The position numbers and the translations under genes were made by a program. From Streptomyces sp. NBC_00878 (GTDB taxonomy: Bacteria > Actinomycetota > Actinomycetes > Streptomycetales > Streptomycetaceae), in the NCBI RefSeq assembly GCF_026341515.1, contig NZ_JAPEOK010000001.1:8866001-8930000 (forward strand): a stretch of 64,000 nt of DNA, read 5' to 3'. Positions 1-64,000 of this stretch are shown here, piece after piece. The notes under the pieces were generated by a model. It was given only the letters and a program-made list of their open reading frames with translations, did no database searches and was not told where the DNA came from. Position 1 is the first letter of the stretch; each line of letters opens with the position of its first letter.

Positions 1-2
1 CC

Positions 3-1418
3 TGGAACATCCTCCGCCAGACCGTCCAGACGCTGTTGGTCATGCCCAACGGCGGTGGCGACCCGGCGCCCGAGGCAGCCGAGGAGTGCGGCTTCACCGA
101 CTCGGGCAACGAGCGGTACGCGTGCACCCTGCGCAAGGACCTCAAGTTCTCGAACGGCGACGCGATCACCGCCGAGGACGTGAAGTTCTCCATCGACCGC
201 GCCCTGCGGATCAAGGCCGACAGTGGGGTCTTCGCGCTGCTGTCCACCGTCGACACCGTCGAGACCAAGGGCGACCGAGAGGTGATCTTCCACCTCAATA
301 GCGCGGACGCCACCTTCCCCTTCAAGCTGTCCACGCCGGTCGCGGGCATCGTCAACCCCGACGACTACGACAAGAACAAGCTGCGGGACGGCTTCGACGT
401 GAGCGGCTCCGGGCCGTACACCCTCAAGGCCGAGGCCAAGAACGACGAGATCGTCAAGGCCGTCTTCACCAAGAACCCCAACTACCAGGGGACTTCGGAG
501 CTGAAGAACGACAAGGTCGAGCTGCGTTCCTTCCAGAGCACCGACGCCATGGGCACCGCGCTCGACAAGGGCGACATCGACATGATGACCCGCACCATGT
601 CGCCCGCGCAGATCAAGAAGCTCCAGAACGACAAGGGCACCGACATCGACCTGATCGAGCAGCCCGGTCTGGAGATCCGCTACCTCGGCTTCAACACCAA
701 CGACCCGTCGGTGAAGACGAAGGCGGTCCGTCAGGCGATGGCCCAGGTCATCAACCGCGGCGAACTCACCTCGCAGGTGTACGGCTCCGGCGCCGACCCG
801 CTGTACTCCATGGTCCCGGCCACCGTCACCGGCCACGCCAACTCGTTCTTCAACAAGTACGGCGTCCCGAGCATCCCCAAGGCCAGGGACCTGCTGTCCG
901 CGGCGAGCATCCCCACACCGGTGGAGCTGACGCTGCACTACACGGACGACCACTACGGCCCGGCCACCAAGGAGGAGTTCGAGCTGCTCCAGAAGCAGCT
1001 GAACGACAGCGGCCTGTTCAAGGTGAAGATCAAGGGCGAGAACTGGGCGACGTTCCGCCCGAACGAGCAGAAGGGCGAGTACGAGGTCTACGGCATGGGC
1101 TGGTTCCCGGACTTCCCCGACGCCGACAACTACCTCGCGCCGTTCCTCGACAAGGACAACACGATCGGCTCGCCGTACGCGAACCCCGAGATCCGCACCA
1201 AGCTGATCCCCGACTCCCGCCGCGAGGCCGACCGGCTCAGCGCCTCGAAGAGCATCGAGGAGATCCAGAGCATCGTCGCCGACGACGTCCCGGTGCTGCC
1301 GCTGTGGCAGGGCAAGCAGTACATCGCCGCACAGGACGACATCACCGGCGCCGAGTACGCGCTCAACTCGTCCGCGACGCTCCAGCTGTGGGAGCTCGGC
1401 CGCGGAGTCAGCAGCTGA
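3..1418 (+). CDS. ABC transporter solute-binding protein, family 5 (5' end outside window)
   Basis: The reading frame is open from the first bases of the window, so the signal peptide and N-terminal lobe are missing. About 471 residues are present. They fit the extracellular oligopeptide/nickel-type solute-binding proteins (SBP_bac_5): the stretch LKFSNGDAITAEDVKFSIDRA is the usual 'F.dG..ltA.DV.fs..r' signature. It is followed by the cleft-forming region with GSGPYTLKA and, near the C-terminus, MGWFPDFPDADNYLAPF. In the family such proteins are lipid-anchored and deliver peptides or related solutes to a DppBC/OppBC-type permease. No permease or ATPase gene follows; a strong hairpin lies just after the stop, so any transporter partners are upstream of the window. 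The substrate cannot be deduced. Confidence 0.9.
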   Translation, partial: WNILRQTVQTLLVMPNGGGDPAPEAAEECGFTDSGNERYACTLRKDLKFSNGDAITAEDVKFSIDRALRIKADSGVFALLSTVDTVETKGDREVIFHLNSADATFPFKLSTPVAGIVNPDDYDKNKLRDGFDVSGSGPYTLKAEAKNDEIVKAVFTKNPNYQGTSELKNDKVELRSFQSTDAMGTALDKGDIDMMTRTMSPAQIKKLQNDKGTDIDLIEQPGLEIRYLGFNTNDPSVKTKAVRQAMAQVINRGELTSQVYGSGADPLYSMVPATVTGHANSFFNKYGVPSIPKARDLLSAASIPTPVELTLHYTDDHYGPATKEEFELLQKQLNDSGLFKVKIKGENWATFRPNEQKGEYEVYGMGWFPDFPDADNYLAPFLDKDNTIGSPYANPEIRTKLIPDSRREADRLSASKSIEEIQSIVADDVPVLPLWQGKQYIAAQDDITGAEYALNSSATLQLWELGRGVSS

Positions 1419-1451
1419 CATCGTCCGACCTCGTTCGGAATGGACACGCAG

Positions 1452-1484
1452 AACGGCCGCCCCCTCACAAAGGGGGCGGCCGTT
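1452..1484. terminator. Bidirectional intrinsic terminator between convergent genes
   Basis: A perfect 14-bp stem (1452-1465 with 1471-1484) closes a 5-nt loop and is followed by GTTTCTGTC. It lies between the solute-binding protein gene (+) and the response regulator (-), so it can serve both. Just beyond it (about 1528-1551) is a short TCTTGG tandem repeat of no evident function. Confidence 0.85.
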
Positions 1485-1582
1485 TCTGTCAGAGGTCTCG
1501 AGAGGTCCTCAAGACGTTCGGTGCGAGGTCTTGGTCTTGGTCTTGGTCTTGAGATGCCCTCAGAGGCCCGGTGCGGTGGCAC

Positions 1583-2254
1583 TCACTGCGCGCCGGGGCG
1601 CACCAGACCGCTCTCGTACGCGTACACCGCGGCCTGTACGCGGTCGCGCAGCCCCAGCTTGGTGAGGACGTGGCCCACGTGGGTCTTGACCGTCGTCTCG
1701 CTGACGAACAGATCGGCGGCGATCTCCGCGTTCGACAGCCCGCGGGCCACCAGCTTCAGCACCTCGACCTCGCGCTCGGTGAGCGTGTGGAGGGAGTCGG
1801 GCACCGGCTCGTCGCCCGAGGGCAGATGACTCGCGTACTTGTCGAGGAGCCGACGGGTGATGCTGGGCGCGAGCATGGCCTCACCGGAGGCCACCACACG
1901 GATCGCCTGCACCAGTTCGTTGGCGGGGGCGTCCTTGAGGAGGAAGCCGCTTGCGCCGGCGCGCAGCGCCTCCACGACGTACTCGTCGAGATCGAAGGTC
2001 GTCAGGACCAGCACCTTCGCCGGACCGTCCCGGCCGGGGCCGGTGATCTGCCGGGTCGCCTCGACCCCGTCCATCCGCGGCATGCGGATGTCCATCAGAA
2101 CCACATCGGGCTGCAGGGCCCGTACCTGATCGAGTGCCTGGAGACCGTCGCCGGCCTCGCCGACGACCGCGATGTCCTGCTCGGCCTCCAGGATCATCCG
2201 GAAGCCGGTACGCAGCAGGGGCTGGTCGTCGACCAATAGGACGCGGATGGCCAC
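1583..2254 (-). CDS. LuxR/NarL-family two-component response regulator
   Basis: The 223-residue protein has an N-terminal receiver domain (about 1-120) with the acidic pair DD at 9-10, the phosphoacceptor D55 in VVLMDIRMP, and a conserved Lys in FLLKDAP. The C-terminal LuxR-type helix-turn-helix (about 155-215) contains LTEREVEVLKLVARGLSN and SETTVKTHV. The length is normal for the NarL/FixJ class, which acts as a phosphorylation-dependent DNA-binding regulator. GTG at 2254 is the start, directly before MAIRVLLVDD. Such regulators usually pair with an adjacent HisKA_3 kinase. None is next to it here (the upstream neighbour is the RecB-like nuclease gene), so its kinase is unknown. Confidence 0.93.
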   Translation of the reverse strand: MAIRVLLVDDQPLLRTGFRMILEAEQDIAVVGEAGDGLQALDQVRALQPDVVLMDIRMPRMDGVEATRQITGPGRDGPAKVLVLTTFDLDEYVVEALRAGASGFLLKDAPANELVQAIRVVASGEAMLAPSITRRLLDKYASHLPSGDEPVPDSLHTLTEREVEVLKLVARGLSNAEIAADLFVSETTVKTHVGHVLTKLGLRDRVQAAVYAYESGLVRPGAQ

Positions 2255-2395
2255 GTAAGTCTCCTTCGTTAGTCCGGCCCCATTCTGCCCTGCTCGGCAC
2301 CGCCGGACTCGGGCGCCCTCACGGGGACGACTTCGCGCCCCCGGAGCCGCCCCCTGACTCTCGGCAGAGCCCGACGCCGACTCCTACTCCGGCTC

Positions 2396-3958
2396 CTACT
2401 CGGGCTCCGGCTCCGCCAGGCGTACCGGCAGCGGATACGGCGGGGGAGTGCCGCCGAATTCCGGACACACGGACTGGTGGTCGCACCAGCCGCAGAGCTT
2501 GGTGGGCCGCGGTCGCCAGTCACCGGTCTCGGTGGCGAGCCGGATCGCGTCCCACAGCGAGTGCAGCTTGCGCTCGACGCGCTCCAGGTCGGCGGGCACC
2601 GGGTCGTACGTGAGGACGTCGCCGCTGCCCAGGTAGACGAGCTGGAGGCGGCGCGGGACGACCTGCTTCAGCCGCCAGACCACGAGTGCGTAGAACTTCA
2701 TCTGGAACAGGGCGCCCTCCGCATACTGGGGGCGCGGGGCCTTGCCCGTCTTGTAGTCGACGATCCGCACCTCGCCGGTCGGTGCCACGTCCACTCGGTC
2801 GATGATGCCGCGCAGCTTCAGGCCCGAGTCGAGCTGGGCCTCCACGAACAGCTCACGCTCGGCCGGTTCGAGACGGGTCGGGTCCTCCAGGGTGAACCAG
2901 CGCTCGACCAGCTGCTCCGCCTCGGTGAGCCAGCGCGCCAGCCGCTCGCCCGCCGCCTTCTCGTCGGAGTCCGCGAACAGCTCGGCAAGCTCCGGCTTGG
3001 CCTGGCGCAGCCGGTCCCACTGCCCGGGGATCAGCGACTTCGCGCGCGGCGCGGTCCGCTCGGCGGCCGGCGCGTCGAAGAGCCGCTCCAGCACCGCGTG
3101 CACCAACGTGCCCCGCGTAGCCGCCTCACTCGGCTTCTCGGGCAACTTGTCGATCACCCGGAAGCGGTACAGCAACGGACACTGCATAAAGTCCCCGGCA
3201 CGCGAGGGCGACAACGAGACGGGGGCCGCGGGAACCACGACGCGAGCGACCGCCGTGAGGGCGTCGGCTTGGGCGGCGATGCCTGCGACCTCGCCCGCGG
3301 GGGCGCCCGCCCGCGACCCCACGGCATCGGCCGACCGGCCGGGGGCGCCACCGGCCGGGCCCTCCGCTGCTCGGGCGGACTCGCTGTCCGCGTCCGCCGG
3401 CCCGGCTGCCGTGCGGGCGGACTGAGCTGCCCTGGCATCGGCGGACTCGCCGCCCGAGCCCGCCAGTGCGGCTGCGGTGTCGGTGGGTGAAGCCTTCACG
3501 GTGTGGGTGGGTTCGCCGTTCGTGTCCGCCGGCCCGGCTGCCGTGCTGGCGGACCGAGTCGCCCCGGCTTCGGTGGGCCGGGTCCCGGTGCCCGCCGTCT
3601 TGGCTCCCGGGCCCACAGGGCGCGCCGCCACGACTCCCTCGGGCTCGTCCTCCGTACCTACGGCCTTCGCGGCCACTAAGTTCGCGGGCTCGGCGGCCGG
3701 GCCTACCGACTGCGGCGCCACGGCCCCGGTCGGCCGGGCCGCTGGGCCGACGGGCGTCGAGGTCACGGCATCCGCCGACCCGACGTCGGTGCCCGGCGGC
3801 TCCGCCGGTGCGTCGGCGGGCTGTGGCACCGAGGCACCGGCCCGGTCGGCCGCAGCGTCGGCCGGACCCCGGGGCGCCACGTCCACGGGCTCGGCCGAGG
3901 TGCCCGTCGGCTCGCCTTGAGGGCCCGCCTGCGGGACACCGTCGGTGCTGGATTCCAT
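2396..3958 (-). CDS. RecB-family exonuclease (PD-(D/E)XK, Fe-S type) with long low-complexity N-terminus
   Basis: The C-terminal ~280 residues form a RecB-like nuclease. The motifs are SRAGDFMQCPLLYRFRVID with a first cysteine, RGTLVHAVLERLF, the catalytic GIIDRVDV...VRIVDYKTGKAP (D-x(n)-D-Y-K), and a C-terminal KLCGWCDHQSVCPEF. Together these give the four-cysteine 4Fe-4S pattern of AddB/Cas4-like nucleases. ATG at 3958 is preferred because translation upstream of it looks unlike protein. The ~240 residues before the nuclease are an Ala/Pro/Thr/Gly-rich, repetitive, probably disordered tail that shorter family members lack. The family processes DNA ends; the partner is unknown. The gene is divergent from the M50 protease gene. 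Confidence 0.88.
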   Translation of the reverse strand: MESSTDGVPQAGPQGEPTGTSAEPVDVAPRGPADAAADRAGASVPQPADAPAEPPGTDVGSADAVTSTPVGPAARPTGAVAPQSVGPAAEPANLVAAKAVGTEDEPEGVVAARPVGPGAKTAGTGTRPTEAGATRSASTAAGPADTNGEPTHTVKASPTDTAAALAGSGGESADARAAQSARTAAGPADADSESARAAEGPAGGAPGRSADAVGSRAGAPAGEVAGIAAQADALTAVARVVVPAAPVSLSPSRAGDFMQCPLLYRFRVIDKLPEKPSEAATRGTLVHAVLERLFDAPAAERTAPRAKSLIPGQWDRLRQAKPELAELFADSDEKAAGERLARWLTEAEQLVERWFTLEDPTRLEPAERELFVEAQLDSGLKLRGIIDRVDVAPTGEVRIVDYKTGKAPRPQYAEGALFQMKFYALVVWRLKQVVPRRLQLVYLGSGDVLTYDPVPADLERVERKLHSLWDAIRLATETGDWRPRPTKLCGWCDHQSVCPEFGGTPPPYPLPVRLAEPEPE

Positions 3959-4143
3959 GACGACAGACCTTACGGCCCGCCACTGACAGTGCGACACACG
4001 GTGACCTGCGCGCCGCGCGCCACGGCACGGGAAACAGAGGGGGTGCCGGGGCCGAACGCGACGCGACGGCCGCATACCATCGACCACAGGACCTCTCGCC
4101 GTGCATGATCGCGAGCGGGAGACGCGTCGAACGAGGGGACATC

Positions 4144-5772
4144 GTGGACGAGAGCGGCGGGAGCGGGCAGCCGCGATCCGGCACGGACGAGGCGGACGAG
4201 CACCGCACGGGTCAGCCGCGCCCCGGCGATCCGGCCACCTCGACGGCCCGGCCGCACTCCGACGAGGAGCCGCACGACGCCGCCACCCCGGAGAAACCCG
4301 AGCCGGAGGCCGGCACGGGAGCCGGGCACCCGGTCAGGAGCCCGGAAAACGAGGAAACCTCGGGAACCCCGAGCACCCCGGGAACCGCTAGTACTCCAGG
4401 AACCGCTGGGACTTCGGCAGACGGTCAGTCCCGAGACGAACGGGCTGACTCGCCTCCGGCCGACCTGCGGAAGGCTCCCACCCCGCCGACCACCCCCGAC
4501 CCTCGGTCCGACGACCACGCGCCCCGGCAGCCCCACGACTCCCACCGCTCCGAGGCACACACCCCGCCCCCGGGACGCTCCTCCAGGCGCAAGAAGGGCT
4601 CCGCTGCCAGGCGCGGCAAGGAACCGGGCGGCGGTCTGCTCATGGGGCGCCCGTTCGGCGTCCCCGTGTACGTGGCGCCCAGCTGGTTCCTCGTCGCCGC
4701 ACTCATCACCTGGGTCTTCGGCGGCCAGCTCGACCGCGTCCTGCCCGAACTCGGCATGGCCCGCTACCTCGTCTCCCTCTTCTTCGCGGTCGCCTTCTAC
4801 GCCTCCGTACTCGTCCACGAACTGGCCCACACCGTCGCCGCCCTGCGCTTCGGACTGCCGGTACGTCGCATCCAGCTGCAGTTCTTCGGCGGCGTCTCGG
4901 AGATCGAGAAGGAATCCGAGACTCCCGGCCGCGAGTTCGTCCTCGCCTTCGTCGGCCCACTGCTCTCGCTGGTACTCGCCGGCCTCTTCTACCTCCCCCT
5001 GCAGATCGTCGAACCGGGCACCGTCCCCGGCGTCCTGCTGGCCGGCCTGATGATCTCGAACCTCATCGTCGCCGCGTTCAACCTGCTCCCAGGCCTGCCC
5101 CTAGACGGCGGCCGGATGCTCCGGGCCGTCGTCTGGAAGATCACCGGCAAGCCGATGAGCGGCACGATCGCCGCAGCCTGGGTCGGCCGCGCCCTCGCGA
5201 TCTCCGTGCTCGTCGGACTGCCCCTGCTCACCCAGTCCGGGGCGCTCGGCACCGACGCCGAGGACATCGGCGGCATGGACACCGTCATGGACGCCCTGCT
5301 CGCCGCGATCCTGGCCGCGATCATCTGGACCGGCGCCGGGAACAGCCTCCGCATGGCCCGCCTGCGCGAACACCTGCCCGAGCTGAGGGCCCGTGCCCTC
5401 ACCCGCCGCGCGGTGCCCGTGGAGACCGACACCCCGCTCTCCGAAGCGCTGCGCCGCGCCAACGACGCGGGCGCCCGCGCCCTGGTCGTGGTCGACGCCG
5501 AGGGCGAACCCCTCTCGCTCGTCCGCGAGGCCGCCATCGTCGGCGTACCGGAACACCGCCGCCCCTGGGTCGTCGTCAGCGGCCTCGCCCAGGACCTGAC
5601 GGACGGCATGCGGGTCTCCGCCGAACTGGCCGGCGAGGACCTCCTCGACACCCTCCGAGCGACCCCCGCGACCGAGTACCTGGTGGTGGAGGAGTCCGGC
5701 GAGATCTATGGAGTCCTCTCGGCGGCGGACGTGGAACGCGCCTTCGTGAAGGCGATGGCCAGGCCCTCCTGA
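4144..5772 (+). CDS. M50 site-2-type metalloprotease with C-terminal CBS region
   Basis: This is an integral-membrane zinc protease. The catalytic motif HELAH lies in VLVHELAHTVAALRFG and the third ligand in LLPGLPLDGGRML, the N-x2-P-x2-P-L-D-G-G signature of site-2 proteases. About six hydrophobic segments span the middle, and residues after about 410 look like a CBS pair (PVETDTPLSEALRRAN and TEYLVVEESGEIYGVLS). The family cleaves transmembrane substrates such as anti-sigma factors. The first ~165 residues are Pro/Thr/Ser/Glu-rich and probably disordered. GTG 4144, with AGGGGA just upstream, is preferred over ATG 4105. The gene runs directly into trmI, as is common near actinobacterial proteasome loci. 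Confidence 0.9.
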   Translation: MDESGGSGQPRSGTDEADEHRTGQPRPGDPATSTARPHSDEEPHDAATPEKPEPEAGTGAGHPVRSPENEETSGTPSTPGTASTPGTAGTSADGQSRDERADSPPADLRKAPTPPTTPDPRSDDHAPRQPHDSHRSEAHTPPPGRSSRRKKGSAARRGKEPGGGLLMGRPFGVPVYVAPSWFLVAALITWVFGGQLDRVLPELGMARYLVSLFFAVAFYASVLVHELAHTVAALRFGLPVRRIQLQFFGGVSEIEKESETPGREFVLAFVGPLLSLVLAGLFYLPLQIVEPGTVPGVLLAGLMISNLIVAAFNLLPGLPLDGGRMLRAVVWKITGKPMSGTIAAAWVGRALAISVLVGLPLLTQSGALGTDAEDIGGMDTVMDALLAAILAAIIWTGAGNSLRMARLREHLPELRARALTRRAVPVETDTPLSEALRRANDAGARALVVVDAEGEPLSLVREAAIVGVPEHRRPWVVVSGLAQDLTDGMRVSAELAGEDLLDTLRATPATEYLVVEESGEIYGVLSAADVERAFVKAMARPS

Positions 5773-5833
5773 AGGCGATGGCGGGGCCCTCCTGGTGGTC
5801 GGCGGGCCCCGGTGGGACCGGTAGGCTGTTCAC

Positions 5834-6736
5834 ATGTCCGAACCGACCGGTGCCGCCCGCCGACGCGGGCCCTTCAAGGTCGGGGACCAGGTTCAGCTGA
5901 CCGACCCCAAGGGCCGCCACTACACGTTCACGCTCGAAGCGGGGAAGAACTTCCACACCCACAAGGGTTCCTTCCCGCACGACGAACTGATCGGCGCTCC
6001 CGAGGGCAGCGTGGTCCGCACCACGGGGAACGTCGCCTATCTGGCGTTGCGCCCCCTGCTCCCCGACTATGTCCTGTCCATGCCCCGCGGCGCCGCCGTG
6101 GTCTACCCCAAGGACGCGGGACAGATCCTGTCCTTCGCCGACATCTTCCCCGGCGCACGCGTCGTGGAAGCCGGCGTGGGCTCCGGCTCGCTCAGCAGTT
6201 TCCTGCTGCGCGCCATCGGCGACCAGGGCATGCTGCACTCGTACGAGCGCCGCGCGGACTTCGCCGAGATCGCCCAGCAGAACGTGGAGCGCTACTTCGG
6301 CGGCCCGCACCCCGCCTGGCAGCTCACCGTCGGCGACCTCCAGGACAACCTCAGCGACACCGAGGTCGACCGCGTCATCCTCGACATGCTCGCCCCCTGG
6401 GAGTGCCTGGAGGCCGTCTCCAAGGCGCTCGTTCCCGGCGGCATCCTCTGCTGCTACGTGGCGACCACCACCCAGCTCGCGCGGACCGTCGAGTCCATCC
6501 GCGAGATCGGCTGCTTCAACGAGCCGACCGCCTGGGAGTCGATGATCCGCAACTGGCACATCGAGGGCCTGGCCGTCCGCCCCGACCACCGGATGATCGG
6601 GCACACCGGCTTCCTGCTCACCGCCCGCCGCCTTGCCGACGGCGTCGAGCCGCCCATGCGCCGCCGCCGCCCCGCCAAGGGCGCGTACGGCGACGACTAC
6701 GCGGGTCCGAACGCCGACGGAGGCGTCGGCCGCTGA
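5834..6736 (+). CDS. trmI: tRNA (adenine(58)-N1)-methyltransferase TrmI
   Basis: The 300-residue protein contains the class I SAM-binding motif VVEAGVGSGSLSSFLLRAIG (about 105-124) after the small N-terminal beta domain of this family (GDQVQLTDPKGRHYTFTL). DRVILDMLAPWE, with its catalytic-region acidic residue, and a C-terminal MIGHTGFLLTARRLA complete the pattern. It resembles mycobacterial Rv2118c, which makes m1A58 in the T-loop of tRNA as a homotetramer using S-adenosylmethionine. ATG 5834 follows the protease stop by 61 nt. The gene is usually found beside the Pup-proteasome locus. A strong terminator follows. Confidence 0.95.
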   Translation: MSEPTGAARRRGPFKVGDQVQLTDPKGRHYTFTLEAGKNFHTHKGSFPHDELIGAPEGSVVRTTGNVAYLALRPLLPDYVLSMPRGAAVVYPKDAGQILSFADIFPGARVVEAGVGSGSLSSFLLRAIGDQGMLHSYERRADFAEIAQQNVERYFGGPHPAWQLTVGDLQDNLSDTEVDRVILDMLAPWECLEAVSKALVPGGILCCYVATTTQLARTVESIREIGCFNEPTAWESMIRNWHIEGLAVRPDHRMIGHTGFLLTARRLADGVEPPMRRRRPAKGAYGDDYAGPNADGGVGR

Positions 6737-6790
6737 CCGGCTCAGGCGCCGGCCGCCGTGGCGGCCCTGTGCCGCGTACAACGCTCAAGC

Positions 6791-6841
6791 GTCGTGGCCG
6801 AGTTCCCGGAAGCACCTAGGGAACTCGGCCACGACGTTTTT
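6791..6841 (+). terminator. Strong intrinsic terminator after trmI
   Basis: A 17-bp perfect stem (6791-6807 with 6819-6835) with an 11-nt loop is followed by GTTTTTT. Confidence 0.9.
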
Positions 6842-6861
6842 TCCCTTGTCTGTTCGCCTGA

Positions 6862-6919
6862 CAGTTCACCAGAACCAGGGTCTCCACCGTCAGTTCACCA
6901 GAACCAGGGACCCCACCGT
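6862..6919 (+). repeat. Two 29-bp direct repeats upstream of secreted-protein gene
   Basis: CAGTTCACCAGAACCAGGG occurs at 6862 and again at 6891; each is followed by a 10-nt tail ending CCACCGT, making two head-to-tail 29-bp units that differ at two positions. The array lies between the trmI terminator and the 6992 gene. A promoter-proximal operator or recent duplication are both possible. Confidence 0.75.
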
Positions 6920-6991
6920 TCCCTCGCGATGTGACGTGTGGCACCATGCTGGCCACCCCACCGGCACAGCCCTCACAGGAGACACTTCCTA

Positions 6992-7567
6992 GTGCAGCAA
7001 TCCGCCGTCCCGGAACTGGCACACACGCACACCCGCCCGATCCACTGGCTGGCCACGGCAACCGCCCTCGCCGGGGTGGTCGCGGTCTCCGGCTTCCTGC
7101 AACCCGACCGGGCCACCGCCGCCCAGCACGGCTCCGAGGGAAAGACGGCTCCGGCCGCCGTGGCGGCCCCCGACCCGGCCGGCGTCGACTTCCCGATCGA
7201 GTGCGGCCCCACCAAGGCCGTCGTCCAGAAACGTGCCTCCGGCGACCTCGACGGCGACGGCCGGCCCGAAACGGTCGCCGTGGTCCGCTGCGAGGCCGGC
7301 TCCGGCACCCCGCCCAGCGGTGTCTACGTCCTCACGCGGGCCGAGGACGACCCGAGGGCCCGAGTCGTCGCCACCCTGGTCGACCCGAAGGAACGTCTGA
7401 GCGTCACGGACTTCACCGTCCGCGACGCCACGATCACCGTGACCCTCCTCGGCTACTCGTCGCGCGACGTACCGAGTTGCTGCCCGGACGTGACCGACCG
7501 CGCCAAGTGGCAGTGGAAGAACGGCGCGTTCGTCCGCTCGACCCCGTCCGGGGCGCACAGCGTGTGA
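6992..7567 (+). CDS. Putative secreted/membrane-anchored protein, unknown function
   Basis: From GTG 6992 the product is 191 residues. A hydrophobic segment at about residues 15-34 (IHWLATATALAGVVAVSGFL) suggests a signal peptide or anchor. There is no lipobox cysteine. The mature part contains SGDLDGDGRPETVAVV, an Asp/Gly-rich calcium-loop-like motif as in FG-GAP/VCBS repeats, and a paired cysteine in DVPSCCPDVTDRAKWQWK. The family is found in actinobacteria but I cannot assign a function. An in-frame GTG at 6938 would add 18 basic residues; the GGAG sequence about 10 nt before 6992 favours the shorter form. It is convergent with the ferredoxin gene. Confidence 0.7.
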   Translation: MQQSAVPELAHTHTRPIHWLATATALAGVVAVSGFLQPDRATAAQHGSEGKTAPAAVAAPDPAGVDFPIECGPTKAVVQKRASGDLDGDGRPETVAVVRCEAGSGTPPSGVYVLTRAEDDPRARVVATLVDPKERLSVTDFTVRDATITVTLLGYSSRDVPSCCPDVTDRAKWQWKNGAFVRSTPSGAHSV

Positions 7568-7622
7568 GAAGAAAGACAGACGTCGGAAATCGGACAGATT
7601 ATTACGCGGGGTGGCCGCCAGG

Positions 7623-7928
7623 TCACTCCGCGTCGGGGCCGTAGACCTCGACGCTGTCCGAAACCCGACGCACATGGATGCAGTCGCCCGGACACTCCTT
7701 GGCGGAGTCGGCCACATCCCGCAGAAGCGTCAGGGGTACGGGCGTTGTGGCGCCCGGGGCCTGCAGAAGTTCGTCCCCGGAGCTCTTCACGTAGGCCAGG
7801 CCGTCGATGTCCAGCTCGAAGACCTCGGGGGCGTACTGGACGCAGATGCCGTCGCCCGTACAGAGATCCTGGTCGATCCAGACCTCAAGCGCCTCGCCGT
7901 CGACTCCGGCCTCCTGCTGCACGGTCAT
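7623..7928 (-). CDS. Ferredoxin, 3Fe-4S/4Fe-4S single-cluster actinobacterial type
   Basis: The 101-residue acidic protein carries the cluster-binding pattern DLCTGDGICVQYAPEVF (Cys-x5-Cys) and a C-terminal KECPGDCIHV. This matches small soluble ferredoxins that pass electrons to P450s and other oxidoreductases. ATG 7928 is chosen because GGCAGGAG lies directly upstream and the conserved region begins soon after; the longer upstream frame is not protein-like. The gene is divergent from arc, a common arrangement at Streptomyces proteasome loci, but no role for it in protein degradation is established. Candidate partners within this window are the two P450s at 39-46 kb. Confidence 0.92.
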   Translation of the reverse strand: MTVQQEAGVDGEALEVWIDQDLCTGDGICVQYAPEVFELDIDGLAYVKSSGDELLQAPGATTPVPLTLLRDVADSAKECPGDCIHVRRVSDSVEVYGPDAE

Positions 7929-8181
7929 TTCTCCTGCCGTTTCCTGTGCCGAGTGGTCCGAAGGCTGGGGAATCAGGCCAGCTCTGACGGGTGTTGAACA
8001 CTTCGACCCTACCTCCGTCGGCTTCCCAACCACGTTGTGTGGGTATTCCCCTGGCGTGAGGGAGAGCGCAAGGGTGAAGATCGGACACACCTCGACCGTC
8101 TTTGTGATCTAGGGGTTTCAATCGACACCCACCCAGGTAGGGTCTGGAAGCGTCCAGCTCCCCTTGGAGGAGGTGAGGACC

Positions 8182-9948
8182 GTGGCAGCCCACGACGACG
8201 ACATGAACCGCGGCATCCGCCCGGGACGAGGGTCCGACGACCCGTCCGGGCAGATTGCCTACCTTGAGCAGGAGATCGCCGTCCTGCGACGCAAGCTCGC
8301 CGACTCTCCGCGACACACGAGGATTCTCGAAGAGCGGATCGTCGAGCTGCAGACAAACCTGGCCGGCGTGTCCGCGCAGAACGAGCGGCTCGCCAACACC
8401 CTCCGAGAGGCCCGCGACCAGATCGTGGCACTCAAGGAGGAGGTCGACCGGCTCGCACAGCCGCCGGCCGGCTTCGGTGTCTTTCTTACGGCGAACGAGG
8501 ACGGCACGGCCGACATCTTCACCGGGGGCCGCAAGCTCCGGGTGAACGTCAGCCCCAGCGTCGAGCTCGAAGAGCTCCGGCGCGGCCAGGAACTGATGCT
8601 CAACGAAGCTCTCAACGTGGTCGAGGCCATGGAGTACGAGAGCGTCGGCGACATCGTCACCCTCAAGGAGATCCTGGAGGACGGCGAGCGCGCCCTCGTA
8701 CAGGGGCACACCGACGAGGAGCGGGTGGTGCGGCTCGCCGAGCCGCTGCTGGACATCAACATCCGCCCCGGCGACGCCCTGCTGCTCGAACCCCGCTCGG
8801 GGTACGTCTACGAGGTCGTGCCCAAGAGCGAGGTCGAGGAACTCGTCCTCGAAGAGGTCCCGGACATCGGCTACGAGCAGATCGGCGGTCTGGGCGGCCA
8901 GATCGAGATGATCCGCGACGCGGTCGAGCTCCCGTACCTCTACCCGGACCTGTTCAAGGAGCACGAACTGCGGCCGCCCAAGGGTGTCCTGCTGTACGGG
9001 CCTCCCGGATGCGGCAAGACGCTCATCGCCAAGGCCGTCGCCAACTCGCTGGCCAAGAAGGTCGCCGAGGTGACCGGACAGGCCCAGGGCAAGAGCTTCT
9101 TCCTCAACATCAAGGGCCCCGAGCTCCTCAACAAGTACGTCGGTGAGACCGAGCGGCAGATCCGCCTCGTCTTCCAGCGGGCTCGTGAGAAGGCCAGCGA
9201 GGGCACCCCCGTCATCGTCTTCTTCGACGAGATGGAGTCCCTCTTCCGCACCCGTGGATCGGGCGTCAGCTCGGACGTGGAGAACACCATCGTCCCGCAG
9301 CTGCTCGCCGAGATCGACGGCGTGGAGGGCCTGCAGAACGTGGTGGTGATCGGCGCCTCGAACCGCGAGGACATGATCGACCCCGCGATCCTGCGCCCCG
9401 GCCGTCTCGACGTGAAGATCAAGATCGAGCGTCCAGACGCCGAGGCGGCGAAGGACATCTTCGGGAAGTACCTCACCGAGCGGCTCCCGCTGCACTCCGA
9501 CGACGTCGGCGAGCACGGTGGCAGCAAGACCACCACGGTCCAGAGCATGATCCAGACCGCCGTCGAGCACATGTACACCGAGTCCGAGGAAAACCGCTTC
9601 CTCGAGGTCACGTACGCCAACGGCGACAAGGAAGTCCTGTACTTCAAGGACTTCAACTCCGGCGCCATGATCGAGAACATCGTCGGCCGCGCCAAGAAGA
9701 TGGCGATCAAGGACTTCCTCGAGCACAACCAGAAGGGTCTGCGGGTCTCCCACCTGCTCCAGGCCTGCGTGGACGAGTTCAAGGAGAACGAGGACCTGCC
9801 GAACACCACTAACCCGGACGACTGGGCCCGTATCTCCGGAAAGAAGGGCGAACGGATCGTTTACATCCGGACGCTCATCACCGGAAAGCAGGGCGCAGAC
9901 ACCGGACGCTCCATCGACACGGTGGCGAACACCGGTCAGTACCTGTAA
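8182..9948 (+). CDS. arc: Proteasome-associated AAA+ ATPase ARC/Mpa
   Basis: The 588-residue ring ATPase recognises Pup-tagged proteins, unfolds them and threads them into the 20S core. The order is an N-terminal coiled coil (about 15-85, [15 protein letters not shown] onward, the Pup-binding region), tandem OB folds (about 90-240), and an AAA domain with Walker A GPPGCGKT, Walker [11 protein letters not shown] and [11 protein letters not shown]. The C-terminus NTGQYL has the penultimate tyrosine that docks ARC/Mpa on the proteasome. GTG 8182 is preceded by GGAGGTGAGG at good spacing; the upstream TTG lies inside that site. A hairpin with a T-run separates it from dop. Confidence 0.97.
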
Positions 9949-9958
9949 AAGACAGGGT

Positions 9959-10001
9959 GGCTGCGGGTGCCCTCACGGGGTACCCGCAGCCGACTGTTTT
10001 T
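9959..10001 (+). terminator. Hairpin with T-run between arc and dop
   Basis: A 10-bp stem, GGCTGCGGGT (9959-9968) with ACCCGCAGCC (9982-9991), is followed by GACTGTTTTT. Read-through or a separate dop promoter in the ~180 nt before dop would be needed for dop expression. Confidence 0.75.
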
Positions 10002-10181
10002 CAGGGCACAGCTGGAGTGAGCAATGACGCAAATGATCTCCCCACCAGCGCAAAGGCGCTCTAGGCTCTTCGGTACCGCCGAGTCGCGCAGTGCGGGGAC
10101 GGGCACCGCACACGCACCGGAGCGCCAGCGGTACTTGAGCGGCGTCCCCGACCGAGGACGCCGCCGGGCAAGGAGGGCCGC

Positions 10182-11693
10182 ATGACCGTACGGCGAGTAA
10201 TGGGCATCGAGACGGAGTACGGGATCTCCGTCCCCGGCCACCCCAACGCCAATGCCATGCTCACCTCGTCCCAGATCGTCAACGCCTACGCGGCGGCGAT
10301 GCACCGGGCCCGGCGGGCCCGCTGGGACTTCGAGGAGGAGAACCCGCTGCGGGACGCGCGGGGCTTCGACCTCGCCCGCGAGGCCGCCGACTCCAGTCAG
10401 CTCACCGACGAGGACATCGGCCTCGCCAATGTCATCCTCACCAACGGGGCGCGACTGTACGTGGACCACGCACACCCGGAGTACAGCTCTCCGGAGGTGA
10501 CCAATCCGATGGACGCCGTCCTGTGGGACAAGGCCGGCGAACGCATCATGGCGGAGGCCGCCGAGCGCGCGGCCCAGCTGCCCGGCGCCCAGCCGATCCA
10601 CCTCTACAAGAACAACACGGACAACAAGGGCGCCTCGTACGGCACGCACGAGAACTACCTGATGAAGCGGGAGACCCCCTTCTCGGACATCGTGCGCCAC
10701 CTCACGCCGTTCTTCGTCTCACGTCAGGTCGTCACCGGAGCGGGCCGCGTCGGTATCGGCCAGGACGGGCACGAGCACGGCTTCCAGCTCAGCCAGCGAG
10801 CCGACTACTTCGAGGTCGAGGTGGGCCTCGAAACCACGCTGAAGCGCCCGATCATCAACACGCGTGACGAGCCGCACGCGGACGCCGAGAAGTACCGCCG
10901 CCTGCACGTGATCATCGGCGACGCCAACCTCTCGGAGATCTCGACCTATCTCAAGCTCGGCACGACCGCCCTTGTCCTGTCGATGATCGAGGACGGCTTC
11001 ATCGCCGTGGACCTCGCCGTGGACCAGCCCGTACGCACCCTGCACCAGGTCTCCCACGACCCGACCCTCAAGCGCCTGATCACGCTCCGCAGCGGCCGGA
11101 CACTCACCGCGGTCCAGCTGCAGATGGAGTACTTCGAGCTGGCGCGCAAGTACGTCGAGGAGCGGTTCGGCGCGGACGCGGACGAGCAGACCAAGGACGT
11201 GCTCACCCGTTGGGAGGACGTCCTGGGGCGCCTGGAGAGCGATCCCATGAGCCTGGCGGGCGAACTGGACTGGGTGGCCAAGCGGGAGCTCATGGAGGGC
11301 TACCGGCGCCGTGACAGCCTCGACTGGGACGCCGCCAGGCTGCACCTGGTCGACCTCCAGTACGCCGACGTGCGTCCGGAGAAGGGCCTCTACAACCGTC
11401 TCGTGGCCCGTGGCAGGATGAAGCGCCTGCTGGACGAGACGGGCGTGGAGCGGGCCGAGACGAAGCCGCCGGAGGACACGCGCGCGTACTTCCGCGGGCG
11501 CTGCCTGGAGCAGTACGCGGACGACGTCGCGGCGGCCTCCTGGGACTCGGTGATCTTCGATCTGCCGGGCCGGGACTCGCTCCAGCGGGTCCCAACCCTC
11601 GAGCCGCTTCGCGGAACGCGTAATCACGTAAAGGAGCTCCTCGACCGCTGTCGTACGGCGGAAGACCTGGTCAGGGTGCTGTCGGGCAACTGA
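10182..11693 (+). CDS. dop: Depupylase/deamidase Dop
   Basis: The 503-residue member of the carboxylate-amine ligase-like PafA/Dop family removes Pup from conjugates and, where needed, deamidates a C-terminal Pup glutamine. It opens with [13 protein letters not shown], has the nucleotide/metal region [16 protein letters not shown] with the catalytic Asp, the shared [18 protein letters not shown] and [23 protein letters not shown] motifs. The Dop-specific region around [26 protein letters not shown] includes the insertion absent from PafA. ATG 10182 follows AAGGAGG with ideal spacing. Because Pup here already ends in Glu, depupylation is probably its main job. It precedes pup by 155 nt. Confidence 0.96.
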
Positions 11694-11848
11694 AACGGCC
11701 ACCTGGCCGATCCCGCCCGGCAGGGTGGAAAAGGCGCCGTCCGGGAATCATCGAGGTGGCCCCCGGACGTTGTAGCAACTGCGGGGCCGATGTCGGACCC
11801 TGCTTGTAGGGTCTGATCAAGAACGTCGAACCGAGCGGGGTGAGGGTT

Positions 11849-12064
11849 ATGGCGACCAAGGACACCGGCGGCGGACAGCAGAAGGCCACACGCAACACCG
11901 AGGAGGTCGAGGAGGCGCCCGAGGCGCAGGCATCCGAAGACCTCAAGGAGCGCCAGGAGAAGCTGAGCGACGACGTCGACTCGGTTCTGGATGAGATCGA
12001 TGATGTCCTCGAGGAGAATGCGGAGGACTTCGTTCGAAGTTTCGTTCAGAAGGGTGGCGAGTAG
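11849..12064 (+). CDS. pup: Prokaryotic ubiquitin-like protein Pup, ending Gly-Gly-Glu
   Basis: The 71-residue disordered modifier is covalently attached by PafA, through its C-terminal glutamate side chain, to lysines of proteins destined for the proteasome. The central ERQEKLSDDVDSVLDEIDDV is the coiled-coil-forming region recognised by ARC, and the C-terminus is VRSFVQKGGE. The final codon is GAG (Glu), not CAG, so the product is ligation-ready without deamidation. ATG 11849 gives the conserved start MATKDTGGG; an in-frame GTG nine nucleotides earlier is less likely. A hairpin overlaps the stop codon and the endonuclease VII-like gene follows. Confidence 0.97.
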   Translation: MATKDTGGGQQKATRNTEEVEEAPEAQASEDLKERQEKLSDDVDSVLDEIDDVLEENAEDFVRSFVQKGGE

Positions 12065-12081
12065 CCTTCGAATCGAAGGCT
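12063..12081 (+). other. Hairpin overlapping the pup stop codon
   Basis: AGCCTTCG (12063-12070), loop AAT, CGAAGGCT (12074-12081). The left arm includes the last two bases of the pup stop. There is no T-run, so it is more likely an mRNA processing, stability or partial-attenuation element separating high pup expression from the downstream genes. Confidence 0.6.
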
Positions 12082-12115
12082 GCGGGGGGTATTTGGGTTG
12101 GAGAGTGGAGGAAGT

Positions 12116-12691
12116 GTGAAGTGCTGCTCGCGGTGCAAGACATCCAAGCCGCGGGCAGCCTTCGCCAGCAATAAGGCGGCCCGTGACGGGCTGCAGGCCT
12201 ATTGCCGAGAGTGCTGGGCTGCATACCACCAAGCTCGGCAGTTGGCCAAGGGCAAGAATGTGCGGCCCAAGGTGAGTGTGCTTCCGGGGCACAAGTTCTG
12301 CCGAAGCTGCGGAGAGAGCAAGCCGCATGGAGAGTGGCATCGCAACGCCACAGCCTCCGACGGCCTTTCGACCAGTTGCAAGGCGTGCAGAGCGGCCAAG
12401 GGGCGTGCAGGTCACCTCAAGCGCCAGTACGGCATCACCGAAGCCGAGCGTGACGAGATGGTCGCCTCCCAGATGGGCCTCTGCGTGATCTGCCTGAAAG
12501 CTCCGGCCGTTCATGTGGATCACTGCCACCTGACGGGTAGGGTCCGTGGCGTACTGTGCTTCAACTGCAATTCGGCCATCGGCAAGTTGGGAGATGATCC
12601 CGACGCAGTTCGTCGGGCTGCCGCCTACTTGGAAGGATCCTCGTGGAAGCCAACACTCGTAGCACCGGGCGTCTACCAGCTGCCTTCCTGA
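12116..12691 (+). CDS. Recombination endonuclease VII-like HNH nuclease inside the proteasome operon
   Basis: The 191-residue protein has a zinc-binding N-terminus with CxxC pairs (CSRC, CREC, CRSC, CKAC). A C-terminal endonuclease VII-type HNH core reads [19 protein letters not shown] then [20 protein letters not shown]. The motif VDHCH..G..LC..CN is that of phage T4 gp49-like Holliday-junction resolvases and related actinobacterial proteins. GTG 12116 sits just after GGAGGAAGT. The end of the gene overlaps the prcB start by 49 nt, which argues for co-transcription. Similar genes occur between pup and prcB in other Streptomyces as far as I recall. No role in proteolysis is known; a link to DNA repair, as for PafBC, is speculation. 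Confidence 0.88.
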
Positions 12692-13488
12692 CGCCTGGGT
12701 CGTCGTCCTTCATGGACTTCCTGTCCGAGCACCAGCCGGACATTCTGCCGGGCAACCGGCAGCTGCCGCCCATGAAGGGCGTCATCGAGGCGCCGCACGG
12801 GACCACGATCGTGGCTGTCACGTTCCCCGGTGGTGTCGTTCTCGCCGGTGACCGGCGAGCCACCATGGGCAACATGATCGCCCAGCGCGACATCGAGAAG
12901 GTCTTCCCGGCCGACGAGTACTCGGCGGTGGGCATCGCCGGTACGGCGGGTCTGGCCGTGGAGATGGTGAAGCTGTTCCAGCTGGAGCTGGAGCACTTCG
13001 AGAAGGTGGAGGGCGACACGCTCTCCCTGGAGGGCAAGGCGAACCGCCTGTCCACGATGATCCGGTCCAACCTCGCCATGGCCATGCAGGGCCTGGCCGT
13101 GGTCCCGCTCTTCGCGGGGTACGACGTGGACCGCGGGAAGGGCCGCATCTTCTCGTACGACGTGACGGGCGGCCGTTCCGAGGAGCACGGCTTCGCGGCC
13201 ACGGGCTCCGGCTCGATCTTCGCCCGCGGCGCCATGAAGAAGCTGTACAGCAACGACCTGGACGAACAGCAGGCCACGACGCTCGTCGTGCAGGCGTTGT
13301 ACGACGCGGCAGACGACGACTCGGCGACCGGTGGTCCCGATGTCGCCCGCCGGATCTACCCGATCGTCACCGTGATCACCGAAGACGGATTCCGCCGCCT
13401 CACCGACGACGAGTCCTCCGAGATCGCCCGCTCGATCCTGGAGCGGCGCCTGGAGCAGCCCGACGGCCCGCGGGCCGCGCTGCTCTGA
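12643..13488 (+). CDS. prcB: 20S proteasome beta subunit
   Basis: The 281-residue precursor of the catalytic subunit carries a propeptide of about 53 residues. It is removed autocatalytically before Thr54 in [12 protein letters not shown], exposing the N-terminal threonine nucleophile. The following [14 protein letters not shown] supplies the conserved Asp/Arg, and [14 protein letters not shown] and [15 protein letters not shown] are typical beta-subunit segments. It forms the two inner heptameric rings of the core with PrcA. GTG 12643 has GGAAGG six nucleotides upstream and lies inside the preceding nuclease gene, which suggests translational coupling. prcA follows after 57 nt. Confidence 0.97.
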
Positions 13489-13545
13489 CAGCGGCCCTCT
13501 TGCCAAGGTGATCGAGTGACTTCCACAGAAAGGGACGGATAGCCG

Positions 13546-14292
13546 GTGTCGACGCCGTTCTATGTCTCACCCCAGCAGGCCATGGCCGACCGGGCGGAAT
13601 ACGCCCGCAAGGGCATCGCCCGTGGTCGCAGCCTCGTCGTGCTGCAGTTCGCCGACGGCATCGTGTTCGTCGGCGAGAACCCGTCCCGTGCGCTGCACAA
13701 GTTCAGCGAGATCTATGACCGGATCGGTTTCGCTGCCGCAGGCAAATACAACGAATACGAGAACCTCCGGATCGGCGGCGTCCGATACGCCGACCTCCGG
13801 GGCTACACCTACGACCGCGACGACGTGACCGCCCGCGGTCTCGCCAACGTCTACGCCCAGACGCTCGGCACGATCTTCTCGTCCGCGGCCGAGAAGCCGT
13901 ACGAGGTGGAGCTCGTCGTCGCCGAGGTGGGGGAGACCCCCGAGGGCGACCAGATCTACCGCCTTCCGCACGACGGGTCGATCGTGGACGAGCACGGCTC
14001 GGTCGCCGTCGGCGGCAACGCCGAGCAGATCAGCACCTACCTCGACCAGCGGCACCAGGACGGGATGTCGCTCGCCGAGGCGCTCAAGCTGGCCGTTCAG
14101 GCGCTGTCGCGCGATACGAACGGCAGTGAGCGGGAGATTCCCGCGGAGCGGCTGGAGGTCGCTGTGCTGGACCGGACGCGGCCGCAGGCGCGGAAGTTCA
14201 AGCGGATTGTCGGCCGACAGCTCGGTCGGCTGTTGGAGGAGGGTGGGGCGTCCACCGCAGCGGAGGCGGAGGACCCGGAGGACGAGGAGTGA
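13546..14292 (+). CDS. prcA: 20S proteasome alpha subunit
   Basis: The 248-residue alpha subunit forms the outer heptameric rings and gate of the core particle. [27 protein letters not shown] is the conserved N-terminal gating/H0 region, followed by [41 protein letters not shown] and [21 protein letters not shown] strands. The last ~25 residues are acidic and Ala-rich ([18 protein letters not shown]), as in other streptomycetes. It lacks the catalytic threonine of PrcB. The start is GTG 13546. A strong terminator follows at once, ending the pup-prcBA transcription unit. Confidence 0.96.
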
Positions 14293-14315
14293 CCTCCTCG
14301 ACCTGGTAGAGCTTT

Positions 14316-14350
14316 GTGTGCCCCCGGCCTGTTGCAGGCCGGGGGCACAC
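14316..14350. terminator. Strong terminator after prcA
   Basis: A perfect 15-bp stem (14316-14330 with 14336-14350) with loop GTTGC closes the proteasome-subunit operon. No T-run follows; such T-poor hairpins are common in Streptomyces. Confidence 0.8.
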
Positions 14351-14397
14351 GGCGTTCTGGGGCTGCGGGGCGGTATGCCGAGTGCGGGTCGTGGGGG

Positions 14398-14584
14398 TTG
14401 AGCGCGCCGTTCCCCGCGCCCCTTGGTCGTGGGGCCCGGGCCGGGTGTGTCCTGTGCGGGTTGTCGGGGCTGGTCGCGGCCCGCGGCGGAGCCGCAAATG
14501 TCACAGCCCCGCGCGCCTGGAGAGCGTCCGCCGGTGGGCAGGATGCGGGTCGTTCTGGGCTGAGCGCGCCGTTCCCCGCGCCCC
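14398..14584. repeat. Intergenic repeat cluster (diverged copy of the 102-bp element plus a 24-bp direct repeat)
   Basis: TGAGCGCGCCGTTCCCCGCG followed by CCCC occurs at about 14399 and again at 14561. Between them, 14456-14520 read on the minus strand gives GCGCGGGGCTGTGACATT, TGCGGCTCC, GCGACCAGCC and ACAACCCGC, in the same order as the elements at 50960 and 60892, but with the central hairpin replaced. The cluster fills the gap between convergent prcA and the LacI-family gene. Confidence 0.7.
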
Positions 14585-15601
14585 CTAGGGGGCGCCTGGT
14601 GGGGCCGTGGAGCCTCGGACTACCAGGTGTACTGGGATGTCGCCCTCGGTGGGGGCGCGGTTGTCCAGGACCGCCAGGAGGGCTTTCATGCCGCGTTCGC
14701 CGAAGAGGTCGGCGTCCAGGCGGACTGTCGTCAGTTCGGGGTCCAGGGCCGTGGCAAGGGCCAGGTCGTCGAGGCCGGTGACGGAGAGGTCGCCGGGGAT
14801 GCGCAGGCCCAGGCGGCGGGCCGCCTTGTAGGCGCCTGCGGCCAGTTTGTCGTCGTCGCAGACCAGGGCCGTGGGGCGGGGGCCCGGGGCGGCCAGGGCG
14901 GCCTCGGCGGCGGCCAGGGCGCCCTCGATGGAGATCGGGGCGGGGGCCGTGCGGAGTTCTGTGCCGGGGACTGCCGACAGGCGCTCGGCGAGCTCGCGGG
15001 CGCGTACTTCGAAGGTCCAGGACGGGATGTCCGCCGCCAGGTGCAGGAAACGGCGGTGTCCCAGACCGAGCAGGTGCTCCGCGACCTGCCGTACGCCGTC
15101 GCGGATGTCGAGGTTGACGGTCGCCGCGCCGGTGCTGCCCGTCGGATCGCTGTCGAGCATCACCAGGGGCAGCTGGTCGCCCCGGATCGCCGTGAGGGCG
15201 TCGGCGGCCATGGAGGAGGCGATGACGCCGTCCAGGGCGGCCTGTGCGGAGGCGAACGGGTCCCGGGCCGGGCCGATGCCCTCGGGGGAGGGGTAGAGCA
15301 CCACTCCGAAGCCGTGCTCGGCCGCAATCCGGGCCGCGCCGGTGTAGACGCCGGCGAAGAACTCGGTCGTCAGGGCGGGGACCACCAGCAGGACCGTACG
15401 CGTGGTGCCCAGTCGCAGGTTGCGGGCCGCCAGGTTCGGCCGGTAGCCGAGTTCCCGCGCGGCCTCCCGTACGCGCTCCGCCGTCGGCTCGGAGACCCGC
15501 CCGCGCCATTTGTCGCCGAGCACCAGCGAGACGGCCGCCTGGGACACTCCCGCGGCCTGGGCGACGTCACGGCTCGTGGGGCGGGGGCTGCCTGCTGCCA
15601 C
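14585..15601 (-). CDS. LacI-family transcriptional regulator
   Basis: The 338-residue protein has an N-terminal LacI helix-turn-helix with SRDVAQAAGVSQAAVSLVLG and the hinge VREAARELGYRPNLAARNLR. A periplasmic-binding-protein-like effector domain follows (about 65-338: LVVPALTTEFFAGVYTGAARIA, and SVTGLDDLALATALDPELTTV near the end). GTG 15601 puts the HTH at the usual distance from the N-terminus. It is divergent from an MFS transporter gene, so local control of that exporter is the simplest model, probably by a sugar-like effector. The pair interrupts the otherwise proteasome-related gene order between prcA and pafA. Confidence 0.92.
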   Translation of the reverse strand: MAAGSPRPTSRDVAQAAGVSQAAVSLVLGDKWRGRVSEPTAERVREAARELGYRPNLAARNLRLGTTRTVLLVVPALTTEFFAGVYTGAARIAAEHGFGVVLYPSPEGIGPARDPFASAQAALDGVIASSMAADALTAIRGDQLPLVMLDSDPTGSTGAATVNLDIRDGVRQVAEHLLGLGHRRFLHLAADIPSWTFEVRARELAERLSAVPGTELRTAPAPISIEGALAAAEAALAAPGPRPTALVCDDDKLAAGAYKAARRLGLRIPGDLSVTGLDDLALATALDPELTTVRLDADLFGERGMKALLAVLDNRAPTEGDIPVHLVVRGSTAPPGAP

Positions 15602-15644
15602 CGTCGACCTGTCTTTCTGCTGGACTCGCGGACAGCGCACATGG

Positions 15645-15671
15645 TACGTATGACCAGCGAAGTTATACGTA
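15645..15671. promoter_or_regulatory. Candidate LacI-family operator in divergent promoter region
   Basis: The palindromic hexamer TACGTA occurs at 15645-15650 and 15666-15671, 21 bp (two helical turns) apart, in the 138-bp region shared by the LacI-type and MFS genes. Position and symmetry suggest an operator; there is no direct proof. Confidence 0.4.
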
Positions 15672-15739
15672 ACACTTCGAGCGCTTCCGGCGGCGCGAGT
15701 GGGACGACTCGGGCATTCTGGAGCCGAAAGGGGCGGGCC

Positions 15740-16999
15740 ATGGCCATCGGCTATCTGGAGATTCTGCGGGCGAAACACGCGGTGCGGCTGCTTGTCGGCA
15801 CCCTGGTGGGCCGACTGCCGAACGCGACCTCCGCGATCGCCATCGTGCTGTTCATCCGTGCGGAGGGCGGCAGCTACAGCCTCGCCGGAGCGCTCGCCGG
15901 GGTCTACGGAGTGGCCAATGCCGTGGGGCAGCCGCTGCTCGGCCGCCTGGTGGACCTCTACGGGCAGCCGCGGGTGCAGCTGCCCAGCGCGCTCGTCTCC
16001 GCCCTCGCCATGACCGTGTTCGCCCTCACCGGCACCGGGACGCTCCCGCTCGCGTACGCCCTCATAGCCGTTGCCGGACTCTTCACGCCGCCCCTGGAGG
16101 GCGGTCTGCGGGCGCTGTGGCCCTCTGTCCTCCGTAAGGAGGACCAGGTGCACACGGCGTACGCGATGGACGCCGTGGCGCAGGAAGTCATGTTCACCGT
16201 CGGGCCGCTGCTCGTGACGCTGTGCGTGGCCCTGTGGTCCGCGGAGGCCGCGCTGATCATCCTGAACGTCATCGGCGTGCTGGGGGCTCTCTCCGTGGTC
16301 GTCTCGCGGCCCTCGCGCGCGTGGCGTTCGGCGCCGCGCGAGGCGCACTGGCTCGGCGCGCTGCGCTCGCCCGGACTCATCGCCCTGCTCGGCGCGTTCC
16401 TTTTCGTCGGTCTGGCGCTCGGCGCCATCACGGTCGCGAGCGTGTCGTACGCGGACGACCACGGCGGCGACTCGACGTACGGCTGGCTGATGGCGGCCAT
16501 CGGGCTCGGCGCGCTCGTCGGCGGCACGGTCTACGGGGCACGGCAGTGGGGCGGCGCGCCGGAGCGGCGGCTGCGCGTGCTCGTCGCCCTCCTCGCGGTC
16601 TGCTATCTGCCGCTGATGCTCATGCCGGACGCGGTCGCCATGACGGCGCTGATGGCCCTCGCCGGGGTCTTCCTCGCACCCTGTATCGCCTGCGCGTTCA
16701 TCCTCGTCGACCGGCACGCGCCGAGGGGCACGGTCACCGAGGCTTTCTCCTGGCTTGTGACGACGTTCACCGTGGGAGCGTCCGTCGGGACGGGCCTCGC
16801 GGGACCGGTCGTCGAGTGGGGCGGAGCCGTCCGGGGCTTCGCCGTATCGGGTGTCGCGGGGGGTGTCGCCCTGCTGGTTCTGCTGGCCACGGGGCGGGTC
16901 CTCGCAGCTACGGGCGGCGGCACGGTGGTTGAGGGTGGTTCGGAAAATGATCGAAACGGTGCCCCCGAACCCCGTTTCAGCACAGGCCATCAGGCGTAA
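15740..16999 (+). CDS. Major facilitator superfamily transporter
   Basis: The 419-residue protein has about 12 hydrophobic segments. Its N-terminal half holds VYGVANAVGQPLLGRLVDLYGQPRV, an MFS loop 2-3 motif, and the middle loop after about 190 is charged (RPSRAWRSAPREAHW). It resembles drug/sugar exporters of the MFS that actinobacteria keep next to a divergent regulator. ATG 15740 follows AAAGGGGCGGG. The substrate is unknown. The gene ends nine nucleotides before pafA, so read-through from this promoter into pafA is possible and would couple Pup ligation to the LacI-type regulator. Confidence 0.88.
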   Translation: MAIGYLEILRAKHAVRLLVGTLVGRLPNATSAIAIVLFIRAEGGSYSLAGALAGVYGVANAVGQPLLGRLVDLYGQPRVQLPSALVSALAMTVFALTGTGTLPLAYALIAVAGLFTPPLEGGLRALWPSVLRKEDQVHTAYAMDAVAQEVMFTVGPLLVTLCVALWSAEAALIILNVIGVLGALSVVVSRPSRAWRSAPREAHWLGALRSPGLIALLGAFLFVGLALGAITVASVSYADDHGGDSTYGWLMAAIGLGALVGGTVYGARQWGGAPERRLRVLVALLAVCYLPLMLMPDAVAMTALMALAGVFLAPCIACAFILVDRHAPRGTVTEAFSWLVTTFTVGASVGTGLAGPVVEWGGAVRGFAVSGVAGGVALLVLLATGRVLAATGGGTVVEGGSENDRNGAPEPRFSTGHQA

Positions 17000-17008
17000 T
17001 GTTCAGTC

Positions 17009-18370
17009 ATGGACCGCCGCATTTTCGGGCTGGAGAACGAGTACGGCGTCACGTGTACGTTCAGGGGACAGCGTCGCCTGTCTCCCGACGAGGTGGCGCG
17101 GTACCTCTTCCGCCGTGTCGTGTCATGGGGCCGCAGCAGCAATGTCTTTCTGCGAAACGGCGCCCGCCTCTATCTCGACGTGGGATCACATCCGGAATAC
17201 GCGACACCGGAATGTGACAACGTGACGGAACTGGTCACCCACGACAAGGCCGGCGAGCGCATTCTGGAAGGACTCCTGGTAGATGCCGAACGACGCCTGC
17301 ACGAGGAAGGAATCGCGGGCGACGTCTACCTCTTCAAGAACAACACCGACTCGGCGGGCAACTCCTACGGCTGCCACGAGAACTATCTGGTGGCCCGTCA
17401 CGGGGAGTTCTCCCGACTCGCGGACATCCTCATTCCCTTCCTCGTCACGAGGCAGCTTCTCTGCGGTGCCGGCAAGGTGCTGCAGACCCCGCGCGGTGCT
17501 GTGTACTGCGTGAGCCAGCGGGCCGAGCACATCTGGGAGGGCGTCTCCTCGGCGACGACCCGCTCCCGGCCGATCATCAACACCCGCGACGAACCGCACG
17601 CGGACGCGGAGCGCTACCGCCGGCTGCACGTCATCGTCGGCGACTCGAACATGTCCGAGACGACCATGCTCCTCAAGGTCGGCGCCACCGACCTGGTGCT
17701 GCGCATGATCGAGGCGGGCACGGTGATGCGCGACCTGACCCTGGAGAACCCGATCCGGGCCATCCGCGAGGTCAGCCACGACATCACGGGCCGCCGCAAG
17801 GTGCGCCTGGCCAGCGGCCGCGAGGCCTCGGCTCTTGACGTACAGCGCGAGTACTACGAGAAGGCCGTGGACTTCGTCGAGCGCCGCGGTATCCGTACCG
17901 GCGTCGTCGACCAGGTTCTGGAGCTGTGGGGCCGCACGCTCGACTCGATCGAGGCCGAGGACCTCGACCGGATCGGTACCGAAATCGACTGGGTGATGAA
18001 GTACAAGCTCATCGAGCGGTACCGCGCCAAGCACAACATGACCATGTCGAACCCGCGTGTCGCCCAGATAGACCTCGCCTACCACGACATCCACCGTCGC
18101 CGGGGTCTCTACTACCTGCTGGAGAAGCGGGGCCAAGCCGCCCGGATCTGCAACGACTTGAAGATCTTCGAGGGCAAGTCCGTACCGCCGCAGACCACTC
18201 GGGCCCGGCTGCGCGGCGACTTCATCCGGCGCGCTCAGGAACAGCGCCGCGACTTCACCGTCGACTGGGTCCACCTGAAGCTCAACGACCAGGCACAGCG
18301 CACAGTGTTGTGCAAGGACCCGTTCCGTTCCGTCGACGACCGGGTGGAGAAGCTCATCGCCGGAATGTGA
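17009..18370 (+). CDS. pafA: Pup--protein ligase PafA
   Basis: The 453-residue ligase joins the Pup C-terminal glutamate to substrate lysines using ATP. The start [18 protein letters not shown] is diagnostic. The region [17 protein letters not shown] holds the catalytic Asp, and [18 protein letters not shown] and [23 protein letters not shown] are shared with Dop. It lacks the Dop-type insertion. The C-terminal domain ([25 protein letters not shown]) contacts the active site in the family. It follows the MFS gene by nine nucleotides and is separated from prcBA by the LacI/MFS pair. A terminator-like hairpin follows the stop. Confidence 0.97.
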
Positions 18371-18408
18371 GCCAGGACGCGTCCGGAGAGATTCCGGAAC
18401 GCAACGCG

Positions 18409-18437
18409 GGGCGCCGTACGTTTTCCGTACGGCGCCC
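18409..18437 (+). terminator. Hairpin terminator after pafA
   Basis: GGGCGCCGTACG (18409-18420), loop TTTTC, CGTACGGCGCCC (18426-18437), then TCTC. A perfect 12-bp stem. Confidence 0.8.
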
Positions 18438-18499
18438 TCTCACGTCGTAGAGTTGCGCGCACGCCATCAACCAAGATCGACCGATACGAGGCCCCCACC

Positions 18500-19507
18500 G
18501 TGCGCCGACGCTCACTTCTTCTTGCCGTCCCCGCTGGACTGGTCACTCTCGCCGGATGCGGTGACGACGACAAGTCGGACGAGGCACAGTCCAGCGACAG
18601 CCCGTCCCCTTCGGCCTCGCCCTCGGGCTCGGCGCCCCCGCCGCCGAAGATCGTCGACGGACCGCTGCCGGCCATCACCGCCGGTGAGAAGTTCGGTGAG
18701 AAGCCCACCGTCGCCAAGGGCAGCGGTGACCCCTCGAAGGACCTCGCGGTCGAGACGGTCATCGTGGGCACCGGCCAGACGGTCGCGGAGAACGACTTCG
18801 TCCAGGCCCACTACCTGGGCCAGATCTGGTCCTCGGGGGAGGTCTTCGACAACTCCTACGACCGCAAGACGCCGCTCATCATCCAGCTCGCCCAGGGCCA
18901 GATCATCGACGGCTGGCGCTATGCCCTCGCGGGCAAGAAGACCGGCAGCCGTGTCGAGATGGCGGTCCCCCCGACCTGGGGCTACGGCACGTCGGGCAAC
19001 TCGCAGGCGGGTATCAAGGGCACCGACACGCTGGTCTTCGTGGTCGACATCCAGAAGACGTTCAACGGCAAGAGCTCCGCGAAGGGCACGTCCGTCGCGC
19101 AGGACAACACCGACCTGCCGAAGGTCGGTACCAACACCGACGGCAAGGCCCCCTCCATCGACGTGCCGAAGAAGACCGCGCCGACGAAGCTCGTCGCGAA
19201 CTACATCCTTGAGGGTGACGGGGACGTGGTCGGCAAGGACGACAGCCTCCTCGTGCAGTACAAGGGCGTGCTGTGGGCGGACGGCAAGGAGTTCGACTCC
19301 TCGTACAGCCGCGGACAGCTCACCTCGTTCCCGCTGGCGCAGGTCGTCAAGGGCTGGGCGCAGGGCCTGACCGGCAAGAAGGTCGGCAGCCGGGTCCTCA
19401 TCGTCGTTCCGCCGGCGCTGGGCTACGGAGACAACCCGCCGCAGGGCAGCTCCATCAAGAAGGACTCGGTGCTGGTCTTCTCCGTCGACATCATCGCGAA
19501 GATGTAA
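18500..19507 (+). CDS. Lipoprotein with two FKBP-type peptidyl-prolyl isomerase domains
   Basis: The 335-residue protein begins MRRRSLLLAVPAGLVTLAGC, a lipoprotein signal with lipobox LAGC. A Ser/Pro-rich linker (PSPSASPSGSAPPPP) and two FKBP folds follow. The first (about 75-195) has ENDFVQAHYLGQIWSSGEVFDNSYD and WRYALAGKKTGSRVEMAVPPTWGYG. The second (about 225-335) has DDSLLVQYKGVLWADGKEFDSSYSRG and GWAQGLTGKKVGSRVLIVVPPALGYG. It probably acts on proline bonds of exported proteins at the outer face of the membrane. GTG 18500 is the start. The fully cytoplasmic FKBP paralogue follows 87 nt later; the pair is a regular neighbour of pafA in streptomycetes. Confidence 0.94.
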   Translation: MRRRSLLLAVPAGLVTLAGCGDDDKSDEAQSSDSPSPSASPSGSAPPPPKIVDGPLPAITAGEKFGEKPTVAKGSGDPSKDLAVETVIVGTGQTVAENDFVQAHYLGQIWSSGEVFDNSYDRKTPLIIQLAQGQIIDGWRYALAGKKTGSRVEMAVPPTWGYGTSGNSQAGIKGTDTLVFVVDIQKTFNGKSSAKGTSVAQDNTDLPKVGTNTDGKAPSIDVPKKTAPTKLVANYILEGDGDVVGKDDSLLVQYKGVLWADGKEFDSSYSRGQLTSFPLAQVVKGWAQGLTGKKVGSRVLIVVPPALGYGDNPPQGSSIKKDSVLVFSVDIIAKM

Positions 19508-19594
19508 CCCCTTCGGGGATGTAAGACTGTCCGCGTTGCCTTGTCACACAGAGGCGTCGCAAACATGTGCCGCAAACAAGCAGGAGCCAGAAAC

Positions 19595-19969
19595 GTGAGC
19601 ATCGACAAGCCCGAGATCGACTTCCCGGGCGGCGAGCCCCCGGCGGACCTCGAGATCAAGGACATCTGGGAGGGCGACGGCCCGGTGGCCAAGGCGGGCG
19701 ACACCGTCTCCGTCCACTACGTCGGCGTGGCCTTCTCCTCCGGCGAGGAGTTCGATGCCTCCTGGAACCGCGGTACGCCGCTCAAGTTCCAGCTGGGTGC
19801 CGGCCAGGTCATCGCCGGCTGGGACCAGGGCGTACAGGGCATGAAGGTCGGCGGCCGCCGTCAGCTGACCATCCCCTCGCACCTCGCCTACGGCGAGCGT
19901 GGCGCCGGTGGCGGCCGGATCGCGCCCGGCGAGACGCTGATCTTCGTCTGCGACCTGGTCGGGGTCTGA
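19595..19969 (+). CDS. Cytoplasmic FKBP-type peptidyl-prolyl cis-trans isomerase
   Basis: The 124-residue single-domain FKBP contains GDTVSVHYVGVAFSSGEEFDASW, GQVIAGWDQGVQGMKVGGRR and HLAYGERGAGGGRIAPGETLIFVCDL, which carry the aromatic pocket residues and the AYG loop. There is no signal peptide, so it acts in the cytoplasm. GTG 19595 is chosen because AGGAG lies nine nucleotides upstream and the N-terminus then matches the family (MSIDKPEIDFPGGEPP). It follows the FKBP lipoprotein gene and is followed by a strong terminator. Confidence 0.94.
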   Translation: MSIDKPEIDFPGGEPPADLEIKDIWEGDGPVAKAGDTVSVHYVGVAFSSGEEFDASWNRGTPLKFQLGAGQVIAGWDQGVQGMKVGGRRQLTIPSHLAYGERGAGGGRIAPGETLIFVCDLVGV

Positions 19970-20101
19970 GTCTCCCCGGAGGGCGTCCGGGGGAGCCCGC
20001 GGTGACCGTGTGGGGGAGACCTGCGGTGACCGGCCGGAGCAGACCCACGGTCCGATCTTCGTATGCCGTGTGATCGTGGTTCGACCGGACCCGATCACTT
20101 G

Positions 20102-20135
20102 GGGCCCATGCCTGTGCGGGCATGGGCCCTCGGCT
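20102..20135 (+). terminator. Intrinsic terminator before pafB
   Basis: GGGCCCATGCC (20102-20112) pairs with GGCATGGGCCC (20119-20129), followed by TCGGCTTTT. It separates the FKBP genes from pafBC. Confidence 0.85.
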
Positions 20136-20197
20136 TTTGCCACGGGACCCCGGGGCGGTACGGTCATCGGTCGGAAGCACCATAGGGAAGGGCATCG

Positions 20198-21151
20198 ATG
20201 GCCATTGCCAAGGCAGAGCGGCTGATGAACCTGGCGCTGTGTCTGCTCGGGACGCGGCGGCCGCTCAGCAAGCGCGAACTCCGCGAGTCCATCGAGGCCT
20301 ATCTGGAAGCCAGTTCGGACGACTCCTTCAACCGGATGTTCGAGCGCGACAAGGATGATCTGCGCGAACTCGGCCTGGTCATCGAGACGGTGGAGAACCT
20401 CGACGGCGAAGTCGGCTATCTGGCCCGCCGCGACAGCAACCGGCTGCCTCCCATCACCCTCGACGCCGAGGAGGCCGCGGCCCTCGGCCTCGCCGCCAAG
20501 GTCTGGCAGCAGGCCCGCCTCGCGGGCGCGGCGAGCGGGGCCCTGCAGAAACTGCGCGCCGCGGGCCTCCCCGAGGACGTCGATCCGTACGAGGCGCATG
20601 GCGCACTGGAACCGCGGATCCCCGTGCACGAGGCCGCGTTCGAGCCTTTGATGCTCGCCTGCCGCGACCGGCGGCCCGTCGCCTTCGACTACCGCAAGGC
20701 GACCGCGGCCCGGCCCGAGCCCCGCCATGTCGAGCCCTGGGCCCTGGAGTGCTGGCGCGGCCACTGGTACCTGGCCGGCTGGGACCGCGACCGGGGCGCC
20801 GAGCGGGTCTTCCGGCTGTCCAGGATCACCGGCAAGGTCCGTACGCGCGCCGGGAAGTACACGGCCCAGGTGCCCGACGTCGTCACCGTGCGGGAGACCG
20901 TCGCGAGCTGGGCGGGAGACATCGCCGACCGCTCCGCGCTGATCCGGCTGCGGTCGGGCTCGGGCTACCCGCTGCGCGCCAAGGCCGCCTCCGTACGGGA
21001 ACTCGGTGGCGGGTGGGACGAGTTGGAGATTCCGTACGGGCACGGTCTGGACGCCTGGCTCGTCGAGTTCGGGCCCGACGTGGTCGTCCTGGAACCGGCC
21101 GAGCTGCGGTCCGACGTCGTCGACCGGCTGCGCGCCGTGGCCAAGGGCTGA
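20198..21151 (+). CDS. pafB: WYL-domain transcriptional regulator PafB
   Basis: The 317-residue protein has an N-terminal winged helix (about 1-65, RLMNLALCLLGTRRPLSKRELRESI and FNRMFERDKDDLRELG). A WYL domain (about 140-225) includes ACRDRRPVAFDYRKA and HVEPWALECWRGHWYLAGWDRDRGAERVFRLSRI; a C-terminal WCX region completes it. In mycobacteria PafB and PafC together activate the LexA-independent DNA-damage response, and the WYL domain senses single-stranded DNA. ATG 20198 is preceded by AGGGAAGGG. pafC follows after 16 nt, so the two are certainly co-transcribed and probably co-translated. Confidence 0.95.
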   Translation: MAIAKAERLMNLALCLLGTRRPLSKRELRESIEAYLEASSDDSFNRMFERDKDDLRELGLVIETVENLDGEVGYLARRDSNRLPPITLDAEEAAALGLAAKVWQQARLAGAASGALQKLRAAGLPEDVDPYEAHGALEPRIPVHEAAFEPLMLACRDRRPVAFDYRKATAARPEPRHVEPWALECWRGHWYLAGWDRDRGAERVFRLSRITGKVRTRAGKYTAQVPDVVTVRETVASWAGDIADRSALIRLRSGSGYPLRAKAASVRELGGGWDELEIPYGHGLDAWLVEFGPDVVVLEPAELRSDVVDRLRAVAKG

Positions 21152-21167
21152 GGGGGAACGTAAGAAA

Positions 21168-22391
21168 GTGGCAGGAAAACCGGCCAGGCCGGGAAACGCG
21201 ATCGACCAGACCCGGCGGATGCTCTCCCTCGTGACCTATCTGCGCGAGCGCCCCGGCGCGCGGATCGAGGACGTCGCGCGGGCCTTCGGGATCACCGAGG
21301 ACGAGCTGATCTCCGACCTCGACGTGCTGCCGCTGTGCGGGACCAGTTTCCGCGGGGGCGATCTGCTCGACATCGACACCGACGGCGACCGCATCTGGTG
21401 GCACAACCCGGACGACGTCGCCGAGCCGCTGCGGATCGCCGCCGACGAGGCGACCGCGCTGCTGGTGGCCGCACGGGCCGTGTCGACGCTGCCCGGACTG
21501 CGTGAGGGCGACCGGCAGGCGCTGCTGCGCGCCACCGCGAAGGTGGAGGCCGCCTCGGGCGAGGCCGCGGGAGCCAGCGCCCGGCTGTCGGTCACCTTCG
21601 AATCCGAGGGCGGCGTCTTCGCCGATGTCGACCGGGCGATCTCCGAGCGGCGCAGGCTCTGGATCCGCTACTACTCGCCCTCGCGGGACGAGCTCACCGA
21701 GCGGGAGATCGACCCGATCCGCCTGGTCAGCGTCGGGCACACGTACGTGGAGGCGTGGTGCCGCCGCTCCGAGGCGCGGCGCACCTTCCGGCTGGACCGG
21801 GTCGCCGAGATCAAGATCCTCGACGAGCCGTCCGCGCCGCCCGAGGTCGAGCTGCGGGACCTCTCCGAAGGGCTGGTGCAGCCGGCCGCCGAGGATCCAG
21901 AGGTGGTCGTGGAGGTCAGCCCCGGCGGGCGCTGGGTCGCCGAGTACTACCCGCACGACAGCGCCGAGGAGCTCCCGGACGGCGGTCTGCGCATCACCCT
22001 GCGCGCCCCCGACCCGGCGTCGCTGCGCCGCCTCGCGCTGCGGCTCGGCCGGGACGGCCGGATCGTCTCGCCGCCGGAGGTCGCGGACAGCGCCCGGCAG
22101 GCGGCCCGTGAGGCACTCGCGGCGTACGACGGACCGCGGGGAGCCCACGACGGCGGGGACCGGCCGCAGGGCGCTCCCGGTGCGCCGTCTCGCGAAGGCG
22201 GCCCCGCCGCTCCGGCCGACGGCGGTGAGGGAGCACGGCTCCACGGTGGTGAGGGAGCGCTCGGCGGCGGTGACGGAGTACTCGGCCGTGGTGACGGAGT
22301 ACTCGACCGCGGCGAGGGAGCGCAGCGCCCGGACGACGGGCCGCACGGAGTTCATGACGGGCTGTACGGCAGGCAGGAGCAAGGGCTTTGA
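21168..22391 (+). CDS. pafC: WYL-domain transcriptional regulator PafC with repetitive C-terminal tail
   Basis: The 407-residue partner of PafB has a winged helix (about 12-70: IDQTRRMLSLVTYLRERPGARIEDVARAFGI), a WYL domain (about 145-230: AISERRRLWIRYYSPSRDELTEREIDPIRLVSVGHTYVEAWCRRSEARRTFRLDRV), and a C-terminal WCX-like part to about 320. After that a Gly/Asp/Glu-rich tail of about 80 residues is encoded by tandem DNA repeats and is absent from ordinary PafC proteins (~320 residues). GTG 21168 gives MAGKPARPGN. The tail is probably disordered; whether it is functional or a repeat expansion into the former 3' end cannot be told here. Confidence 0.92.
   Translation: MAGKPARPGNAIDQTRRMLSLVTYLRERPGARIEDVARAFGITEDELISDLDVLPLCGTSFRGGDLLDIDTDGDRIWWHNPDDVAEPLRIAADEATALLVAARAVSTLPGLREGDRQALLRATAKVEAASGEAAGASARLSVTFESEGGVFADVDRAISERRRLWIRYYSPSRDELTEREIDPIRLVSVGHTYVEAWCRRSEARRTFRLDRVAEIKILDEPSAPPEVELRDLSEGLVQPAAEDPEVVVEVSPGGRWVAEYYPHDSAEELPDGGLRITLRAPDPASLRRLALRLGRDGRIVSPPEVADSARQAAREALAAYDGPRGAHDGGDRPQGAPGAPSREGGPAAPADGGEGARLHGGEGALGGGDGVLGRGDGVLDRGEGAQRPDDGPHGVHDGLYGRQEQGL
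22222..22330 (+). repeat. Tandem repeats inside the pafC 3' end
   Basis: Imperfect 18-24-bp units built around GGTGAGGGAGC and GGTGACGGAGTACTCG recur about six times in frame and encode GGEGA/GGDGVL-type units. Copy-number variation between strains would be expected. Confidence 0.8.
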
Positions 22392-22402
22392 GCGGGTCGG
22401 CG

Positions 22403-22690
22403 ATGTCTGGTATCAGTGAAATGTCCGTAGCATCCGCATTTTCTGGGATGACGAGGGTCGACCCCGTGGTGTTCAAGGCCGCGTGCCCCGACTGCCGGGC
22501 CGGCTTCGAACTCTCCGCGAACGCCCTGCGCCTGGTCATCGGCGCCACACATCGGACCACTTTCTACTCCTTCACCTGCCCCGAGTGCGGTGCGGGGGTG
22601 CGCAAGCCGGCCGGGGAGCGCATCGTCGAACTCCTCACCGGCGGAGGGGTGCGGGCCCTGCGGCTGCACGCGACGGTTCAGGGGGCTTAG
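22403..22690 (+). CDS. Small zinc-ribbon-like protein, unknown function
   Basis: There are two cysteine pairs, ACPDC and TCPEC, separated by about 30 residues (FELSANALRLVIG... between them), which should bind one zinc ion. The 95-residue form starts at ATG 22403. ATG 22421 and ATG 22448 (MTRVDPVVFKAACPDC) are alternatives, and none has a strong ribosome-binding site. The last is the most compact start relative to the conserved part. It follows pafC by 11 nt and precedes a one-helix membrane protein by nine, so it is likely part of the same transcript. Function unknown. Confidence 0.7.
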   Translation: MSGISEMSVASAFSGMTRVDPVVFKAACPDCRAGFELSANALRLVIGATHRTTFYSFTCPECGAGVRKPAGERIVELLTGGGVRALRLHATVQGA

Positions 22691-22699
22691 GGTCGAGCC

Positions 22700-22894
22700 A
22701 TGTTCTGGCCGATGTTCGCGATCGCTGTGGGTTTCCTGGGAATCGCCGTCCTCGGCGTACTCGCCGTCCGCGTCTTCCTGGAGGCGGAACGGCTGGGCAG
22801 GCAGGTCACCGAGTCCGCACGCAGGATCAATCGCGCGGCCGAGGACCTGGAGCACGCCACCGCCGGTGCGGCCCGCGCCGCGGACGCCTTCTGA
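22700..22894 (+). CDS. Small single-pass membrane protein, unknown function
   Basis: The 64-residue protein has one N-terminal transmembrane helix (FWPMFAIAVGFLGIAVLGVL, about 2-24) and a charged amphipathic tail, ERLGRQVTESARRINRAAEDLEHA. That topology resembles TatA/DUF948-type proteins. ATG 22700 lies nine nucleotides after the zinc-ribbon gene. Its position just before tatAC may be coincidental. Function not recognised. Confidence 0.75.
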   Translation: MFWPMFAIAVGFLGIAVLGVLAVRVFLEAERLGRQVTESARRINRAAEDLEHATAGAARAADAF

Positions 22895-23131
22895 GCCCTC
22901 CTGTGCGCACGCTTTGAGTCACTCTCACCTGTCGACCTCGCAGATTCGGCAGGTACGCTGCTGGTCGTGGCCCGGAGAGCGAGGCGCGGGCCGCAAACTG
23001 GGAGTACGCACAGGGATTGCCCCGCGTTTACCCCTGAGCGTTACGATCGCTGCCAGCACGGCTCTCGGACAAACGTCCGACCGGCCGGGCAGCAACCCAA
23101 CCACGCCGCCTCGGTGAGAAGGTAAAAGCTT

Positions 23132-23422
23132 ATGTTCGGAAGGCTCGGCGCTCCCGAGATCATTCTCATCCTCGTCGTCATCATCCTGCTGTTCGGCGCG
23201 AAGAAGCTTCCGGACATGGCCCGCTCGCTGGGCAAGTCCGCCCGCATCCTCAAGAGCGAGGCCAAGGCGATGAAGACGGAGGGCAAGGACGACAGTGCCA
23301 CTCCCGCCGCCCCGCCGCACGACGACCAGCAGTCCCCGGTCCAGCGCACCATCCAGGCCGCACCCGGCGACGTGACCAGCTCGCGCCCGGTCACCGAGCC
23401 GACGGACACCACCAAGCGCTGA
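23132..23422 (+). CDS. tatA: Twin-arginine translocase subunit TatA
   Basis: The 96-residue pore-forming subunit carries the signature [36 protein letters not shown]: short N-terminal helix, hinge FGAKKLP, then an amphipathic helix. The C-terminal half is charged and Pro/Thr-rich. TatA multimerises with TatC to export folded proteins bearing RR signal peptides, a heavily used route in streptomycetes. ATG 23132 follows GAGAAGGTAAAAGCTT. tatC starts 47 nt downstream. The 237-nt gap before tatA carries no recognisable gene and presumably holds its promoter. Confidence 0.96.
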
Positions 23423-23469
23423 CGCAGGGCCGGTGACCTCCGGCCCCCTGCACGAGATGGGAACGTGGG

Positions 23470-24420
23470 TTGCTGAAGTCCGCCCGCAAGCAGGAGAAGG
23501 ATCCCGATGGGCGGATGCCCCTCGTGGAACACCTTCGCGAGCTGCGCAACCGGTTGGCGAAAGCGCTGCTGGCGATCGTCGTCATCACCATCGGTGCTGC
23601 CTTCTTCTACAAGGACATCATCGAGTTCTTCACGAACCCGATCCTCGATGCGGTGGGGTGCGACTCCACCTTCTCCGAGTTGGCGCAGCAGAAGAGCGGG
23701 ACCTGTGCCCGTATCGTGCTGAACGGTCTGCTGACGCCGTTCACACTCGCGTTGAAGGTCTCGCTGATGGCGGGTGTCATCTTCGCCTCGCCGGTCTGGC
23801 TGTACCAGCTCTGGGCCTTTGTGGCTCCTGGTCTGCACCGGCACGAGAGGAAGTACGCGTACGCGTTCGTCGCCACGGGCGTTCCGCTCTTCCTCGGCGG
23901 CGCCTTCTTCGCGTACAAGACGCTGCCGACGATGGCGAAAGTGCTCATGGAGTTCTCGCCGGCGGATCTGGACAACCAGCTGCCACTGGACGACCTCCTG
24001 GACCTGATCGTCCGTATGGTGCTGGTCTTCGGCCTCTCCTTCGAGCTGCCCCTGCTGCTGGTGATGCTCAATCTCACCGGAATTCTCACCGGCAGGCGAA
24101 TGCTCGGCTGGTGGCGCGGCATGATCATGGGCATCACTGTCTTCGCGGCCGTGGCCACGCCCAGCACCGATCCGCTGACGATGTTGGCACTGGCCGGGCC
24201 CATCTGGGTCCTGTACTTCCTGGCGACGTTCTTCTCGCTGGCCAACGACGGGCGCAGAAAGCGGCGTGACGCCGCGGGACCGGACGACGACGAAGCCTCC
24301 GAGCTCGATCTCACGCCCGAGGACATCGGCGAGATCGAGTCCGTGTCGGCGAGCCGCTCGCTTCCGGCACAGGCCGACGCCGAGCGCGACCGGATCAACG
24401 GCTACGACGACGTGACGTGA
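23470..24420 (+). CDS. tatC: Twin-arginine translocase subunit TatC
   Basis: The 316-residue polytopic receptor for RR signal peptides has the N-terminal cytoplasmic MPLVEHLRELRNRLAKALLAI with the conserved Glu-Leu-Arg segment. Six transmembrane helices and a WLYQLWAFVAPGLHRHERKY loop follow, and the C-terminal core ends about residue 260. The remaining ~55 residues are acidic (PDDDEASELDLTPEDIGEIES), an actinobacterial extension. The TTG start at 23470 agrees with the conserved N-terminus (MLKSARKQEKDPDG). It forms an operon with tatA. Confidence 0.95.
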   Translation: MLKSARKQEKDPDGRMPLVEHLRELRNRLAKALLAIVVITIGAAFFYKDIIEFFTNPILDAVGCDSTFSELAQQKSGTCARIVLNGLLTPFTLALKVSLMAGVIFASPVWLYQLWAFVAPGLHRHERKYAYAFVATGVPLFLGGAFFAYKTLPTMAKVLMEFSPADLDNQLPLDDLLDLIVRMVLVFGLSFELPLLLVMLNLTGILTGRRMLGWWRGMIMGITVFAAVATPSTDPLTMLALAGPIWVLYFLATFFSLANDGRRKRRDAAGPDDDEASELDLTPEDIGEIESVSASRSLPAQADAERDRINGYDDVT

Positions 24421-24458
24421 CCTTGACCTGACTGAGGTGCCGGACGACCGCCGAGGAC

Positions 24459-24480
24459 GCCCTCACGCGCGCGTGAGGGC
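24459..24480. terminator. Palindromic hairpin after tatC
   Basis: GCCCTCACGCG (24459-24469) and its exact complement to 24480 form a 22-bp perfect palindrome between tatC and helY. No T-run. Confidence 0.65.
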
Positions 24481-24593
24481 GTCGACGACGGCCCGGGCGG
24501 ACGTTCGTGAGCTGGTCGGACACCGGATCCACAACCTCCGATCGGATATTGATCGTCCTGTTGTCAGTGGTGGCCGGTAGTCTCGAAAGCACG

Positions 24594-27410
24594 ATGACAG
24601 AGGACCTCTCACCGGCCGAGCGGTACGCGGCAGCCCGTAAGCGTGCTGTCGAGCAGGCCACCGCGCTCGCGGACTTCCGCGAGATGTACGAATTCGGCCT
24701 CGACCCCTTCCAGATCGAGGCCTGCCAGGCTCTTGAGGCCGGCAAGGGTGTGCTCGTGGCCGCGCCCACCGGCTCGGGCAAGACGATCGTCGGCGAGTTC
24801 GCCGTCCACCTCGCCCTCCAGCAGGGCAAGAAGTGCTTCTACACCACACCCATCAAGGCACTGTCGAACCAGAAGTACGCGGACCTGTGCCGCCGCTACG
24901 GCGCGGACAAGGTCGGCCTGCTGACCGGCGACAACAGCGTCAACTCCGAGGCACCGGTGGTCGTGATGACCACCGAGGTCCTCCGGAACATGCTGTACGC
25001 GGGCTCGCAGACCCTCCTCGGCCTCGGGTACGTCGTCATGGACGAGGTCCACTACCTCTCGGACCGCTTCCGCGGCGCCGTCTGGGAGGAAGTGATCATC
25101 CACCTCCCCGAGTCGGTGACCCTGGTCTCCCTGTCGGCGACCGTGTCGAACGCGGAGGAGTTCGGCGACTGGCTCGACACCGTCCGCGGCGACACCCAGG
25201 TGATCGTCTCCGAGCACCGGCCCGTGCCGCTGTTCCAGCACGTGCTCGCCGGGCGCCGGATGTACGACCTCTTCGAGGAGGGCGAGGGCCACAAGAAGGC
25301 CGTCAACCCCGACCTCACGCGCCTGGCGCGCATGGAGGCCAGCCGCCCGTCGTACCAGGACCGCAAGCGGGGCCGCGCCATGCGCGAGGCCGACCGCGAG
25401 CGCGAGCGGCGGCAGAGATCCCGGGTGTGGACACCGGGCCGGCCCGAGGTCATCGAGCGGCTCGACGCCGAAGGGCTGCTGCCCGCCATCACGTTCATCT
25501 TCAGCCGCGCCGCCTGCGAGGCCGCCGTCCAGCAGTGCATGTACGCGGGGCTGCGGCTGAACGACGAGGAGGCCAGGGAGAAGGTCCGCTCCCTCGTCGA
25601 GGAGCGCACGGCCTCCATCCCGACCGAGGACCTCCACGTCCTCGGCTACTACGAGTGGCTGGAAGGCCTGGAGCGCGGCATCGCGGCCCACCACGCGGGC
25701 ATGCTGCCGACGTTCAAGGAAGTCGTCGAGGAACTCTTCGTACGCGGCCTGGTGAAGGCCGTGTTCGCCACCGAGACCCTCGCACTCGGCATCAACATGC
25801 CCGCCCGCTCGGTGGTGTTGGAGAAGCTCGTCAAGTGGAACGGCGAGCAGCACGCCGACATCACCCCCGGCGAGTACACCCAGCTCACCGGCCGGGCCGG
25901 CCGCCGCGGCATCGATGTCGAGGGCCACGCCGTCGTGCTGTGGCAGCGCGGTATCAACCCCGACCACCTAGCGGGACTCGCCGGCACACGCACGTACCCG
26001 CTGCGTTCCAGCTTCAAGCCGTCGTACAACATGGCGGTGAACCTCGTCGAGCAGTTCGGGCGGCACCGCTCGCGCGAACTCCTTGAGACGTCCTTCGCGC
26101 AGTTCCAGGCCGACAAGTCGGTCGTCGGGATCTCCCGCCAGGTACAGCGCAACGAGGAGGGTCTGGAGGGCTACAAGGAGTCCATGACCTGCCACTTGGG
26201 GGACTTCGAGGAGTACGCGCGGCTGCGCCGCGACCTCAAGGACCGCGAGACCGAGCTGGCCAAGCAGGGCGCGACGCAGCGGCGCGCCGAAGCGGCCGTC
26301 TCCCTGGAGAAGCTCAAGCCGGGTGACGTCATCCACGTCCCGACCGGAAAGTTCGCCGGACTCGCCCTCGTCCTCGACCCGGGGCTGCCCGCCGGGCGGT
26401 CCAACGGACACCGGGGCTTCGAGCACCACGACGGGCCGCGCCCCCTCGTGCTCACCGCCGAGCGCCAGGTCAAGCGGCTCAACACGACCGACTTCCCGGT
26501 GCCCGTCGAGGCGCTGGAGCGGATGCGCATCCCGAAGTCGTTCAACGCGCGCTCGCCGCAGTCGCGCCGCGACCTCGCCTCGGCGCTGCGCACCAAGGCC
26601 GGGCACATCGTGCCCGAGCGGCATCGCAAGCGGCGTGCCGAGGCCGCCGACGACCGTGAGATCGCCCAGCTGCGCACGGCGATCCGGGCCCACCCCTGCC
26701 ACGGATGCACCGACCGCGAGGACCACGCCCGCTGGGCCGAGCGCTACCACCGGCTGCGGCGGGACACCGCACAGCTGGAGAACCGCATCGAGGGCCGGAC
26801 GAACACCATCGCCCGCACCTTCGACCGCATCGTCGCGCTCCTCACCGAGCTGGACTACCTGCGCGGCGACGAGGTCACCGAGCACGGCAAACGGCTCGCC
26901 CGGCTGTACGGCGAGATGGACCTGCTCTCCAGCGAATGTCTGCGCGAAGGGGTCTGGGAGGGCCTCGGACCGGCCGAACTGGCCGCGTGCGTCTCGGCGC
27001 TGGTGTACGAGTCCAGGGTCGGCGACGACGCGATGGCCCCGAAGCTGCCGTCGGGCAAGGCGAAGGCCGCGCTCGGTGAGATGGTCCGCATCTGGGGCCG
27101 GCTCGACGCCCTGGAGGAGGACTTCCGCATCACGCAGACCGAGGGCGTCGGCCAGCGCGAGCCCGACCTGGGCTTCGCCTGGGCGGCGTACGAATGGGCG
27201 TCAGGCAAGGGCCTCGACGAGGTGCTGCGCGAGGCGGAGATGCCCGCCGGTGACTTCGTGCGCTGGTGCAAGCAGGTCATCGACGTGCTGGGACAGATCT
27301 CCGCGGCGGCGCCGGTTTCGTCCGGGGTGAGTCCGACGGTGGCGAAGAACGCGCGCAAGGCGGTTGATCAACTGCTGCGGGGAGTGGTGGCGTACTCGTC
27401 GGTGGGGTGA
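24594..27410 (+). CDS. helY: Ski2/HelY-type DEAD/DEAH-box RNA helicase
   Basis: The 938-residue superfamily 2 helicase has motif I VAAPTGSGKT, motif II VVMDEVHYLS, motif III LSATVSN, motif VI QLTGRAGRRGID, and a helicase C domain with LALGINMPARSVV. A middle insertion and the C-terminal DSHCT domain (about 770-935) match actinobacterial HelY, related to eukaryotic Ski2/Mtr4 RNA helicases. It probably remodels RNA with ATP. ATG 24594 (MTEDLSPAERYAAARKRA) is chosen over the upstream in-frame codons, which give an unlikely N-terminus. It is a regular neighbour of tatAC in streptomycetes. Confidence 0.94.
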   Translation: MTEDLSPAERYAAARKRAVEQATALADFREMYEFGLDPFQIEACQALEAGKGVLVAAPTGSGKTIVGEFAVHLALQQGKKCFYTTPIKALSNQKYADLCRRYGADKVGLLTGDNSVNSEAPVVVMTTEVLRNMLYAGSQTLLGLGYVVMDEVHYLSDRFRGAVWEEVIIHLPESVTLVSLSATVSNAEEFGDWLDTVRGDTQVIVSEHRPVPLFQHVLAGRRMYDLFEEGEGHKKAVNPDLTRLARMEASRPSYQDRKRGRAMREADRERERRQRSRVWTPGRPEVIERLDAEGLLPAITFIFSRAACEAAVQQCMYAGLRLNDEEAREKVRSLVEERTASIPTEDLHVLGYYEWLEGLERGIAAHHAGMLPTFKEVVEELFVRGLVKAVFATETLALGINMPARSVVLEKLVKWNGEQHADITPGEYTQLTGRAGRRGIDVEGHAVVLWQRGINPDHLAGLAGTRTYPLRSSFKPSYNMAVNLVEQFGRHRSRELLETSFAQFQADKSVVGISRQVQRNEEGLEGYKESMTCHLGDFEEYARLRRDLKDRETELAKQGATQRRAEAAVSLEKLKPGDVIHVPTGKFAGLALVLDPGLPAGRSNGHRGFEHHDGPRPLVLTAERQVKRLNTTDFPVPVEALERMRIPKSFNARSPQSRRDLASALRTKAGHIVPERHRKRRAEAADDREIAQLRTAIRAHPCHGCTDREDHARWAERYHRLRRDTAQLENRIEGRTNTIARTFDRIVALLTELDYLRGDEVTEHGKRLARLYGEMDLLSSECLREGVWEGLGPAELAACVSALVYESRVGDDAMAPKLPSGKAKAALGEMVRIWGRLDALEEDFRITQTEGVGQREPDLGFAWAAYEWASGKGLDEVLREAEMPAGDFVRWCKQVIDVLGQISAAAPVSSGVSPTVAKNARKAVDQLLRGVVAYSSVG

Positions 27411-27981
27411 GTCGGCAGGTCGGGCCTCGGCTGCGGCTGCGGCTGTGGGGAGGAGGCGGTTGTCGGCCGCCTCCGGTGCCGTCGGGGTGACGGCGGTGGC
27501 CTCGGCGGAGTGCAGCGGTGCCTCGGTGGGGCGGTGAGGGCGGCAGGCATGGCGGGGCGGGGACTTCGGGGACGGCCTCGGTAGGTATCTCTGTGAATGT
27601 GCCGGGCCTTGCCCGCCCGGCCGTCGGTCGCTGACCGCGGTGACGACGAAGTCGGTGAACTGGGTGAACTGGGTGAACTGGGTGAACTCGGCGATGTCTG
27701 CGAAGTCGGCGAATCCGGCGATGTTGGCGATGCCGGCGATTTCTGCGGTGTCATCGGCCCTGCCCTCCTGGACGGTCGCTCTCGCGAAAGACGATCGTCT
27801 GGTGAGGGGCTAAAGGGTCGGCTGGGTTGAGGGCAGGGGCCGTGTCATCGCGCGGGCTAGGGCGACAGCACAGGTCGTGGCACTCGTGTCGGCCGCGTTG
27901 AGGCGAGGCCGTGGCGTCGCGTCGGCCCGGCTGACAGCAGAGGTTGTGGCACTCGTCGGCCGGTTGCGTCAGGGAGGCGTG
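27411..27981. other. Non-coding, low-complexity gap with 9-bp tandem repeats
   Basis: No convincing gene lies in these ~570 nt. Around 27652-27690 the unit GGTGAACTG (with ACTGGGTGA phase) is repeated about four times, grading into GGCGATGTC/GGCGATGCC-type units to about 27740. Further on (27870-27980) two diverged copies of a TGGCACTCGTCGGCC-containing segment occur. Open frames on both strands here translate only as Gly-Glu-Leu or Ser-Pro repeats. The region separates convergent helY and the allophanate hydrolase gene. Confidence 0.6.
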
Positions 27982-29667
27982 TCACTCGTCGGGGGAGTTC
28001 AGGTACGCGCGCCATCCTCCGTACGCCGTGATGTCCCGCGCGCCGTCCAGGGCGCCCGGCTCGCACAGGAATCCGGGTACGTCGTCGCCGTCGGCCAGCG
28101 CTACCCTGCCCAGCGCCATCGGCCGGGGCAGCGCGGCGAGCAGTCGGCCGAGCCCCTCGGCGGGCAGCCGCCACACCTCGACCTCGATCGCGGCTCCGCC
28201 CTCGCCCACGTGGACGAGACCCGGCTTGGCGGGTTCGGTCGGCAGGGCGTGCAGCCGGTAGACGGGGGCGGTCCTGGTCGTACGGTCCAACTGGGCTCCC
28301 AGTGAGAGGAGTTGGCCGTTCAGCGGCTGGCCCGACAGGTGGGCGCCGACCACGGCGATCCGGGCCGTCGGGGCCTCCAGCGTGCGGGCGATCACGGCGA
28401 GGCGTTCATCGGTGAACGCCGGGCCGATCAGCATCACGCCGAACGGCAGGCCCGCCACCTCGCCCGCCGGGACGGCCACGGCCGCCAGGTCGAAGAGGTT
28501 CGTGGAGTTGGTGAAGCGGCCGAGCCGGGCGTTGGCGCCGAGCGGGTCGGCGGCGACCTCGGCGAGCGTGGGGTGGCCGGGGGCCGTCGGGAGGAGCAGG
28601 GCGTCCGCGTCGCCGAGCTCCGCCAGCGCGCGGGTGCGCAGGGCCGCCAGGCGGTCCTGGTCGGCGAAGAGCTGGTGGGCCGGGACATCACGGGCGCGGG
28701 TGATGATGCCGGCGACCGTCGGGTCGAGGCCCGCGCCGCCCCCGGAGAGCAACTTGTCGACAAAGCCCCCTACGGCGGTGTAGCGCTCGGCCACGAAGGC
28801 GCTCTCGTAGAGCATCGCGGCGGCCTCGGTGAAGGGGGCGAGGTCAATGGCGCGCAACTCGGCTCCCGCGGCGCGGAGTTGGCCGACTGCCTCCTCGTAC
28901 GCCGCCGCCCAGCCTTCGTCCAGCTCGCCGAGCTGCTCGCGGGGCGGGACGGCGATGCGCCAGGGACCCGGGGTGCGCGGGGAGAGGGGCGGGAGGTCGC
29001 GGGCGGGTGGGAAGGCCATGTGGGCCAGGGCCTGTTCCGCCTCCTGGAGGGTGCGGGCGAAGACCGTCACGCAGTCGAGGGTGGCGCAGGCCGGGACCAC
29101 GCCGTCCGTGGGGACGAGGCCTCGGGTCGGCTTGAGGCCGACGATGCCGTTGAAGGCCGCGGGGACGCGGCCGCTGCCCGCGGTGTCCGTGCCGAGGGAT
29201 AGGTCCACGATGCCGAGGGCTACCGCTACGGCGCTTCCCGAGCTGGAGCCGCCGCTGATTCTCTCGGGGTCGATGGCGTTGCGGACCGCGCCGTGCGGGG
29301 AGCGGGTGCCGACCAGGCCCGTCGCGAACTGGTCCAGGTTGGTGGTGCCGAGGGCGATCGCGCCTGCCGCGCGGAGGCGGGCGACGACCGGGGCGTCCGC
29401 CTCCGGCCGGTATGCGTAGGCGGGGCAGCCGGCGGTGGTGGGGAGGCCTGCCACGTCGATGTTGCCCTTCGCCGCGAAGAGCTTGCCCGCGAGGGGGAGG
29501 TGTTCGCCTGCGGCGAGGCGGGTGTCGATGGCTCGGGCCTCCTCCTCGACCTCGGCCTGGGGGCGCAGGTCGATCCAGACCTCGGGGCGGGCTGTGGCCT
29601 CGATACGGGCGTAGGCCGCGCGAACGCGGGCCACTGCGTGGGGCTGAGGCTGGGTCTGGGGCGACAT
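27982..29667 (-). CDS. Allophanate hydrolase (amidase-signature family with C-terminal domain)
   Basis: The 561-residue enzyme converts allophanate to two ammonia and two CO2, the last step of ATP-dependent urea or guanidine breakdown. The amidase-signature triad is visible: Lys in LFAAKGNIDVAG, cis-Ser and Ser in ISGGSSSGSAVAVALG and LGTDTAGSGRVPAAFNG. After about residue 430 comes the AtzF-type C-terminal domain (VVGAHLSGQPLNGQL, YRLHALP, GEGGAAIEVEVWRLP), which handles N-carboxycarbamate. ATG 29667 follows AAGGAG at six nucleotides. It is the last gene of the carboxylase operon, 107 nt after the carboxylase. Confidence 0.94.
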   Translation of the reverse strand: MSPQTQPQPHAVARVRAAYARIEATARPEVWIDLRPQAEVEEEARAIDTRLAAGEHLPLAGKLFAAKGNIDVAGLPTTAGCPAYAYRPEADAPVVARLRAAGAIALGTTNLDQFATGLVGTRSPHGAVRNAIDPERISGGSSSGSAVAVALGIVDLSLGTDTAGSGRVPAAFNGIVGLKPTRGLVPTDGVVPACATLDCVTVFARTLQEAEQALAHMAFPPARDLPPLSPRTPGPWRIAVPPREQLGELDEGWAAAYEEAVGQLRAAGAELRAIDLAPFTEAAAMLYESAFVAERYTAVGGFVDKLLSGGGAGLDPTVAGIITRARDVPAHQLFADQDRLAALRTRALAELGDADALLLPTAPGHPTLAEVAADPLGANARLGRFTNSTNLFDLAAVAVPAGEVAGLPFGVMLIGPAFTDERLAVIARTLEAPTARIAVVGAHLSGQPLNGQLLSLGAQLDRTTRTAPVYRLHALPTEPAKPGLVHVGEGGAAIEVEVWRLPAEGLGRLLAALPRPMALGRVALADGDDVPGFLCEPGALDGARDITAYGGWRAYLNSPDE

Positions 29668-29713
29668 CGCTGCTCCTTGCTGGGGTTTCGTAGTCGGCTG
29701 CCGGCCGGTGGGT

Positions 29714-29760
29714 TGTCTGTGCCCACCCGTTCCGCCCTGCGGAACGCCTGCCCACAGACA
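29714..29760 (-). other. Structured element between carboxylase and allophanate hydrolase genes
   Basis: TGTCTGTG (29714-29721) can pair with CACAGACA (29753-29760), enclosing a second perfect hairpin CGTTCCGC-CCT-GCGGAACG (29728-29746). It lies in the 107-nt intercistronic gap and may set mRNA stability or partial termination. Confidence 0.6.
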
Positions 29761-29774
29761 GGCGGGCCTTTCGC

Positions 29775-32700
29775 TCAAGTCGTGGCGGGCCCCACCACCG
29801 CCAACGCCGTCCCCGCCTCCACCTGGTCGCCGGGCCTGGCCAGGAGTTCGAGGACCACGCCGTCCATGGGGGAGGGGACCCGGGACTCCATCTTCATGGC
29901 CTCCAGGGCCAGTAGGGGCTGGCCCCGGACGACCGTGTCGCCCGGGTTGACGTTCAGCTGCCATACCGAGGCGGCGAACTCGGCTTCCACCAGGCGGGCG
30001 CCCGGTGGCACCGTCACCTCCGCGGGGGCGGCGGCCGGAGCCGACGCCGCCTCCGCGCGGGTGAACTCGCCCGCCGCCTCCCAGGCGTCGCGCTCCGCGG
30101 AGAAGGCCGCGCCCTGCCGGGTGCGGAACTCCTCGATCGCCTCGGCGTTCTCCGTAAGGAAGGCCTCGTACGAGGCGAGGGAGAACGTGCCCTCCTCGAT
30201 CCTCGGGACGAAACGGCCCGAGGTGATGTCGGAGCGCAGGTCCAGCAGTTGGTCCGCGTCCACCGGGTACCACTTGATCCGGTCGAAGAAGCGCAACAGC
30301 CAGGGCGACCCTGACTCGAACGCACCGCGTTGCTGCCACCCCGACCACACCTGCGTCGTACGGCCGACGAACTGGTAGCCGCCGGGCCCCTCCATCCCGT
30401 AGATGCAGAGGTACGCGCCGCCGATGCCCACCGAGTTCTCGGCCGTCCACGTACGCGCCGGGTTGTACTTCGTCGTGACGAGACGGTGCCGGGGGTCGAG
30501 CGGCGTCGCCACCGGCGCCCCCAGATAGACATCGCCGAGGCCCAGGACCAGGTACTCGGCGTCGAAGACCGTCCGGTACACGTCCTCGACCGAGTCGAGA
30601 CCGTTGACGCGGCGGATGAACTCGATGTTCCACGGGCACCAGGGCGCGTCGTCGCGCACGCCCGCCATATAGCGGGCGATGGCCTCGCGCGTCGCCGGAT
30701 CGTCCCAGGAGAGCGGGAGGTGGACGGTGCGGGACGGCACGACGAGCCGGTCGGCGGGCGGGAGGGAGGTCACGATCTCCCTTACCAGGGACAGGAGTTC
30801 GGGCTGCGGGAGCTCGTCCGGGTCCGTCTGGATCTGCAGCGAACGGATGCCGGGCGTGATGCCCCTGATCCCGGGCAGCCCGGCCGCCGACACTGCCTCC
30901 ATCAGCGCGTGCACCCGCATCCGTAGCGCCAGGTCGAGCTGCATGGGCCCGAATTCGACGAGCAGATTGTCGTCGCCGCTGCGCCGGTACGTCACGTCGG
31001 CGTCCCGGGCCAGTACGCCGCCGTCGGCGATCTCCGTACGGTCGGCGACCGGTGCGGCAGCCGGTGTGCTCCGCAGCCGCGCGGCCTCGGGCACCGTCAC
31101 CGGCACGAACCGCACCGTGTCCCCCGGCCGCAGCTGCCCCAGCTTCCAGCGCTGCCCCTTCGCGACCGTCGCCGGGCAGACGAACCCGCCGAGCGAGGGA
31201 CCGTCCGGGCCGAGCAGCACGGGCATGTCGCCCGTGTAGTCGACCGCGCCGACCGAGTAGGGCGTGTCATGGATATTGGAGGGGTGCAGGCCCGCCTCGC
31301 CGCCGTCCGTACGCGCCCAGCGGGGCTTGGGCCCGACCAGCCGTACCCCCGTACGCGCCGAGTTGAAGTGCACCTTCCACTCGGCCGCGTAGAAGTCGCG
31401 GATGTCCTCCTCGGTGAAGAACTCCGGTGCGGCGTGCGGCCCTTCGAGCGCACCCACCCGCCACTCGGAACCGAACACAGGCCGCTCGCCGACAGGAACA
31501 GGGCCGCCGGCAAAACCACCACCAGGTACAGGTCCAGGAACCGGTTCACCGGTCGAAGACCCCGCGGCGTCACCAGCCACCACAGCACCCCCGTGCAGCA
31601 CATCGCCGGTCCGCAGCGCCCGTCCGCCGTGCCCCCCGAACCGGCCCAGCGTGAACGTCGAGGCGCTCCCCAGGAAGGCCGGCACGTCAAGACCGCCGTC
31701 GGCGACGAGTACGTACGTCCGAAGCCCGTGTTCCGAGGGTGCTCCCACTTCCAGCACACCGCCCGCGGGCACCGTCACCGGCTCCCATTGCGGGACCGCC
31801 GTCCCGTCGACCGTCACAAGCGCGGGCGCACCCGTGACACACACGGTCGTCGGATGCGAGAACCTCAACGTCGGTCCCTGCAGGGTGCATTCGAGCCCGG
31901 GAGCGCCCTCGTCGTTGCCGAGCGCCCGGTTGCCGAGCCGGAACGACAGGTCGTCCATCGGCCCGCACGGCGGCACGCCCACCTGCCAGTAGCCGGTCCG
32001 CCCCGGCCAGTCCTGGACCGTCGTCAGCATTCCGCCGGAGACGACCTCGATCCGCGGTGTCGGATCGCTCAACGCGGCGAGCGTTGCCGTGGAGTGCGCG
32101 GCCGTCCGGAAGGCCGGGTCCGCCAATGCGGCCCGCACCAGGCCGAGGTTCGTCTCGATACCGTCCACCCGCGTCCTGGCCAGCGCCTCGTCCAGCCGCT
32201 CCAGCGCGTGCGCCCGGTCGGAGCCGTACGCGACGACCTTCGCGAGCATCGGGTCGTACGCGGTGGTGACCTCGGTCCCCGTCTCGATCCAGCCGTCCAC
32301 GCGGACACCCCGCGGGAACTCGACCCGCGTCAACAGGCCCGCGCTGGGCCGGTGTTCGCGCGAGGGGTCCTCGGCGTACACCCGCGCCTCGACGGCGTGA
32401 CCGCGCGGCGCCCCGGGATCGCGTACGACATCGGAGTCGCCGCGGGCCAGCCGCAGCATCCACGCGACGAGGTCGACGCCGTAGATCTCCTCGGTGACCG
32501 GATGTTCCACCTGGAGGCGGGTGTTGACCTCCAGGAAGTACGCCTCCTCGCGGGCCGCGTCGTAGACGAACTCGACCGTGCCGGCCGAGCGGTAGCCGAC
32601 GCTCGCGCACAAGTCCCGTGCGGAGGTCACGAGTTGCTCCCGGACTCGGGACGGAAGACCAGGCGCCGGAGCCTCCTCCACGACTTTCTGGTTGCGGCGC

Positions 32701-33443
32701 TGGAGCGAGCAGTCGCGGTCGCCGAAGGTGACGACCCTGCCCTCGCCGTCGCCGAAGACCTGCACCTCGACATGACGGGCGTGCTCGACGAGCCGTTCGA
32801 GGAAGACCCCGGCCGAGGAGAAGGAGGCCGCGGCGACGCGCTGCACGCGCTCCCAGGCGTCACGGAGATCCGCCGCCGAGCGGCACGCGGACATGCCGAT
32901 GCCGCCTCCGCCGCCGGTCGCCTTGAGCATCACCGGGTAGCCGATGGCGTCGGCCCGGCGCAGGGCCTCGTCGACGTCCGCGAGCAGGCCCGTCCCCGGT
33001 GCCAGCGGTACCCCGGCCGCCTCCGCGGCGGCCCGGGCCGTGTGCTTCGCCCCGAACAGCTCCAGCTGCTCCGGCGTGGGCCCCACGAACACGATGCCCG
33101 CGTCCCGGCAGCGCCGCGCGAAGGACGCGTCCTCGGAGAGGAAGCCGTAGCCCGGGTGGACCGCCCCGGCTCCGGTGTCCTTCGCCGCCCTCAGGACGAG
33201 ATCCGCGTCGAGATACGACTCCTTGGCGGGCGCGGGCCCGAGGCGTACGGCCTCGTCGGCGAGCCGCACATGGGGCGCCGAACGGTCGGGGTCGGAGTAC
33301 ACCGCGACCGTGCGCAGCCCCAACTCCCGTGCCGTTCGGATGATCCGGACCGCGATCTCGCCCCGGTTGGCGACGAGGAGAGTGTCGAAGACCGTCCCTC
33401 CGTCGCCGCCCTCCGCGCCTTCGCCCGTTCCCCCGTCGCTCAT
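29775..33443 (-). CDS. Biotin-dependent urea/guanidine carboxylase
   Basis: The 1222-residue single-chain carboxylase is built as biotin carboxylase (about 18-465: LLVANRGEIAVRIIRTA, KATGGGGGIGMS, EVNTRLQVEHPVTE), then AHS2/KipA-like (about 475-790: VQDWPGRTGYWQVGVPPCGPMDD) and AHS1/KipI-like (about 820-1060) carboxyltransferase halves. A C-terminal biotinyl domain has ALEAMKMESRVPSPMDG. The family carboxylates urea to allophanate, or guanidine to carboxyguanidine; the two activities differ by an Asp/Asn change in the carboxyltransferase that I could not place here. Two DUF1989 genes overlap upstream (4-nt overlaps), the context of guanidine carboxylases. ATG 33443 overlaps the preceding stop. 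Confidence 0.92.
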   Translation of the reverse strand: MSDGGTGEGAEGGDGGTVFDTLLVANRGEIAVRIIRTARELGLRTVAVYSDPDRSAPHVRLADEAVRLGPAPAKESYLDADLVLRAAKDTGAGAVHPGYGFLSEDASFARRCRDAGIVFVGPTPEQLELFGAKHTARAAAEAAGVPLAPGTGLLADVDEALRRADAIGYPVMLKATGGGGGIGMSACRSAADLRDAWERVQRVAAASFSSAGVFLERLVEHARHVEVQVFGDGEGRVVTFGDRDCSLQRRNQKVVEEAPAPGLPSRVREQLVTSARDLCASVGYRSAGTVEFVYDAAREEAYFLEVNTRLQVEHPVTEEIYGVDLVAWMLRLARGDSDVVRDPGAPRGHAVEARVYAEDPSREHRPSAGLLTRVEFPRGVRVDGWIETGTEVTTAYDPMLAKVVAYGSDRAHALERLDEALARTRVDGIETNLGLVRAALADPAFRTAAHSTATLAALSDPTPRIEVVSGGMLTTVQDWPGRTGYWQVGVPPCGPMDDLSFRLGNRALGNDEGAPGLECTLQGPTLRFSHPTTVCVTGAPALVTVDGTAVPQWEPVTVPAGGVLEVGAPSEHGLRTYVLVADGGLDVPAFLGSASTFTLGRFGGHGGRALRTGDVLHGGAVVAGDAAGSSTGEPVPGPVPGGGFAGGPVPVGERPVFGSEWRVGALEGPHAAPEFFTEEDIRDFYAAEWKVHFNSARTGVRLVGPKPRWARTDGGEAGLHPSNIHDTPYSVGAVDYTGDMPVLLGPDGPSLGGFVCPATVAKGQRWKLGQLRPGDTVRFVPVTVPEAARLRSTPAAAPVADRTEIADGGVLARDADVTYRRSGDDNLLVEFGPMQLDLALRMRVHALMEAVSAAGLPGIRGITPGIRSLQIQTDPDELPQPELLSLVREIVTSLPPADRLVVPSRTVHLPLSWDDPATREAIARYMAGVRDDAPWCPWNIEFIRRVNGLDSVEDVYRTVFDAEYLVLGLGDVYLGAPVATPLDPRHRLVTTKYNPARTWTAENSVGIGGAYLCIYGMEGPGGYQFVGRTTQVWSGWQQRGAFESGSPWLLRFFDRIKWYPVDADQLLDLRSDITSGRFVPRIEEGTFSLASYEAFLTENAEAIEEFRTRQGAAFSAERDAWEAAGEFTRAEAASAPAAAPAEVTVPPGARLVEAEFAASVWQLNVNPGDTVVRGQPLLALEAMKMESRVPSPMDGVVLELLARPGDQVEAGTALAVVGPATT

Positions 33444-34054
33444 TCAGGAGCCCCGATCGTCATCTCCACGGCGGTCGGCTCGAAGCCGTTGCAAGGGTTG
33501 TTGATCTGGGGGCAGTTGGAGACCAGCACGAGTACGTCGCGCTCGGCGCGCAGGGTCAGTGAGAGGCCCGGTGCCGAGATGCCGTCGACGATGCCGAGGG
33601 TGCCGTCCTTCTCGACCGGCACGTTCATGTACCAGTTGATGTTGGAGACCAGGTCGCGCTTGCCGAGGCCGTAACGGGCGCCCTCCGCCAGGAAGTTGTC
33701 CACGCAGGCGTGCTGGGACCAGGTGTGGTGCCCGTACCGCAGCGAGTTGGACTCCTTGGAGCAGGCACCGCCGACCGTGTCGTGCCGGCCCACGTCGTCC
33801 GAGACGACCGTCATCAGCGGGGTGTGCTCGTTCGACATGAGCACACTGCCCGTGGTCAGGAAGATGTTCCCCTGCGCCTGGATCGTGTCGGGCGCGCTGT
33901 AGCGCACGGCCGTGTCCTCGGCGTCGTACACGAGGAAGTCGACGGCCTGGTTGCCGTGCAGGTCGGTGATCGTGAGCGTGGCGCCCGCGCGGACGACGGC
34001 CGACCAGGCGGCCCGGGCCGAAACGGTGGTCTTCTGGACGGCCTGCTCGCTCAT
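33440..34054 (-). CDS. DUF1989 urea-amidolyase-associated protein, probable carboxyguanidine deiminase subunit
   Basis: This 204-residue DUF1989 protein has TLTITDLHGNQAVDFLVYDAEDTAVRYSAPDT, MSNEHTPLMTVVSDDVGRHDTVGGAC with a conserved Cys, and NINWYMNVPVEKDGTLGI. In Pseudomonas the paired DUF1989 proteins form CgdAB, which deiminates carboxyguanidine to allophanate between guanidine carboxylase and allophanate hydrolase. The older name is urea carboxylase-associated protein 2. It overlaps both neighbours by four nucleotides, so it is tightly coupled to the carboxylase. The function here is inferred from context. Confidence 0.85.
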   Translation of the reverse strand: MSEQAVQKTTVSARAAWSAVVRAGATLTITDLHGNQAVDFLVYDAEDTAVRYSAPDTIQAQGNIFLTTGSVLMSNEHTPLMTVVSDDVGRHDTVGGACSKESNSLRYGHHTWSQHACVDNFLAEGARYGLGKRDLVSNINWYMNVPVEKDGTLGIVDGISAPGLSLTLRAERDVLVLVSNCPQINNPCNGFEPTAVEMTIGAPE

Positions 34055-34875
34055 GCGATCCCCCTCGCGGCAAGGAACTCGGCGGTGTTGAGGAAGGCGC
34101 GGTGGCCCTCGGGCGTGGCCTCCCAGAGCGGATCGCCTGATCGGGTGGCCTCGGCACGCCAGGCCAGTACCTCCAGCGGGGTGCTCGTGTAGGCCTCGCG
34201 CGGGTCGGCCGGGTGCGGCACGTTGGCCAGCAGCACGGTGACGTCCTGCTCGGCGCGCAGCGTCACGCTCAGGCCGGGACCGGCCGAACCGGTGAAGTCC
34301 AGCGAGCCGTCGTCGCGTACCTCCACGCCCTGGAAGAAGGAGAGGGACGGCGGCAGATCACGCGGCGCCAGCCCGTTCTTGGCGGCCGCGAGCTTGAACA
34401 GCTCACGCCCGGCGGGCGATTCGGACTGCGGCGTGCCGTCCCCGTACCGCTCCGTGTTCCGTACGAGGCCGGAGGTGCCGCACAGCGCGTCGTGCCGCCC
34501 GGAGGTGTCGGCGATCACCGAGGCGAGGACGCGGCCCTGGTCGGAGAGGAGCAGCCGGCCCTCGCCGAGGTAGGCGTTCCACTGGACCTTGACCGTGTCG
34601 GCCACGTTCAGGCGTTCCCACGGCCGGTCGGCGGCGAAGAGGAGCAGATGGGCGCAGGCGTCGCCCCTCAGGTCGGTCAGCCGCAGCTCCGTGCCGCGGG
34701 CCAGCACCTTGTGCGTGTAGTTGCCGCCGGCCACCGTCTCCGCCCACACGAGGTGGCCCGCCTCGCACGGTGGCGCGGGCCAGGTATTCGCCGGGACGAC
34801 GGGCATGGCCTCGGCGCGGGTGCCCTCCTGGGCGCGAGCGTGCGCGCGGGCTCCGTAAGTGGTCGCTGTCGCCAT
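34051..34875 (-). CDS. DUF1989 urea-amidolyase-associated protein, probable carboxyguanidine deiminase partner
   Basis: The 274-residue first gene of the operon is the longer DUF1989 paralogue. It contains TELRLTDLRGDACAHLLLFAADRPWERLNVADTVKVQW, LSDQGRVLASVIADTSGRHDALCGTSG with the Cys, and SLSFFQGVEVRDDGSLDF. It would form the second CgdAB-type subunit with the following gene. ATG 34875 (MATATTYGARAHARAQ) is the most upstream ATG; RBS GGAGGTCCC lies just before it. Its promoter region holds a perfect 10+2+10 palindrome at 34933, presumably the operator for the divergent TetR gene. Confidence 0.85.
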   Translation of the reverse strand: MATATTYGARAHARAQEGTRAEAMPVVPANTWPAPPCEAGHLVWAETVAGGNYTHKVLARGTELRLTDLRGDACAHLLLFAADRPWERLNVADTVKVQWNAYLGEGRLLLSDQGRVLASVIADTSGRHDALCGTSGLVRNTERYGDGTPQSESPAGRELFKLAAAKNGLAPRDLPPSLSFFQGVEVRDDGSLDFTGSAGPGLSVTLRAEQDVTVLLANVPHPADPREAYTSTPLEVLAWRAEATRSGDPLWEATPEGHRAFLNTAEFLAARGIA

Positions 34876-34932
34876 CGCGGGACCTCCGGCTCGGCAGTGG
34901 TCGGTCAGGGGTGCGGTGGAGCGGGTGCTCGT

Positions 34933-34954
34933 ATTTCTGTCGCCCGACAGAAAT
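34933..34954. promoter_or_regulatory. Palindromic operator (predicted TetR site) of the carboxylase operon
   Basis: ATTTCTGTCG (34933-34942), CC, CGACAGAAAT (34945-34954): perfect 10-bp arms in the 179-bp divergent region between the operon and the TetR gene. GACAGAAATTAGG from this site recurs identically at the APC permease promoter (48131 onward). Confidence 0.8.
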
Positions 34955-35054
34955 TAGGAGCCGGGCGGGTCGCCGCCGTTGCCCGTGCGTTGCGGCCCCG
35001 TTACCGATCCCTCACCGAGATCGCCTGATGGGGCGGTGTGCGAGGATCGAACGC

Positions 35055-35678
35055 ATGGGTTCCAGTGGACGACGGGTGGGCAGACCGCGCGCCGAGCAGC
35101 GGCCGGACAGCGGCCTCTCGCCGCGCGACGAACTGCTCGCAGCCGCCGCTGAGCTGTTCACGACGCGCGGGTACGCGGCCACGACCACCCGGGCCGTCGC
35201 CGAGCGGGCGGGCATGCGCCAGGCGTCCATGTACCACTACGTGTCCGGCAAGGAGGAGCTGCTCGCCGCGCTCCTGGAGTCCACCGTCACGCCCTCGCTG
35301 GTCTTCGCCCGGCAGCTCCTCGCCGAGGACGACACCCCCGCCGAGGACCGGCTCTGGGATCTGTGCCGCACGGACGTCGAGTTGCTCTGCGGCGGCTCGC
35401 ACAACCTCGGCGGGCTCTATCTGCTGCCCGAGGTCACCTCGGAGCGCTTCGCCGGCTTCCATGCCGTACGGGCCGAACTCAAGGACGCCTACCGGCAGTT
35501 GCTCGCCGCGACCGAGGCGGGCGGTGTCCTCGCCAAGAGTGAGCTGGACCTCCGCACCGATCTCGTCTTCGGTCTCATCGAAGGGGTGATCCTCGTGCAC
35601 CGCTCCGATCCGGAGCGGCCCGTCTCGGCCTTCGCCGAAGCCACCGCGGACGCGGCCCTGCGCATCGCCGGAATCTGA
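35055..35678 (+). CDS. TetR-family transcriptional regulator of the carboxylase operon
   Basis: The 207-residue protein has an N-terminal TetR helix-turn-helix (about 23-70: LLAAAAELFTTRGYAATTTRAVAERAGMRQASMYHYVSGKEELL) and a helical ligand-binding domain. ATG 35055 is the start; upstream frame is not protein-like. It is divergent from the carboxylase operon with one strong palindrome between them, so it probably binds there and represses, released by a nitrogen-rich ligand (urea, guanidine or a derivative, by inference). A similar site upstream of the APC permease suggests a second target. Confidence 0.92.
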   Translation: MGSSGRRVGRPRAEQRPDSGLSPRDELLAAAAELFTTRGYAATTTRAVAERAGMRQASMYHYVSGKEELLAALLESTVTPSLVFARQLLAEDDTPAEDRLWDLCRTDVELLCGGSHNLGGLYLLPEVTSERFAGFHAVRAELKDAYRQLLAATEAGGVLAKSELDLRTDLVFGLIEGVILVHRSDPERPVSAFAEATADAALRIAGI

Positions 35679-35705
35679 GCGAGTCCGGACTCGAAGCGGT
35701 GTCTC

Positions 35706-35727
35706 ACCCCTTCTGATGAGGGGTTTT
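35706..35727 (+). terminator. Short intrinsic terminator after the TetR gene
   Basis: ACCCCT (35706-35711), 7-nt loop, AGGGGT (35719-35724), then TTT. Confidence 0.65.
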
Positions 35728-35934
35728 CGTACGCCCGTACGCCATCACGTACCGTGTTCGAATGATAGCGCAGCGTGTAAATGGGGCAGAGCGTACTCCT
35801 GTCGCGAGGGTGGTTTCAGGTGGTTGCTGAATATGACACGGCGATGATCCGGTCGGACTAAGCTCGCCCGCAGCGCACCGAGTTGAGGTGTATTCGTGCG
35901 CTTGTTCCCCAATGTTCTGTAGATCTAGATACCT

Positions 35935-35944
35935 CCCCCCCCCC
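35935..35944 (+). repeat. Run of ten cytosines upstream of cvnA
   Basis: An uninterrupted C10 tract lies about 33 nt before the cvnA start, inside the leader or promoter. Such tracts slip during replication and sequencing. Confidence 0.8.
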
Positions 35945-35976
35945 GACCTCCAGTCGACTTGTCTCAGAGGGCATAC

Positions 35977-37653
35977 ATGGTGAGTGTTCAATCGCCTCCC
36001 GGTGGCCGAAAAGTTCCATACGCGCGCGTACTGCTGCTGCCGGCGATACTGATGGCCGCGGTGACCGGGACCGGCGTCGCCCTGGCGACGGGGTCGGCCC
36101 GGATCGCCGTCGGCTTGTGCGGAGCCGGCGCGACACTCCTGGTGATCGCGGTCGCGGCCGTCGCGGTGCGCCGCGGCCACATGATCCGTGACCTGCGGGT
36201 CGAGCAGGCTCAGCGGACCGCCTACCTGGAGCAGCGGATCGCTGCCCACGACGAGGAGTTCACCCGGCTGGGCGCGGAGATCCTGCCCGCCGCGCTGGAC
36301 CACCTGCACGCCGGAGAATCCCCTGGCGAGGTGATTCGTCAAGACTTCCGAGGTGACGGCGAGTGGAGCCAACTCCCCAAGTCGCAGCGTGACTTGGTGC
36401 ACATGGTGCTCGACATCGTCGACCGCGAGGAAGCGCTGCGCGACTCCTCGCAGCGGTCCTTCGTCAACATCGCCCGGCGTGTCCAGGCGATCGTCCACCA
36501 GCAGAACAACGAACTCCGGGAGATGGAGGAGGACCACGGGCGCAACCCCGAGGTCTTCGACGACCTCCTGCGCATCGACCACGGCACCGCGCTGATCGGC
36601 CGCCTCGCCGACTCCATCGCCGTCCTCGGCGGCGGCCGCCCCGGACGTGTGTGGCCCAAGCCCGTGCCGCTGTACAGCGTGCTGCGCGGCGCGATGTCGC
36701 GCATCCTGGACTACCGGCGCATCGAACTGCACTCGATCGCCAAGGCCAACGTCAACGGCGTCTCCGTCGAACCGGTCATCCACGCCTGCGCCGAACTCCT
36801 CGACAACGCCACGCGCTACTCGCCGCCGCACACCAAGGTGCACGTCACCGCCGTCGAGGTACAGACCGGCATCGCCATCGAGATCGAGGACGGCGGCGTC
36901 AGCCTCAGCGAGGAGTCCCGCGCCAAGGTCGAGGACATGCTCGCCAAGGCCCAGGCAGCCGTCGACATGCAGGAACTCGGCGACAGCCCGCGTCTCGGCC
37001 TCGCCGTCGTCGGCCGTCTGTCGACGATGTACAAGATGCACATCGCGCTCAGGCAGTCCGCGTACGGCGGGGTCCGCGCCGTGGTCGTCGTACCGCGCGA
37101 CATGCTCACCGCCGATCCCGCCCCGGGGCTCGCCCACGGCATCGGCATCGCCGCCGTACCCACCATGGACACCGACGGTGTCGAGGGCCCCGAGCGCAAG
37201 CTCAAGCGGCGCCGCCCGACCACCGGACCGCGGGTCCCGAGCTCCTCGGAGGAGATGGACCTGGAGCTGGGCATGGGTGCGGGCATGGACATGGGCATGG
37301 AGGACGACGTCCCCGTCGTCACCGAGTGGACGCCGAACGGCCTGCCGCAGCGCCGCAGCCGGATGAAGGTCCCGCTCAGTCAGCGCATGGCCGAGGCCGC
37401 CGCCGCCGAGGCCGCCGCCGAGGCCGCCATGGCCGCCGCGCCCGTGTGGCAGCCCGAGCCCGAACCGGCGAAGGAGCTGCCCCCGCCCGGCATGTGGGTC
37501 GAGGCGTTCATGGCCGGACTCAAGCGTGACCCGGACCCGAACGCCTTCACCCGGAACCCGAACGACCCGACGGCGTCCACCGCTTCCGCCGCTTCCGCCG
37601 TGAACAACGAGCCGGCCCGCACCGACGCCGACGACGAGGGAGATCTCAAGTGA
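35977..37653 (+). CDS. Conservon sensor-like histidine kinase/ATPase CvnA
   Basis: The 558-residue protein has two N-terminal membrane helices (about 15-65), a coiled region, and a HATPase_c domain (about 240-375) with N box VIHACAELLDNATRYSPP and G boxes EIEDGGVSL and RLGLAVVGRL. The phosphoacceptor His domain is atypical, as in S. coelicolor CvnA proteins. The C-terminal ~160 residues are low-complexity, with repeated Met-Gly and Ala-Glu-Ala runs. ATG 35977 has AGAGGG five nucleotides upstream; the TTG at 35959 is less likely. It overlaps cvnB by four nucleotides and probably forms the membrane platform of a G-protein-like signalling complex. Confidence 0.93.
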   Translation: MVSVQSPPGGRKVPYARVLLLPAILMAAVTGTGVALATGSARIAVGLCGAGATLLVIAVAAVAVRRGHMIRDLRVEQAQRTAYLEQRIAAHDEEFTRLGAEILPAALDHLHAGESPGEVIRQDFRGDGEWSQLPKSQRDLVHMVLDIVDREEALRDSSQRSFVNIARRVQAIVHQQNNELREMEEDHGRNPEVFDDLLRIDHGTALIGRLADSIAVLGGGRPGRVWPKPVPLYSVLRGAMSRILDYRRIELHSIAKANVNGVSVEPVIHACAELLDNATRYSPPHTKVHVTAVEVQTGIAIEIEDGGVSLSEESRAKVEDMLAKAQAAVDMQELGDSPRLGLAVVGRLSTMYKMHIALRQSAYGGVRAVVVVPRDMLTADPAPGLAHGIGIAAVPTMDTDGVEGPERKLKRRRPTTGPRVPSSSEEMDLELGMGAGMDMGMEDDVPVVTEWTPNGLPQRRSRMKVPLSQRMAEAAAAEAAAEAAMAAAPVWQPEPEPAKELPPPGMWVEAFMAGLKRDPDPNAFTRNPNDPTASTASAASAVNNEPARTDADDEGDLK

Positions 37654-38057
37654 TCCAGCAGCGAGCCAACTTCGACTGGATGCTCAAGGATCTGGCCGAC
37701 GGCGTACCAGGCATCCAGCAGATCGTCGTGCTCTCCGCCGACGGCCTGCGGATCGCCCGCTACGGCGGCGATCCGGACACCGCCGACCGCGTCGCCGCGG
37801 CCTGCGCGGGACTGCAGAGCCTGGCCGGGGCCGTCGCCGGCGAGATCCCGCAGAGCGACGGCCAGATGCGGATGGTCATCATCGAGATCAACGGCGGCTA
37901 CTTCTACCTGATGGCCGCGGGGTCCAACGCCTATCTCGCGGTGCTCGCCAACGAGACCGCCGAGCCCGGGCTGATGAGCAACCGCATGCGCGACCTCGTC
38001 GACCGGATCGGCTCCCACCTCACCAGTCCGCCGCGGCGGAACGGGCAGACCGTATGA
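37650..38057 (+). CDS. Conservon roadblock/LC7 protein CvnB
   Basis: The 135-residue roadblock/LC7-fold protein (FDWMLKDLADGVPGIQQIVVLSADGLRIARYGG ... QMRMVIIEINGGYFYLMAAGSNAYLAVL) resembles MglB, a GTPase-activating partner of small GTPases. GTG 37650 overlaps the cvnA stop and its own stop overlaps cvnC by four nucleotides, so the four conservon genes are translationally coupled. Confidence 0.93.
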   Translation: MIQQRANFDWMLKDLADGVPGIQQIVVLSADGLRIARYGGDPDTADRVAAACAGLQSLAGAVAGEIPQSDGQMRMVIIEINGGYFYLMAAGSNAYLAVLANETAEPGLMSNRMRDLVDRIGSHLTSPPRRNGQTV

Positions 38058-38464
38058 CGCCTCCGCGACGCCAGCGGCGCAAACCCAAACAGGAGCCGCC
38101 CTCCCCGCCGGCCGTGGAAGGGCCCAAGGACGGTACGGGGGAGCGGCCACCCGAGCGGCTGTACATCCTCACCGGCGCGGACTGCGAGCGGGCCCCCATC
38201 GACCTCGTCACGTTAATCGTGGCGCGCGCCGACCCGCCCCACTCCGCCGCACCGGAGCAGTCGGCGCTGCTCCGGATCTGCCAGGCCCCCCTGTCCGTGG
38301 CCGAGATCTCGGCTTATCTCAAACTGCCGATCAGCGTGGTGACCGTCCTGCTCACCGAGCTGCTGACGGCCGAACTCGTACAGGCGCGCGCACCGGTCGT
38401 CAGGCAGGCGCGGGCCGACCGTTCCCTCCTCGAAGCGGTGATGCATGGACTTCAAAAGCTCTGA
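38054..38464 (+). CDS. Conservon DUF742 protein CvnC
   Basis: The 136-residue DUF742 protein has a basic, Pro-rich N-terminus (about 1-35), then RLYILTGADCERAPIDLVTLIVA and a winged-helix-like part, ICQAPLSVAEISAYLKLPISVVTVLLTELLTAELV. In S. coelicolor conservons it interacts with the other Cvn proteins; its molecular activity is not known. It overlaps cvnB by four and cvnD by 20 nucleotides. Confidence 0.93.
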   Translation: MTPPRRQRRKPKQEPPSPPAVEGPKDGTGERPPERLYILTGADCERAPIDLVTLIVARADPPHSAAPEQSALLRICQAPLSVAEISAYLKLPISVVTVLLTELLTAELVQARAPVVRQARADRSLLEAVMHGLQKL

Positions 38465-39065
38465 CACCATCACGGGTCCACGGACCGAGGACCACCTGCC
38501 GCGCACCGCGCAGGCCGCCGTGAAGATCGTGATCGTGGGCGGTTTCGGCGTCGGCAAGACGACCATGGTGGGCTCCGTCAGCGAGATCAGGCCGCTGACG
38601 ACCGAGGAGACCATGACGCAGGCCGGCATCGGAGTCGACGACAACTTCGGCTCCAAGTCCAAGACGGCCACCACCGTGGCCATGGACTTCGGCCGCATCA
38701 GCGTCACGGACGAGCTGGTGCTCTACCTGTTCGGCACCCCCGGCCAGGAGCGCTTCTGGTTCCTGTGGAACGGGCTGTTCGAGGGCGCGCTCGGCGCGGT
38801 CGTCCTGATCGACACCCGTCGGCTGGAGGTCAGCTTCGACGTCATGGGACGCCTGGAGGAGCGCGGTGTGCCCTTCGTCGTCGCGGTCAACGACTTCCCG
38901 GACGCACCCCGATACGCCGTCGAGGACCTGCGCCAGGCGCTCGACCTGTCCGAGGAGATCCCGATCATCCGCTGCGACGTGCGACGCCGGGCCTCCAGCC
39001 GGGACGTCCTGATGACCCTCATGCGCTTCCTGCACTCCCTGACGATGACGGGGGCGTCGACATGA
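38445..39065 (+). CDS. Conservon small GTPase-like ATP/GTP-binding protein CvnD
   Basis: The 206-residue Ras-like GTPase has a P-loop in VIVGGFGVGKTTMVGS, G3-like DxxG replaced by FGTPGQERFWFLW, and the base-recognition-like VAVNDFPD where NKxD usually stands. It should switch between GTP and GDP states under CvnB control. ATG 38445 lies inside cvnC, a 20-nt overlap. The gene is followed by a P450 after a ~155-nt gap, the cvnE position. Confidence 0.93.
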   Translation: MDFKSSDTITGPRTEDHLPRTAQAAVKIVIVGGFGVGKTTMVGSVSEIRPLTTEETMTQAGIGVDDNFGSKSKTATTVAMDFGRISVTDELVLYLFGTPGQERFWFLWNGLFEGALGAVVLIDTRRLEVSFDVMGRLEERGVPFVVAVNDFPDAPRYAVEDLRQALDLSEEIPIIRCDVRRRASSRDVLMTLMRFLHSLTMTGAST

Positions 39066-39219
39066 GCCCGGTACCAGTTCCACCACTTCCACCAGTTCTC
39101 TGAACCGCACGCTGTACGAGTCCCCAGGGCCGGGAGCCGTGTCGTCCCGCACGTCAGTCCCCTCCCGGTCCTCACCAACTCCCCAGACACCGGATCCACT
39201 TCAGCTCGGAGCGATCATC

Positions 39220-40701
39220 GTGACGCCTGAATCCCACTCCCTGACCGGTACGGACGACCCCTCGCTCGGTCCTCCCCCCGGTTGCCCCGCCCACGGCAAG
39301 GGCCCCGGCGGCGTGCGCCGGCTGTACGGCCCCGAGGCGGAGGACCTGGGAGCCGTGTACGAGAAACTCCGCGCCGAACACGGCACGGTGGCCCCCGCGC
39401 TGCTCCACGAGGACGTGCCGATCTGGGTCGTGCTCGGCCACAGCGAGAACATGCACATGGTGCGCACCCCCTCGCAGTACACCCGTGACACCCGGTTGTG
39501 GACCGCCAAGCAGGACGGCACCATCAAGCCCGATCACCCGCTCAGTCCGCACATCACCTGGCAGCCCATCTGCTGCCACGCCGAGGGTGACGAGCACCTG
39601 CGGCTGCGCGGCGCGGTCACCGGCGCCATGTCGACCATCGACCACCGGGGCATCCGCCGCCACATCAACCGCGCGACCCAGCACCTTGTCAACCAGTTCT
39701 GCGAGGAGGGCAGAGCCGACCTGGTCAGCCAGTTCGCCGAGCACCTGCCGATGATGGTGATGTGCGAGATCCTCGGCATGCCCGACGAATACAACGACCG
39801 GATCGTGCAGGCCGCCCGCGACATGCCCACGGGCACCGAGACCGCCATCGCCAGCAACGCGTACATCATGGATGTCCTGATGCGGCTCACCGCCCGCCGC
39901 CGGGCCGCGCCCAAGGACGACTTCACCAGCCACCTCATCAACCACCCGGCGCGGCTCACCGACGAGGAGGTCGGCCAGCATTTGCGCGTCGTCCTGATCG
40001 TCGCGTACGAGAGCACCGCCAACCTCCTCGCCAACGTACTGCGGGTGGTGTTCACCGACCCAGGGTTCCGCGCCCAGCTCAACGGCGGCCAGATGACGGT
40101 GCCCCAGGCGGTCGAGCAATCCCTGTGGGACGAGCCGCCGTTCAGCACCATCCTGGGCTACTTCGCCAAGCAGGAGACCGAGTTGGGCGGCCAGCGCATC
40201 CGCAAGGGCGACGGCCTCATCCTGGGCATCGCGCCGGGCAACGTCGACCCGCTCGTCCGTCCCGACCTCAAGGCCAACATGCAGGGCAACCGCTCCCACC
40301 TCGCCTTCAGCGGCGGTCCCCACGAGTGCCCGGGCCAGGACATCGGCCGCGCCATCGCCGACGTCGGCGTCGACGCGCTGCTGACCCGCCTTCCGGACAT
40401 CCACCTCGCCTGCGCAGAGGACGAGTTGCGCTGGCGGGCGTCCATCTCGAACCGGCACTTGGTGGAACTGCCGGCGAGGTTCGCGCCCAAGCCCCAGCAG
40501 GACGTCAAGGCGCGGCCCGCGCACCAGGTGCCGTCACAGCGTCCGAGCAACTGGCAGGTCGGCAGGCCACAGCCGCAGACAGCGGCTCCGGAGCCCGCCG
40601 CTCCGGTCGCTGCCCCGACGTCGGCGCCGGCACCGACGCCCGAACCGGCCCCCCGACCGGGCGTGTTCCGGCGCATCCAGCGCTGGTGGCGCGGCAATTG
40701 A
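39220..40701 (+). CDS. Conservon cytochrome P450, CYP157-like, lacking the ExxR arginine
   Basis: The 493-residue P450 has the haem loop FSGGPHECPGQDIG with the thiolate Cys. Where the K-helix should read ExxR it has EQSLWDEPP, and the I-helix has VAYESTANLL instead of AGxxT. The missing ExxR is the known peculiarity of the CYP157 family, first noted in S. coelicolor, and CYP157 enzymes occur in conservons. The last ~60 residues are a Pro/Ala-rich tail ending FRRIQRWWRGN. GTG 39220 with GGAG upstream is preferred to GTG 39139. The substrate is unknown; it may act in signalling rather than catabolism. Confidence 0.92.
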   Translation: MTPESHSLTGTDDPSLGPPPGCPAHGKGPGGVRRLYGPEAEDLGAVYEKLRAEHGTVAPALLHEDVPIWVVLGHSENMHMVRTPSQYTRDTRLWTAKQDGTIKPDHPLSPHITWQPICCHAEGDEHLRLRGAVTGAMSTIDHRGIRRHINRATQHLVNQFCEEGRADLVSQFAEHLPMMVMCEILGMPDEYNDRIVQAARDMPTGTETAIASNAYIMDVLMRLTARRRAAPKDDFTSHLINHPARLTDEEVGQHLRVVLIVAYESTANLLANVLRVVFTDPGFRAQLNGGQMTVPQAVEQSLWDEPPFSTILGYFAKQETELGGQRIRKGDGLILGIAPGNVDPLVRPDLKANMQGNRSHLAFSGGPHECPGQDIGRAIADVGVDALLTRLPDIHLACAEDELRWRASISNRHLVELPARFAPKPQQDVKARPAHQVPSQRPSNWQVGRPQPQTAAPEPAAPVAAPTSAPAPTPEPAPRPGVFRRIQRWWRGN

Positions 40702-40719
40702 GCCGACCGGGCACCGGGG

Positions 40720-41661
40720 CTATCCGGCCCACTCCTCGTACGACGACCAGGCCCGCAGCACGCGCGGGCTGATGAACCGATGCTCGCGCCCCGTGACCGG
40801 ATCGGTGAACTCCAGTACTCGCGCCAGCAGTTGGAGCGGACGCCGGAAGTCTCCGCTCGCCACGGGGCCGGTCACCACGGGGTAGAGGGGATCGCCGAGG
40901 ATCGGCACCCCCAAGGCGCTCATGTGTACCCGAAGTTGGTGTGTCTGCCCGGTACTCGGCATCAGCCGGTACCGGGCACGCCCGTTCCGGTGCTCCAGCA
41001 ACTCGACCCGGCTGACGGCGTTGGGCTCGCCCTCGACCTCGCGGGCCGCCACCACCCCGCGCTCCTTGACGATCCTGCTGCGTACGGTGCGCGGCAGGGC
41101 CAGCGAGGGGTTGTACGGGGCCACTGCCTCGTACTCCTTCGCCACTCGCTTGTCGCGGAACAATGACTGGTACGCGCCGCGCTCCTCGGGCCGCACGGTG
41201 AAAAGCACCAGCCCGGCCGTCAGCCGGTCCAGCCGGTGCGCCGCACTCAGCGTCGGGACGTCCAGCTCCCGTCGCAGCCGCGCCAGGGCCGTCTCGGCGA
41301 CATGGCTGCCGCGTGGCGTGGTGGCCAGGAAGTGCGGCTTGTCGGCCACCACCACGTGCTCGTCCCGGTAGAGGACGTCGACTGCGAACGGCACCCGCTC
41401 CTCGTCGGGCAGCTCCCGGTGGAACCACAAGAACATCCCCGGCACGTACGCCATGTCCCGCGGCACCGGACGCCCGGCGGCGTCCACGATCTGCCCAGCG
41501 TCCAGCATCCCGTCGATCACCTCGGCCCCAGCCGCGAGCCGCGCCACGAGATGGTCCCGCACGGTCGCCCACGCGTCCCCGGCGGGCAACCGCACGCGCA
41601 CCGGATCAACCCCGTTGCGCTGCGGCAGGGGAGGGGGCGGGGATGGGGTACGGCGTCTCAT
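40720..41661 (-). CDS. RluA-family RNA pseudouridine synthase
   Basis: The 313-residue protein has the catalytic motif AAHRLDRLTAGLVLF, where the Asp is the nucleophile for uridine-to-pseudouridine isomerisation. VADKPHFLATTPRGSHV, PSTGQTHQLRVHMSALGVPILGDPLY and a C-terminal FISPRVLRAW are also typical. The family modifies rRNA or tRNA; the target uridine is not predictable. ATG 41661 (MRRRTPSPPPPLPQRNG) is preferred to the unlikely upstream frame. It is convergent with the P450 gene (18-nt gap) and marks the left edge of the disordered island that begins just upstream of its start. Confidence 0.92.
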   Translation of the reverse strand: MRRRTPSPPPPLPQRNGVDPVRVRLPAGDAWATVRDHLVARLAAGAEVIDGMLDAGQIVDAAGRPVPRDMAYVPGMFLWFHRELPDEERVPFAVDVLYRDEHVVVADKPHFLATTPRGSHVAETALARLRRELDVPTLSAAHRLDRLTAGLVLFTVRPEERGAYQSLFRDKRVAKEYEAVAPYNPSLALPRTVRSRIVKERGVVAAREVEGEPNAVSRVELLEHRNGRARYRLMPSTGQTHQLRVHMSALGVPILGDPLYPVVTGPVASGDFRRPLQLLARVLEFTDPVTGREHRFISPRVLRAWSSYEEWAG

Positions 41662-42273
41662 CACGATCAAGCCTACGAGGGGGCGCTTACAGCGAGGGGA
41701 CAAGTGGGTACACCCGGAAGGCGTTGCGCCCCCCTGCGCCCCCTCGGCAGGATGCCGAGCATGCCTTACCTCAACAGCGCGGCCCACTCCGAGGACGAGG
41801 TACGTGGCTGGATCGACGCGTACTGGACAGTTGCGGCGGCCCGAGGGTAGAGCGTCGCCGCACGCGCGATGCCGCCCTCAGCCGCTGGGCCCTGGACGAG
41901 ATCGGCTTCGACCGGCCCCGAAATCCTGGACGCTGTCGGCCATGTGGCTCCTGCCACGTTGCAGCATTGGCCGGGGTGGCCAAGGCCGGAGGGCTGCCGG
42001 GATCTCTGATGTCCCGGCGCTGAGAGCACAGGCGCAGTGTCATTTCGGAGGGGCGTGTAAGGGGGGCGATGTGCCGATGTGAGCGTCCCGCGGGAGTACG
42101 TACAAAGTGCGGTCTTCTTCGGGGGCGCACGTCGTACGCATCTACGCATCAGTGTGTAGATGCGTGCGCCTCCCCCTCCAAAGGCTTGTGGCTGGCACAG
42201 TTGGAGAGCTTGTTCAGGTCTTACAAGCGGCCTTGGAGCGGGTGCTCTTCCTGTGGGCCGGGCACGTGGGGTG
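41662..42273. other. Degenerate region with no intact gene (left part of the island)
   Basis: Only fragments are visible. ATG 41761 opens a 29-codon frame (SEDEVRGWIDAYW) that stops at 41850, and another frame then gives ALSRWALDEIGFDRP before breaking. These look like parts of one decayed gene I cannot identify. Codon bias is weak in all frames. The segment also contains the long hairpin at 42121. Confidence 0.55.
42121..42175. other. Long imperfect inverted repeat
   Basis: GCATCTAC (42138-42145) pairs with GTAGATGC (about 42155-42163), extended outward by GGGGGCGCAC with GTGCGCCTCCCCC, with a 3-nt bulge. It could be a terminator, a recombination site or the end of a lost mobile element. 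Confidence 0.55.
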
Positions 42274-42615
42274 ATGTCTGTGGACCAGGGACCAACTGCG
42301 GGCCAGGCGCTGTCGGCGATGTGCGCGCCAACCGCGGTGAAGGCATTACCCGCGGAGCGGCTTGTCGAACTGGCACCCGAGATCCGGGAGAATCCGGTGG
42401 CCAAGGTGTGCGCCGTGGGCGGGTATCGAGGCCCGAGCCTGGGCGTGGTCGGGCTTGCCTGTTCCAAGGCTGCCAAGTGCACGATCGAACGCCAGATGAT
42501 CGCCCGGAGACACGACGCCGTCCTGGCCCTCCTCAACACCCTCACGTCCCGGCCCCCGGCCCCCGTCCCGCACCTGAGGCGTCTGGAGGACAGCACCACA
42601 CGGAGGGCTTCATGA
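42274..42615 (+). pseudogene. dxs: Truncated dxs (1-deoxyxylulose-5-phosphate synthase) remnant
   Basis: The open frame has 113 codons, against about 630 in a working DXS. Residues 20-50 match the DXS N-terminus closely: VKALPAERLVELAPEIRE, VAKVCAVGGYRGPSLGVV corresponds to the family's (L)KALP..L..LA.EIR..LV..V..TGGHLGPNLGVVEL. The DTGHQ thiamine-binding and catalytic regions that should follow are missing, and the rest of the frame is unrelated. The frame ends in an ATGA overlap with the ispH remnant, suggesting the two once formed an operon. DXS makes the first intermediate of the MEP isoprenoid pathway. Confidence 0.72.
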
Positions 42616-42836
42616 CCCCATCGGGCAAACGCGTGTTGCTGGCCGCCCCCGCGGTTTCTGTGCTGGCGTCGTCCGCGTCATCCAGACCGTGGAGCGGACC
42701 CTGGAATGGCACGGGCCGCGCGTGGGAGCGGTCTCCGATGAGGAGATCGACCGGGTTCCCGCTGGGGCGGTCGTCGTCTTCTCTGCCTATGGTGCCGCTC
42801 GGGTCAGCAGCAGAGTGCAGCAAAGGAAGGTACGCA
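42612..42836 (+). pseudogene. ispH: Frameshifted, truncated ispH remnant
   Basis: ATG 42612 reads MTPSGKRVLLAAP, then one C is missing from a cytosine run near 42646-42650. The frame beginning at 42650 continues RGFCAGVVRVIQTVERTLEWHGPR, the IspH N-terminus with the first Fe-S cysteine. DEEIDRVPAGAVVVFSAYGAA, equivalent to the family's VPEG..V.FSAHGVAP, follows after an apparent ~25-residue deletion. Nothing matches after that, so some 70% of the ~330-residue enzyme is gone. IspH catalyses the last MEP-pathway step to IPP/DMAPP. The match is clear enough to exclude coincidence. Confidence 0.8.
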
Positions 42837-43040
42837 GTGACCGACAGTCCACGGCAGGGAAAGTCGTCCTGATCACTGGGGCCGGCTCGGACATCAGTGC
42901 CGCGAAGGGCCGCAACGGAAGAGAACTTCGATCGCGTTCTGGCCGTCCATCTCGAAGGTGTGTTTGGCTGTGTCTCAAGTACGAGACTGCCCACATGCTG
43001 CAGCGAGGGCACAGGCCCGTCGACGGTAGTTGGACCGCCG
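42837..43040 (+). pseudogene. Broken short-chain dehydrogenase/reductase remnant
   Basis: GTG 42837, preceded by AAGGAAGG, starts MTDSPRQG. The next frame gives GKVVLITGAGSDIS, the cofactor-binding start of an SDR. A third frame gives TEENFDRVLAVHLEGVFGCV and the previous one KYETAHMLQRG, which are the alpha-E/N-(x)n regions of SDRs. So at least two frameshifts and a deletion of about 70 residues, including the region between the Rossmann start and the NAG motif, have inactivated it. The YxxxK catalytic part is not found. It is probably a former tailoring enzyme of the same cluster. Confidence 0.75.
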
Positions 43041-43172
43041 GCTGGCCCACCGCCGAGACCCCACCTACACAGCGGAGCGACCTCACCCTTACCGCCAGCC
43101 CATGCGCCAAGTCCTTGACCAGCAAGGGGTAATCCGGCTTTCAGTACCCGCTCTCAGGTTCTCTTGGAGATG

Positions 43173-44960
43173 ATGGTGAATACCGCATATGACCTGTGGG
43201 ATGCGAGGGGCGCAGGCCTTGTTACGCGTGAGACTGACGCCCTGTTGTCCAACGTGCACACGGTCGTCAACGATGACCGCCCAGCTGGGGACGGTGCGGC
43301 AACCTATCTGGTTCGCCAACCCGAGTACCGGCCGTACATAGACACGGAGGTGCCGTGCGACCGTGAGGGATTACGCATGGCTGCACATGGCCTGCAGATA
43401 GTCCGCTCACCGCATGTACAAGCCAGCCTTCAAGCCAGCCCGGCGGGCGTCACATTACGCCGGGTCACCACGAGGCAGGCCACCCTCTGGGCCCCGGAGG
43501 GGATACCCGCCGCGCGGCAGATGGCGCGGATAGGCGCGGCATCTCCGCGTAAGGGCAATGAAGCGAAACGGCTGTGGGCGGAGTACCTCAGGCGTAACCC
43601 GAACTCGGCCGACCTCGTCATGACCATGCGAGAGTACCTTGGCGCTGTCTTCTCCTGGACATTCCAACGAGGTACTGGCATTGAGCTCCGGGACCTGTTC
43701 GGATCGATGCTGACCTTCACGCTGGCCGCCGACTTCGTGGGCGCGGCCGACGGGTCCGGCGTGGACAAGGAGCATACCTATCTCATGGCGGCCAGCGAGG
43801 GGTATGCCTGTCTCTCGGGAAAGGCCGCCAATCGTATGGCGCGGGAGATGGCTCTGGGGGCCGGCCTCACGTTTGCGAAGAACGCATTTCGATCCGCCGC
43901 CGAAGAAGCCGAAAGCACCAGCGGCGACGAAGCCACGGTCACCCCAGCCCAGTTCGCCGTGGCCCGCTGGTGGGAGGGATTCTTCCCGCCGCTGTTGCGC
44001 GTGACCTTCGGGACCGCCCCCTACCGGCACCTCACCGACGACGCCGGCACGTATGTCCCCGCCCTGGAATGCCAGGCCATCGCCCGCGTTCTCGGCAATG
44101 TCCTGCGCTACAACGATGTCATCGACGCCATACCGGACTACGTCAACCATGAGACCGCCAACGAGTTCCTGCTCGCTCTCGCCTACGGCTCCACCGAAAG
44201 CACACTCGGGTTCGCTGACGCCCTCGCCGAGGCGACTGACGCCGCCCTGGCCTGTGAGTGCGGACAGCCCGGTCACGACGAAGCAGCCGAGCACACCATG
44301 GGCTTCACCTTGTTCTATCTCCTCGTCCCCCGCTACAACGCCCGCAGGCAACTCGTCGCGCTCACCGGCGCGGGAGGCGACATCCGCCGCGCGTTCACCC
44401 CGCCTCGCCCTGGCGAACGGCTGCGCTCCACCCAGTACAAGCTCGACCCCGGTCTTGCCCTGCACACCCCTGACTGGCAGCCGCAGTGGCAGCCCGGGAC
44501 ACGCAGCATCGACGAAACAGCCTTGAGGGCCGCTCGGCGCGCCCTCATCGGACCCACAAGCAGTTCATGCATCAAGGCAGCCGCCGATGTGCTGTCCCGC
44601 TGTGACCGCGTCGACAGCGCCGAATCGCTCAACTGCCTCGCCGAAGGATGGCAACGCCTGTTTGACACCGCACTCGCCACCAACGGCATCAGTCACCTTA
44701 CGTACGCGGCACCGCTGCGTGATCTCGTCGGCCGCATCTGGCGGCACACCATCCTCGACTCCCAAACCGATCAGGACGCACTGCTGTTCATCGATACGGA
44801 TATCGCCATCCGCAACACTTTCAGCCTTTCCGCCGATCATGGACTACGGCTGCGCCGCGCTTTCTTCGGCGTCACCACCAGCGCCGTCGAGTACTCCGGC
44901 TTCAGCCCTTACCGGCGTCTGGCCAACGGCATCAGCGCTCTGTGCCGATCAGAGGAATGA
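43173..44960 (+). CDS. Uncharacterised 595-residue protein, possible isoprenoid-synthase-like enzyme
   Basis: I do not recognise the family. The protein is mostly helical-looking and soluble, with no signal peptide or membrane helix. Residues 312-327 read RYNDVIDAIPDYVNHE, which resembles the second metal-binding (NSE/DTE-like) motif of class I terpene synthases and fungal NDxxDxxxD synthase-like proteins. A candidate first Asp site is around D187-D193 (AADFVGAAD) in a predicted helix, but it is not a canonical DDxxD. The position before a terpene-type P450 and after dxs/ispH remnants supports a terpenoid role. The frame is intact. GGAG at 43166 can serve ATG 43173 or GTG 43176. Base composition is less GC-rich than its neighbours, suggesting transfer. 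Confidence 0.6.
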   Translation: MVNTAYDLWDARGAGLVTRETDALLSNVHTVVNDDRPAGDGAATYLVRQPEYRPYIDTEVPCDREGLRMAAHGLQIVRSPHVQASLQASPAGVTLRRVTTRQATLWAPEGIPAARQMARIGAASPRKGNEAKRLWAEYLRRNPNSADLVMTMREYLGAVFSWTFQRGTGIELRDLFGSMLTFTLAADFVGAADGSGVDKEHTYLMAASEGYACLSGKAANRMAREMALGAGLTFAKNAFRSAAEEAESTSGDEATVTPAQFAVARWWEGFFPPLLRVTFGTAPYRHLTDDAGTYVPALECQAIARVLGNVLRYNDVIDAIPDYVNHETANEFLLALAYGSTESTLGFADALAEATDAALACECGQPGHDEAAEHTMGFTLFYLLVPRYNARRQLVALTGAGGDIRRAFTPPRPGERLRSTQYKLDPGLALHTPDWQPQWQPGTRSIDETALRAARRALIGPTSSSCIKAAADVLSRCDRVDSAESLNCLAEGWQRLFDTALATNGISHLTYAAPLRDLVGRIWRHTILDSQTDQDALLFIDTDIAIRNTFSLSADHGLRLRRAFFGVTTSAVEYSGFSPYRRLANGISALCRSEE

Positions 44961-45013
44961 AACAGAACAGGACATGCGGCGCTCCGTCTCCCCTCAGCAG
45001 AATCGGAGTGATC

Positions 45014-46393
45014 ATGAAGGAATTGCGTTCGATCCCCGTAGCCTCCAGCGCCCTTCCGGTGGCCGGTCATCTGGTGCCGCTGATACGTGACCCGCTGGTG
45101 TTCCTCAACTCACTACCCGTCTGCGGAAAGCTGGTCCGTATTCGTATGGGTCCCCTCACCGTGGTGGTGATCTGCGATCCCGAACTCACCCGTCAGGCTT
45201 TGCTTGACGATCGCGTCTTCGACAAGGGCGGCCCGCTTTTCGATCGCGTACGGGAGGCAATAGGGGACGGTCTCACCAGCTGCCCGCACAGCTCGCATCG
45301 TCGACTGCGGCGACTGGCCCAGCCGGCTTTTCACCCTGGTCGGCTCCCTGGCTACGCGCAGGCCATGACCTTATGCATCGACCAGGTGACCGGTTCCTGG
45401 CGAGAGGGACAGACCATCGACGTTCCCGCCGAGACGATGACGATCACCTCCAAGGGCACGGCCGCCACGCTGTTCTCGAACACGCTGCCCCCAGCCCGGC
45501 TCGGTCAACTCCTCAACGACGTCACCACTATCTTCGACGGCTTCTACCAGCGCATGCTCCTCATCCCCCCGCTGGACCGGCTCCCCGTCCCAGGCAACCG
45601 CGCGTACCTGAGGGCTCGCGCCCGCTTGCGCGACACCTGCGACCAGATCATCGCCCAACGTCGCGCCGACGGCGCTGACCATGGTGACCTGCTGTCGGCC
45701 CTGATCGCGGCGTGCGATCCCGAAGACGGCGGCCGCGGTATGACCGACGCAGAAATCAGCGACGCGATCCTTGCCTTCTTCCTGGCCGGGACGGAAACCA
45801 CAGCCAGCGTCCTGGCCTGGGCACTGGACTTGCTCGCCCGGCACCCCGAGATCGAGCAGCGGCTCCACGCCGAGGTCGACACCGTCCTGGGCGGTGCCCC
45901 CGCCACCCACGTCGACCTGCCCCGCCTGACACTGACCGCACGCATCATCACCGAAACACTCCGGTTCAGTTCACCGGCCTGGTTGCTCACGCGCACGGTC
46001 ACCGTCGACACCCGCCTGGGCGGGCACCTGTTGCCCGCCGGGACCAGCATCGCCTACAGCCCCTACCTCATACATCACAGGCCCGATCTCTACGATCAGC
46101 CCGAAACCTTCGACCCCGACCGGTGGGACGGAAAACGCTCCCAACCGCCCCGCCCCGCCTTCATCCCCTTCGGTACCGGCGCCCGCAAATGCATCGGCGA
46201 CACGTTCGCCATGACCCAGGCCATCCTCGCCCTCGCCACCATCACTGCCCGATGGCGCCTGCAACACCTGCCCCGCCAGCAGGTCCGACCTGCCTTGGGC
46301 GCGGTGTTGAGGCCCCGCGAACTACGTATGCGGGCGACGCCTCGCACCGTGACGCACACGCCTGCCGCAGAGGTCCCCAAGCCCGCCCCTTAG
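45014..46393 (+). CDS. Cytochrome P450, resembling terpene-tailoring CYP170-type enzymes
   Basis: The 459-residue P450 has all canonical motifs: I-helix AFFLAGTETTASVLAW, K-helix ITETLRFSSPAW (ExxR), PERF-like FDPDRWDG and haem loop FIPFGTGARKCIGDTFAM. The N-terminus (PVAGHLVPLIRDPLVFLNSL, VRIRMGPLTVVVICDPELT) and the HRRLRRLAQPAFHPGRLPGYAQAM region follow the pattern of CYP170A1, the albaflavenone synthase that sits next to epi-isozizaene synthase in S. coelicolor. It is probably a terpenoid oxidase acting on the product of the preceding gene. ATG 45014 follows GGAGTGATC. Ferredoxin partners are not adjacent. Confidence 0.9.
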   Translation: MKELRSIPVASSALPVAGHLVPLIRDPLVFLNSLPVCGKLVRIRMGPLTVVVICDPELTRQALLDDRVFDKGGPLFDRVREAIGDGLTSCPHSSHRRLRRLAQPAFHPGRLPGYAQAMTLCIDQVTGSWREGQTIDVPAETMTITSKGTAATLFSNTLPPARLGQLLNDVTTIFDGFYQRMLLIPPLDRLPVPGNRAYLRARARLRDTCDQIIAQRRADGADHGDLLSALIAACDPEDGGRGMTDAEISDAILAFFLAGTETTASVLAWALDLLARHPEIEQRLHAEVDTVLGGAPATHVDLPRLTLTARIITETLRFSSPAWLLTRTVTVDTRLGGHLLPAGTSIAYSPYLIHHRPDLYDQPETFDPDRWDGKRSQPPRPAFIPFGTGARKCIGDTFAMTQAILALATITARWRLQHLPRQQVRPALGAVLRPRELRMRATPRTVTHTPAAEVPKPAP

Positions 46394-46504
46394 AAGGGGA
46401 CTTGGCATGCCGCCATGGAGCGTGGCAAACCCGCGCACAGCGGCCGCCATCGAGGCCGCCTGGGCGGAGCCGACGGCGACCGCCGAGAACGACCGTAGGG
46501 GCCA

Positions 46505-48052
46505 TCAGACGGATTGTGTGGGAACTGCCGAAGCAGTGTGGCCCCGTTGTCCCCTCACAGCTCGGTACAGAAAGCCGAGTAGCAGTGTGGTCAGCAGAAA
46601 TATGGCGGTGAACCACTGGAAGTACCAATGCCCGCCCGCCGGGTCGTACACGTCCGCCCGGGGCCAGGCCAGGTTGACGGCCATGAACAGGCCGTAGAGC
46701 AGGGCGAGTACGTTGACGGGGACGCCCCAGCGGCCGAGGGAGAAGAGGGGCTTGCCGGTCTCGTCGGTGCCCTCGACCGTGAAGTTGCCGCGCAGGCGCT
46801 GCCACAACAGGGGTCCGGTCACCATCGCGTACGCGAGGTACAGCATCACGATGCAGGTGGTGCCGATGGCCAGAAACGCTTCCGGCGACGCGAAGTTGAG
46901 GAGCAGCAGGGCCGCGGCGAGGACGCCGACGACCAGGGCCGGGGCGCTCGGCATACCGGTGCGCGGGTTGACCTTCGCGAGGCGTCCGGCGAACGGCAGC
47001 TGGCCGTCGCGGGCCATCGAGAACAGCATGCGGCAGGCGGACGTCTGGATCGCGAGGGTCGCCACCGCGATGGCGATCACCACGTCCGCGAGCAGCGCCC
47101 GGCCCACGCCGTCGCCCAGGCTGCTGGTCAGGACGTAACTCAGGCCCTCGACGCCCAGCCGGCCGTCGGTGAGGCTGGGCGCGGCGAGCAGACCGCCGAG
47201 GATGATCAGGCCGCCGAGCAGACCCGCGGCACCGAGCGCGGTGAGGATCGTGCGGGGCGCCGTGCGCCGGGGGTTGCGCGTCTCCTCGCTCATCTCGCCC
47301 GCGCTGTCGAAGCCGATCATCACGTACGCCGCCGTGAACGACCCCACAAGCAGCGCCCCGACCAGGCCCGACTCGGCGGCCGTACCGGTGTGGAAGGTGA
47401 TGCCCGGGGTGCGCTCGGAGTGGGTGAACAGGAGCACGATGATCAGGGCGGCGCCGATGATCTCGGCGGTCACACCGACGCGGTTGACCAGGGACAGCAC
47501 GCGGTTGTCCATGACGTTCACGACGGTTGTCAGGACCAGCAGGAGTACGCCCAGGACCGCCGCGTTGGCCGCGCCGCTCGCCGACGTCGGTGCCGGGTCG
47601 TCGCCGATCAGCTGGAAGCCGGACCAGATCGCGGGCATGACCACCTGCAGCGCGAGCGCCGCGGCGGCGACGACCACGATCTGGCCGATCACCATGATCC
47701 AGCCGGCGAACCAGCCGAAGGTGAGGCTGGAGAGCCGGGACGACCACTGGTAGATGGCGCCGGAGATCGGGTAGCGCGCGGCCAGCTCGGCGAAGCACGC
47801 GGCGACCAGCAACTGGCCGATCAGCACGGCCGGCCAGGCCCAGAAGAAGACGGGGCCGCCGAACGCGTACCCGAAGGCGAAGAACTGGAAGACGGTCGTC
47901 AGGACCGAGATGAAGGAGAAACCGGCGGCGAACGAGGCGTACCGGCCCAGGCTGCGGTGCAGTTCCTGGCGGTAGCCGAACTCCGCGAGGGAGCGGTCGC
48001 CGGACGACTCCGGCGGGTCGGGGCGTACGTCGGAGGGGGCGGTAGTGGTCAC
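46505..48052 (-). CDS. APC-family permease (amino acid/amine transporter type)
   Basis: The 515-residue protein has about 12-14 hydrophobic helices with the APC signatures FSFISVLTTVFQFFAFGYAFGG, ELAARYPISGAIYQWSSRL and GFDSAGEMSEETRNPRR. It is close to GABA/choline-type permeases and similar genes often accompany urea/guanidine carboxylase loci. GTG 48052 (MTTTAPSDVRPDPPESS) follows AGGTG. Upstream at 48118 lies a palindrome nearly identical to the carboxylase operon's, so TetR control and uptake of the same nitrogen source (urea, guanidine or a related amine) are inferred. Confidence 0.9.
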   Translation of the reverse strand: MTTTAPSDVRPDPPESSGDRSLAEFGYRQELHRSLGRYASFAAGFSFISVLTTVFQFFAFGYAFGGPVFFWAWPAVLIGQLLVAACFAELAARYPISGAIYQWSSRLSSLTFGWFAGWIMVIGQIVVVAAAALALQVVMPAIWSGFQLIGDDPAPTSASGAANAAVLGVLLLVLTTVVNVMDNRVLSLVNRVGVTAEIIGAALIIVLLFTHSERTPGITFHTGTAAESGLVGALLVGSFTAAYVMIGFDSAGEMSEETRNPRRTAPRTILTALGAAGLLGGLIILGGLLAAPSLTDGRLGVEGLSYVLTSSLGDGVGRALLADVVIAIAVATLAIQTSACRMLFSMARDGQLPFAGRLAKVNPRTGMPSAPALVVGVLAAALLLLNFASPEAFLAIGTTCIVMLYLAYAMVTGPLLWQRLRGNFTVEGTDETGKPLFSLGRWGVPVNVLALLYGLFMAVNLAWPRADVYDPAGGHWYFQWFTAIFLLTTLLLGFLYRAVRGQRGHTASAVPTQSV

Positions 48053-48117
48053 GGCGGCACCTGCCTTCGGCGCAGGGGAGCGGGATCCTGGCGGCGACCG
48101 CCGAATCCCGAAGCTGA

Positions 48118-48139
48118 ATTCCTGTCGGGTGACAGAAAT
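48118..48139. promoter_or_regulatory. Second copy of the predicted TetR operator
   Basis: ATTCCTGTCG (48118-48127), GG, TGACAGAAAT (48130-48139): same 22-bp architecture as 34933, arms matching 8 of 10, and the right flank GACAGAAATTAGG identical. Orientation relative to the downstream minus-strand gene is the same in both places. Confidence 0.7.
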
Positions 48140-48314
48140 TAGGGAGAGCCTGTTTCGCCCGCGTGACGCGGCCATGTCGAGGCCGGGCCTAAGTCCTCAC
48201 GCCCTTGCGCCGAAAGTGAAAACGCGATACATCGTGTATGTTGACGGCCTCCGTTGAGACGCGATATGTTCGGTCGCGGATATTCGTGGACGAGGGTATG
48301 GCGAGGTGATCCCG

Positions 48315-48965
48315 ATGGCGACCAAGCGCCGCAAGCTCGGCAATCCGCTGGCGCTGGCCGTCATGGTGCTGCTCACCGAGCGGCCGATGCATCCGTACGA
48401 GATCGCCCAGACCCTGCGCAGCCGCGGCAAGGACACGAGCCTGAAGATCAACTACGGCTCGCTCTACACGGTCGTGCAGAACCTGGAGAAGTACGGATTC
48501 GTCGAGGTCGCCGAGGTGCAGCGGCAGGGCAACCGTCCGGAGCGCACCCTCTACGGCATCACGGACGCCGGACGCGAGGAGGCGACGGAGTGGCTGTCGG
48601 ACCTGCTCGCCGTCCCGGCGCGGGAGTTCCCGATCTTCGAGGCCGCGCTGTCGCTGATGGGGGTGATCCACCCCGATGAGGTGGCGCGCCTGTTGACGGA
48701 GCGGCTGAAGATGCTGGACGTGCAGGCGGCGAGCGCACGCGGTGGTCTCGCGAAGCTCCGTGAGACGCTGCCGCGGATCTTCCTCGTCGAGAGCGAGTAC
48801 CAACTGCACATGGTCGAGGCGCAGGCCGAGTGGGTCCGCGGGTTTCTGCGGGAGCTCCACTCCGGCACGCTCGACGGGGCCAAGGCGTGGCGGAGTTTCC
48901 ATGAAACCGGGGAAGTGCCGCCGGAATTCGAGGAGTTGGAGGCCCGTCACCTCGAGAAGGAATAA
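48315..48965 (+). CDS. PadR-family transcriptional regulator
   Basis: The 216-residue protein has an N-terminal PadR winged helix (about 8-85: LALAVMVLLTERPMHPYEIAQTLRSRG, SLYTVVQNLEKYGFVEVAEV and RTLYGITDAGREE). A C-terminal Vir_act_alpha_C helical domain follows. Proteins of this type repress adjacent ABC multidrug exporters and respond to the exported drug. It lies 180 nt upstream of and in the same direction as the DrrAB-like ABC pair, a typical arrangement. ATG 48315 is preferred to GTG 48306. The gap after it contains an open but unassigned frame (PAELLEQLRQGLEPR). Confidence 0.92.
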   Translation: MATKRRKLGNPLALAVMVLLTERPMHPYEIAQTLRSRGKDTSLKINYGSLYTVVQNLEKYGFVEVAEVQRQGNRPERTLYGITDAGREEATEWLSDLLAVPAREFPIFEAALSLMGVIHPDEVARLLTERLKMLDVQAASARGGLAKLRETLPRIFLVESEYQLHMVEAQAEWVRGFLRELHSGTLDGAKAWRSFHETGEVPPEFEELEARHLEKE

Positions 48966-49145
48966 GGCAGGAGCAAGAAGAACAGACCCCGGCAGAGCTG
49001 TTGGAGCAGCTCCGCCAGGGTCTCGAACCCCGAGCCGACTCCGCGGTGAGGCAGGCCAGGCGATCGAGGTGCGGCACACCCAGGATAGCCATGGCGCTCT
49101 TCACGCGGATCGGCCGTCATCCGCTCACCCCAGGAGAGCATCGTC

Positions 49146-50177
49146 ATGAGCACCCGTGCGCCCGCAGTGCAGGCGCGTCAGCTGATCAAGACCTACCCCG
49201 GTGAGGTCACCGCCCTCAGCGGCATGGACCTTACCGTCGAGCCGGGCACCGTCTTCGGACTCCTCGGCCCGAACGGCGCCGGCAAGTCCACCACCGTCAA
49301 GATCCTCACCACCCTCGCCCGCCCCGACTCGGGCACCGCCACGGTCGCGGGCCACGACGTCCTGCGCCACCCGGACCGGGTGCGCCGCGCGATCGGCGTG
49401 GTCGCCCAGAAGTCCGGCGCCGACCCGGTGGCCACCGGCCGCGAGAACCTCCAACTCCAGGGCAGGCTCTACGGGTTGAGGGGCGCGGCCCTCCGCGACC
49501 GGGTGGACGAACTGCTGGCCCGCTTCCGCCTCGCGGACGCGGCGGGCCGCCCGGTCAAGGGCTACTCCGGAGGCATGCAGCGCCGTCTCGACGTGGCGCT
49601 CGGCCTGGTCCACCGGCCCGAGATCCTCTTCCTCGACGAGCCGACCACCGGCCTCGACCCCGAGGCGCGCACCGCGATGTGGGACGAGATCGCCCGCCTG
49701 GCCGGCGACGAGGGCCTGACCATCCTGCTCACCACGCACTACCTCGAAGAGGCCGACCGCCTCGCCGGGCACATCGCGATCGTCGACCGCGGCCGAGTCG
49801 TCGTCGAGGGAACCCCGGACGCCCTCAAGGGCGAACTCCGCGGCGACGCCGTCCATGTGGAACTGCGCCACCCGGCGGGCGAGGCCGGTCGTACGCTCCT
49901 GGCGGGCGCCCTCACCGCCCTGCCCGGCGTGTACGAGGCGCTCTTCGACGGCCGCCGTATCAGCGTCCGCGCCGAGGACGGGGCCGCGGCCGTGCCCGCC
50001 CTGCTAGCCACCCTGGAGCGCGCCGGGGTCGCCGTCGCCGCCGCCACCGTCGCCCGCCCGTCGCTCGACGACGTCTATCTGCGCTACGCGGGCCGCCGCT
50101 ACGCCGAAGCCGAGGCGGCGGCCGCGGTTACGGCGGAGTCGGCCGACGACCTCGCGCTGACGGGAGGCGCGCGATGA
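49146..50177 (+). CDS. Drug-type ABC transporter ATPase (DrrA-like)
   Basis: The 343-residue ATPase has Walker A GPNGAGKSTTVK, the ABC signature YSGGMQRRLDVALG, Walker B EILFLDEPTTGLDP and His-switch LLTTHYLEEADRLA. A C-terminal DrrA-type domain of ~100 residues (about 240-335) follows, as in daunorubicin-resistance exporters. It powers the permease encoded by the next gene, which overlaps it by four nucleotides. The likely regulator is PadR just upstream. ATG 49146 follows GGAGAGCATCGTC. The exported compound is unknown. Confidence 0.95.
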   Translation: MSTRAPAVQARQLIKTYPGEVTALSGMDLTVEPGTVFGLLGPNGAGKSTTVKILTTLARPDSGTATVAGHDVLRHPDRVRRAIGVVAQKSGADPVATGRENLQLQGRLYGLRGAALRDRVDELLARFRLADAAGRPVKGYSGGMQRRLDVALGLVHRPEILFLDEPTTGLDPEARTAMWDEIARLAGDEGLTILLTTHYLEEADRLAGHIAIVDRGRVVVEGTPDALKGELRGDAVHVELRHPAGEAGRTLLAGALTALPGVYEALFDGRRISVRAEDGAAAVPALLATLERAGVAVAAATVARPSLDDVYLRYAGRRYAEAEAAAAVTAESADDLALTGGAR

Positions 50178-50953
50178 GCACCAACGCCCTCACCCAGACC
50201 TGGTACATGACGCAGCGTCAGCTGACAGCGGTGCTGCGCCAGCCCGCGTACGTCGTGATGATGCTGATCCAGCCCGCGATCTGGCTGTTCCTGTTCGGCA
50301 ACCTCTTCAAGGAGGTCGTCGAGCTCGGCGGCTTCGGCACGAGCAGCTATCTCGACTACCTCGTGCCGGGCATCGTCGTGATGAGCGCGCTCAGCTCCAA
50401 CATGTGGGCGGGCATGGGCACATTGGAGGAGATCGAGCGCGGCACGCTCAACCGGTTCCTCACCACTCCGGTCAGCCGTGGCGCCCTGATGAACGCCAAC
50501 GTCGTACAGCAGGCGCTCACCACGGCCGTGCAGTCCGCGCTGATCATCCTGCTCGGCAAGCTCGGCGGCGCGGACTATCCCGGCGGGGCCGCGGGACTCG
50601 TCGTGCTCGTTGTCGCGGCCTCGCTGCTCGGGACGGTCTTCGGCGCGTTCTCGAACGCGCTCGGCATGCTGGTGCGCCAGCGGGAGTCGATCATCGGCAT
50701 CAACACCTTCCTGCTGCTGCCGCTGACCTTCCTCTCCTCGGCCTTCATGGCCCCGTCCCAGATGCCCGGCTGGATGCGCCACATCGCCGACTACAACCCG
50801 CTCGACTGGGCGATGGTGGCGGGCCGTTCGGCGATGTCGGACAACCCGGACTGGTCCGTCGTACTGACCAGGGGCGGCGCACTCCTCGCGCTGGCGGTGA
50901 CAGCGGTGTGGCTGTCGATCCGCACGTTCAGGTCATACCAACGGTCGGTATAG
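50174..50953 (+). CDS. ABC-2 type exporter permease (DrrB-like)
   Basis: The 259-residue membrane protein has six predicted helices and the ABC-2 signature EEIERGTLNRFLTTPVSRG, followed by LLLPLTFLSSAFMAPSQMPGWMRHIADYNPLDW. It forms the membrane channel of the exporter with the preceding ATPase (ATGA overlap). The 102-bp intergenic repeat begins six nucleotides after the stop and probably terminates the transcript. Confidence 0.94.
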   Translation: MSTNALTQTWYMTQRQLTAVLRQPAYVVMMLIQPAIWLFLFGNLFKEVVELGGFGTSSYLDYLVPGIVVMSALSSNMWAGMGTLEEIERGTLNRFLTTPVSRGALMNANVVQQALTTAVQSALIILLGKLGGADYPGGAAGLVVLVVAASLLGTVFGAFSNALGMLVRQRESIIGINTFLLLPLTFLSSAFMAPSQMPGWMRHIADYNPLDWAMVAGRSAMSDNPDWSVVLTRGGALLALAVTAVWLSIRTFRSYQRSV

Positions 50954-50959
50954 CCGCCA

Positions 50960-51061
50960 AGGGGCGCGGGGCGGTGACATTTTGCGGCTCCTCCCCCACT
51001 CTCGGCTTCGCTCGAGCGGGGGGACCCCCATCGTGGGCGCGACCAGCTACAACGAACCCGC
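50960..51061 (+). repeat. 102-bp intergenic hairpin element, copy A
   Basis: It runs from AGGGGCGCGG to AACGAACCCGC and contains a hairpin around CCCCCACTCTCGGCTTCGCT with CGAGCGGGGG. It matches the reverse complement of 60892-60993 at 98 of 102 positions without gaps. It separates the convergent permease and siderophore-interacting protein genes. Confidence 0.9.
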
Positions 51062-51064
51062 AGA

Positions 51065-51937
51065 CTACGCACCGGCCTCCTGCGGAGCAACGGGCGGAGC
51101 AGTCGGCGGAGCCTCCTGCTCCGCCTCCACCCGCGCGTTCCAGTCCCGCTTCGCGGCCTGCCACCCGTCCTCGTTGTGCCCCAGCCGCCAGTACCCGGAG
51201 ATGGAGAGATCCTCACGGGCGACCTCGTGCTCGACGCGGAGCAGTCCGCGAAGCTCCTTCACGAACGCGGCCTCACCGTGCACGAACGCGTGCACCCGGC
51301 CCTCGGGGAACGAAAGGCCCCGCACGGCCTCGACCAGCGCCTCGCCGATCGGCCGGTCACCGCGGTGCAGCCAGACGACCTCCACATCGGAGTCGATCTT
51401 CTGCTCCTCCTCCGGCCCCGAGACCTCCACGAAGGCGTGCACCAGCGCGCCGTCGGGCATCGACTCCAGCGAGGCGGCGATCGCGGGCAGCGCGCTCTCG
51501 TCACCGGCCAGCAGATGCCAGTCGGCCTCGGGATCGGGGGCGTACGCCCCGCCGGGGCCGAGGAACCGGACGACCTCGCCCGCCTGGACGCGCGTCGCCC
51601 ACGGTCCGGCGAGACCCTCGTCGCCGTGGATCACGAAGTCGAGCGTCAGCTCCAGCAGTTCGGGATCCCAGGCGCGCACTGTGTACGTGCGCGTCACGGG
51701 CCACTGGTCGCGCGGGAACTCCTCGCGGATCCGGGACATGTCGAAGGGCTCCGGATAGGTCACGCCCTCGGCGCCGAACAGCAGCTTGACGTAGTGGTCG
51801 GTGCTTGTGCCCGCGGTGAATTCGGCGAGGCCGTCGCCGCCGAGGACCACACGCTGCATGTGGGGCGTGAGCCGCTCCGTGCGGACCACGCTCGCGGTGT
51901 GGGACTTCGGAGCCCTGCGGGCCGGACGCTCTGCCAT
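51065..51937 (-). CDS. Siderophore-interacting protein, FAD/NAD(P)H-dependent ferric reductase type
   Basis: This 290-residue ViuB/SIP-family protein has the FAD-binding ferredoxin-reductase-like part with ERLTPHMQRVVLGGDGLAEF and DQWPVTRTYTVRAWDPE (RxYT flavin-binding motif). The SIP C-terminal NAD(P)H domain reads LLAGDESALPAIAASLESM, VHAFVHGEAAFVKELRGLL and ISGYWRLGHNEDGW. It releases iron from ferric siderophores in the cytoplasm by reduction. ATG 51937 is the start, 16 nt from a perfect iron box (51954), so derepression under iron starvation by DmdR/IdeR is predicted. No uptake genes are adjacent. Confidence 0.94.
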   Translation of the reverse strand: MAERPARRAPKSHTASVVRTERLTPHMQRVVLGGDGLAEFTAGTSTDHYVKLLFGAEGVTYPEPFDMSRIREEFPRDQWPVTRTYTVRAWDPELLELTLDFVIHGDEGLAGPWATRVQAGEVVRFLGPGGAYAPDPEADWHLLAGDESALPAIAASLESMPDGALVHAFVEVSGPEEEQKIDSDVEVVWLHRGDRPIGEALVEAVRGLSFPEGRVHAFVHGEAAFVKELRGLLRVEHEVAREDLSISGYWRLGHNEDGWQAAKRDWNARVEAEQEAPPTAPPVAPQEAGA

Positions 51938-51953
51938 GACAGCCTCCCGATTT

Positions 51954-51973
51954 AACTTAGGCTAGCCTAAGTT
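51954..51973. promoter_or_regulatory. Iron box (DmdR1/IdeR operator)
   Basis: AACTTAGGCTAGCCTAAGTT is a perfect 20-bp palindrome and carries the TTAGGCTAGCCTAA core of actinobacterial iron boxes, directly upstream of the siderophore-interacting protein start. Confidence 0.92.
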
Positions 51974-52044
51974 AGCATCTCGCCGGCCACTCGCGCCCCC
52001 TCTTGAGGAACCCGATCACCCTTTCTCGGGATCGAGTCACTGAT

Positions 52045-53007
52045 TCACCTGCCGAGTGTCGACAGCAGTCGCGTCAGTGAGCCACCCAGGCCCCACTGTG
52101 TCGCGAGCTCCTCCAGAGCTGCCGGATCGCGCGGCGCGTGGGGCAGCGCGGTGGTCACGTCCGGCAAGGGTACGTCTCCGGCCACCCGGACGACCTTGGG
52201 GGCGACGGCGAGGTACGGCCGGGACTCGTCGAGACGCTTGCGCTGCGACGGCGTGAGCCTGGCCTTCGGGTCGTCGACCGCGGCCATGATCCCGGCCAGG
52301 TCGCCGAACTCGGCCAGCAGTTTCGCCGCCGTCTTCTCACCGATGCCCGGCACGCCCGGCAGGCCGTCGCTCGGGTCGCCGCGCAGCAGCGCCAGATCCG
52401 CGTACCCCGCGCCGTCGACGCCGTACTTCTCGCGCAGCCAGGTCTCGTCCGTGAGCTGGAGCATGCCGACGCCCTTGAGCGGGTACAGCACGCGCACCTC
52501 CCGCTTGTCGTCGACCAGTTGGTACAGGTCGCGGTCGCCGGTGACGATGTCGACCGGGCCCGTGGCGCGGCCGGCGAACGTCCCGATCACGTCGTCCGCC
52601 TCGTACCCCTCCACGCCCACGCGCGCGATGCCCAGCGCGTCCAGGACCGCCTCGATGACCGGCACCTGGGGCGAGAGCGTGTCGGGCACCTCCTCCTCGT
52701 CCGGCCCGGTCTCGGTCTCCTGGGCGACACGATGCGCCTTGTACGAGGGGATCAGGTCGACCCGCCACTGCGGCCGCCAGTCCGCGTCCATGCAGGCGAC
52801 CAGGTCGTCCGGGCGGTGGTCCTTCACCAGGCGGTCGATGAATTCGAGCAGGCCCCGCACGGCGTTCACCGGTGTGCCGTCCGGGGCCCGCACGGAATCC
52901 GGGACCCCGAAGTAGGCCCGGAAGTACAGGGAAGCGGTGTCGAGGAGCATGGTTCGCCGGGGCTGCTGCGTCTGCTGCGTCACGCTTCGCATCATGCCGT
53001 ACGCCAC
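52045..53007 (-). CDS. 5'-3' exonuclease (FEN-like, Pol I N-terminal domain type)
   Basis: The 320-residue stand-alone 5'-nuclease has PRRTMLLDTASLYFRAYFG with the first Asp, DLVACMDADWR, YEADDVIGTFA, VDIVTGDRDLYQLV and the H3TH motif LLRGDPSDGLPGVPGIGEKTAAKLL. The family removes 5' flaps and RNA primers with two metal ions, as the N-terminal domain of DNA polymerase I does. GTG 53007 or the ATG codons at 52995/52992 could start it; none has a strong ribosome-binding site. The gene is monocistronic here. Confidence 0.93.
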   Translation of the reverse strand: MAYGMMRSVTQQTQQPRRTMLLDTASLYFRAYFGVPDSVRAPDGTPVNAVRGLLEFIDRLVKDHRPDDLVACMDADWRPQWRVDLIPSYKAHRVAQETETGPDEEEVPDTLSPQVPVIEAVLDALGIARVGVEGYEADDVIGTFAGRATGPVDIVTGDRDLYQLVDDKREVRVLYPLKGVGMLQLTDETWLREKYGVDGAGYADLALLRGDPSDGLPGVPGIGEKTAAKLLAEFGDLAGIMAAVDDPKARLTPSQRKRLDESRPYLAVAPKVVRVAGDVPLPDVTTALPHAPRDPAALEELATQWGLGGSLTRLLSTLGR

Positions 53008-53260
53008 TGACAGTCACCGTCCGGCGCGGAGAGCGGGCGGAAGCGGATGCCCCGGCCTGTCGGATGTAAACGCCTTGTGAACTGGGACACGGTCGCGTTT
53101 GCGCCATCGGGGCGGGGGCAGGCGCCGGGGCGGAGCGAACCCGGTCGCATTTTCAACCACACCTGACATATGCGCACCGGACGAGCGGGCGGAACCCGCA
53201 TCGCTCCACGGCCCGCCGGCGGGGGAGGCGGGCCGTCTTCGTTCTACCCGAGAGGTACTT

Positions 53261-54349
53261 GTGTCATCCAGGCTGCAGGCGGAACAGCTCTACAAAGTGT
53301 TCGGCAGACGACCCGGCGAGGCGGTCGAGCGACTGCGCGGGGGAGCCGACCGTGAGGAACTGCGCGCCGACGGCACCACCGCCGCGGTGATCGACGCGTC
53401 CTTCACGGTGGAACCGGGCCAGACCTTCGTCGTCATGGGTCTGTCCGGATCCGGCAAGTCCACGCTGCTGCGCATGCTCAACGGGCTCCTGGAGCCCACC
53501 GCGGGTCACGTGCGCTTCGACGGCCAGGACCTGACCGCGCTGAGCGCGCGTGAACTGCGCGAGGTCCGCTCGAAGAAGATCAGCATGGTCTTCCAGCACT
53601 TCGCGCTCTTCCCGCACCGCAGCGTCCTGGAGAACGCCGCGTACGGCCTGGAGGTACAGGGCGTGCCGCGCGCCGAGCGCCAGGAGCGTGCCGCCAAGGC
53701 CCTGGAGCTTGCGGGCCTCGCCGGCTGGGAGAAGTCCTGGCCCGACGAGCTGTCCGGCGGCATGCAGCAGCGGGTGGGCCTCGCCCGGGCGCTCGCCACC
53801 GACGCCGACCTGCTGCTGATGGACGAGTCCTTCAGTGCGCTCGACCCGCTGATCCGCCGCGACATGCAGGACCAGCTGATCGAGCTCCAGAAGAAGCTCA
53901 AGAAGACCATCGTCTTCATCACCCACGACCTCAACGAGGCCATGCGCCTGGGTGACCGCATCGCCGTCATGCGCGACGGCCGCATCGTCCAGATCGGCAC
54001 CGCCGAGGACATCCTCGTCCGCCCCGCCGACGACTACGTCGCCTCCTTCACCCAGGACGTCGACCGGTCCCGCGTACTGACCGCCGCCTCCGTCATGGAC
54101 GCGCAGACGCGCGGCGACGAGGCGGACTGCGGCTGCCCGACCGCCGCGCCCGGAACGTCCTTCGGCGAGCTGTGCGCCATCAGCGCCCGCATCACGCATC
54201 CCGTCGCCGTCGTCGACAAGGAGGGCACGCTCGTCGGTGTCGTGCCCCGGCAGCGGCTCGTCGGCTTCCTCGGTGACGAACAGGGCGAACCCGCACCGTG
54301 CGACACGCCCCGCGACAAGGTTGTCAAGGCGGTGAAGGCCGGTGCCTAG
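53261..54349 (+). CDS. Glycine betaine/proline ABC transporter ATPase (ProV/OpuAA-like)
   Basis: The 362-residue ATPase has Walker A MGLSGSGKSTLLRMLNGL, signature ELSGGMQQRVGLARALA, Walker B LLLMDESFSALDP and the long N-terminal extension usual in ProV (LYKVFGRRPGEAVERLRGG). The C-terminal part carries CBS-like segments; osmosensing CBS domains occur in this family. A cysteine-rich DEADCGCP lies in the linker. GTG 53261 follows GAGAGGTACTT and overlaps nothing upstream; the fused permease/binding-protein gene overlaps it by eight nucleotides. Likely role: uptake of compatible solutes under osmotic stress. Confidence 0.95.
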   Translation: MSSRLQAEQLYKVFGRRPGEAVERLRGGADREELRADGTTAAVIDASFTVEPGQTFVVMGLSGSGKSTLLRMLNGLLEPTAGHVRFDGQDLTALSARELREVRSKKISMVFQHFALFPHRSVLENAAYGLEVQGVPRAERQERAAKALELAGLAGWEKSWPDELSGGMQQRVGLARALATDADLLLMDESFSALDPLIRRDMQDQLIELQKKLKKTIVFITHDLNEAMRLGDRIAVMRDGRIVQIGTAEDILVRPADDYVASFTQDVDRSRVLTAASVMDAQTRGDEADCGCPTAAPGTSFGELCAISARITHPVAVVDKEGTLVGVVPRQRLVGFLGDEQGEPAPCDTPRDKVVKAVKAGA

Positions 54350-56957
54350 GGTCCCCTTCGGCGACTGGGTCAACGACACGGTCGACTGGCTGCTCAACCA
54401 CATGGCGTGGCTCTTCGACTTCCTCAAGACCGTCTTCCTGGGGGCCTACGACGGCATCAACGCCGTACTCCAGGCCCCTGAGCCACTCCTCCTCGCGGGC
54501 ATCTTCGCGGTCGTCGCGTTCTGGCTGCGCGGCACGTCCGCCGGTGTCCTCACCTTCGTGGGATTCGCCTTCATCGACTCCCTCGAACTGTGGGAGAACG
54601 CGATGGTGACCCTGTCGCTCGTCCTCGTGGCGACGATCATCGCGCTCGTCATCTCCGTGCCCGTGGGCATCTGGGCGGCGCGCTCGGACCGGGTCAGCAG
54701 CATCGTCCGCCCCGTACTCGACTTCATGCAGACGCTGCCCGCGATGATCTACCTCATCCCGGCCATCCTGTTCTTCGGCACCGGTGCCCCCGCGGGCATC
54801 GTGGCCACCCTGATCTTCGCCCTCGCCCCCGGCGTCCGCATGACGGAACTGGGCATCCGCCAGGTCGACAAGGAGCTGGTCGAGGCCGCCGACGCGTTCG
54901 GCACCACCCCCGGCAACACCCTGCTGCGCGTCCAGCTGCCGCTCGCGCTGCCCACCGTCATGGCCGGCGTCAACCAGGTCATCATGCTGGGCCTGTCGAT
55001 GGCCGCCATCGCGGGCATGGTCGGCACCGGCGGCCTCGGCGGCGACGTGAACGAGGCCATCGGCCAGCTCAACGTCGGCCTCGGCTCCGAGGCGGGCGTC
55101 GCCATCGTCATCCTCGCCATCTACCTGGACCGCATGACCAGCGCCCTGGGCACCCAGGTCTCGCCCCTCGGCCGCCGCACCGCCGCCAAGCTGCGCGCCA
55201 CACAGGGCCTGAAGATCTGGTCCTACCGGCCCCGGCCCTCCGTGGCCGTCATCGGGGTCGTCGTGCTCGCGCTCGTCGCGGGCGGCATGGGCATCTTCGG
55301 CTCCGGCGACAGCGAGACCACCGCGTCCGACGCCGGGAACGTCGGCCAGGGCAAGAAGATCAGCATCGGCTACATCCCCTGGGACGAGGGAGTCGCCTCC
55401 ACCTTCCTCTGGAAGGAGATCCTGGAGCAGCGCGGCTTCGAGGTCGACGCCAAGCAGTTCGACGCCGGCCCGCTCTACACCTCGCTCGCCCAGGGCGACA
55501 TCGACTTCGAGACCGACTCCTGGCTGCCGACCACGCACGAGCAGTACTGGAAGAAGTACGGCAAGCAGCTCGACGACCTGGGCTCCTGGTACGGCCCGAC
55601 GTCCCTGGAGCTGAGCGTGCCCGCCTACATGACGGGCATCGACTCCCTGGAGGACCTCAAGGGCAAGGCGGGCGAGTTCGACGGCAAGATCACCGGCATC
55701 GAGTCCAGCGCCGGAATGATGGCCATGCTCAAGACCAAGGTCCTCAAGGAGTACGGGCTCGACAAGGAGTACAAGGTCGTCGACAGCTCCACGCCCGCCA
55801 TGCTGGCCGAGCTGAAGCGCGCGTACGCCAAGAAAGAGCCGTTCGTCGGCACGCTCTGGTCGCCGCACTGGGCGTACAGCGAGTACAAGCTGAAGAAGCT
55901 CAAGGACCCCAAGGTCGCCTGGGGCAAGGGCGACGGCGTGCACACGCTCTCCCGCAAGGGCTTCGCCCAGGACAATCCGGTCGTCGGCAAGTGGCTCAAG
56001 AGCTTCAGGATGACCGAGAAGCAGCTGACCAGCCTTGAGGCCGAGATCAACAAAGCCGGCAAGGGCAAGCAGCAGGACGCCGTACGCACCTGGCTGAAGA
56101 GCAACCCCGGTGTCGTCGACAAGCTGGCCCCCGTCGAGGGCTCCTCGGCCGGCACCCCGGCCGAGGCGAAGCGCACGGTGGACGTCGCCTGGTTCCCCTG
56201 GGACGAGGACGTCGCCGTCACCTACCTGTGGAAGAACGTGCTGGCCCGGCGCGGCTACAAGCTGAACCTGAAGCAGATGGACGTCGGCCCGGTCTACACC
56301 GGCCTGGCCACCGGCGACATCGACCTCAACTTCGACGCCTGGCTGCCGTACGCGCAGGCGAACTACTGGGACAAGCACAAGAACAACCTGCGAGACCTCG
56401 GCACCTGGTACGAGCCGACGTCCCTGGAGATCGCCGTTCCCTCGTACGTGAAGGACGTCAAGTCCCTCGCGGACCTCAAGGGCAAGGCCGGCACCTTCGA
56501 CGGGAAGATCATCGGCATCGAGCCCGGCACCGGCGAGATGAACCTCCTCAAGACGAAGGTCCTGCCGGGCTACGGCCTGGACAAGGAGTACGAGGTCGTC
56601 GACGGCTCCACGCCCGCGATGCTGGCCGAGCTGAAGCGCGCGTACGCCAAGAAGGAGCCCGTCGCCGTCGTCCTGTGGTCCCCGCACTGGGCCTACAGCG
56701 AGTACGAGCTCACCAAGCTCTCGGACGAGAAGAAGCTGTTCGGCGAGGGCAACACGATCCGGACGATCTCCAGCAAGACGTTCCCCGAGCAGTACCCGCA
56801 GCTCACGAAGTGGATCAAGAACTTCAAGATGAGCGAGGACGAACTCGGCAGCCTGGAGAGCGAGATCAAGGACCGCGGCCAGGGCCACGAGGAGGAGGCC
56901 GTCGCCGCGTGGCTCAAGGAGCACCCGGACATGGTGGAACGGATGACTCCGCAGTAA
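54342..56957 (+). CDS. Compatible-solute ABC permease fused to two tandem substrate-binding domains
   Basis: The 871-residue protein starts with a ProW-type permease (about 1-290; EAADAFGTTPGNTLLRVQLP is the EAA loop). A final helix near 300-318 is followed by two OpuAC domains outside the membrane. Domain 1 (about 335-605) has YIPWDEGVAST, WLPTTHEQYWK and WYGPTSLE. Domain 2 (about 615-871) has WFPWDEDVAVT, WLPYAQANYWD and WYEPTSLE. These aromatic residues build the betaine cage. With the ProV-like ATPase it forms an OpuABC-type importer. The start is GTG 54342 (overlap 8 nt). The two binding domains have diverged and may differ in affinity. Confidence 0.93.
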   Translation: MPRVPFGDWVNDTVDWLLNHMAWLFDFLKTVFLGAYDGINAVLQAPEPLLLAGIFAVVAFWLRGTSAGVLTFVGFAFIDSLELWENAMVTLSLVLVATIIALVISVPVGIWAARSDRVSSIVRPVLDFMQTLPAMIYLIPAILFFGTGAPAGIVATLIFALAPGVRMTELGIRQVDKELVEAADAFGTTPGNTLLRVQLPLALPTVMAGVNQVIMLGLSMAAIAGMVGTGGLGGDVNEAIGQLNVGLGSEAGVAIVILAIYLDRMTSALGTQVSPLGRRTAAKLRATQGLKIWSYRPRPSVAVIGVVVLALVAGGMGIFGSGDSETTASDAGNVGQGKKISIGYIPWDEGVASTFLWKEILEQRGFEVDAKQFDAGPLYTSLAQGDIDFETDSWLPTTHEQYWKKYGKQLDDLGSWYGPTSLELSVPAYMTGIDSLEDLKGKAGEFDGKITGIESSAGMMAMLKTKVLKEYGLDKEYKVVDSSTPAMLAELKRAYAKKEPFVGTLWSPHWAYSEYKLKKLKDPKVAWGKGDGVHTLSRKGFAQDNPVVGKWLKSFRMTEKQLTSLEAEINKAGKGKQQDAVRTWLKSNPGVVDKLAPVEGSSAGTPAEAKRTVDVAWFPWDEDVAVTYLWKNVLARRGYKLNLKQMDVGPVYTGLATGDIDLNFDAWLPYAQANYWDKHKNNLRDLGTWYEPTSLEIAVPSYVKDVKSLADLKGKAGTFDGKIIGIEPGTGEMNLLKTKVLPGYGLDKEYEVVDGSTPAMLAELKRAYAKKEPVAVVLWSPHWAYSEYELTKLSDEKKLFGEGNTIRTISSKTFPEQYPQLTKWIKNFKMSEDELGSLESEIKDRGQGHEEEAVAAWLKEHPDMVERMTPQ

Positions 56958-56968
56958 ACACGTCTCCT

Positions 56969-57000
56969 GTGGGGGCCCATTTCCGAAAACGGGCCCCCAC
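56969..57000 (+). terminator. Terminator-like hairpin after the betaine transporter
   Basis: GTGGGGGCCC (56969-56978) with GGGCCCCCAC (56991-57000). No T-run, but it sits 12 nt after the stop. Confidence 0.7.
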
Positions 57001-57002
57001 GC

Positions 57003-57081
57003 GCGCGTGACGTGACGATCACGCGCGGACGAGCCACCGCGAGGGGTGGGCAGCGCCATACGGCGAGGCCCACCCCTCGCT
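57003..57081 (+). other. Two further hairpins in the gap before the XRE-cupin gene
   Basis: GCGCGTGA (57003-57010) pairs with TCACGCGC (57019-57026). GCGAGGGGTGGG pairs with CCCACCCCTCGC at about 57039-57081. The remaining gap to 57379 shows no gene; it should contain the promoter of the XRE-cupin regulator. Confidence 0.55.
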
Positions 57082-57379
57082 GCGTACCTGTGCATACGAC
57101 CCGGGCAATGTCCACGCAGACCTTTCGGTACCGTGCACCCGCCGCGACGGCCGCGCCGGCTCTCCCACCGGCCCGAACCGTGTCGGTCGCTCACGCGATC
57201 GGTGCGGCGATGTTTACAGCGATGTGACGGGCGCATGAAACGGTTTGCCGAACACCCGTAGGGTGCAGACAAGACATCAAGAACTCGCGAGAAATTGGCG
57301 TGTGGACACAAGACAACGCCGCCGCCGCACCGTATGCACCGAGCAGCGCACCGACGACGCACAGGGGGGAGCCGAAGCG

Positions 57380-57946
57380 ATGGACGAGAACAAGGAAACC
57401 CTTCGGGTGGGCGCGGCCGTCCGGCGGCGGCGCCGGGCACTGGAGCTCACACTCGCCGTTGTCGCCGAGCGCAGCGGCCTGTCGGTGCCCTTCCTGAGTC
57501 AGGTCGAGAACGAGCGGGCGCGGCCCAGCATGCGTTCCCTCCAACGGGTCGCCGACGCCCTGCACACCACCTGCGTCGAGCTCCTCGCCGCCGCCGACCC
57601 GGCGCGCAGCGTCGACGTGGTGCGCGCCGACGACTCCGAGTTCACCCACGAGCCCCGAGTGCGCCCCCTGGTGCGCGGTCACCACCAACTGCACGCCATG
57701 GAGTTCTCCGGCGACCACGACGCGGGCCGCGAATTCCAGCACCGCAACGACGAGTTGATGTACGTCGCCGACGGCGCCGTCGAGGTCGAGGCGGAGGGCC
57801 GCGCGTACCGCCTGGGACGCGGCGACACGCTGCATCTGACGGGCGGCGTACGGCACCGGTGGCGGGCGACCGACGCGGACACCCGCGTACTGATCGTCGC
57901 GGTCGCCGACCACATCGAGGCCGTGGAGGACGATCCACGCCGATGA
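57380..57946 (+). CDS. XRE-cupin transcriptional regulator
   Basis: The 188-residue protein has an XRE helix-turn-helix (about 10-65: VGAAVRRRRRALELTLAVVAERSGLSVPFLSQVENERARPSMRSLQRVADALH). A C-terminal cupin_2 domain (about 95-180: FQHRNDELMYVADGAVEVEAEGRAYRLGRGDTLHLTGGVRHRW) has His residues able to bind metal. Such regulators sense small molecules or metals and usually control a neighbouring catabolic or transport gene. ATG 57380 follows GGGGGAG. It precedes the metal-receptor-like gene by 22 nt, so co-transcription is likely. Confidence 0.92.
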   Translation: MDENKETLRVGAAVRRRRRALELTLAVVAERSGLSVPFLSQVENERARPSMRSLQRVADALHTTCVELLAAADPARSVDVVRADDSEFTHEPRVRPLVRGHHQLHAMEFSGDHDAGREFQHRNDELMYVADGAVEVEAEGRAYRLGRGDTLHLTGGVRHRWRATDADTRVLIVAVADHIEAVEDDPRR

Positions 57947-57968
57947 CCGGCATCCGGAGTGCTCGGCC

Positions 57969-58688
57969 ATGAGGGTGGTGTCCCTGGTCCCGTCGCTCAC
58001 CGAGGCTGTCGCCGTGTCCGCGCCGGGGGTCCTGCTCGGGGCGACCGACTGGTGCAGCCATCCGGCCGGCCTCGATGTCGTACGCGTCGGGGGCACCAAG
58101 AATCCGGACGTCGAGCGGATCGTCGGCCTCGCGCCCGATCTGGTGATCGCCAACGAGGAGGAGAACCGCGAGCCCGACCTGACCGCCCTGCGGAAAGCGG
58201 GGATCGAGGTGCTCGTCACCGAGGTACGGGACGTGCCGGGGGCCTTCCGGGAACTGGAGCGGGTGGTGCGCGCGTGCGGGCTCCGGAGGCGGCCACGGTG
58301 GCTGGACGAGGCCGAGGAGGCGTGGCGGGACCTGCCCCGCCCGACGAGGCGGCTGCGCGCCGCCGTGCCGATCTGGCGGCGACCCTGGATGGTGCTGGGG
58401 CGGGACACCTTCGCCGGGGACGTACTGGCGCGGCTGGGCGTCGACAACGCGTACGCGAGCCATGCCGAACGCTATCCGCGCGTCCCGGTCGAGGAACTGC
58501 GCGCCGCCGACCTCGATCTGGTCGTGCTGCCCGATGAGCCGTACCGCTTCACGAGCGACGACGGCCCGGAGGCGTTCCCGGGCGTGCCCTGCGCGCTGGT
58601 CGGCGGGCGCCATCTCACGTGGTACGGACCGTCGTTGACGGAAGCTCCGCGCGTGCTCGGCGAGGCGCTGCGAGCAGCCGTCCGCTGA
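57969..58688 (+). CDS. Helical-backbone metal receptor protein, BtuF-like, without signal peptide
   Basis: The 239-residue protein matches the TroA/BtuF-like fold: RVVSLVPSLTEAVAVSAPGVLLGATDWCSHP, VRVGGTKNPDVERIVGLAPDLVIANEEENR and LGVDNAYASHAERYPRVPVEELRAADLDLVVLPDEPY. These proteins normally bind cobalamin or ferric chelates outside the cell, but no signal peptide precedes MRVVSLVPS. A cytoplasmic role or an overlooked start is therefore open. ATG 57969 is close to the XRE-cupin gene. Its 3' end overlaps the convergent TDT gene by 74 nt. Confidence 0.85.
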   Translation: MRVVSLVPSLTEAVAVSAPGVLLGATDWCSHPAGLDVVRVGGTKNPDVERIVGLAPDLVIANEEENREPDLTALRKAGIEVLVTEVRDVPGAFRELERVVRACGLRRRPRWLDEAEEAWRDLPRPTRRLRAAVPIWRRPWMVLGRDTFAGDVLARLGVDNAYASHAERYPRVPVEELRAADLDLVVLPDEPYRFTSDDGPEAFPGVPCALVGGRHLTWYGPSLTEAPRVLGEALRAAVR

Positions 58689-59808
58689 CCAGGCCGCGAG
58701 CCGTGTGGACGGCGGCCACCGCCCAGGCCGCGAGGAGCAGGGTGTACAGGGCGACCGTGAGCCCGTCGTAGACCACGAGCCCGGTGTGCCGCGCCAGCCC
58801 CTCGGCGCCCGTCACACACGTACCGACCGGGAAGGTGAACGCCCACCAGGTCATGCTGAAGGCCATGCCCCGGCGGCGGGCTCGCAGCACCAGGGCGGCG
58901 GCCAGCGCCAGCCAGAGCAGCGCGAAACCCATCACCGGGACGCCGTAGAGCACCGCCAGGACGGCGAAGCCCTGGTCGTACGGGGCGGGCACCACCCCCG
59001 GGGCGGCGACGGCGAACTTGTCGACGGCCGTCGTGGACTGGCCCAGCGGGCCCAGGACCAGGAACAGGGTCGGGGTGAGCGCGAGCGGCAGCGGACCGCC
59101 CGTGACGAGCCGGGCGAAGATCATCGGCAGCATCACGAGCGTGGCCAGCAGGCTCAGCCCGAACATCGCGAAGCAGGCGAGCAGCAGGGTCGCGCGGGCC
59201 TGGCCGGCCGGGAGATGCGGTACGAGCAGCGGGCCGAGCGCGGCGGAGACCATCGGCGCGACGAGGGGGAGCAGCCACACCGGGGTGGCCTGGGACGGGT
59301 CCCTGCGGTGACGTACGACCATCAGGTACGGGACGGCCACGGCCGCCGCCAGGCCGACCAGGGTGCCGGTGGAGAAGAGCACGGCGTCCAGGGCGACCGC
59401 CGCGGGTGTGCCGATCCAGTCCTGCCCGACGACGAGGGCGCCGCCGCCCACGGCAAGCAGGGCCATGGAGAGGCAGCCGTAGAAGGGCGCCATCGCCGGG
59501 TCCAGGAGGTGGGCCCGGGCCTGGTCCCGGTGGTGGGTCCAGTGGGCCGTCCGGGCGGCGAGCAGGACGACGAGCAGGGTCAGGGCGAGCGCCCACGTCG
59601 CGGTGCAGAGCGTGCGCAGGCCAGGGATGTCCACGGGGAGGCCGGCCCCGGCCGTGGCCACGATCGCCGTACCCATCACCGGGGCGTACCAGTTGGGACC
59701 GAGGTGACGGACGGGCGACGCCTTTGCCTTTGTGGGGCGGGCGTGGTGCGTGGTGGCGAGCGGGTGGGCCGGGTGGGCCGGGTGGACCGGGTGGGCTGCG
59801 GTGGCCAT
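58615..59808 (-). CDS. TDT-family transporter (TehA/SLAC1-like anion or C4-dicarboxylate exporter)
   Basis: The 397-residue membrane protein has about ten helices in the five-repeat SLAC1/TehA pattern: NWYAPVMGTAIVATAGAGLP at the start and MTWWAFTFPVGTCVTGAEGLA near the C-terminus are characteristic. Family members include tellurite-resistance TehA, malate and sulfite exporters. An N-terminal His-Pro repeat (HPVHPAHPAHPLATTHHA) is encoded by tandem GGGTGGGCC units. ATG 59808 is chosen at the end of those repeats. It is divergent from a LysR gene, its likely regulator. Confidence 0.9.
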   Translation of the reverse strand: MATAAHPVHPAHPAHPLATTHHARPTKAKASPVRHLGPNWYAPVMGTAIVATAGAGLPVDIPGLRTLCTATWALALTLLVVLLAARTAHWTHHRDQARAHLLDPAMAPFYGCLSMALLAVGGGALVVGQDWIGTPAAVALDAVLFSTGTLVGLAAAVAVPYLMVVRHRRDPSQATPVWLLPLVAPMVSAALGPLLVPHLPAGQARATLLLACFAMFGLSLLATLVMLPMIFARLVTGGPLPLALTPTLFLVLGPLGQSTTAVDKFAVAAPGVVPAPYDQGFAVLAVLYGVPVMGFALLWLALAAALVLRARRRGMAFSMTWWAFTFPVGTCVTGAEGLARHTGLVVYDGLTVALYTLLLAAWAVAAVHTARGLVSGRLLAAPRRARAELPSTTVRTT

Positions 59809-59864
59809 GGTTTCACCGTGCCTCGGTGGACGGGGGCTCGCCAGGGAGTGCCGGTCTATGAGGA

Positions 59865-59881
59865 CATAAGGTGGGCTTATG
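59865..59881. promoter_or_regulatory. Candidate LysR-type box overlapping the LysR start codon
   Basis: CATAAG (59865-59870), GTGGG, CTTATG (59876-59881) is a perfect 6+5+6 inverted repeat fitting the T-N11-A LysR consensus, and its right arm includes the ATG. Autorepression and control of the divergent TDT gene are plausible. Confidence 0.6.
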
Positions 59882-60871
59882 AGCCGCGATGACCGGACGG
59901 ATGACTGGACCGATGGCGGGACCGGTGACCAGGGGGGTCGCGAGACGGCCTCCGCAGTGGGGGCGGCGTCCACGCCGGGCGGCGGGCTGTCGCACCGGGT
60001 GCCCGATCTGGGTGCGCTGGAGCTGCTGCTCGCCGTGGCGCGGCTCGGGAGTCTGGGGCGGGCGGCCCGGGAGGTCGGGATCACGCAGCCGGCCGCCAGC
60101 AGCCGGATCCGGTCCATGGAACGGCAGTTGGGGGTCGCCCTGGTGGACCGGTCGCCCAGGGGGTCGCAGCTGACCGACGCCGGGGCGCTCGTGACGGACT
60201 GGGCGCGGCGGGTGGTGGAGGCGGCGGAGGCGTTCGACGCGGGGGCGCAGGCGTTGCGGGACCGGCGGGACTCTCGGCTGCGGGTCGCCGCGAGCATGAC
60301 GATCGCGGAGTATCTGTTGCCCGGGTGGTTGATCGCGCTGCGCGCGCAGCGGCCGGACACGGCGGTGTCGCTGATCGCCGGGAACTCGACGGTGGTGGCC
60401 GAACGGGTGCTCGTGGGTGAGGCGGACCTCGGGTTCGTGGAGGGGGTGTCCGTGCCGAGCGGGCTCGACTCCGTGGTGATCGCGCACGACCGGCTGATCG
60501 TGGTGACCGCGCCCGGGCATGCGTGGGCGCGGAGGCGGCGGGCTCTCGATGCGGGGGAGTTGGCGGGGACGCCGTTGATTCTGCGGGAGAAGGGGTCGGG
60601 GACGCGGCAGGTGCTGGATGCGGCGCTTGGCGGGCTGGCCCGCCCTCTGATCGAGCTGTCCTCGACCACGGCGGTCAAGGCGTCCGCGGCGTCCGGGGCG
60701 GGGCCGGCGGTGCTGAGTGAGCTGGCGCTCGGGGAGGAGCTGTCCGCTCGTCGGCTTGTGGAGATTCCTGTGGAGGGTGTTCTGCTGAGCCGGGATTTGC
60801 GGGCTGTGTGGCCTGTGGGGCATCGGCCTACTGGGCCTGCGCGGGATTTGTTGGCCTTGACTCGGGGGTAG
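59879..60871 (+). CDS. LysR-family transcriptional regulator
   Basis: The 330-residue protein has a winged helix (about 42-105: LGALELLLAVARLGSLGRAAREVGITQPAASSRIRSMERQLGVALVDRSPRGSQLTDAG) and a LysR substrate-binding domain (GEADLGFVEGVSVPSGLD, DRLIVVTAPGHAWARR, REKGSGTRQVLDAAL). The closest patterns I know are CysB/CbbR-like regulators paired with TDT/YeiH-type anion exporters. The first ~40 residues are a Gly/Asp/Thr-rich extension before the HTH, so a later start cannot be excluded. ATG 59879 lies within a candidate operator. The 102-bp repeat, copy B, begins 21 nt after the stop. Confidence 0.92.
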   Translation: MSRDDRTDDWTDGGTGDQGGRETASAVGAASTPGGGLSHRVPDLGALELLLAVARLGSLGRAAREVGITQPAASSRIRSMERQLGVALVDRSPRGSQLTDAGALVTDWARRVVEAAEAFDAGAQALRDRRDSRLRVAASMTIAEYLLPGWLIALRAQRPDTAVSLIAGNSTVVAERVLVGEADLGFVEGVSVPSGLDSVVIAHDRLIVVTAPGHAWARRRRALDAGELAGTPLILREKGSGTRQVLDAALGGLARPLIELSSTTAVKASAASGAGPAVLSELALGEELSARRLVEIPVEGVLLSRDLRAVWPVGHRPTGPARDLLALTRG

Positions 60872-60891
60872 GGCGAGGTTCGTTTTCGGGT

Positions 60892-60993
60892 GCGGGTTCG
60901 TTGTGGCTGGTCGCGCCCACGATGGGGGTCCCCCCGCTCGAGCGAAGCCGAGAGTGGGGGAGGAGCCGCACAATGTGACAGCCCCGCGCCCCT
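60892..60993 (-). repeat. 102-bp intergenic hairpin element, copy B
   Basis: The reverse complement of copy A (50960-51061), with four substitutions. It contains the same central hairpin and lies just after the LysR gene stop, in a position to terminate transcription. Confidence 0.9.
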
Positions 60994-61348
60994 GGGTTGG
61001 TGGGGGCTCGGGCTCGTCTCTCGGGTGCGGGGACGCGGCGGGACGTGCGTCCGCAGCCGGTGACGTAAAGCGCGGTTGCCGCACGGGAACTGCCCACTTG
61101 TGTCGTCGTACGCTGCGGACACACATCCCGCCGCGTCCCCTCGGCCGGGTGGTGGGTCACCGTTCCGACCGGGCGAGGGCCGCGGGGATCGGCGGAGCTC
61201 CCTCGGACGACGCGCACGCGATGAGGTCAAAGGGGGGACTGTGCGATCAGCCCCCACTCAGCCGCGCTCGATACGTGGCCGGAGGCGCCCCCCCCGTGGC
61301 ACCCGTGGTGGTTAATGCGGTGGCGATGGGGCGCGTCCGGGGCGGACG
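60994..61348. other. Intergenic region without recognisable gene
   Basis: No frame here has protein-like sequence or a start with ribosome-binding site. It contains a run of eight C near 61288 and presumably the promoter of the kinase gene. Confidence 0.6.
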
Positions 61349-62332
61349 ATGTGGGGCATGTCGATGAGCGCACCACCGGCGACAGGTATCCGCACCCCGT
61401 GGGGAGAGGTCCCCGAGCCGGTGAGGCACGCTGTGGCGGAGTTGCTTGGCTCCCCTGTCGTAGAGGCGGTCACGCAGACCGGCGGATTCTCGCCGGGGCC
61501 GGCCGCGCGAGTGAGGACCGCGGAGGGCCGACGGGGATTCGTCAAGGCGGTGAGCGGCGAGGCGAACCCGGACAGCCCGACCATGCACCGGCGCGAAGGA
61601 AGGAACGCTGCCGCTCTGCCCGCCGAAGTCCCCGCACCGAGGTTTCTCGGAATGTACGACGACGGGAACTGGGTGGCGCTGGTTTTCGAGGACGTCGACG
61701 GGCGTCAGCCTCATGTGCCGTGGGACAGGAGGGAGTTGGCAGGCGTTCTGGACGCCGTCGGGCAGCTGAGCCGCACGCTCACGCCGTCACCCGTGGACGT
61801 CCCGCCGGTCGGCGAGGGCCTCGCGGAGGACTTCCGGGGCTGGCTGGAGATGCTGGACGAGGGGGACAGGGGCGAGGGCCTGGACCCCTGGACCGTACGG
61901 AATCTCCCCGCGCTCGCCGAACTCGCCGCACCCTGGGCCGAGTTCGCCTCGGGGGACACGCTTGCCCATGGTGACCTCCGCGCCGACAACATCCTCCTCA
62001 CGGGACCCGAGCGCGGACCGCACCGCGTGCTCTTCGTCGACTGGCCCCACGCCCGCCTGGCCGCCCCCTGGTTCGACCTCATGGTGATGCTGCCGTGCGT
62101 CCGCGCACAGGGCGGCGCCGACCTCGAAGTGCTGTTCACCGAGCACCCGTTGGGGAGGGAAGCGGATCCGGCCGGAGTGACGGCCACCCTGGCGGCGCTG
62201 GCGGGGTACTTCGTCAGACAGTCGCGGCAGCCTTCGCCGCCCGGCCTGCCGACGCTCCGGGCGTTTCAGCGGGTCCAGGGCGACGCCGCCCTCGAATGGC
62301 TCAGGCAGAGGCTCGGATCAAGCCCGACATGA
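61349..62332 (+). CDS. Aminoglycoside phosphotransferase (APH)-family kinase
   Basis: The 327-residue protein has the catalytic loop AHGDLRADNILL (HGDxxxxN) and metal-binding VLFVDWPHARLAAPWFDL (DxD/DWP). The N-lobe has FVKAVSGEANPDSPTMHRREGRNAAAL and a hinge LVFEDVDGRQP. The family phosphorylates antibiotics, choline or other small alcohols; no substrate is indicated. ATG 61349, 61358 and 61364 are all in frame. GGGG seven nucleotides before 61364 makes that one (MSAPPATGIRTPWGEVP) a good alternative. Its 3' end overlaps the convergent C26 hydrolase gene by 32 nt. Confidence 0.88.
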   Translation: MWGMSMSAPPATGIRTPWGEVPEPVRHAVAELLGSPVVEAVTQTGGFSPGPAARVRTAEGRRGFVKAVSGEANPDSPTMHRREGRNAAALPAEVPAPRFLGMYDDGNWVALVFEDVDGRQPHVPWDRRELAGVLDAVGQLSRTLTPSPVDVPPVGEGLAEDFRGWLEMLDEGDRGEGLDPWTVRNLPALAELAAPWAEFASGDTLAHGDLRADNILLTGPERGPHRVLFVDWPHARLAAPWFDLMVMLPCVRAQGGADLEVLFTEHPLGREADPAGVTATLAALAGYFVRQSRQPSPPGLPTLRAFQRVQGDAALEWLRQRLGSSPT

Positions 62333-62981
62333 CGCGTGTGTCCTCGGCCATCTCGGGGTGCCACTGGACGCCCAACACCCAGGTGGGGCCCGGGAGTTCG
62401 ATGGCCTCGATCGTGCCGTCCGTTGCGTGGGCGGAAGGGGTGAGGTTCTTGCCCAGGCGGTCCACTGACTGGTGGTGGTAGGTCGGTACGGATGTTTCCT
62501 CGGGGATCAAGTCGGCGTAGCGGGAGCCCGGGACCGGCTTGACCGTGTGGTGGCCGAAGACGCCCACTGTTTGGGCGTGTCCGTCGATGTGCTGGACGAG
62601 TGTTCCGCCGAGCGCGACGTTCAGGAGTTGCATTCCGCGGCAGATTCCGAGGAGTGGGGTGCCGGAGGCCAGCGCGGCGTCTATCAGGGCCAGTTCCCAG
62701 CTGTCGCGGGCGCGGGCCTCGGGGCCGCATCGTGGGTCGCGGGCGGCGTTGTAGCGCGACGGGTCCACGTCGGGGCCGCCCGCGATCACCAGGCCGTCGA
62801 GCCGGGCCACGGTCTCGGCGGCGCGGGCCGGGGCGTCCGGCGGCAGCATCGCGGCCAGGCCGCCCGCCGACTGGACCAGTCGTGGGTAGCCGGCCGGTAG
62901 CAGCGTCGCCTCCAGCTCCCATGCGCCCCAGCGTGCGGACTCCAGGTATGTGCTGACTCCGATGAGTGGCCTGCCTGTCAT
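62301..62981 (-). CDS. Class I glutamine amidotransferase-like gamma-glutamyl hydrolase (peptidase C26, PuuD-like)
   Basis: The 226-residue protein has the nucleophile elbow LLGICRGMQLLNVALGG (Cys), LVIAGGPDVDPSRY and the catalytic His-Glu in VLGVQWHPEMAED. It resembles PuuD, which hydrolyses gamma-glutamyl-GABA in polyamine breakdown. ATG 62981 is the start. With the GntR-type regulator and the glutamine-synthetase-like gene at the window end, it fits the gamma-glutamylation route for polyamines or ethanolamine described in S. coelicolor near glnA4. Two 22-bp tandem repeats lie in its upstream region. Confidence 0.92.
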   Translation of the reverse strand: MTGRPLIGVSTYLESARWGAWELEATLLPAGYPRLVQSAGGLAAMLPPDAPARAAETVARLDGLVIAGGPDVDPSRYNAARDPRCGPEARARDSWELALIDAALASGTPLLGICRGMQLLNVALGGTLVQHIDGHAQTVGVFGHHTVKPVPGSRYADLIPEETSVPTYHHQSVDRLGKNLTPSAHATDGTIEAIELPGPTWVLGVQWHPEMAEDTRVMSGLIRASA

Positions 62982-63008
62982 CCCCCACGCTCCCTGTGTG
63001 TCGTGCGT

Positions 63009-63052
63009 CCCTCGGGAGAGGTCGTTGAGACCCTCGGGAGAGGTCGTTGAGA
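63009..63052. repeat. Two perfect 22-bp tandem repeats upstream of the C26 hydrolase
   Basis: CCCTCGGGAGAGGTCGTTGA plus GA occurs at 63009-63030 and again at 63031-63052, 28 nt before the minus-strand start at 62981. A regulator-binding array or a slippage duplication. Confidence 0.85.
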
Positions 63053-63144
63053 TGAGGCTAATAGATCGGTCCCATACCTTTACAGGGTGCCCTGATCTTT
63101 ACGGAAGGTGCCTTGTGTGGCTTTGTGGCGTGCCTCGTGGATTC

Positions 63145-63879
63145 CTATGCCAGGAAGCCGCGCAGCAGCGCCGCCGTGCCCGCGCAGTGTTCGCGCATCA
63201 TTTCGCGGGCTCCGTCCGCGTCTCCGTCCAGTACCGCCTCGATCAGTGCCTCGTGCTGGCGCTGCGAGTGTTCCAGGTTCCGGACCAGCAGCGGGATGCA
63301 GTCGAGCAGGTCGTTCACCGTGGCGCGGACGGCCGCGTACTGGGCCGTGAGGGTCGGTGAACCGCACAGCTCGGCGAGGGTCAGGTGGAGGAGGGTGTCC
63401 AGGCGTCTGTAGTCCGCCAGCGGGGCGTCCTGGGTGTGGGTCAGGGCCTCGCGCAGGCGGGTCGACTGGGCGGGGGACAGGCCGTGTGTCGCGCAGAGGC
63501 CCGCCGCGCCCACCTCCAGGACCTCGCGGAAGCGCAGGACGTCCTCGATGTCCACCTCGTCGATTCGGCGGCGCAGCTCCGCCTCGCCGGGGGCGTCGGT
63601 CCGGGGGAGGACGAACGTGCCGCCGTAGCGGCCGCGTCTCGACTCGACCAGGCCCTGGTCCTGGAGGACCTTCAGGACCTCGCGCAGCGTCACCCGGCTG
63701 ATCCCGAGCCGGTCCGCCAACTCCCGTTCGGCGGGCAGCCGTTCGCCCCCGGGCACCAGACCGAGTCGGACGACCTGGAGGATCTGCTCCAGGGCCTCCT
63801 CGAAGCCGTTGCCCGCGCGCACCGGACGCAGGACCGGCGTCAACCGGTCGTTCGGGTCGTGTGGATCCGGCTGCGACAT
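63145..63879 (-). CDS. GntR/FadR-type transcriptional regulator with FCD domain
   Basis: The 244-residue protein has a GntR winged helix (about 22-85: LEQILQVVRLGLVPGGERLPAERELADRLGISRVTLREVLKVLQDQGLVE) and a helical FCD effector domain (about 100-235: FREVLEVGAAGLCATHGLSP, LHLTLAELCGSPTLTAQY, ... EHSQRQHEALIEAVLDGD). The metal-binding Asp/His pattern of FCD domains is visible. ATG 63879 (MSQPDPHDPNDR) is preferred to an in-frame codon at 63900. It is divergent from the glutamine-synthetase-like gene, which it most likely controls together with the C26 hydrolase. Confidence 0.93.
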   Translation of the reverse strand: MSQPDPHDPNDRLTPVLRPVRAGNGFEEALEQILQVVRLGLVPGGERLPAERELADRLGISRVTLREVLKVLQDQGLVESRRGRYGGTFVLPRTDAPGEAELRRRIDEVDIEDVLRFREVLEVGAAGLCATHGLSPAQSTRLREALTHTQDAPLADYRRLDTLLHLTLAELCGSPTLTAQYAAVRATVNDLLDCIPLLVRNLEHSQRQHEALIEAVLDGDADGAREMMREHCAGTAALLRGFLA

Positions 63880-63956
63880 CTGGCGGTACCCCCTTCCCAA
63901 GCAATGGTTCTCGGCAATACCTTATGGCTCTCGGCTGACCGAAGGAGGCCTTTCCC

Positions 63957-64000
63957 GTGGCAGACCGCACACCACCGCTCAGCGTCGAGGAATTGCACGC
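63957..64000 (+). CDS. Start of a glutamine-synthetase-like gene (gamma-glutamylamide synthetase type), cut by window end
   Basis: GTG 63957 follows AAGGAGG at about nine nucleotides and gives MADRTPPLSVEELHA, the N-terminal pattern of Streptomyces glutamine-synthetase-like proteins (GlnA3/GlnA4 group). Only 14 full codons are in the window. The divergent GntR/FCD regulator and the C26 gamma-glutamyl hydrolase support a role in ethanolamine or polyamine gamma-glutamylation rather than ammonia assimilation. The assignment rests on few residues and on context. Confidence 0.6.
   Translation, partial: MADRTPPLSVEELH

Follow-up and report, generated by a model that had tools for sequence, protein, structure and literature searches.

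A putative class I terpene synthase of an unrecognised family, adjoining a cytochrome P450 in a Streptomyces genome

In a 64-kb stretch of DNA, here called the window (positions 8,866,001-8,930,000 on the main contig; genome size 11.1 Mb), a 595-codon gene very likely codes for a class I terpene synthase whose family has gone unrecognised, and for this protein we infer catalysis, metal ligation, substrate and product. The computations show that the gene is intact and that its family is conserved and under purifying selection; they add a predicted fold, a register of motifs and the gene neighbourhood. With less assurance, we also lean towards the broader view that the family is an undescribed, sequence-isolated class I lineage missed by mining profiles, whose metal site is altered and whose proteins carry an invariant CxCx4H motif and an additional region at the C-terminus. 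On this broader view it is carried on chromosomes and large plasmids, in clusters that possibly have their own MEP or mevalonate supply, and makes undescribed terpenoids together with a co-conserved cytochrome P450.

At 42.3-46.4 kb of the window, a short run of relics is followed by two intact genes; all features described here lie on the forward strand. The foremost relic is an N-terminal piece of dxs (42334-42456), 61% identical over 41 aa to the intact dxs of locus L023 (E 2e-7), and the Pfam model DXP_synthase_N matches the frame around it (42274-42612) with E 1.5e-5. In frame behind this piece, at 42472-42612, lies what is probably the C-terminus of a prenyl diphosphate synthase. This match is weak (36% over 47 aa to the prenyl synthase of L028, E 0.006, with both C-termini reached) and its statistics are mixed: none of 500 shuffled sequences did equally well against each of the L028, L029 and L030 enzymes, and 9, 50 and 172 of 500 did so against those of L021, L023 and L033, respectively. 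A stop/start overlap, ATGA, can be read from the sequence at 42612-42615, where the upstream fragment meets an ispH relic (42617-42832; E 1.9e-7 against the ispH of L023). The ispH relic is broken by a change of frame: 42647-42799 gives E 1.5e-10 against the ispH of L028, and a 12-aa piece at the start of the relic sits in another frame (E 0.047, in a smaller search).

A first-pass annotation of this DNA had reported the dxs piece and the frameshifted ispH piece, both of which are present, and had joined them to each other by the ATGA. The overlap itself is there; given the likeness of the upstream fragment's final 47 aa to the C-terminus of a prenyl synthase, it probably marks the point where a prenyl synthase relic ends and ispH begins. 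The prenyl synthase and ispH of L028 have a 4-base overlap of the same kind. An SDR remnant had also been proposed, and for this we see no support: tblastn with four SDRs gave E 0.09 at best, at an unrelated place, and inspection by eye showed only short look-alike words. The suggestion that precursor genes have been lost here while synthase and P450 were kept agrees with the dxs and ispH relics and the two intact frames, with the SDR taken out of the account. Elsewhere in the window, a second P450-like frame with a proline-rich C-terminal tail was seen by eye at 39139-40701; it is absent among the PF00067 matches of the genome search.

The 595-codon gene had been described as intact, correctly so: the reading frame at 43173-44957 encodes 595 aa and carries RYNDVIDAIPDYVNHE at residues 312-327. 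The frame is open from 43164, and the N-termini of relatives make GTG 43176 the likelier start, which gives a gene at 43176-44960 and a protein of 594 aa. This protein matches no Pfam or NCBIfam family and no PDB sequence. PF19086 (Terpene_syn_C_2) gave no match up to E 10 for it or for the relatives P0004, P0006, P0008 and P0009, and a profile of 16 family members found nothing better than E 0.74 among PDB sequences. A search of 5.8 billion proteins returned nine entries, the window protein among them, the other eight being 36-89% identical; the named relatives, from Streptomyces, Kitasatospora and Actinomadura, are annotated 'hypothetical protein'. Profile repeats of the search, one with 16 rows, recovered the same nine proteins. 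Each of these searches scored the 7,993 candidates sharing most words, so more distant members of the family may be missed.

The gene is rare in sampled genomes. Among 392 genomes of the genus, nine had it, counting the window's own genome, and three of those nine copies are broken or fragments; at the taxonomic family level it occurred in 3 of 297, again including its own; samples of the phylum (396 genomes) and class (296 genomes) yielded only the window's own copy. Searching genome contigs gave no locus with the single protein as query and one locus with an alignment. As found, the family is confined to Streptomycetaceae and one Actinomadura, and two members lie on linear plasmid records. 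In two close pairs of relatives, which do not include the window copy, dN/dS was 0.27 and 0.32, which indicates that the protein family is under purifying selection. We found no paper on this family in the open-licence PMC literature, and subscription papers could contain one.

A comparison of the predicted structure with class I isoprenoid synthase folds had been proposed by the first-pass annotation. Models of the window protein and of P0009 both align best with class I isoprenoid enzymes, mostly terpene synthases, and the predicted model has the all-helical fold of class I isoprenoid synthases. Foldseek found no match at E <= 0.001 for either model against the PDB, or for the first model against viral models; in one Foldseek search the first terpene synthase stood at rank 31 with E 1.7, and the structure-alignment Z lies within the range seen for helical bundles. 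Secondary structure and pLDDT of the model also mark off, at the C-terminus, an additional helical stretch of about 150 aa (residues 446-595; 44508-44957), which is likewise helical and confident in the P0009 model.

For a comparison of motifs, 13 canonical class I synthases were taken from the same genomes (12 of the 20 stretches fetched plus one synthase of L028, with L054 among those outside the set). In these, D81, D82, S230, R314 and Y315 are invariant, and R180, N226, D227, E234 and N242 are nearly so. Homology to the canonical synthases failed to reach significance at the sequence level: taken as a whole, the profile comparison of 16 members with the 13 enzymes gives Prob 1.2% and E 0.042, and family members score no better than shuffled copies against an HMM of the canonical set. 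The default profile alignment pairs R265 with R180, N314-D315-xx-D318-xxx-D322 with N226-D227-xx-S230-xxx-E234, and N330 with N242, and at lower stringency it also pairs D187 with D81 and R387-Y388 with R314-Y315, both in low-confidence stretches.

The positions brought into register are well kept within the family, with D187, D193, R265, D322, R387 and Y388 invariant in all 16 members. The putative counterpart of the first Asp-rich metal motif, D187-x5-D193 (43731-43751), departs from the strict DDxxD, which is absent from the family: the second Asp is replaced at position 188 by F (nine members), Y (six) or Q (one), and D193 stands at +6 from D187. R265 (43965-43967), the proposed counterpart of the diphosphate-sensing Arg, is present in 16 of 16 members and lies 49 residues before N314, close to the roughly 46 residues by which the sensor Arg precedes the NSE motif. 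The NSE-type metal motif and its following Asn (N314 to N330; 44112-44162) vary more, with N in 12 and D in four members at position 314, D in 11 and E in five at 315, D in 14 and G in two at 318, and N in 15 and S in one at 330. The site therefore reads [ND][DE]xx[DG]xxxD, with S/T changed to D or G and E to D, and the strict (N,D)Dxx(S,T)xxxE consensus is not kept. R387-Y388 (44331-44336), which lies 73 residues after N314 and is kept in 16 of 16 members, would correspond to the RY pair found behind the NSE motif in bacterial enzymes.

The stretch at residues 312-327 was also considered as the first DDxxD site, and this was rejected; the profile alignments put it in register with N226...E234, so we read it as the NSE-type site. 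The earlier proposal of a terpene cyclase or related isoprenoid enzyme of an undescribed family is supported by fold, motif register and context, the two computational checks that it put forward (on fold and on gene context) both favouring it. It is amended as to the nature of this stretch and as to the relics, among which there is probably one of a prenyl synthase. After the alignment had been seen, a spacing pattern was written, R ... [ND][DE]xx[STGD]xxx[DE]-x7-N ... RY, which is present in 15 of the 16 members (L022 is missed) and in 9 of the 13 canonical enzymes; 32,000 shuffles of member sequences produced it 9 times. The fetched DNA contains 453 ORFs with 300 codons or more, of which 19 fit, namely nine family members and ten terpene synthases. 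Just ahead of the RY pair, residues 361-373 form a further motif, C361-x-C363-x4-H368-x-E370-xx-E373 (44253-44291), which is invariant in 16 of 16 members and looks like a possible metal site. We know of no counterpart of CxCx4HxExxE in terpene synthases.

Nine intact neighbourhoods were read: L021, L022, L023, L024, L025, L029, L030, L033 and the window. This tally leaves out the decayed copy L026, the fragments L027 and L028, and P0002, P0003 and P0005-P0009, and it counts once each the identical records L021/L031 and L024/L032; thirty selected neighbours were run against Pfam. The first-pass annotation had suggested asking whether homologues co-occur with intact dxs, ispH and P450 genes. 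We see at least one dxs, ispG, ispH, prenyl synthase, mevalonate or P450 gene in eight of the nine neighbourhoods, window included, with a prenyl synthase in the same run in five and a P450 next behind the member in four. L023 carries dxs, ispG, prenyl synthase, ispH and the member on one strand. The corresponding order in L030 is a GHMP-kinase piece, diphosphomevalonate decarboxylase, a second GHMP kinase, HMG-CoA reductase, HMG-CoA synthase, prenyl synthase and the member, so precursor genes beside relatives can be of the MEP or the mevalonate type. A prenyl synthase is followed by the member in L021 and L029 (the latter contig ends just behind the member), and by the member and a P450 in L033, from Actinomadura litoris (gap about 0.8 kb); L024 and L025 have the member and then a P450, and the window has relics, the member and a P450. 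For L022, whose contig has just 1.6 kb upstream of the member, no isoprenoid gene was seen. The decayed copy L026 also has a P450 behind it, and the L028 fragment lies near ispG, a prenyl synthase, ispH and two PF19086 synthases.

Prenyl synthase matches number 3 to 17 per genome in the 11 genomes searched, so chance adjacency is unlikely. PF19086 synthases occur in all 11 of these genomes (that of L033 lies outside the set), and they are near the family only at the L028 fragment. At L023 and L030, the member stands last in a run of dedicated precursor-pathway genes, and no PF19086 cyclase lies nearby. Several features of individual loci may be recorded here. The mevalonate genes and prenyl synthase of L030 (14-8067) lead straight into the member in a genome (G780) that comes from a second genus of the family. 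On the YIM 121038 plasmid (L021 2895-5692; L031 13745-16506), genes for squalene/phytoene synthase and squalene-cyclase-like proteins are found 4-6 kb away from the member with transposases around, so other cyclases are not absent there. L028 7546-17979 is a rearranged terpenoid region with the family fragment, a shortened ispH frame, an ispH/halogenase-like hybrid frame, ispG and a prenyl synthase. At L022 3642-4511, a 289-aa membrane protein with no Pfam match is encoded directly downstream of the member that is without isoprenoid neighbours.

The likely partner enzyme in the window is a cytochrome P450 (45014-46393; PF00067, 252.6 bits), which starts 53 nt behind the 595-codon gene, with ATG 45014 as the likelier start and a length of 459 aa. 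The P450s of the window, L024, L025, L026 and L033 are 55-89% identical to each other. That of the window is 60-72% identical to those beside the four relatives (72% for L024, 60% for L033), and the window synthase shares 36-54% identity with the family members of L024, L025 and L033. The window P450 scores best with the NCBIfam models for pentalenene oxygenase and albaflavenone monooxygenase, without reaching the cut-off of either, and its closest solved chain is 3dbg (294.7 bits), which we take to be CYP170A1. Together, these nearest models and 3dbg support oxidation of a terpene, and the earlier description of an intact P450 patterned like CYP170A1 is borne out. The enzyme resembles CYP170A1/CYP183-type terpene P450s in that these supply its best models and best solved chain; it differs from them in lying well under the curated NCBIfam equivalog cut-offs (387.8/700 and 428.2/800 bits) and in partnering an unrelated-looking synthase.

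In the mechanism that we propose, a prenyl diphosphate synthase would supply a C15 or C20 prenyl diphosphate, C20 being slightly favoured, and Mg2+ held by D187 (perhaps D193) and N314/D318/D322 would bind this substrate while R265 and R387-Y388 grip the diphosphate. Diphosphate loss would give an allylic cation that cyclises within the helical barrel, and the resulting terpene would then be oxidised by the P450 encoded 53 nt downstream. As the private precursor genes (dxs, probably a prenyl synthase, and ispH) have decayed here, the substrate would come from the general pool; the window genome has four PF00348 matches, i.e. general prenyl synthases elsewhere. In six prenyl synthases from these loci, the first Asp motif is preceded by F at -5 and by A or C at -4, presumably the pattern favouring C20, and the best NCBIfam model of the three tested is of farnesyl/geranyl type, below cut-off.

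Those same decayed precursor genes can be read differently, namely that the family is terpene synthase-like and the window copy has fallen out of pathway use, with the cluster decaying and both gene and P450 on the way out. The adjoining relics of dxs, ispH and probably a prenyl synthase are in keeping with this, as are the decayed or fragmentary family copies in genomes G175, G137 and G122. However, the synthase and P450 frames are both intact, the catalytic positions are all retained in the window copy, and the general prenyl synthases elsewhere in the genome could still serve it, so we regard disuse as unlikely. It seems more doubtful still that the family consists of class I-fold prenyltransferases, which would ionise a prenyl diphosphate and pass the chain to an acceptor, the P450 acting on the prenylated product: DabA and Ord1, prenyltransferases of that fold, rank below cyclases for the window model and are not among the best 50 for the second model.

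We give the least credence, and very little, to a protein that makes no isoprenoid, i.e. a helical protein with a tailoring or binding role in terpenoid clusters that merely resembles the class I arrangement. The lack of a significant sequence or Foldseek match, a Z in the helical-bundle range and the unexplained invariant CxCx4H motif all speak for such a protein, and there is a precedent in EutC, a hypothetical protein of another terpenoid cluster that reportedly turned out to act as a tailoring enzyme (PMC11574762). A class I terpene synthase is the assignment we prefer, the proposed link being one of modelled fold, motif register and context, without sequence similarity.

Bacterial terpenoid mining leans on profile models, and this family is invisible to PF19086, Pfam, NCBIfam and PDB sequence searches as run. 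PF19086 is stated in one study to cover type I synthases very well (PMC10055836); as the family has no match to it, surveys starting from PF19086 would miss the family. If these proteins are active, profile-based surveys undercount bacterial terpene synthases, the handful of ready-made clusters could be expressed to look for new skeletons, and the altered metal site and CxCx4H motif would offer new material on the ways in which class I enzymes can be built.

Among known systems, the predicted fold best matches class I bacterial terpene synthases of the PF19086 type, such as T-muurolol synthase (9hqd), 1-epi-cubenol synthase (9hqb), CotB2 (7ao1) and epi-isozizaene synthase (7kjd). The first-Asp, sensor Arg, NSE-type and RY positions of these enzymes are in register with the family, and prenyl synthase, precursor and P450 genes adjoin its members. 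The family differs in that its sequences are not significantly similar to theirs and match nothing in Pfam or NCBIfam; it has F, Y or Q for the second Asp and [ND][DE]xx[DG]xxxD for the NSE motif, and bears the extra C-terminal helical region of about 150 aa as well as the invariant CxCx4H. The nearest published parallel that we found is the gromomycin cluster, whose hypothetical proteins GroF and GroH were recognised as terpene synthase-like by modelling (PMC12105684, PMC13010261); they are set beside the family here by description, through their described neighbours and distribution only. As described, GroF and GroH likewise went unrecognised as synthase-like proteins, and a polyprenyl synthetase and a P450 are encoded next to them (PMC12105684). 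Their cluster also encodes three Rieske proteins and has been reported from Actinomycetota, Myxococcota and cyanobacteria (PMC13010261), in contrast to a family found here only in Streptomycetaceae and one Actinomadura.
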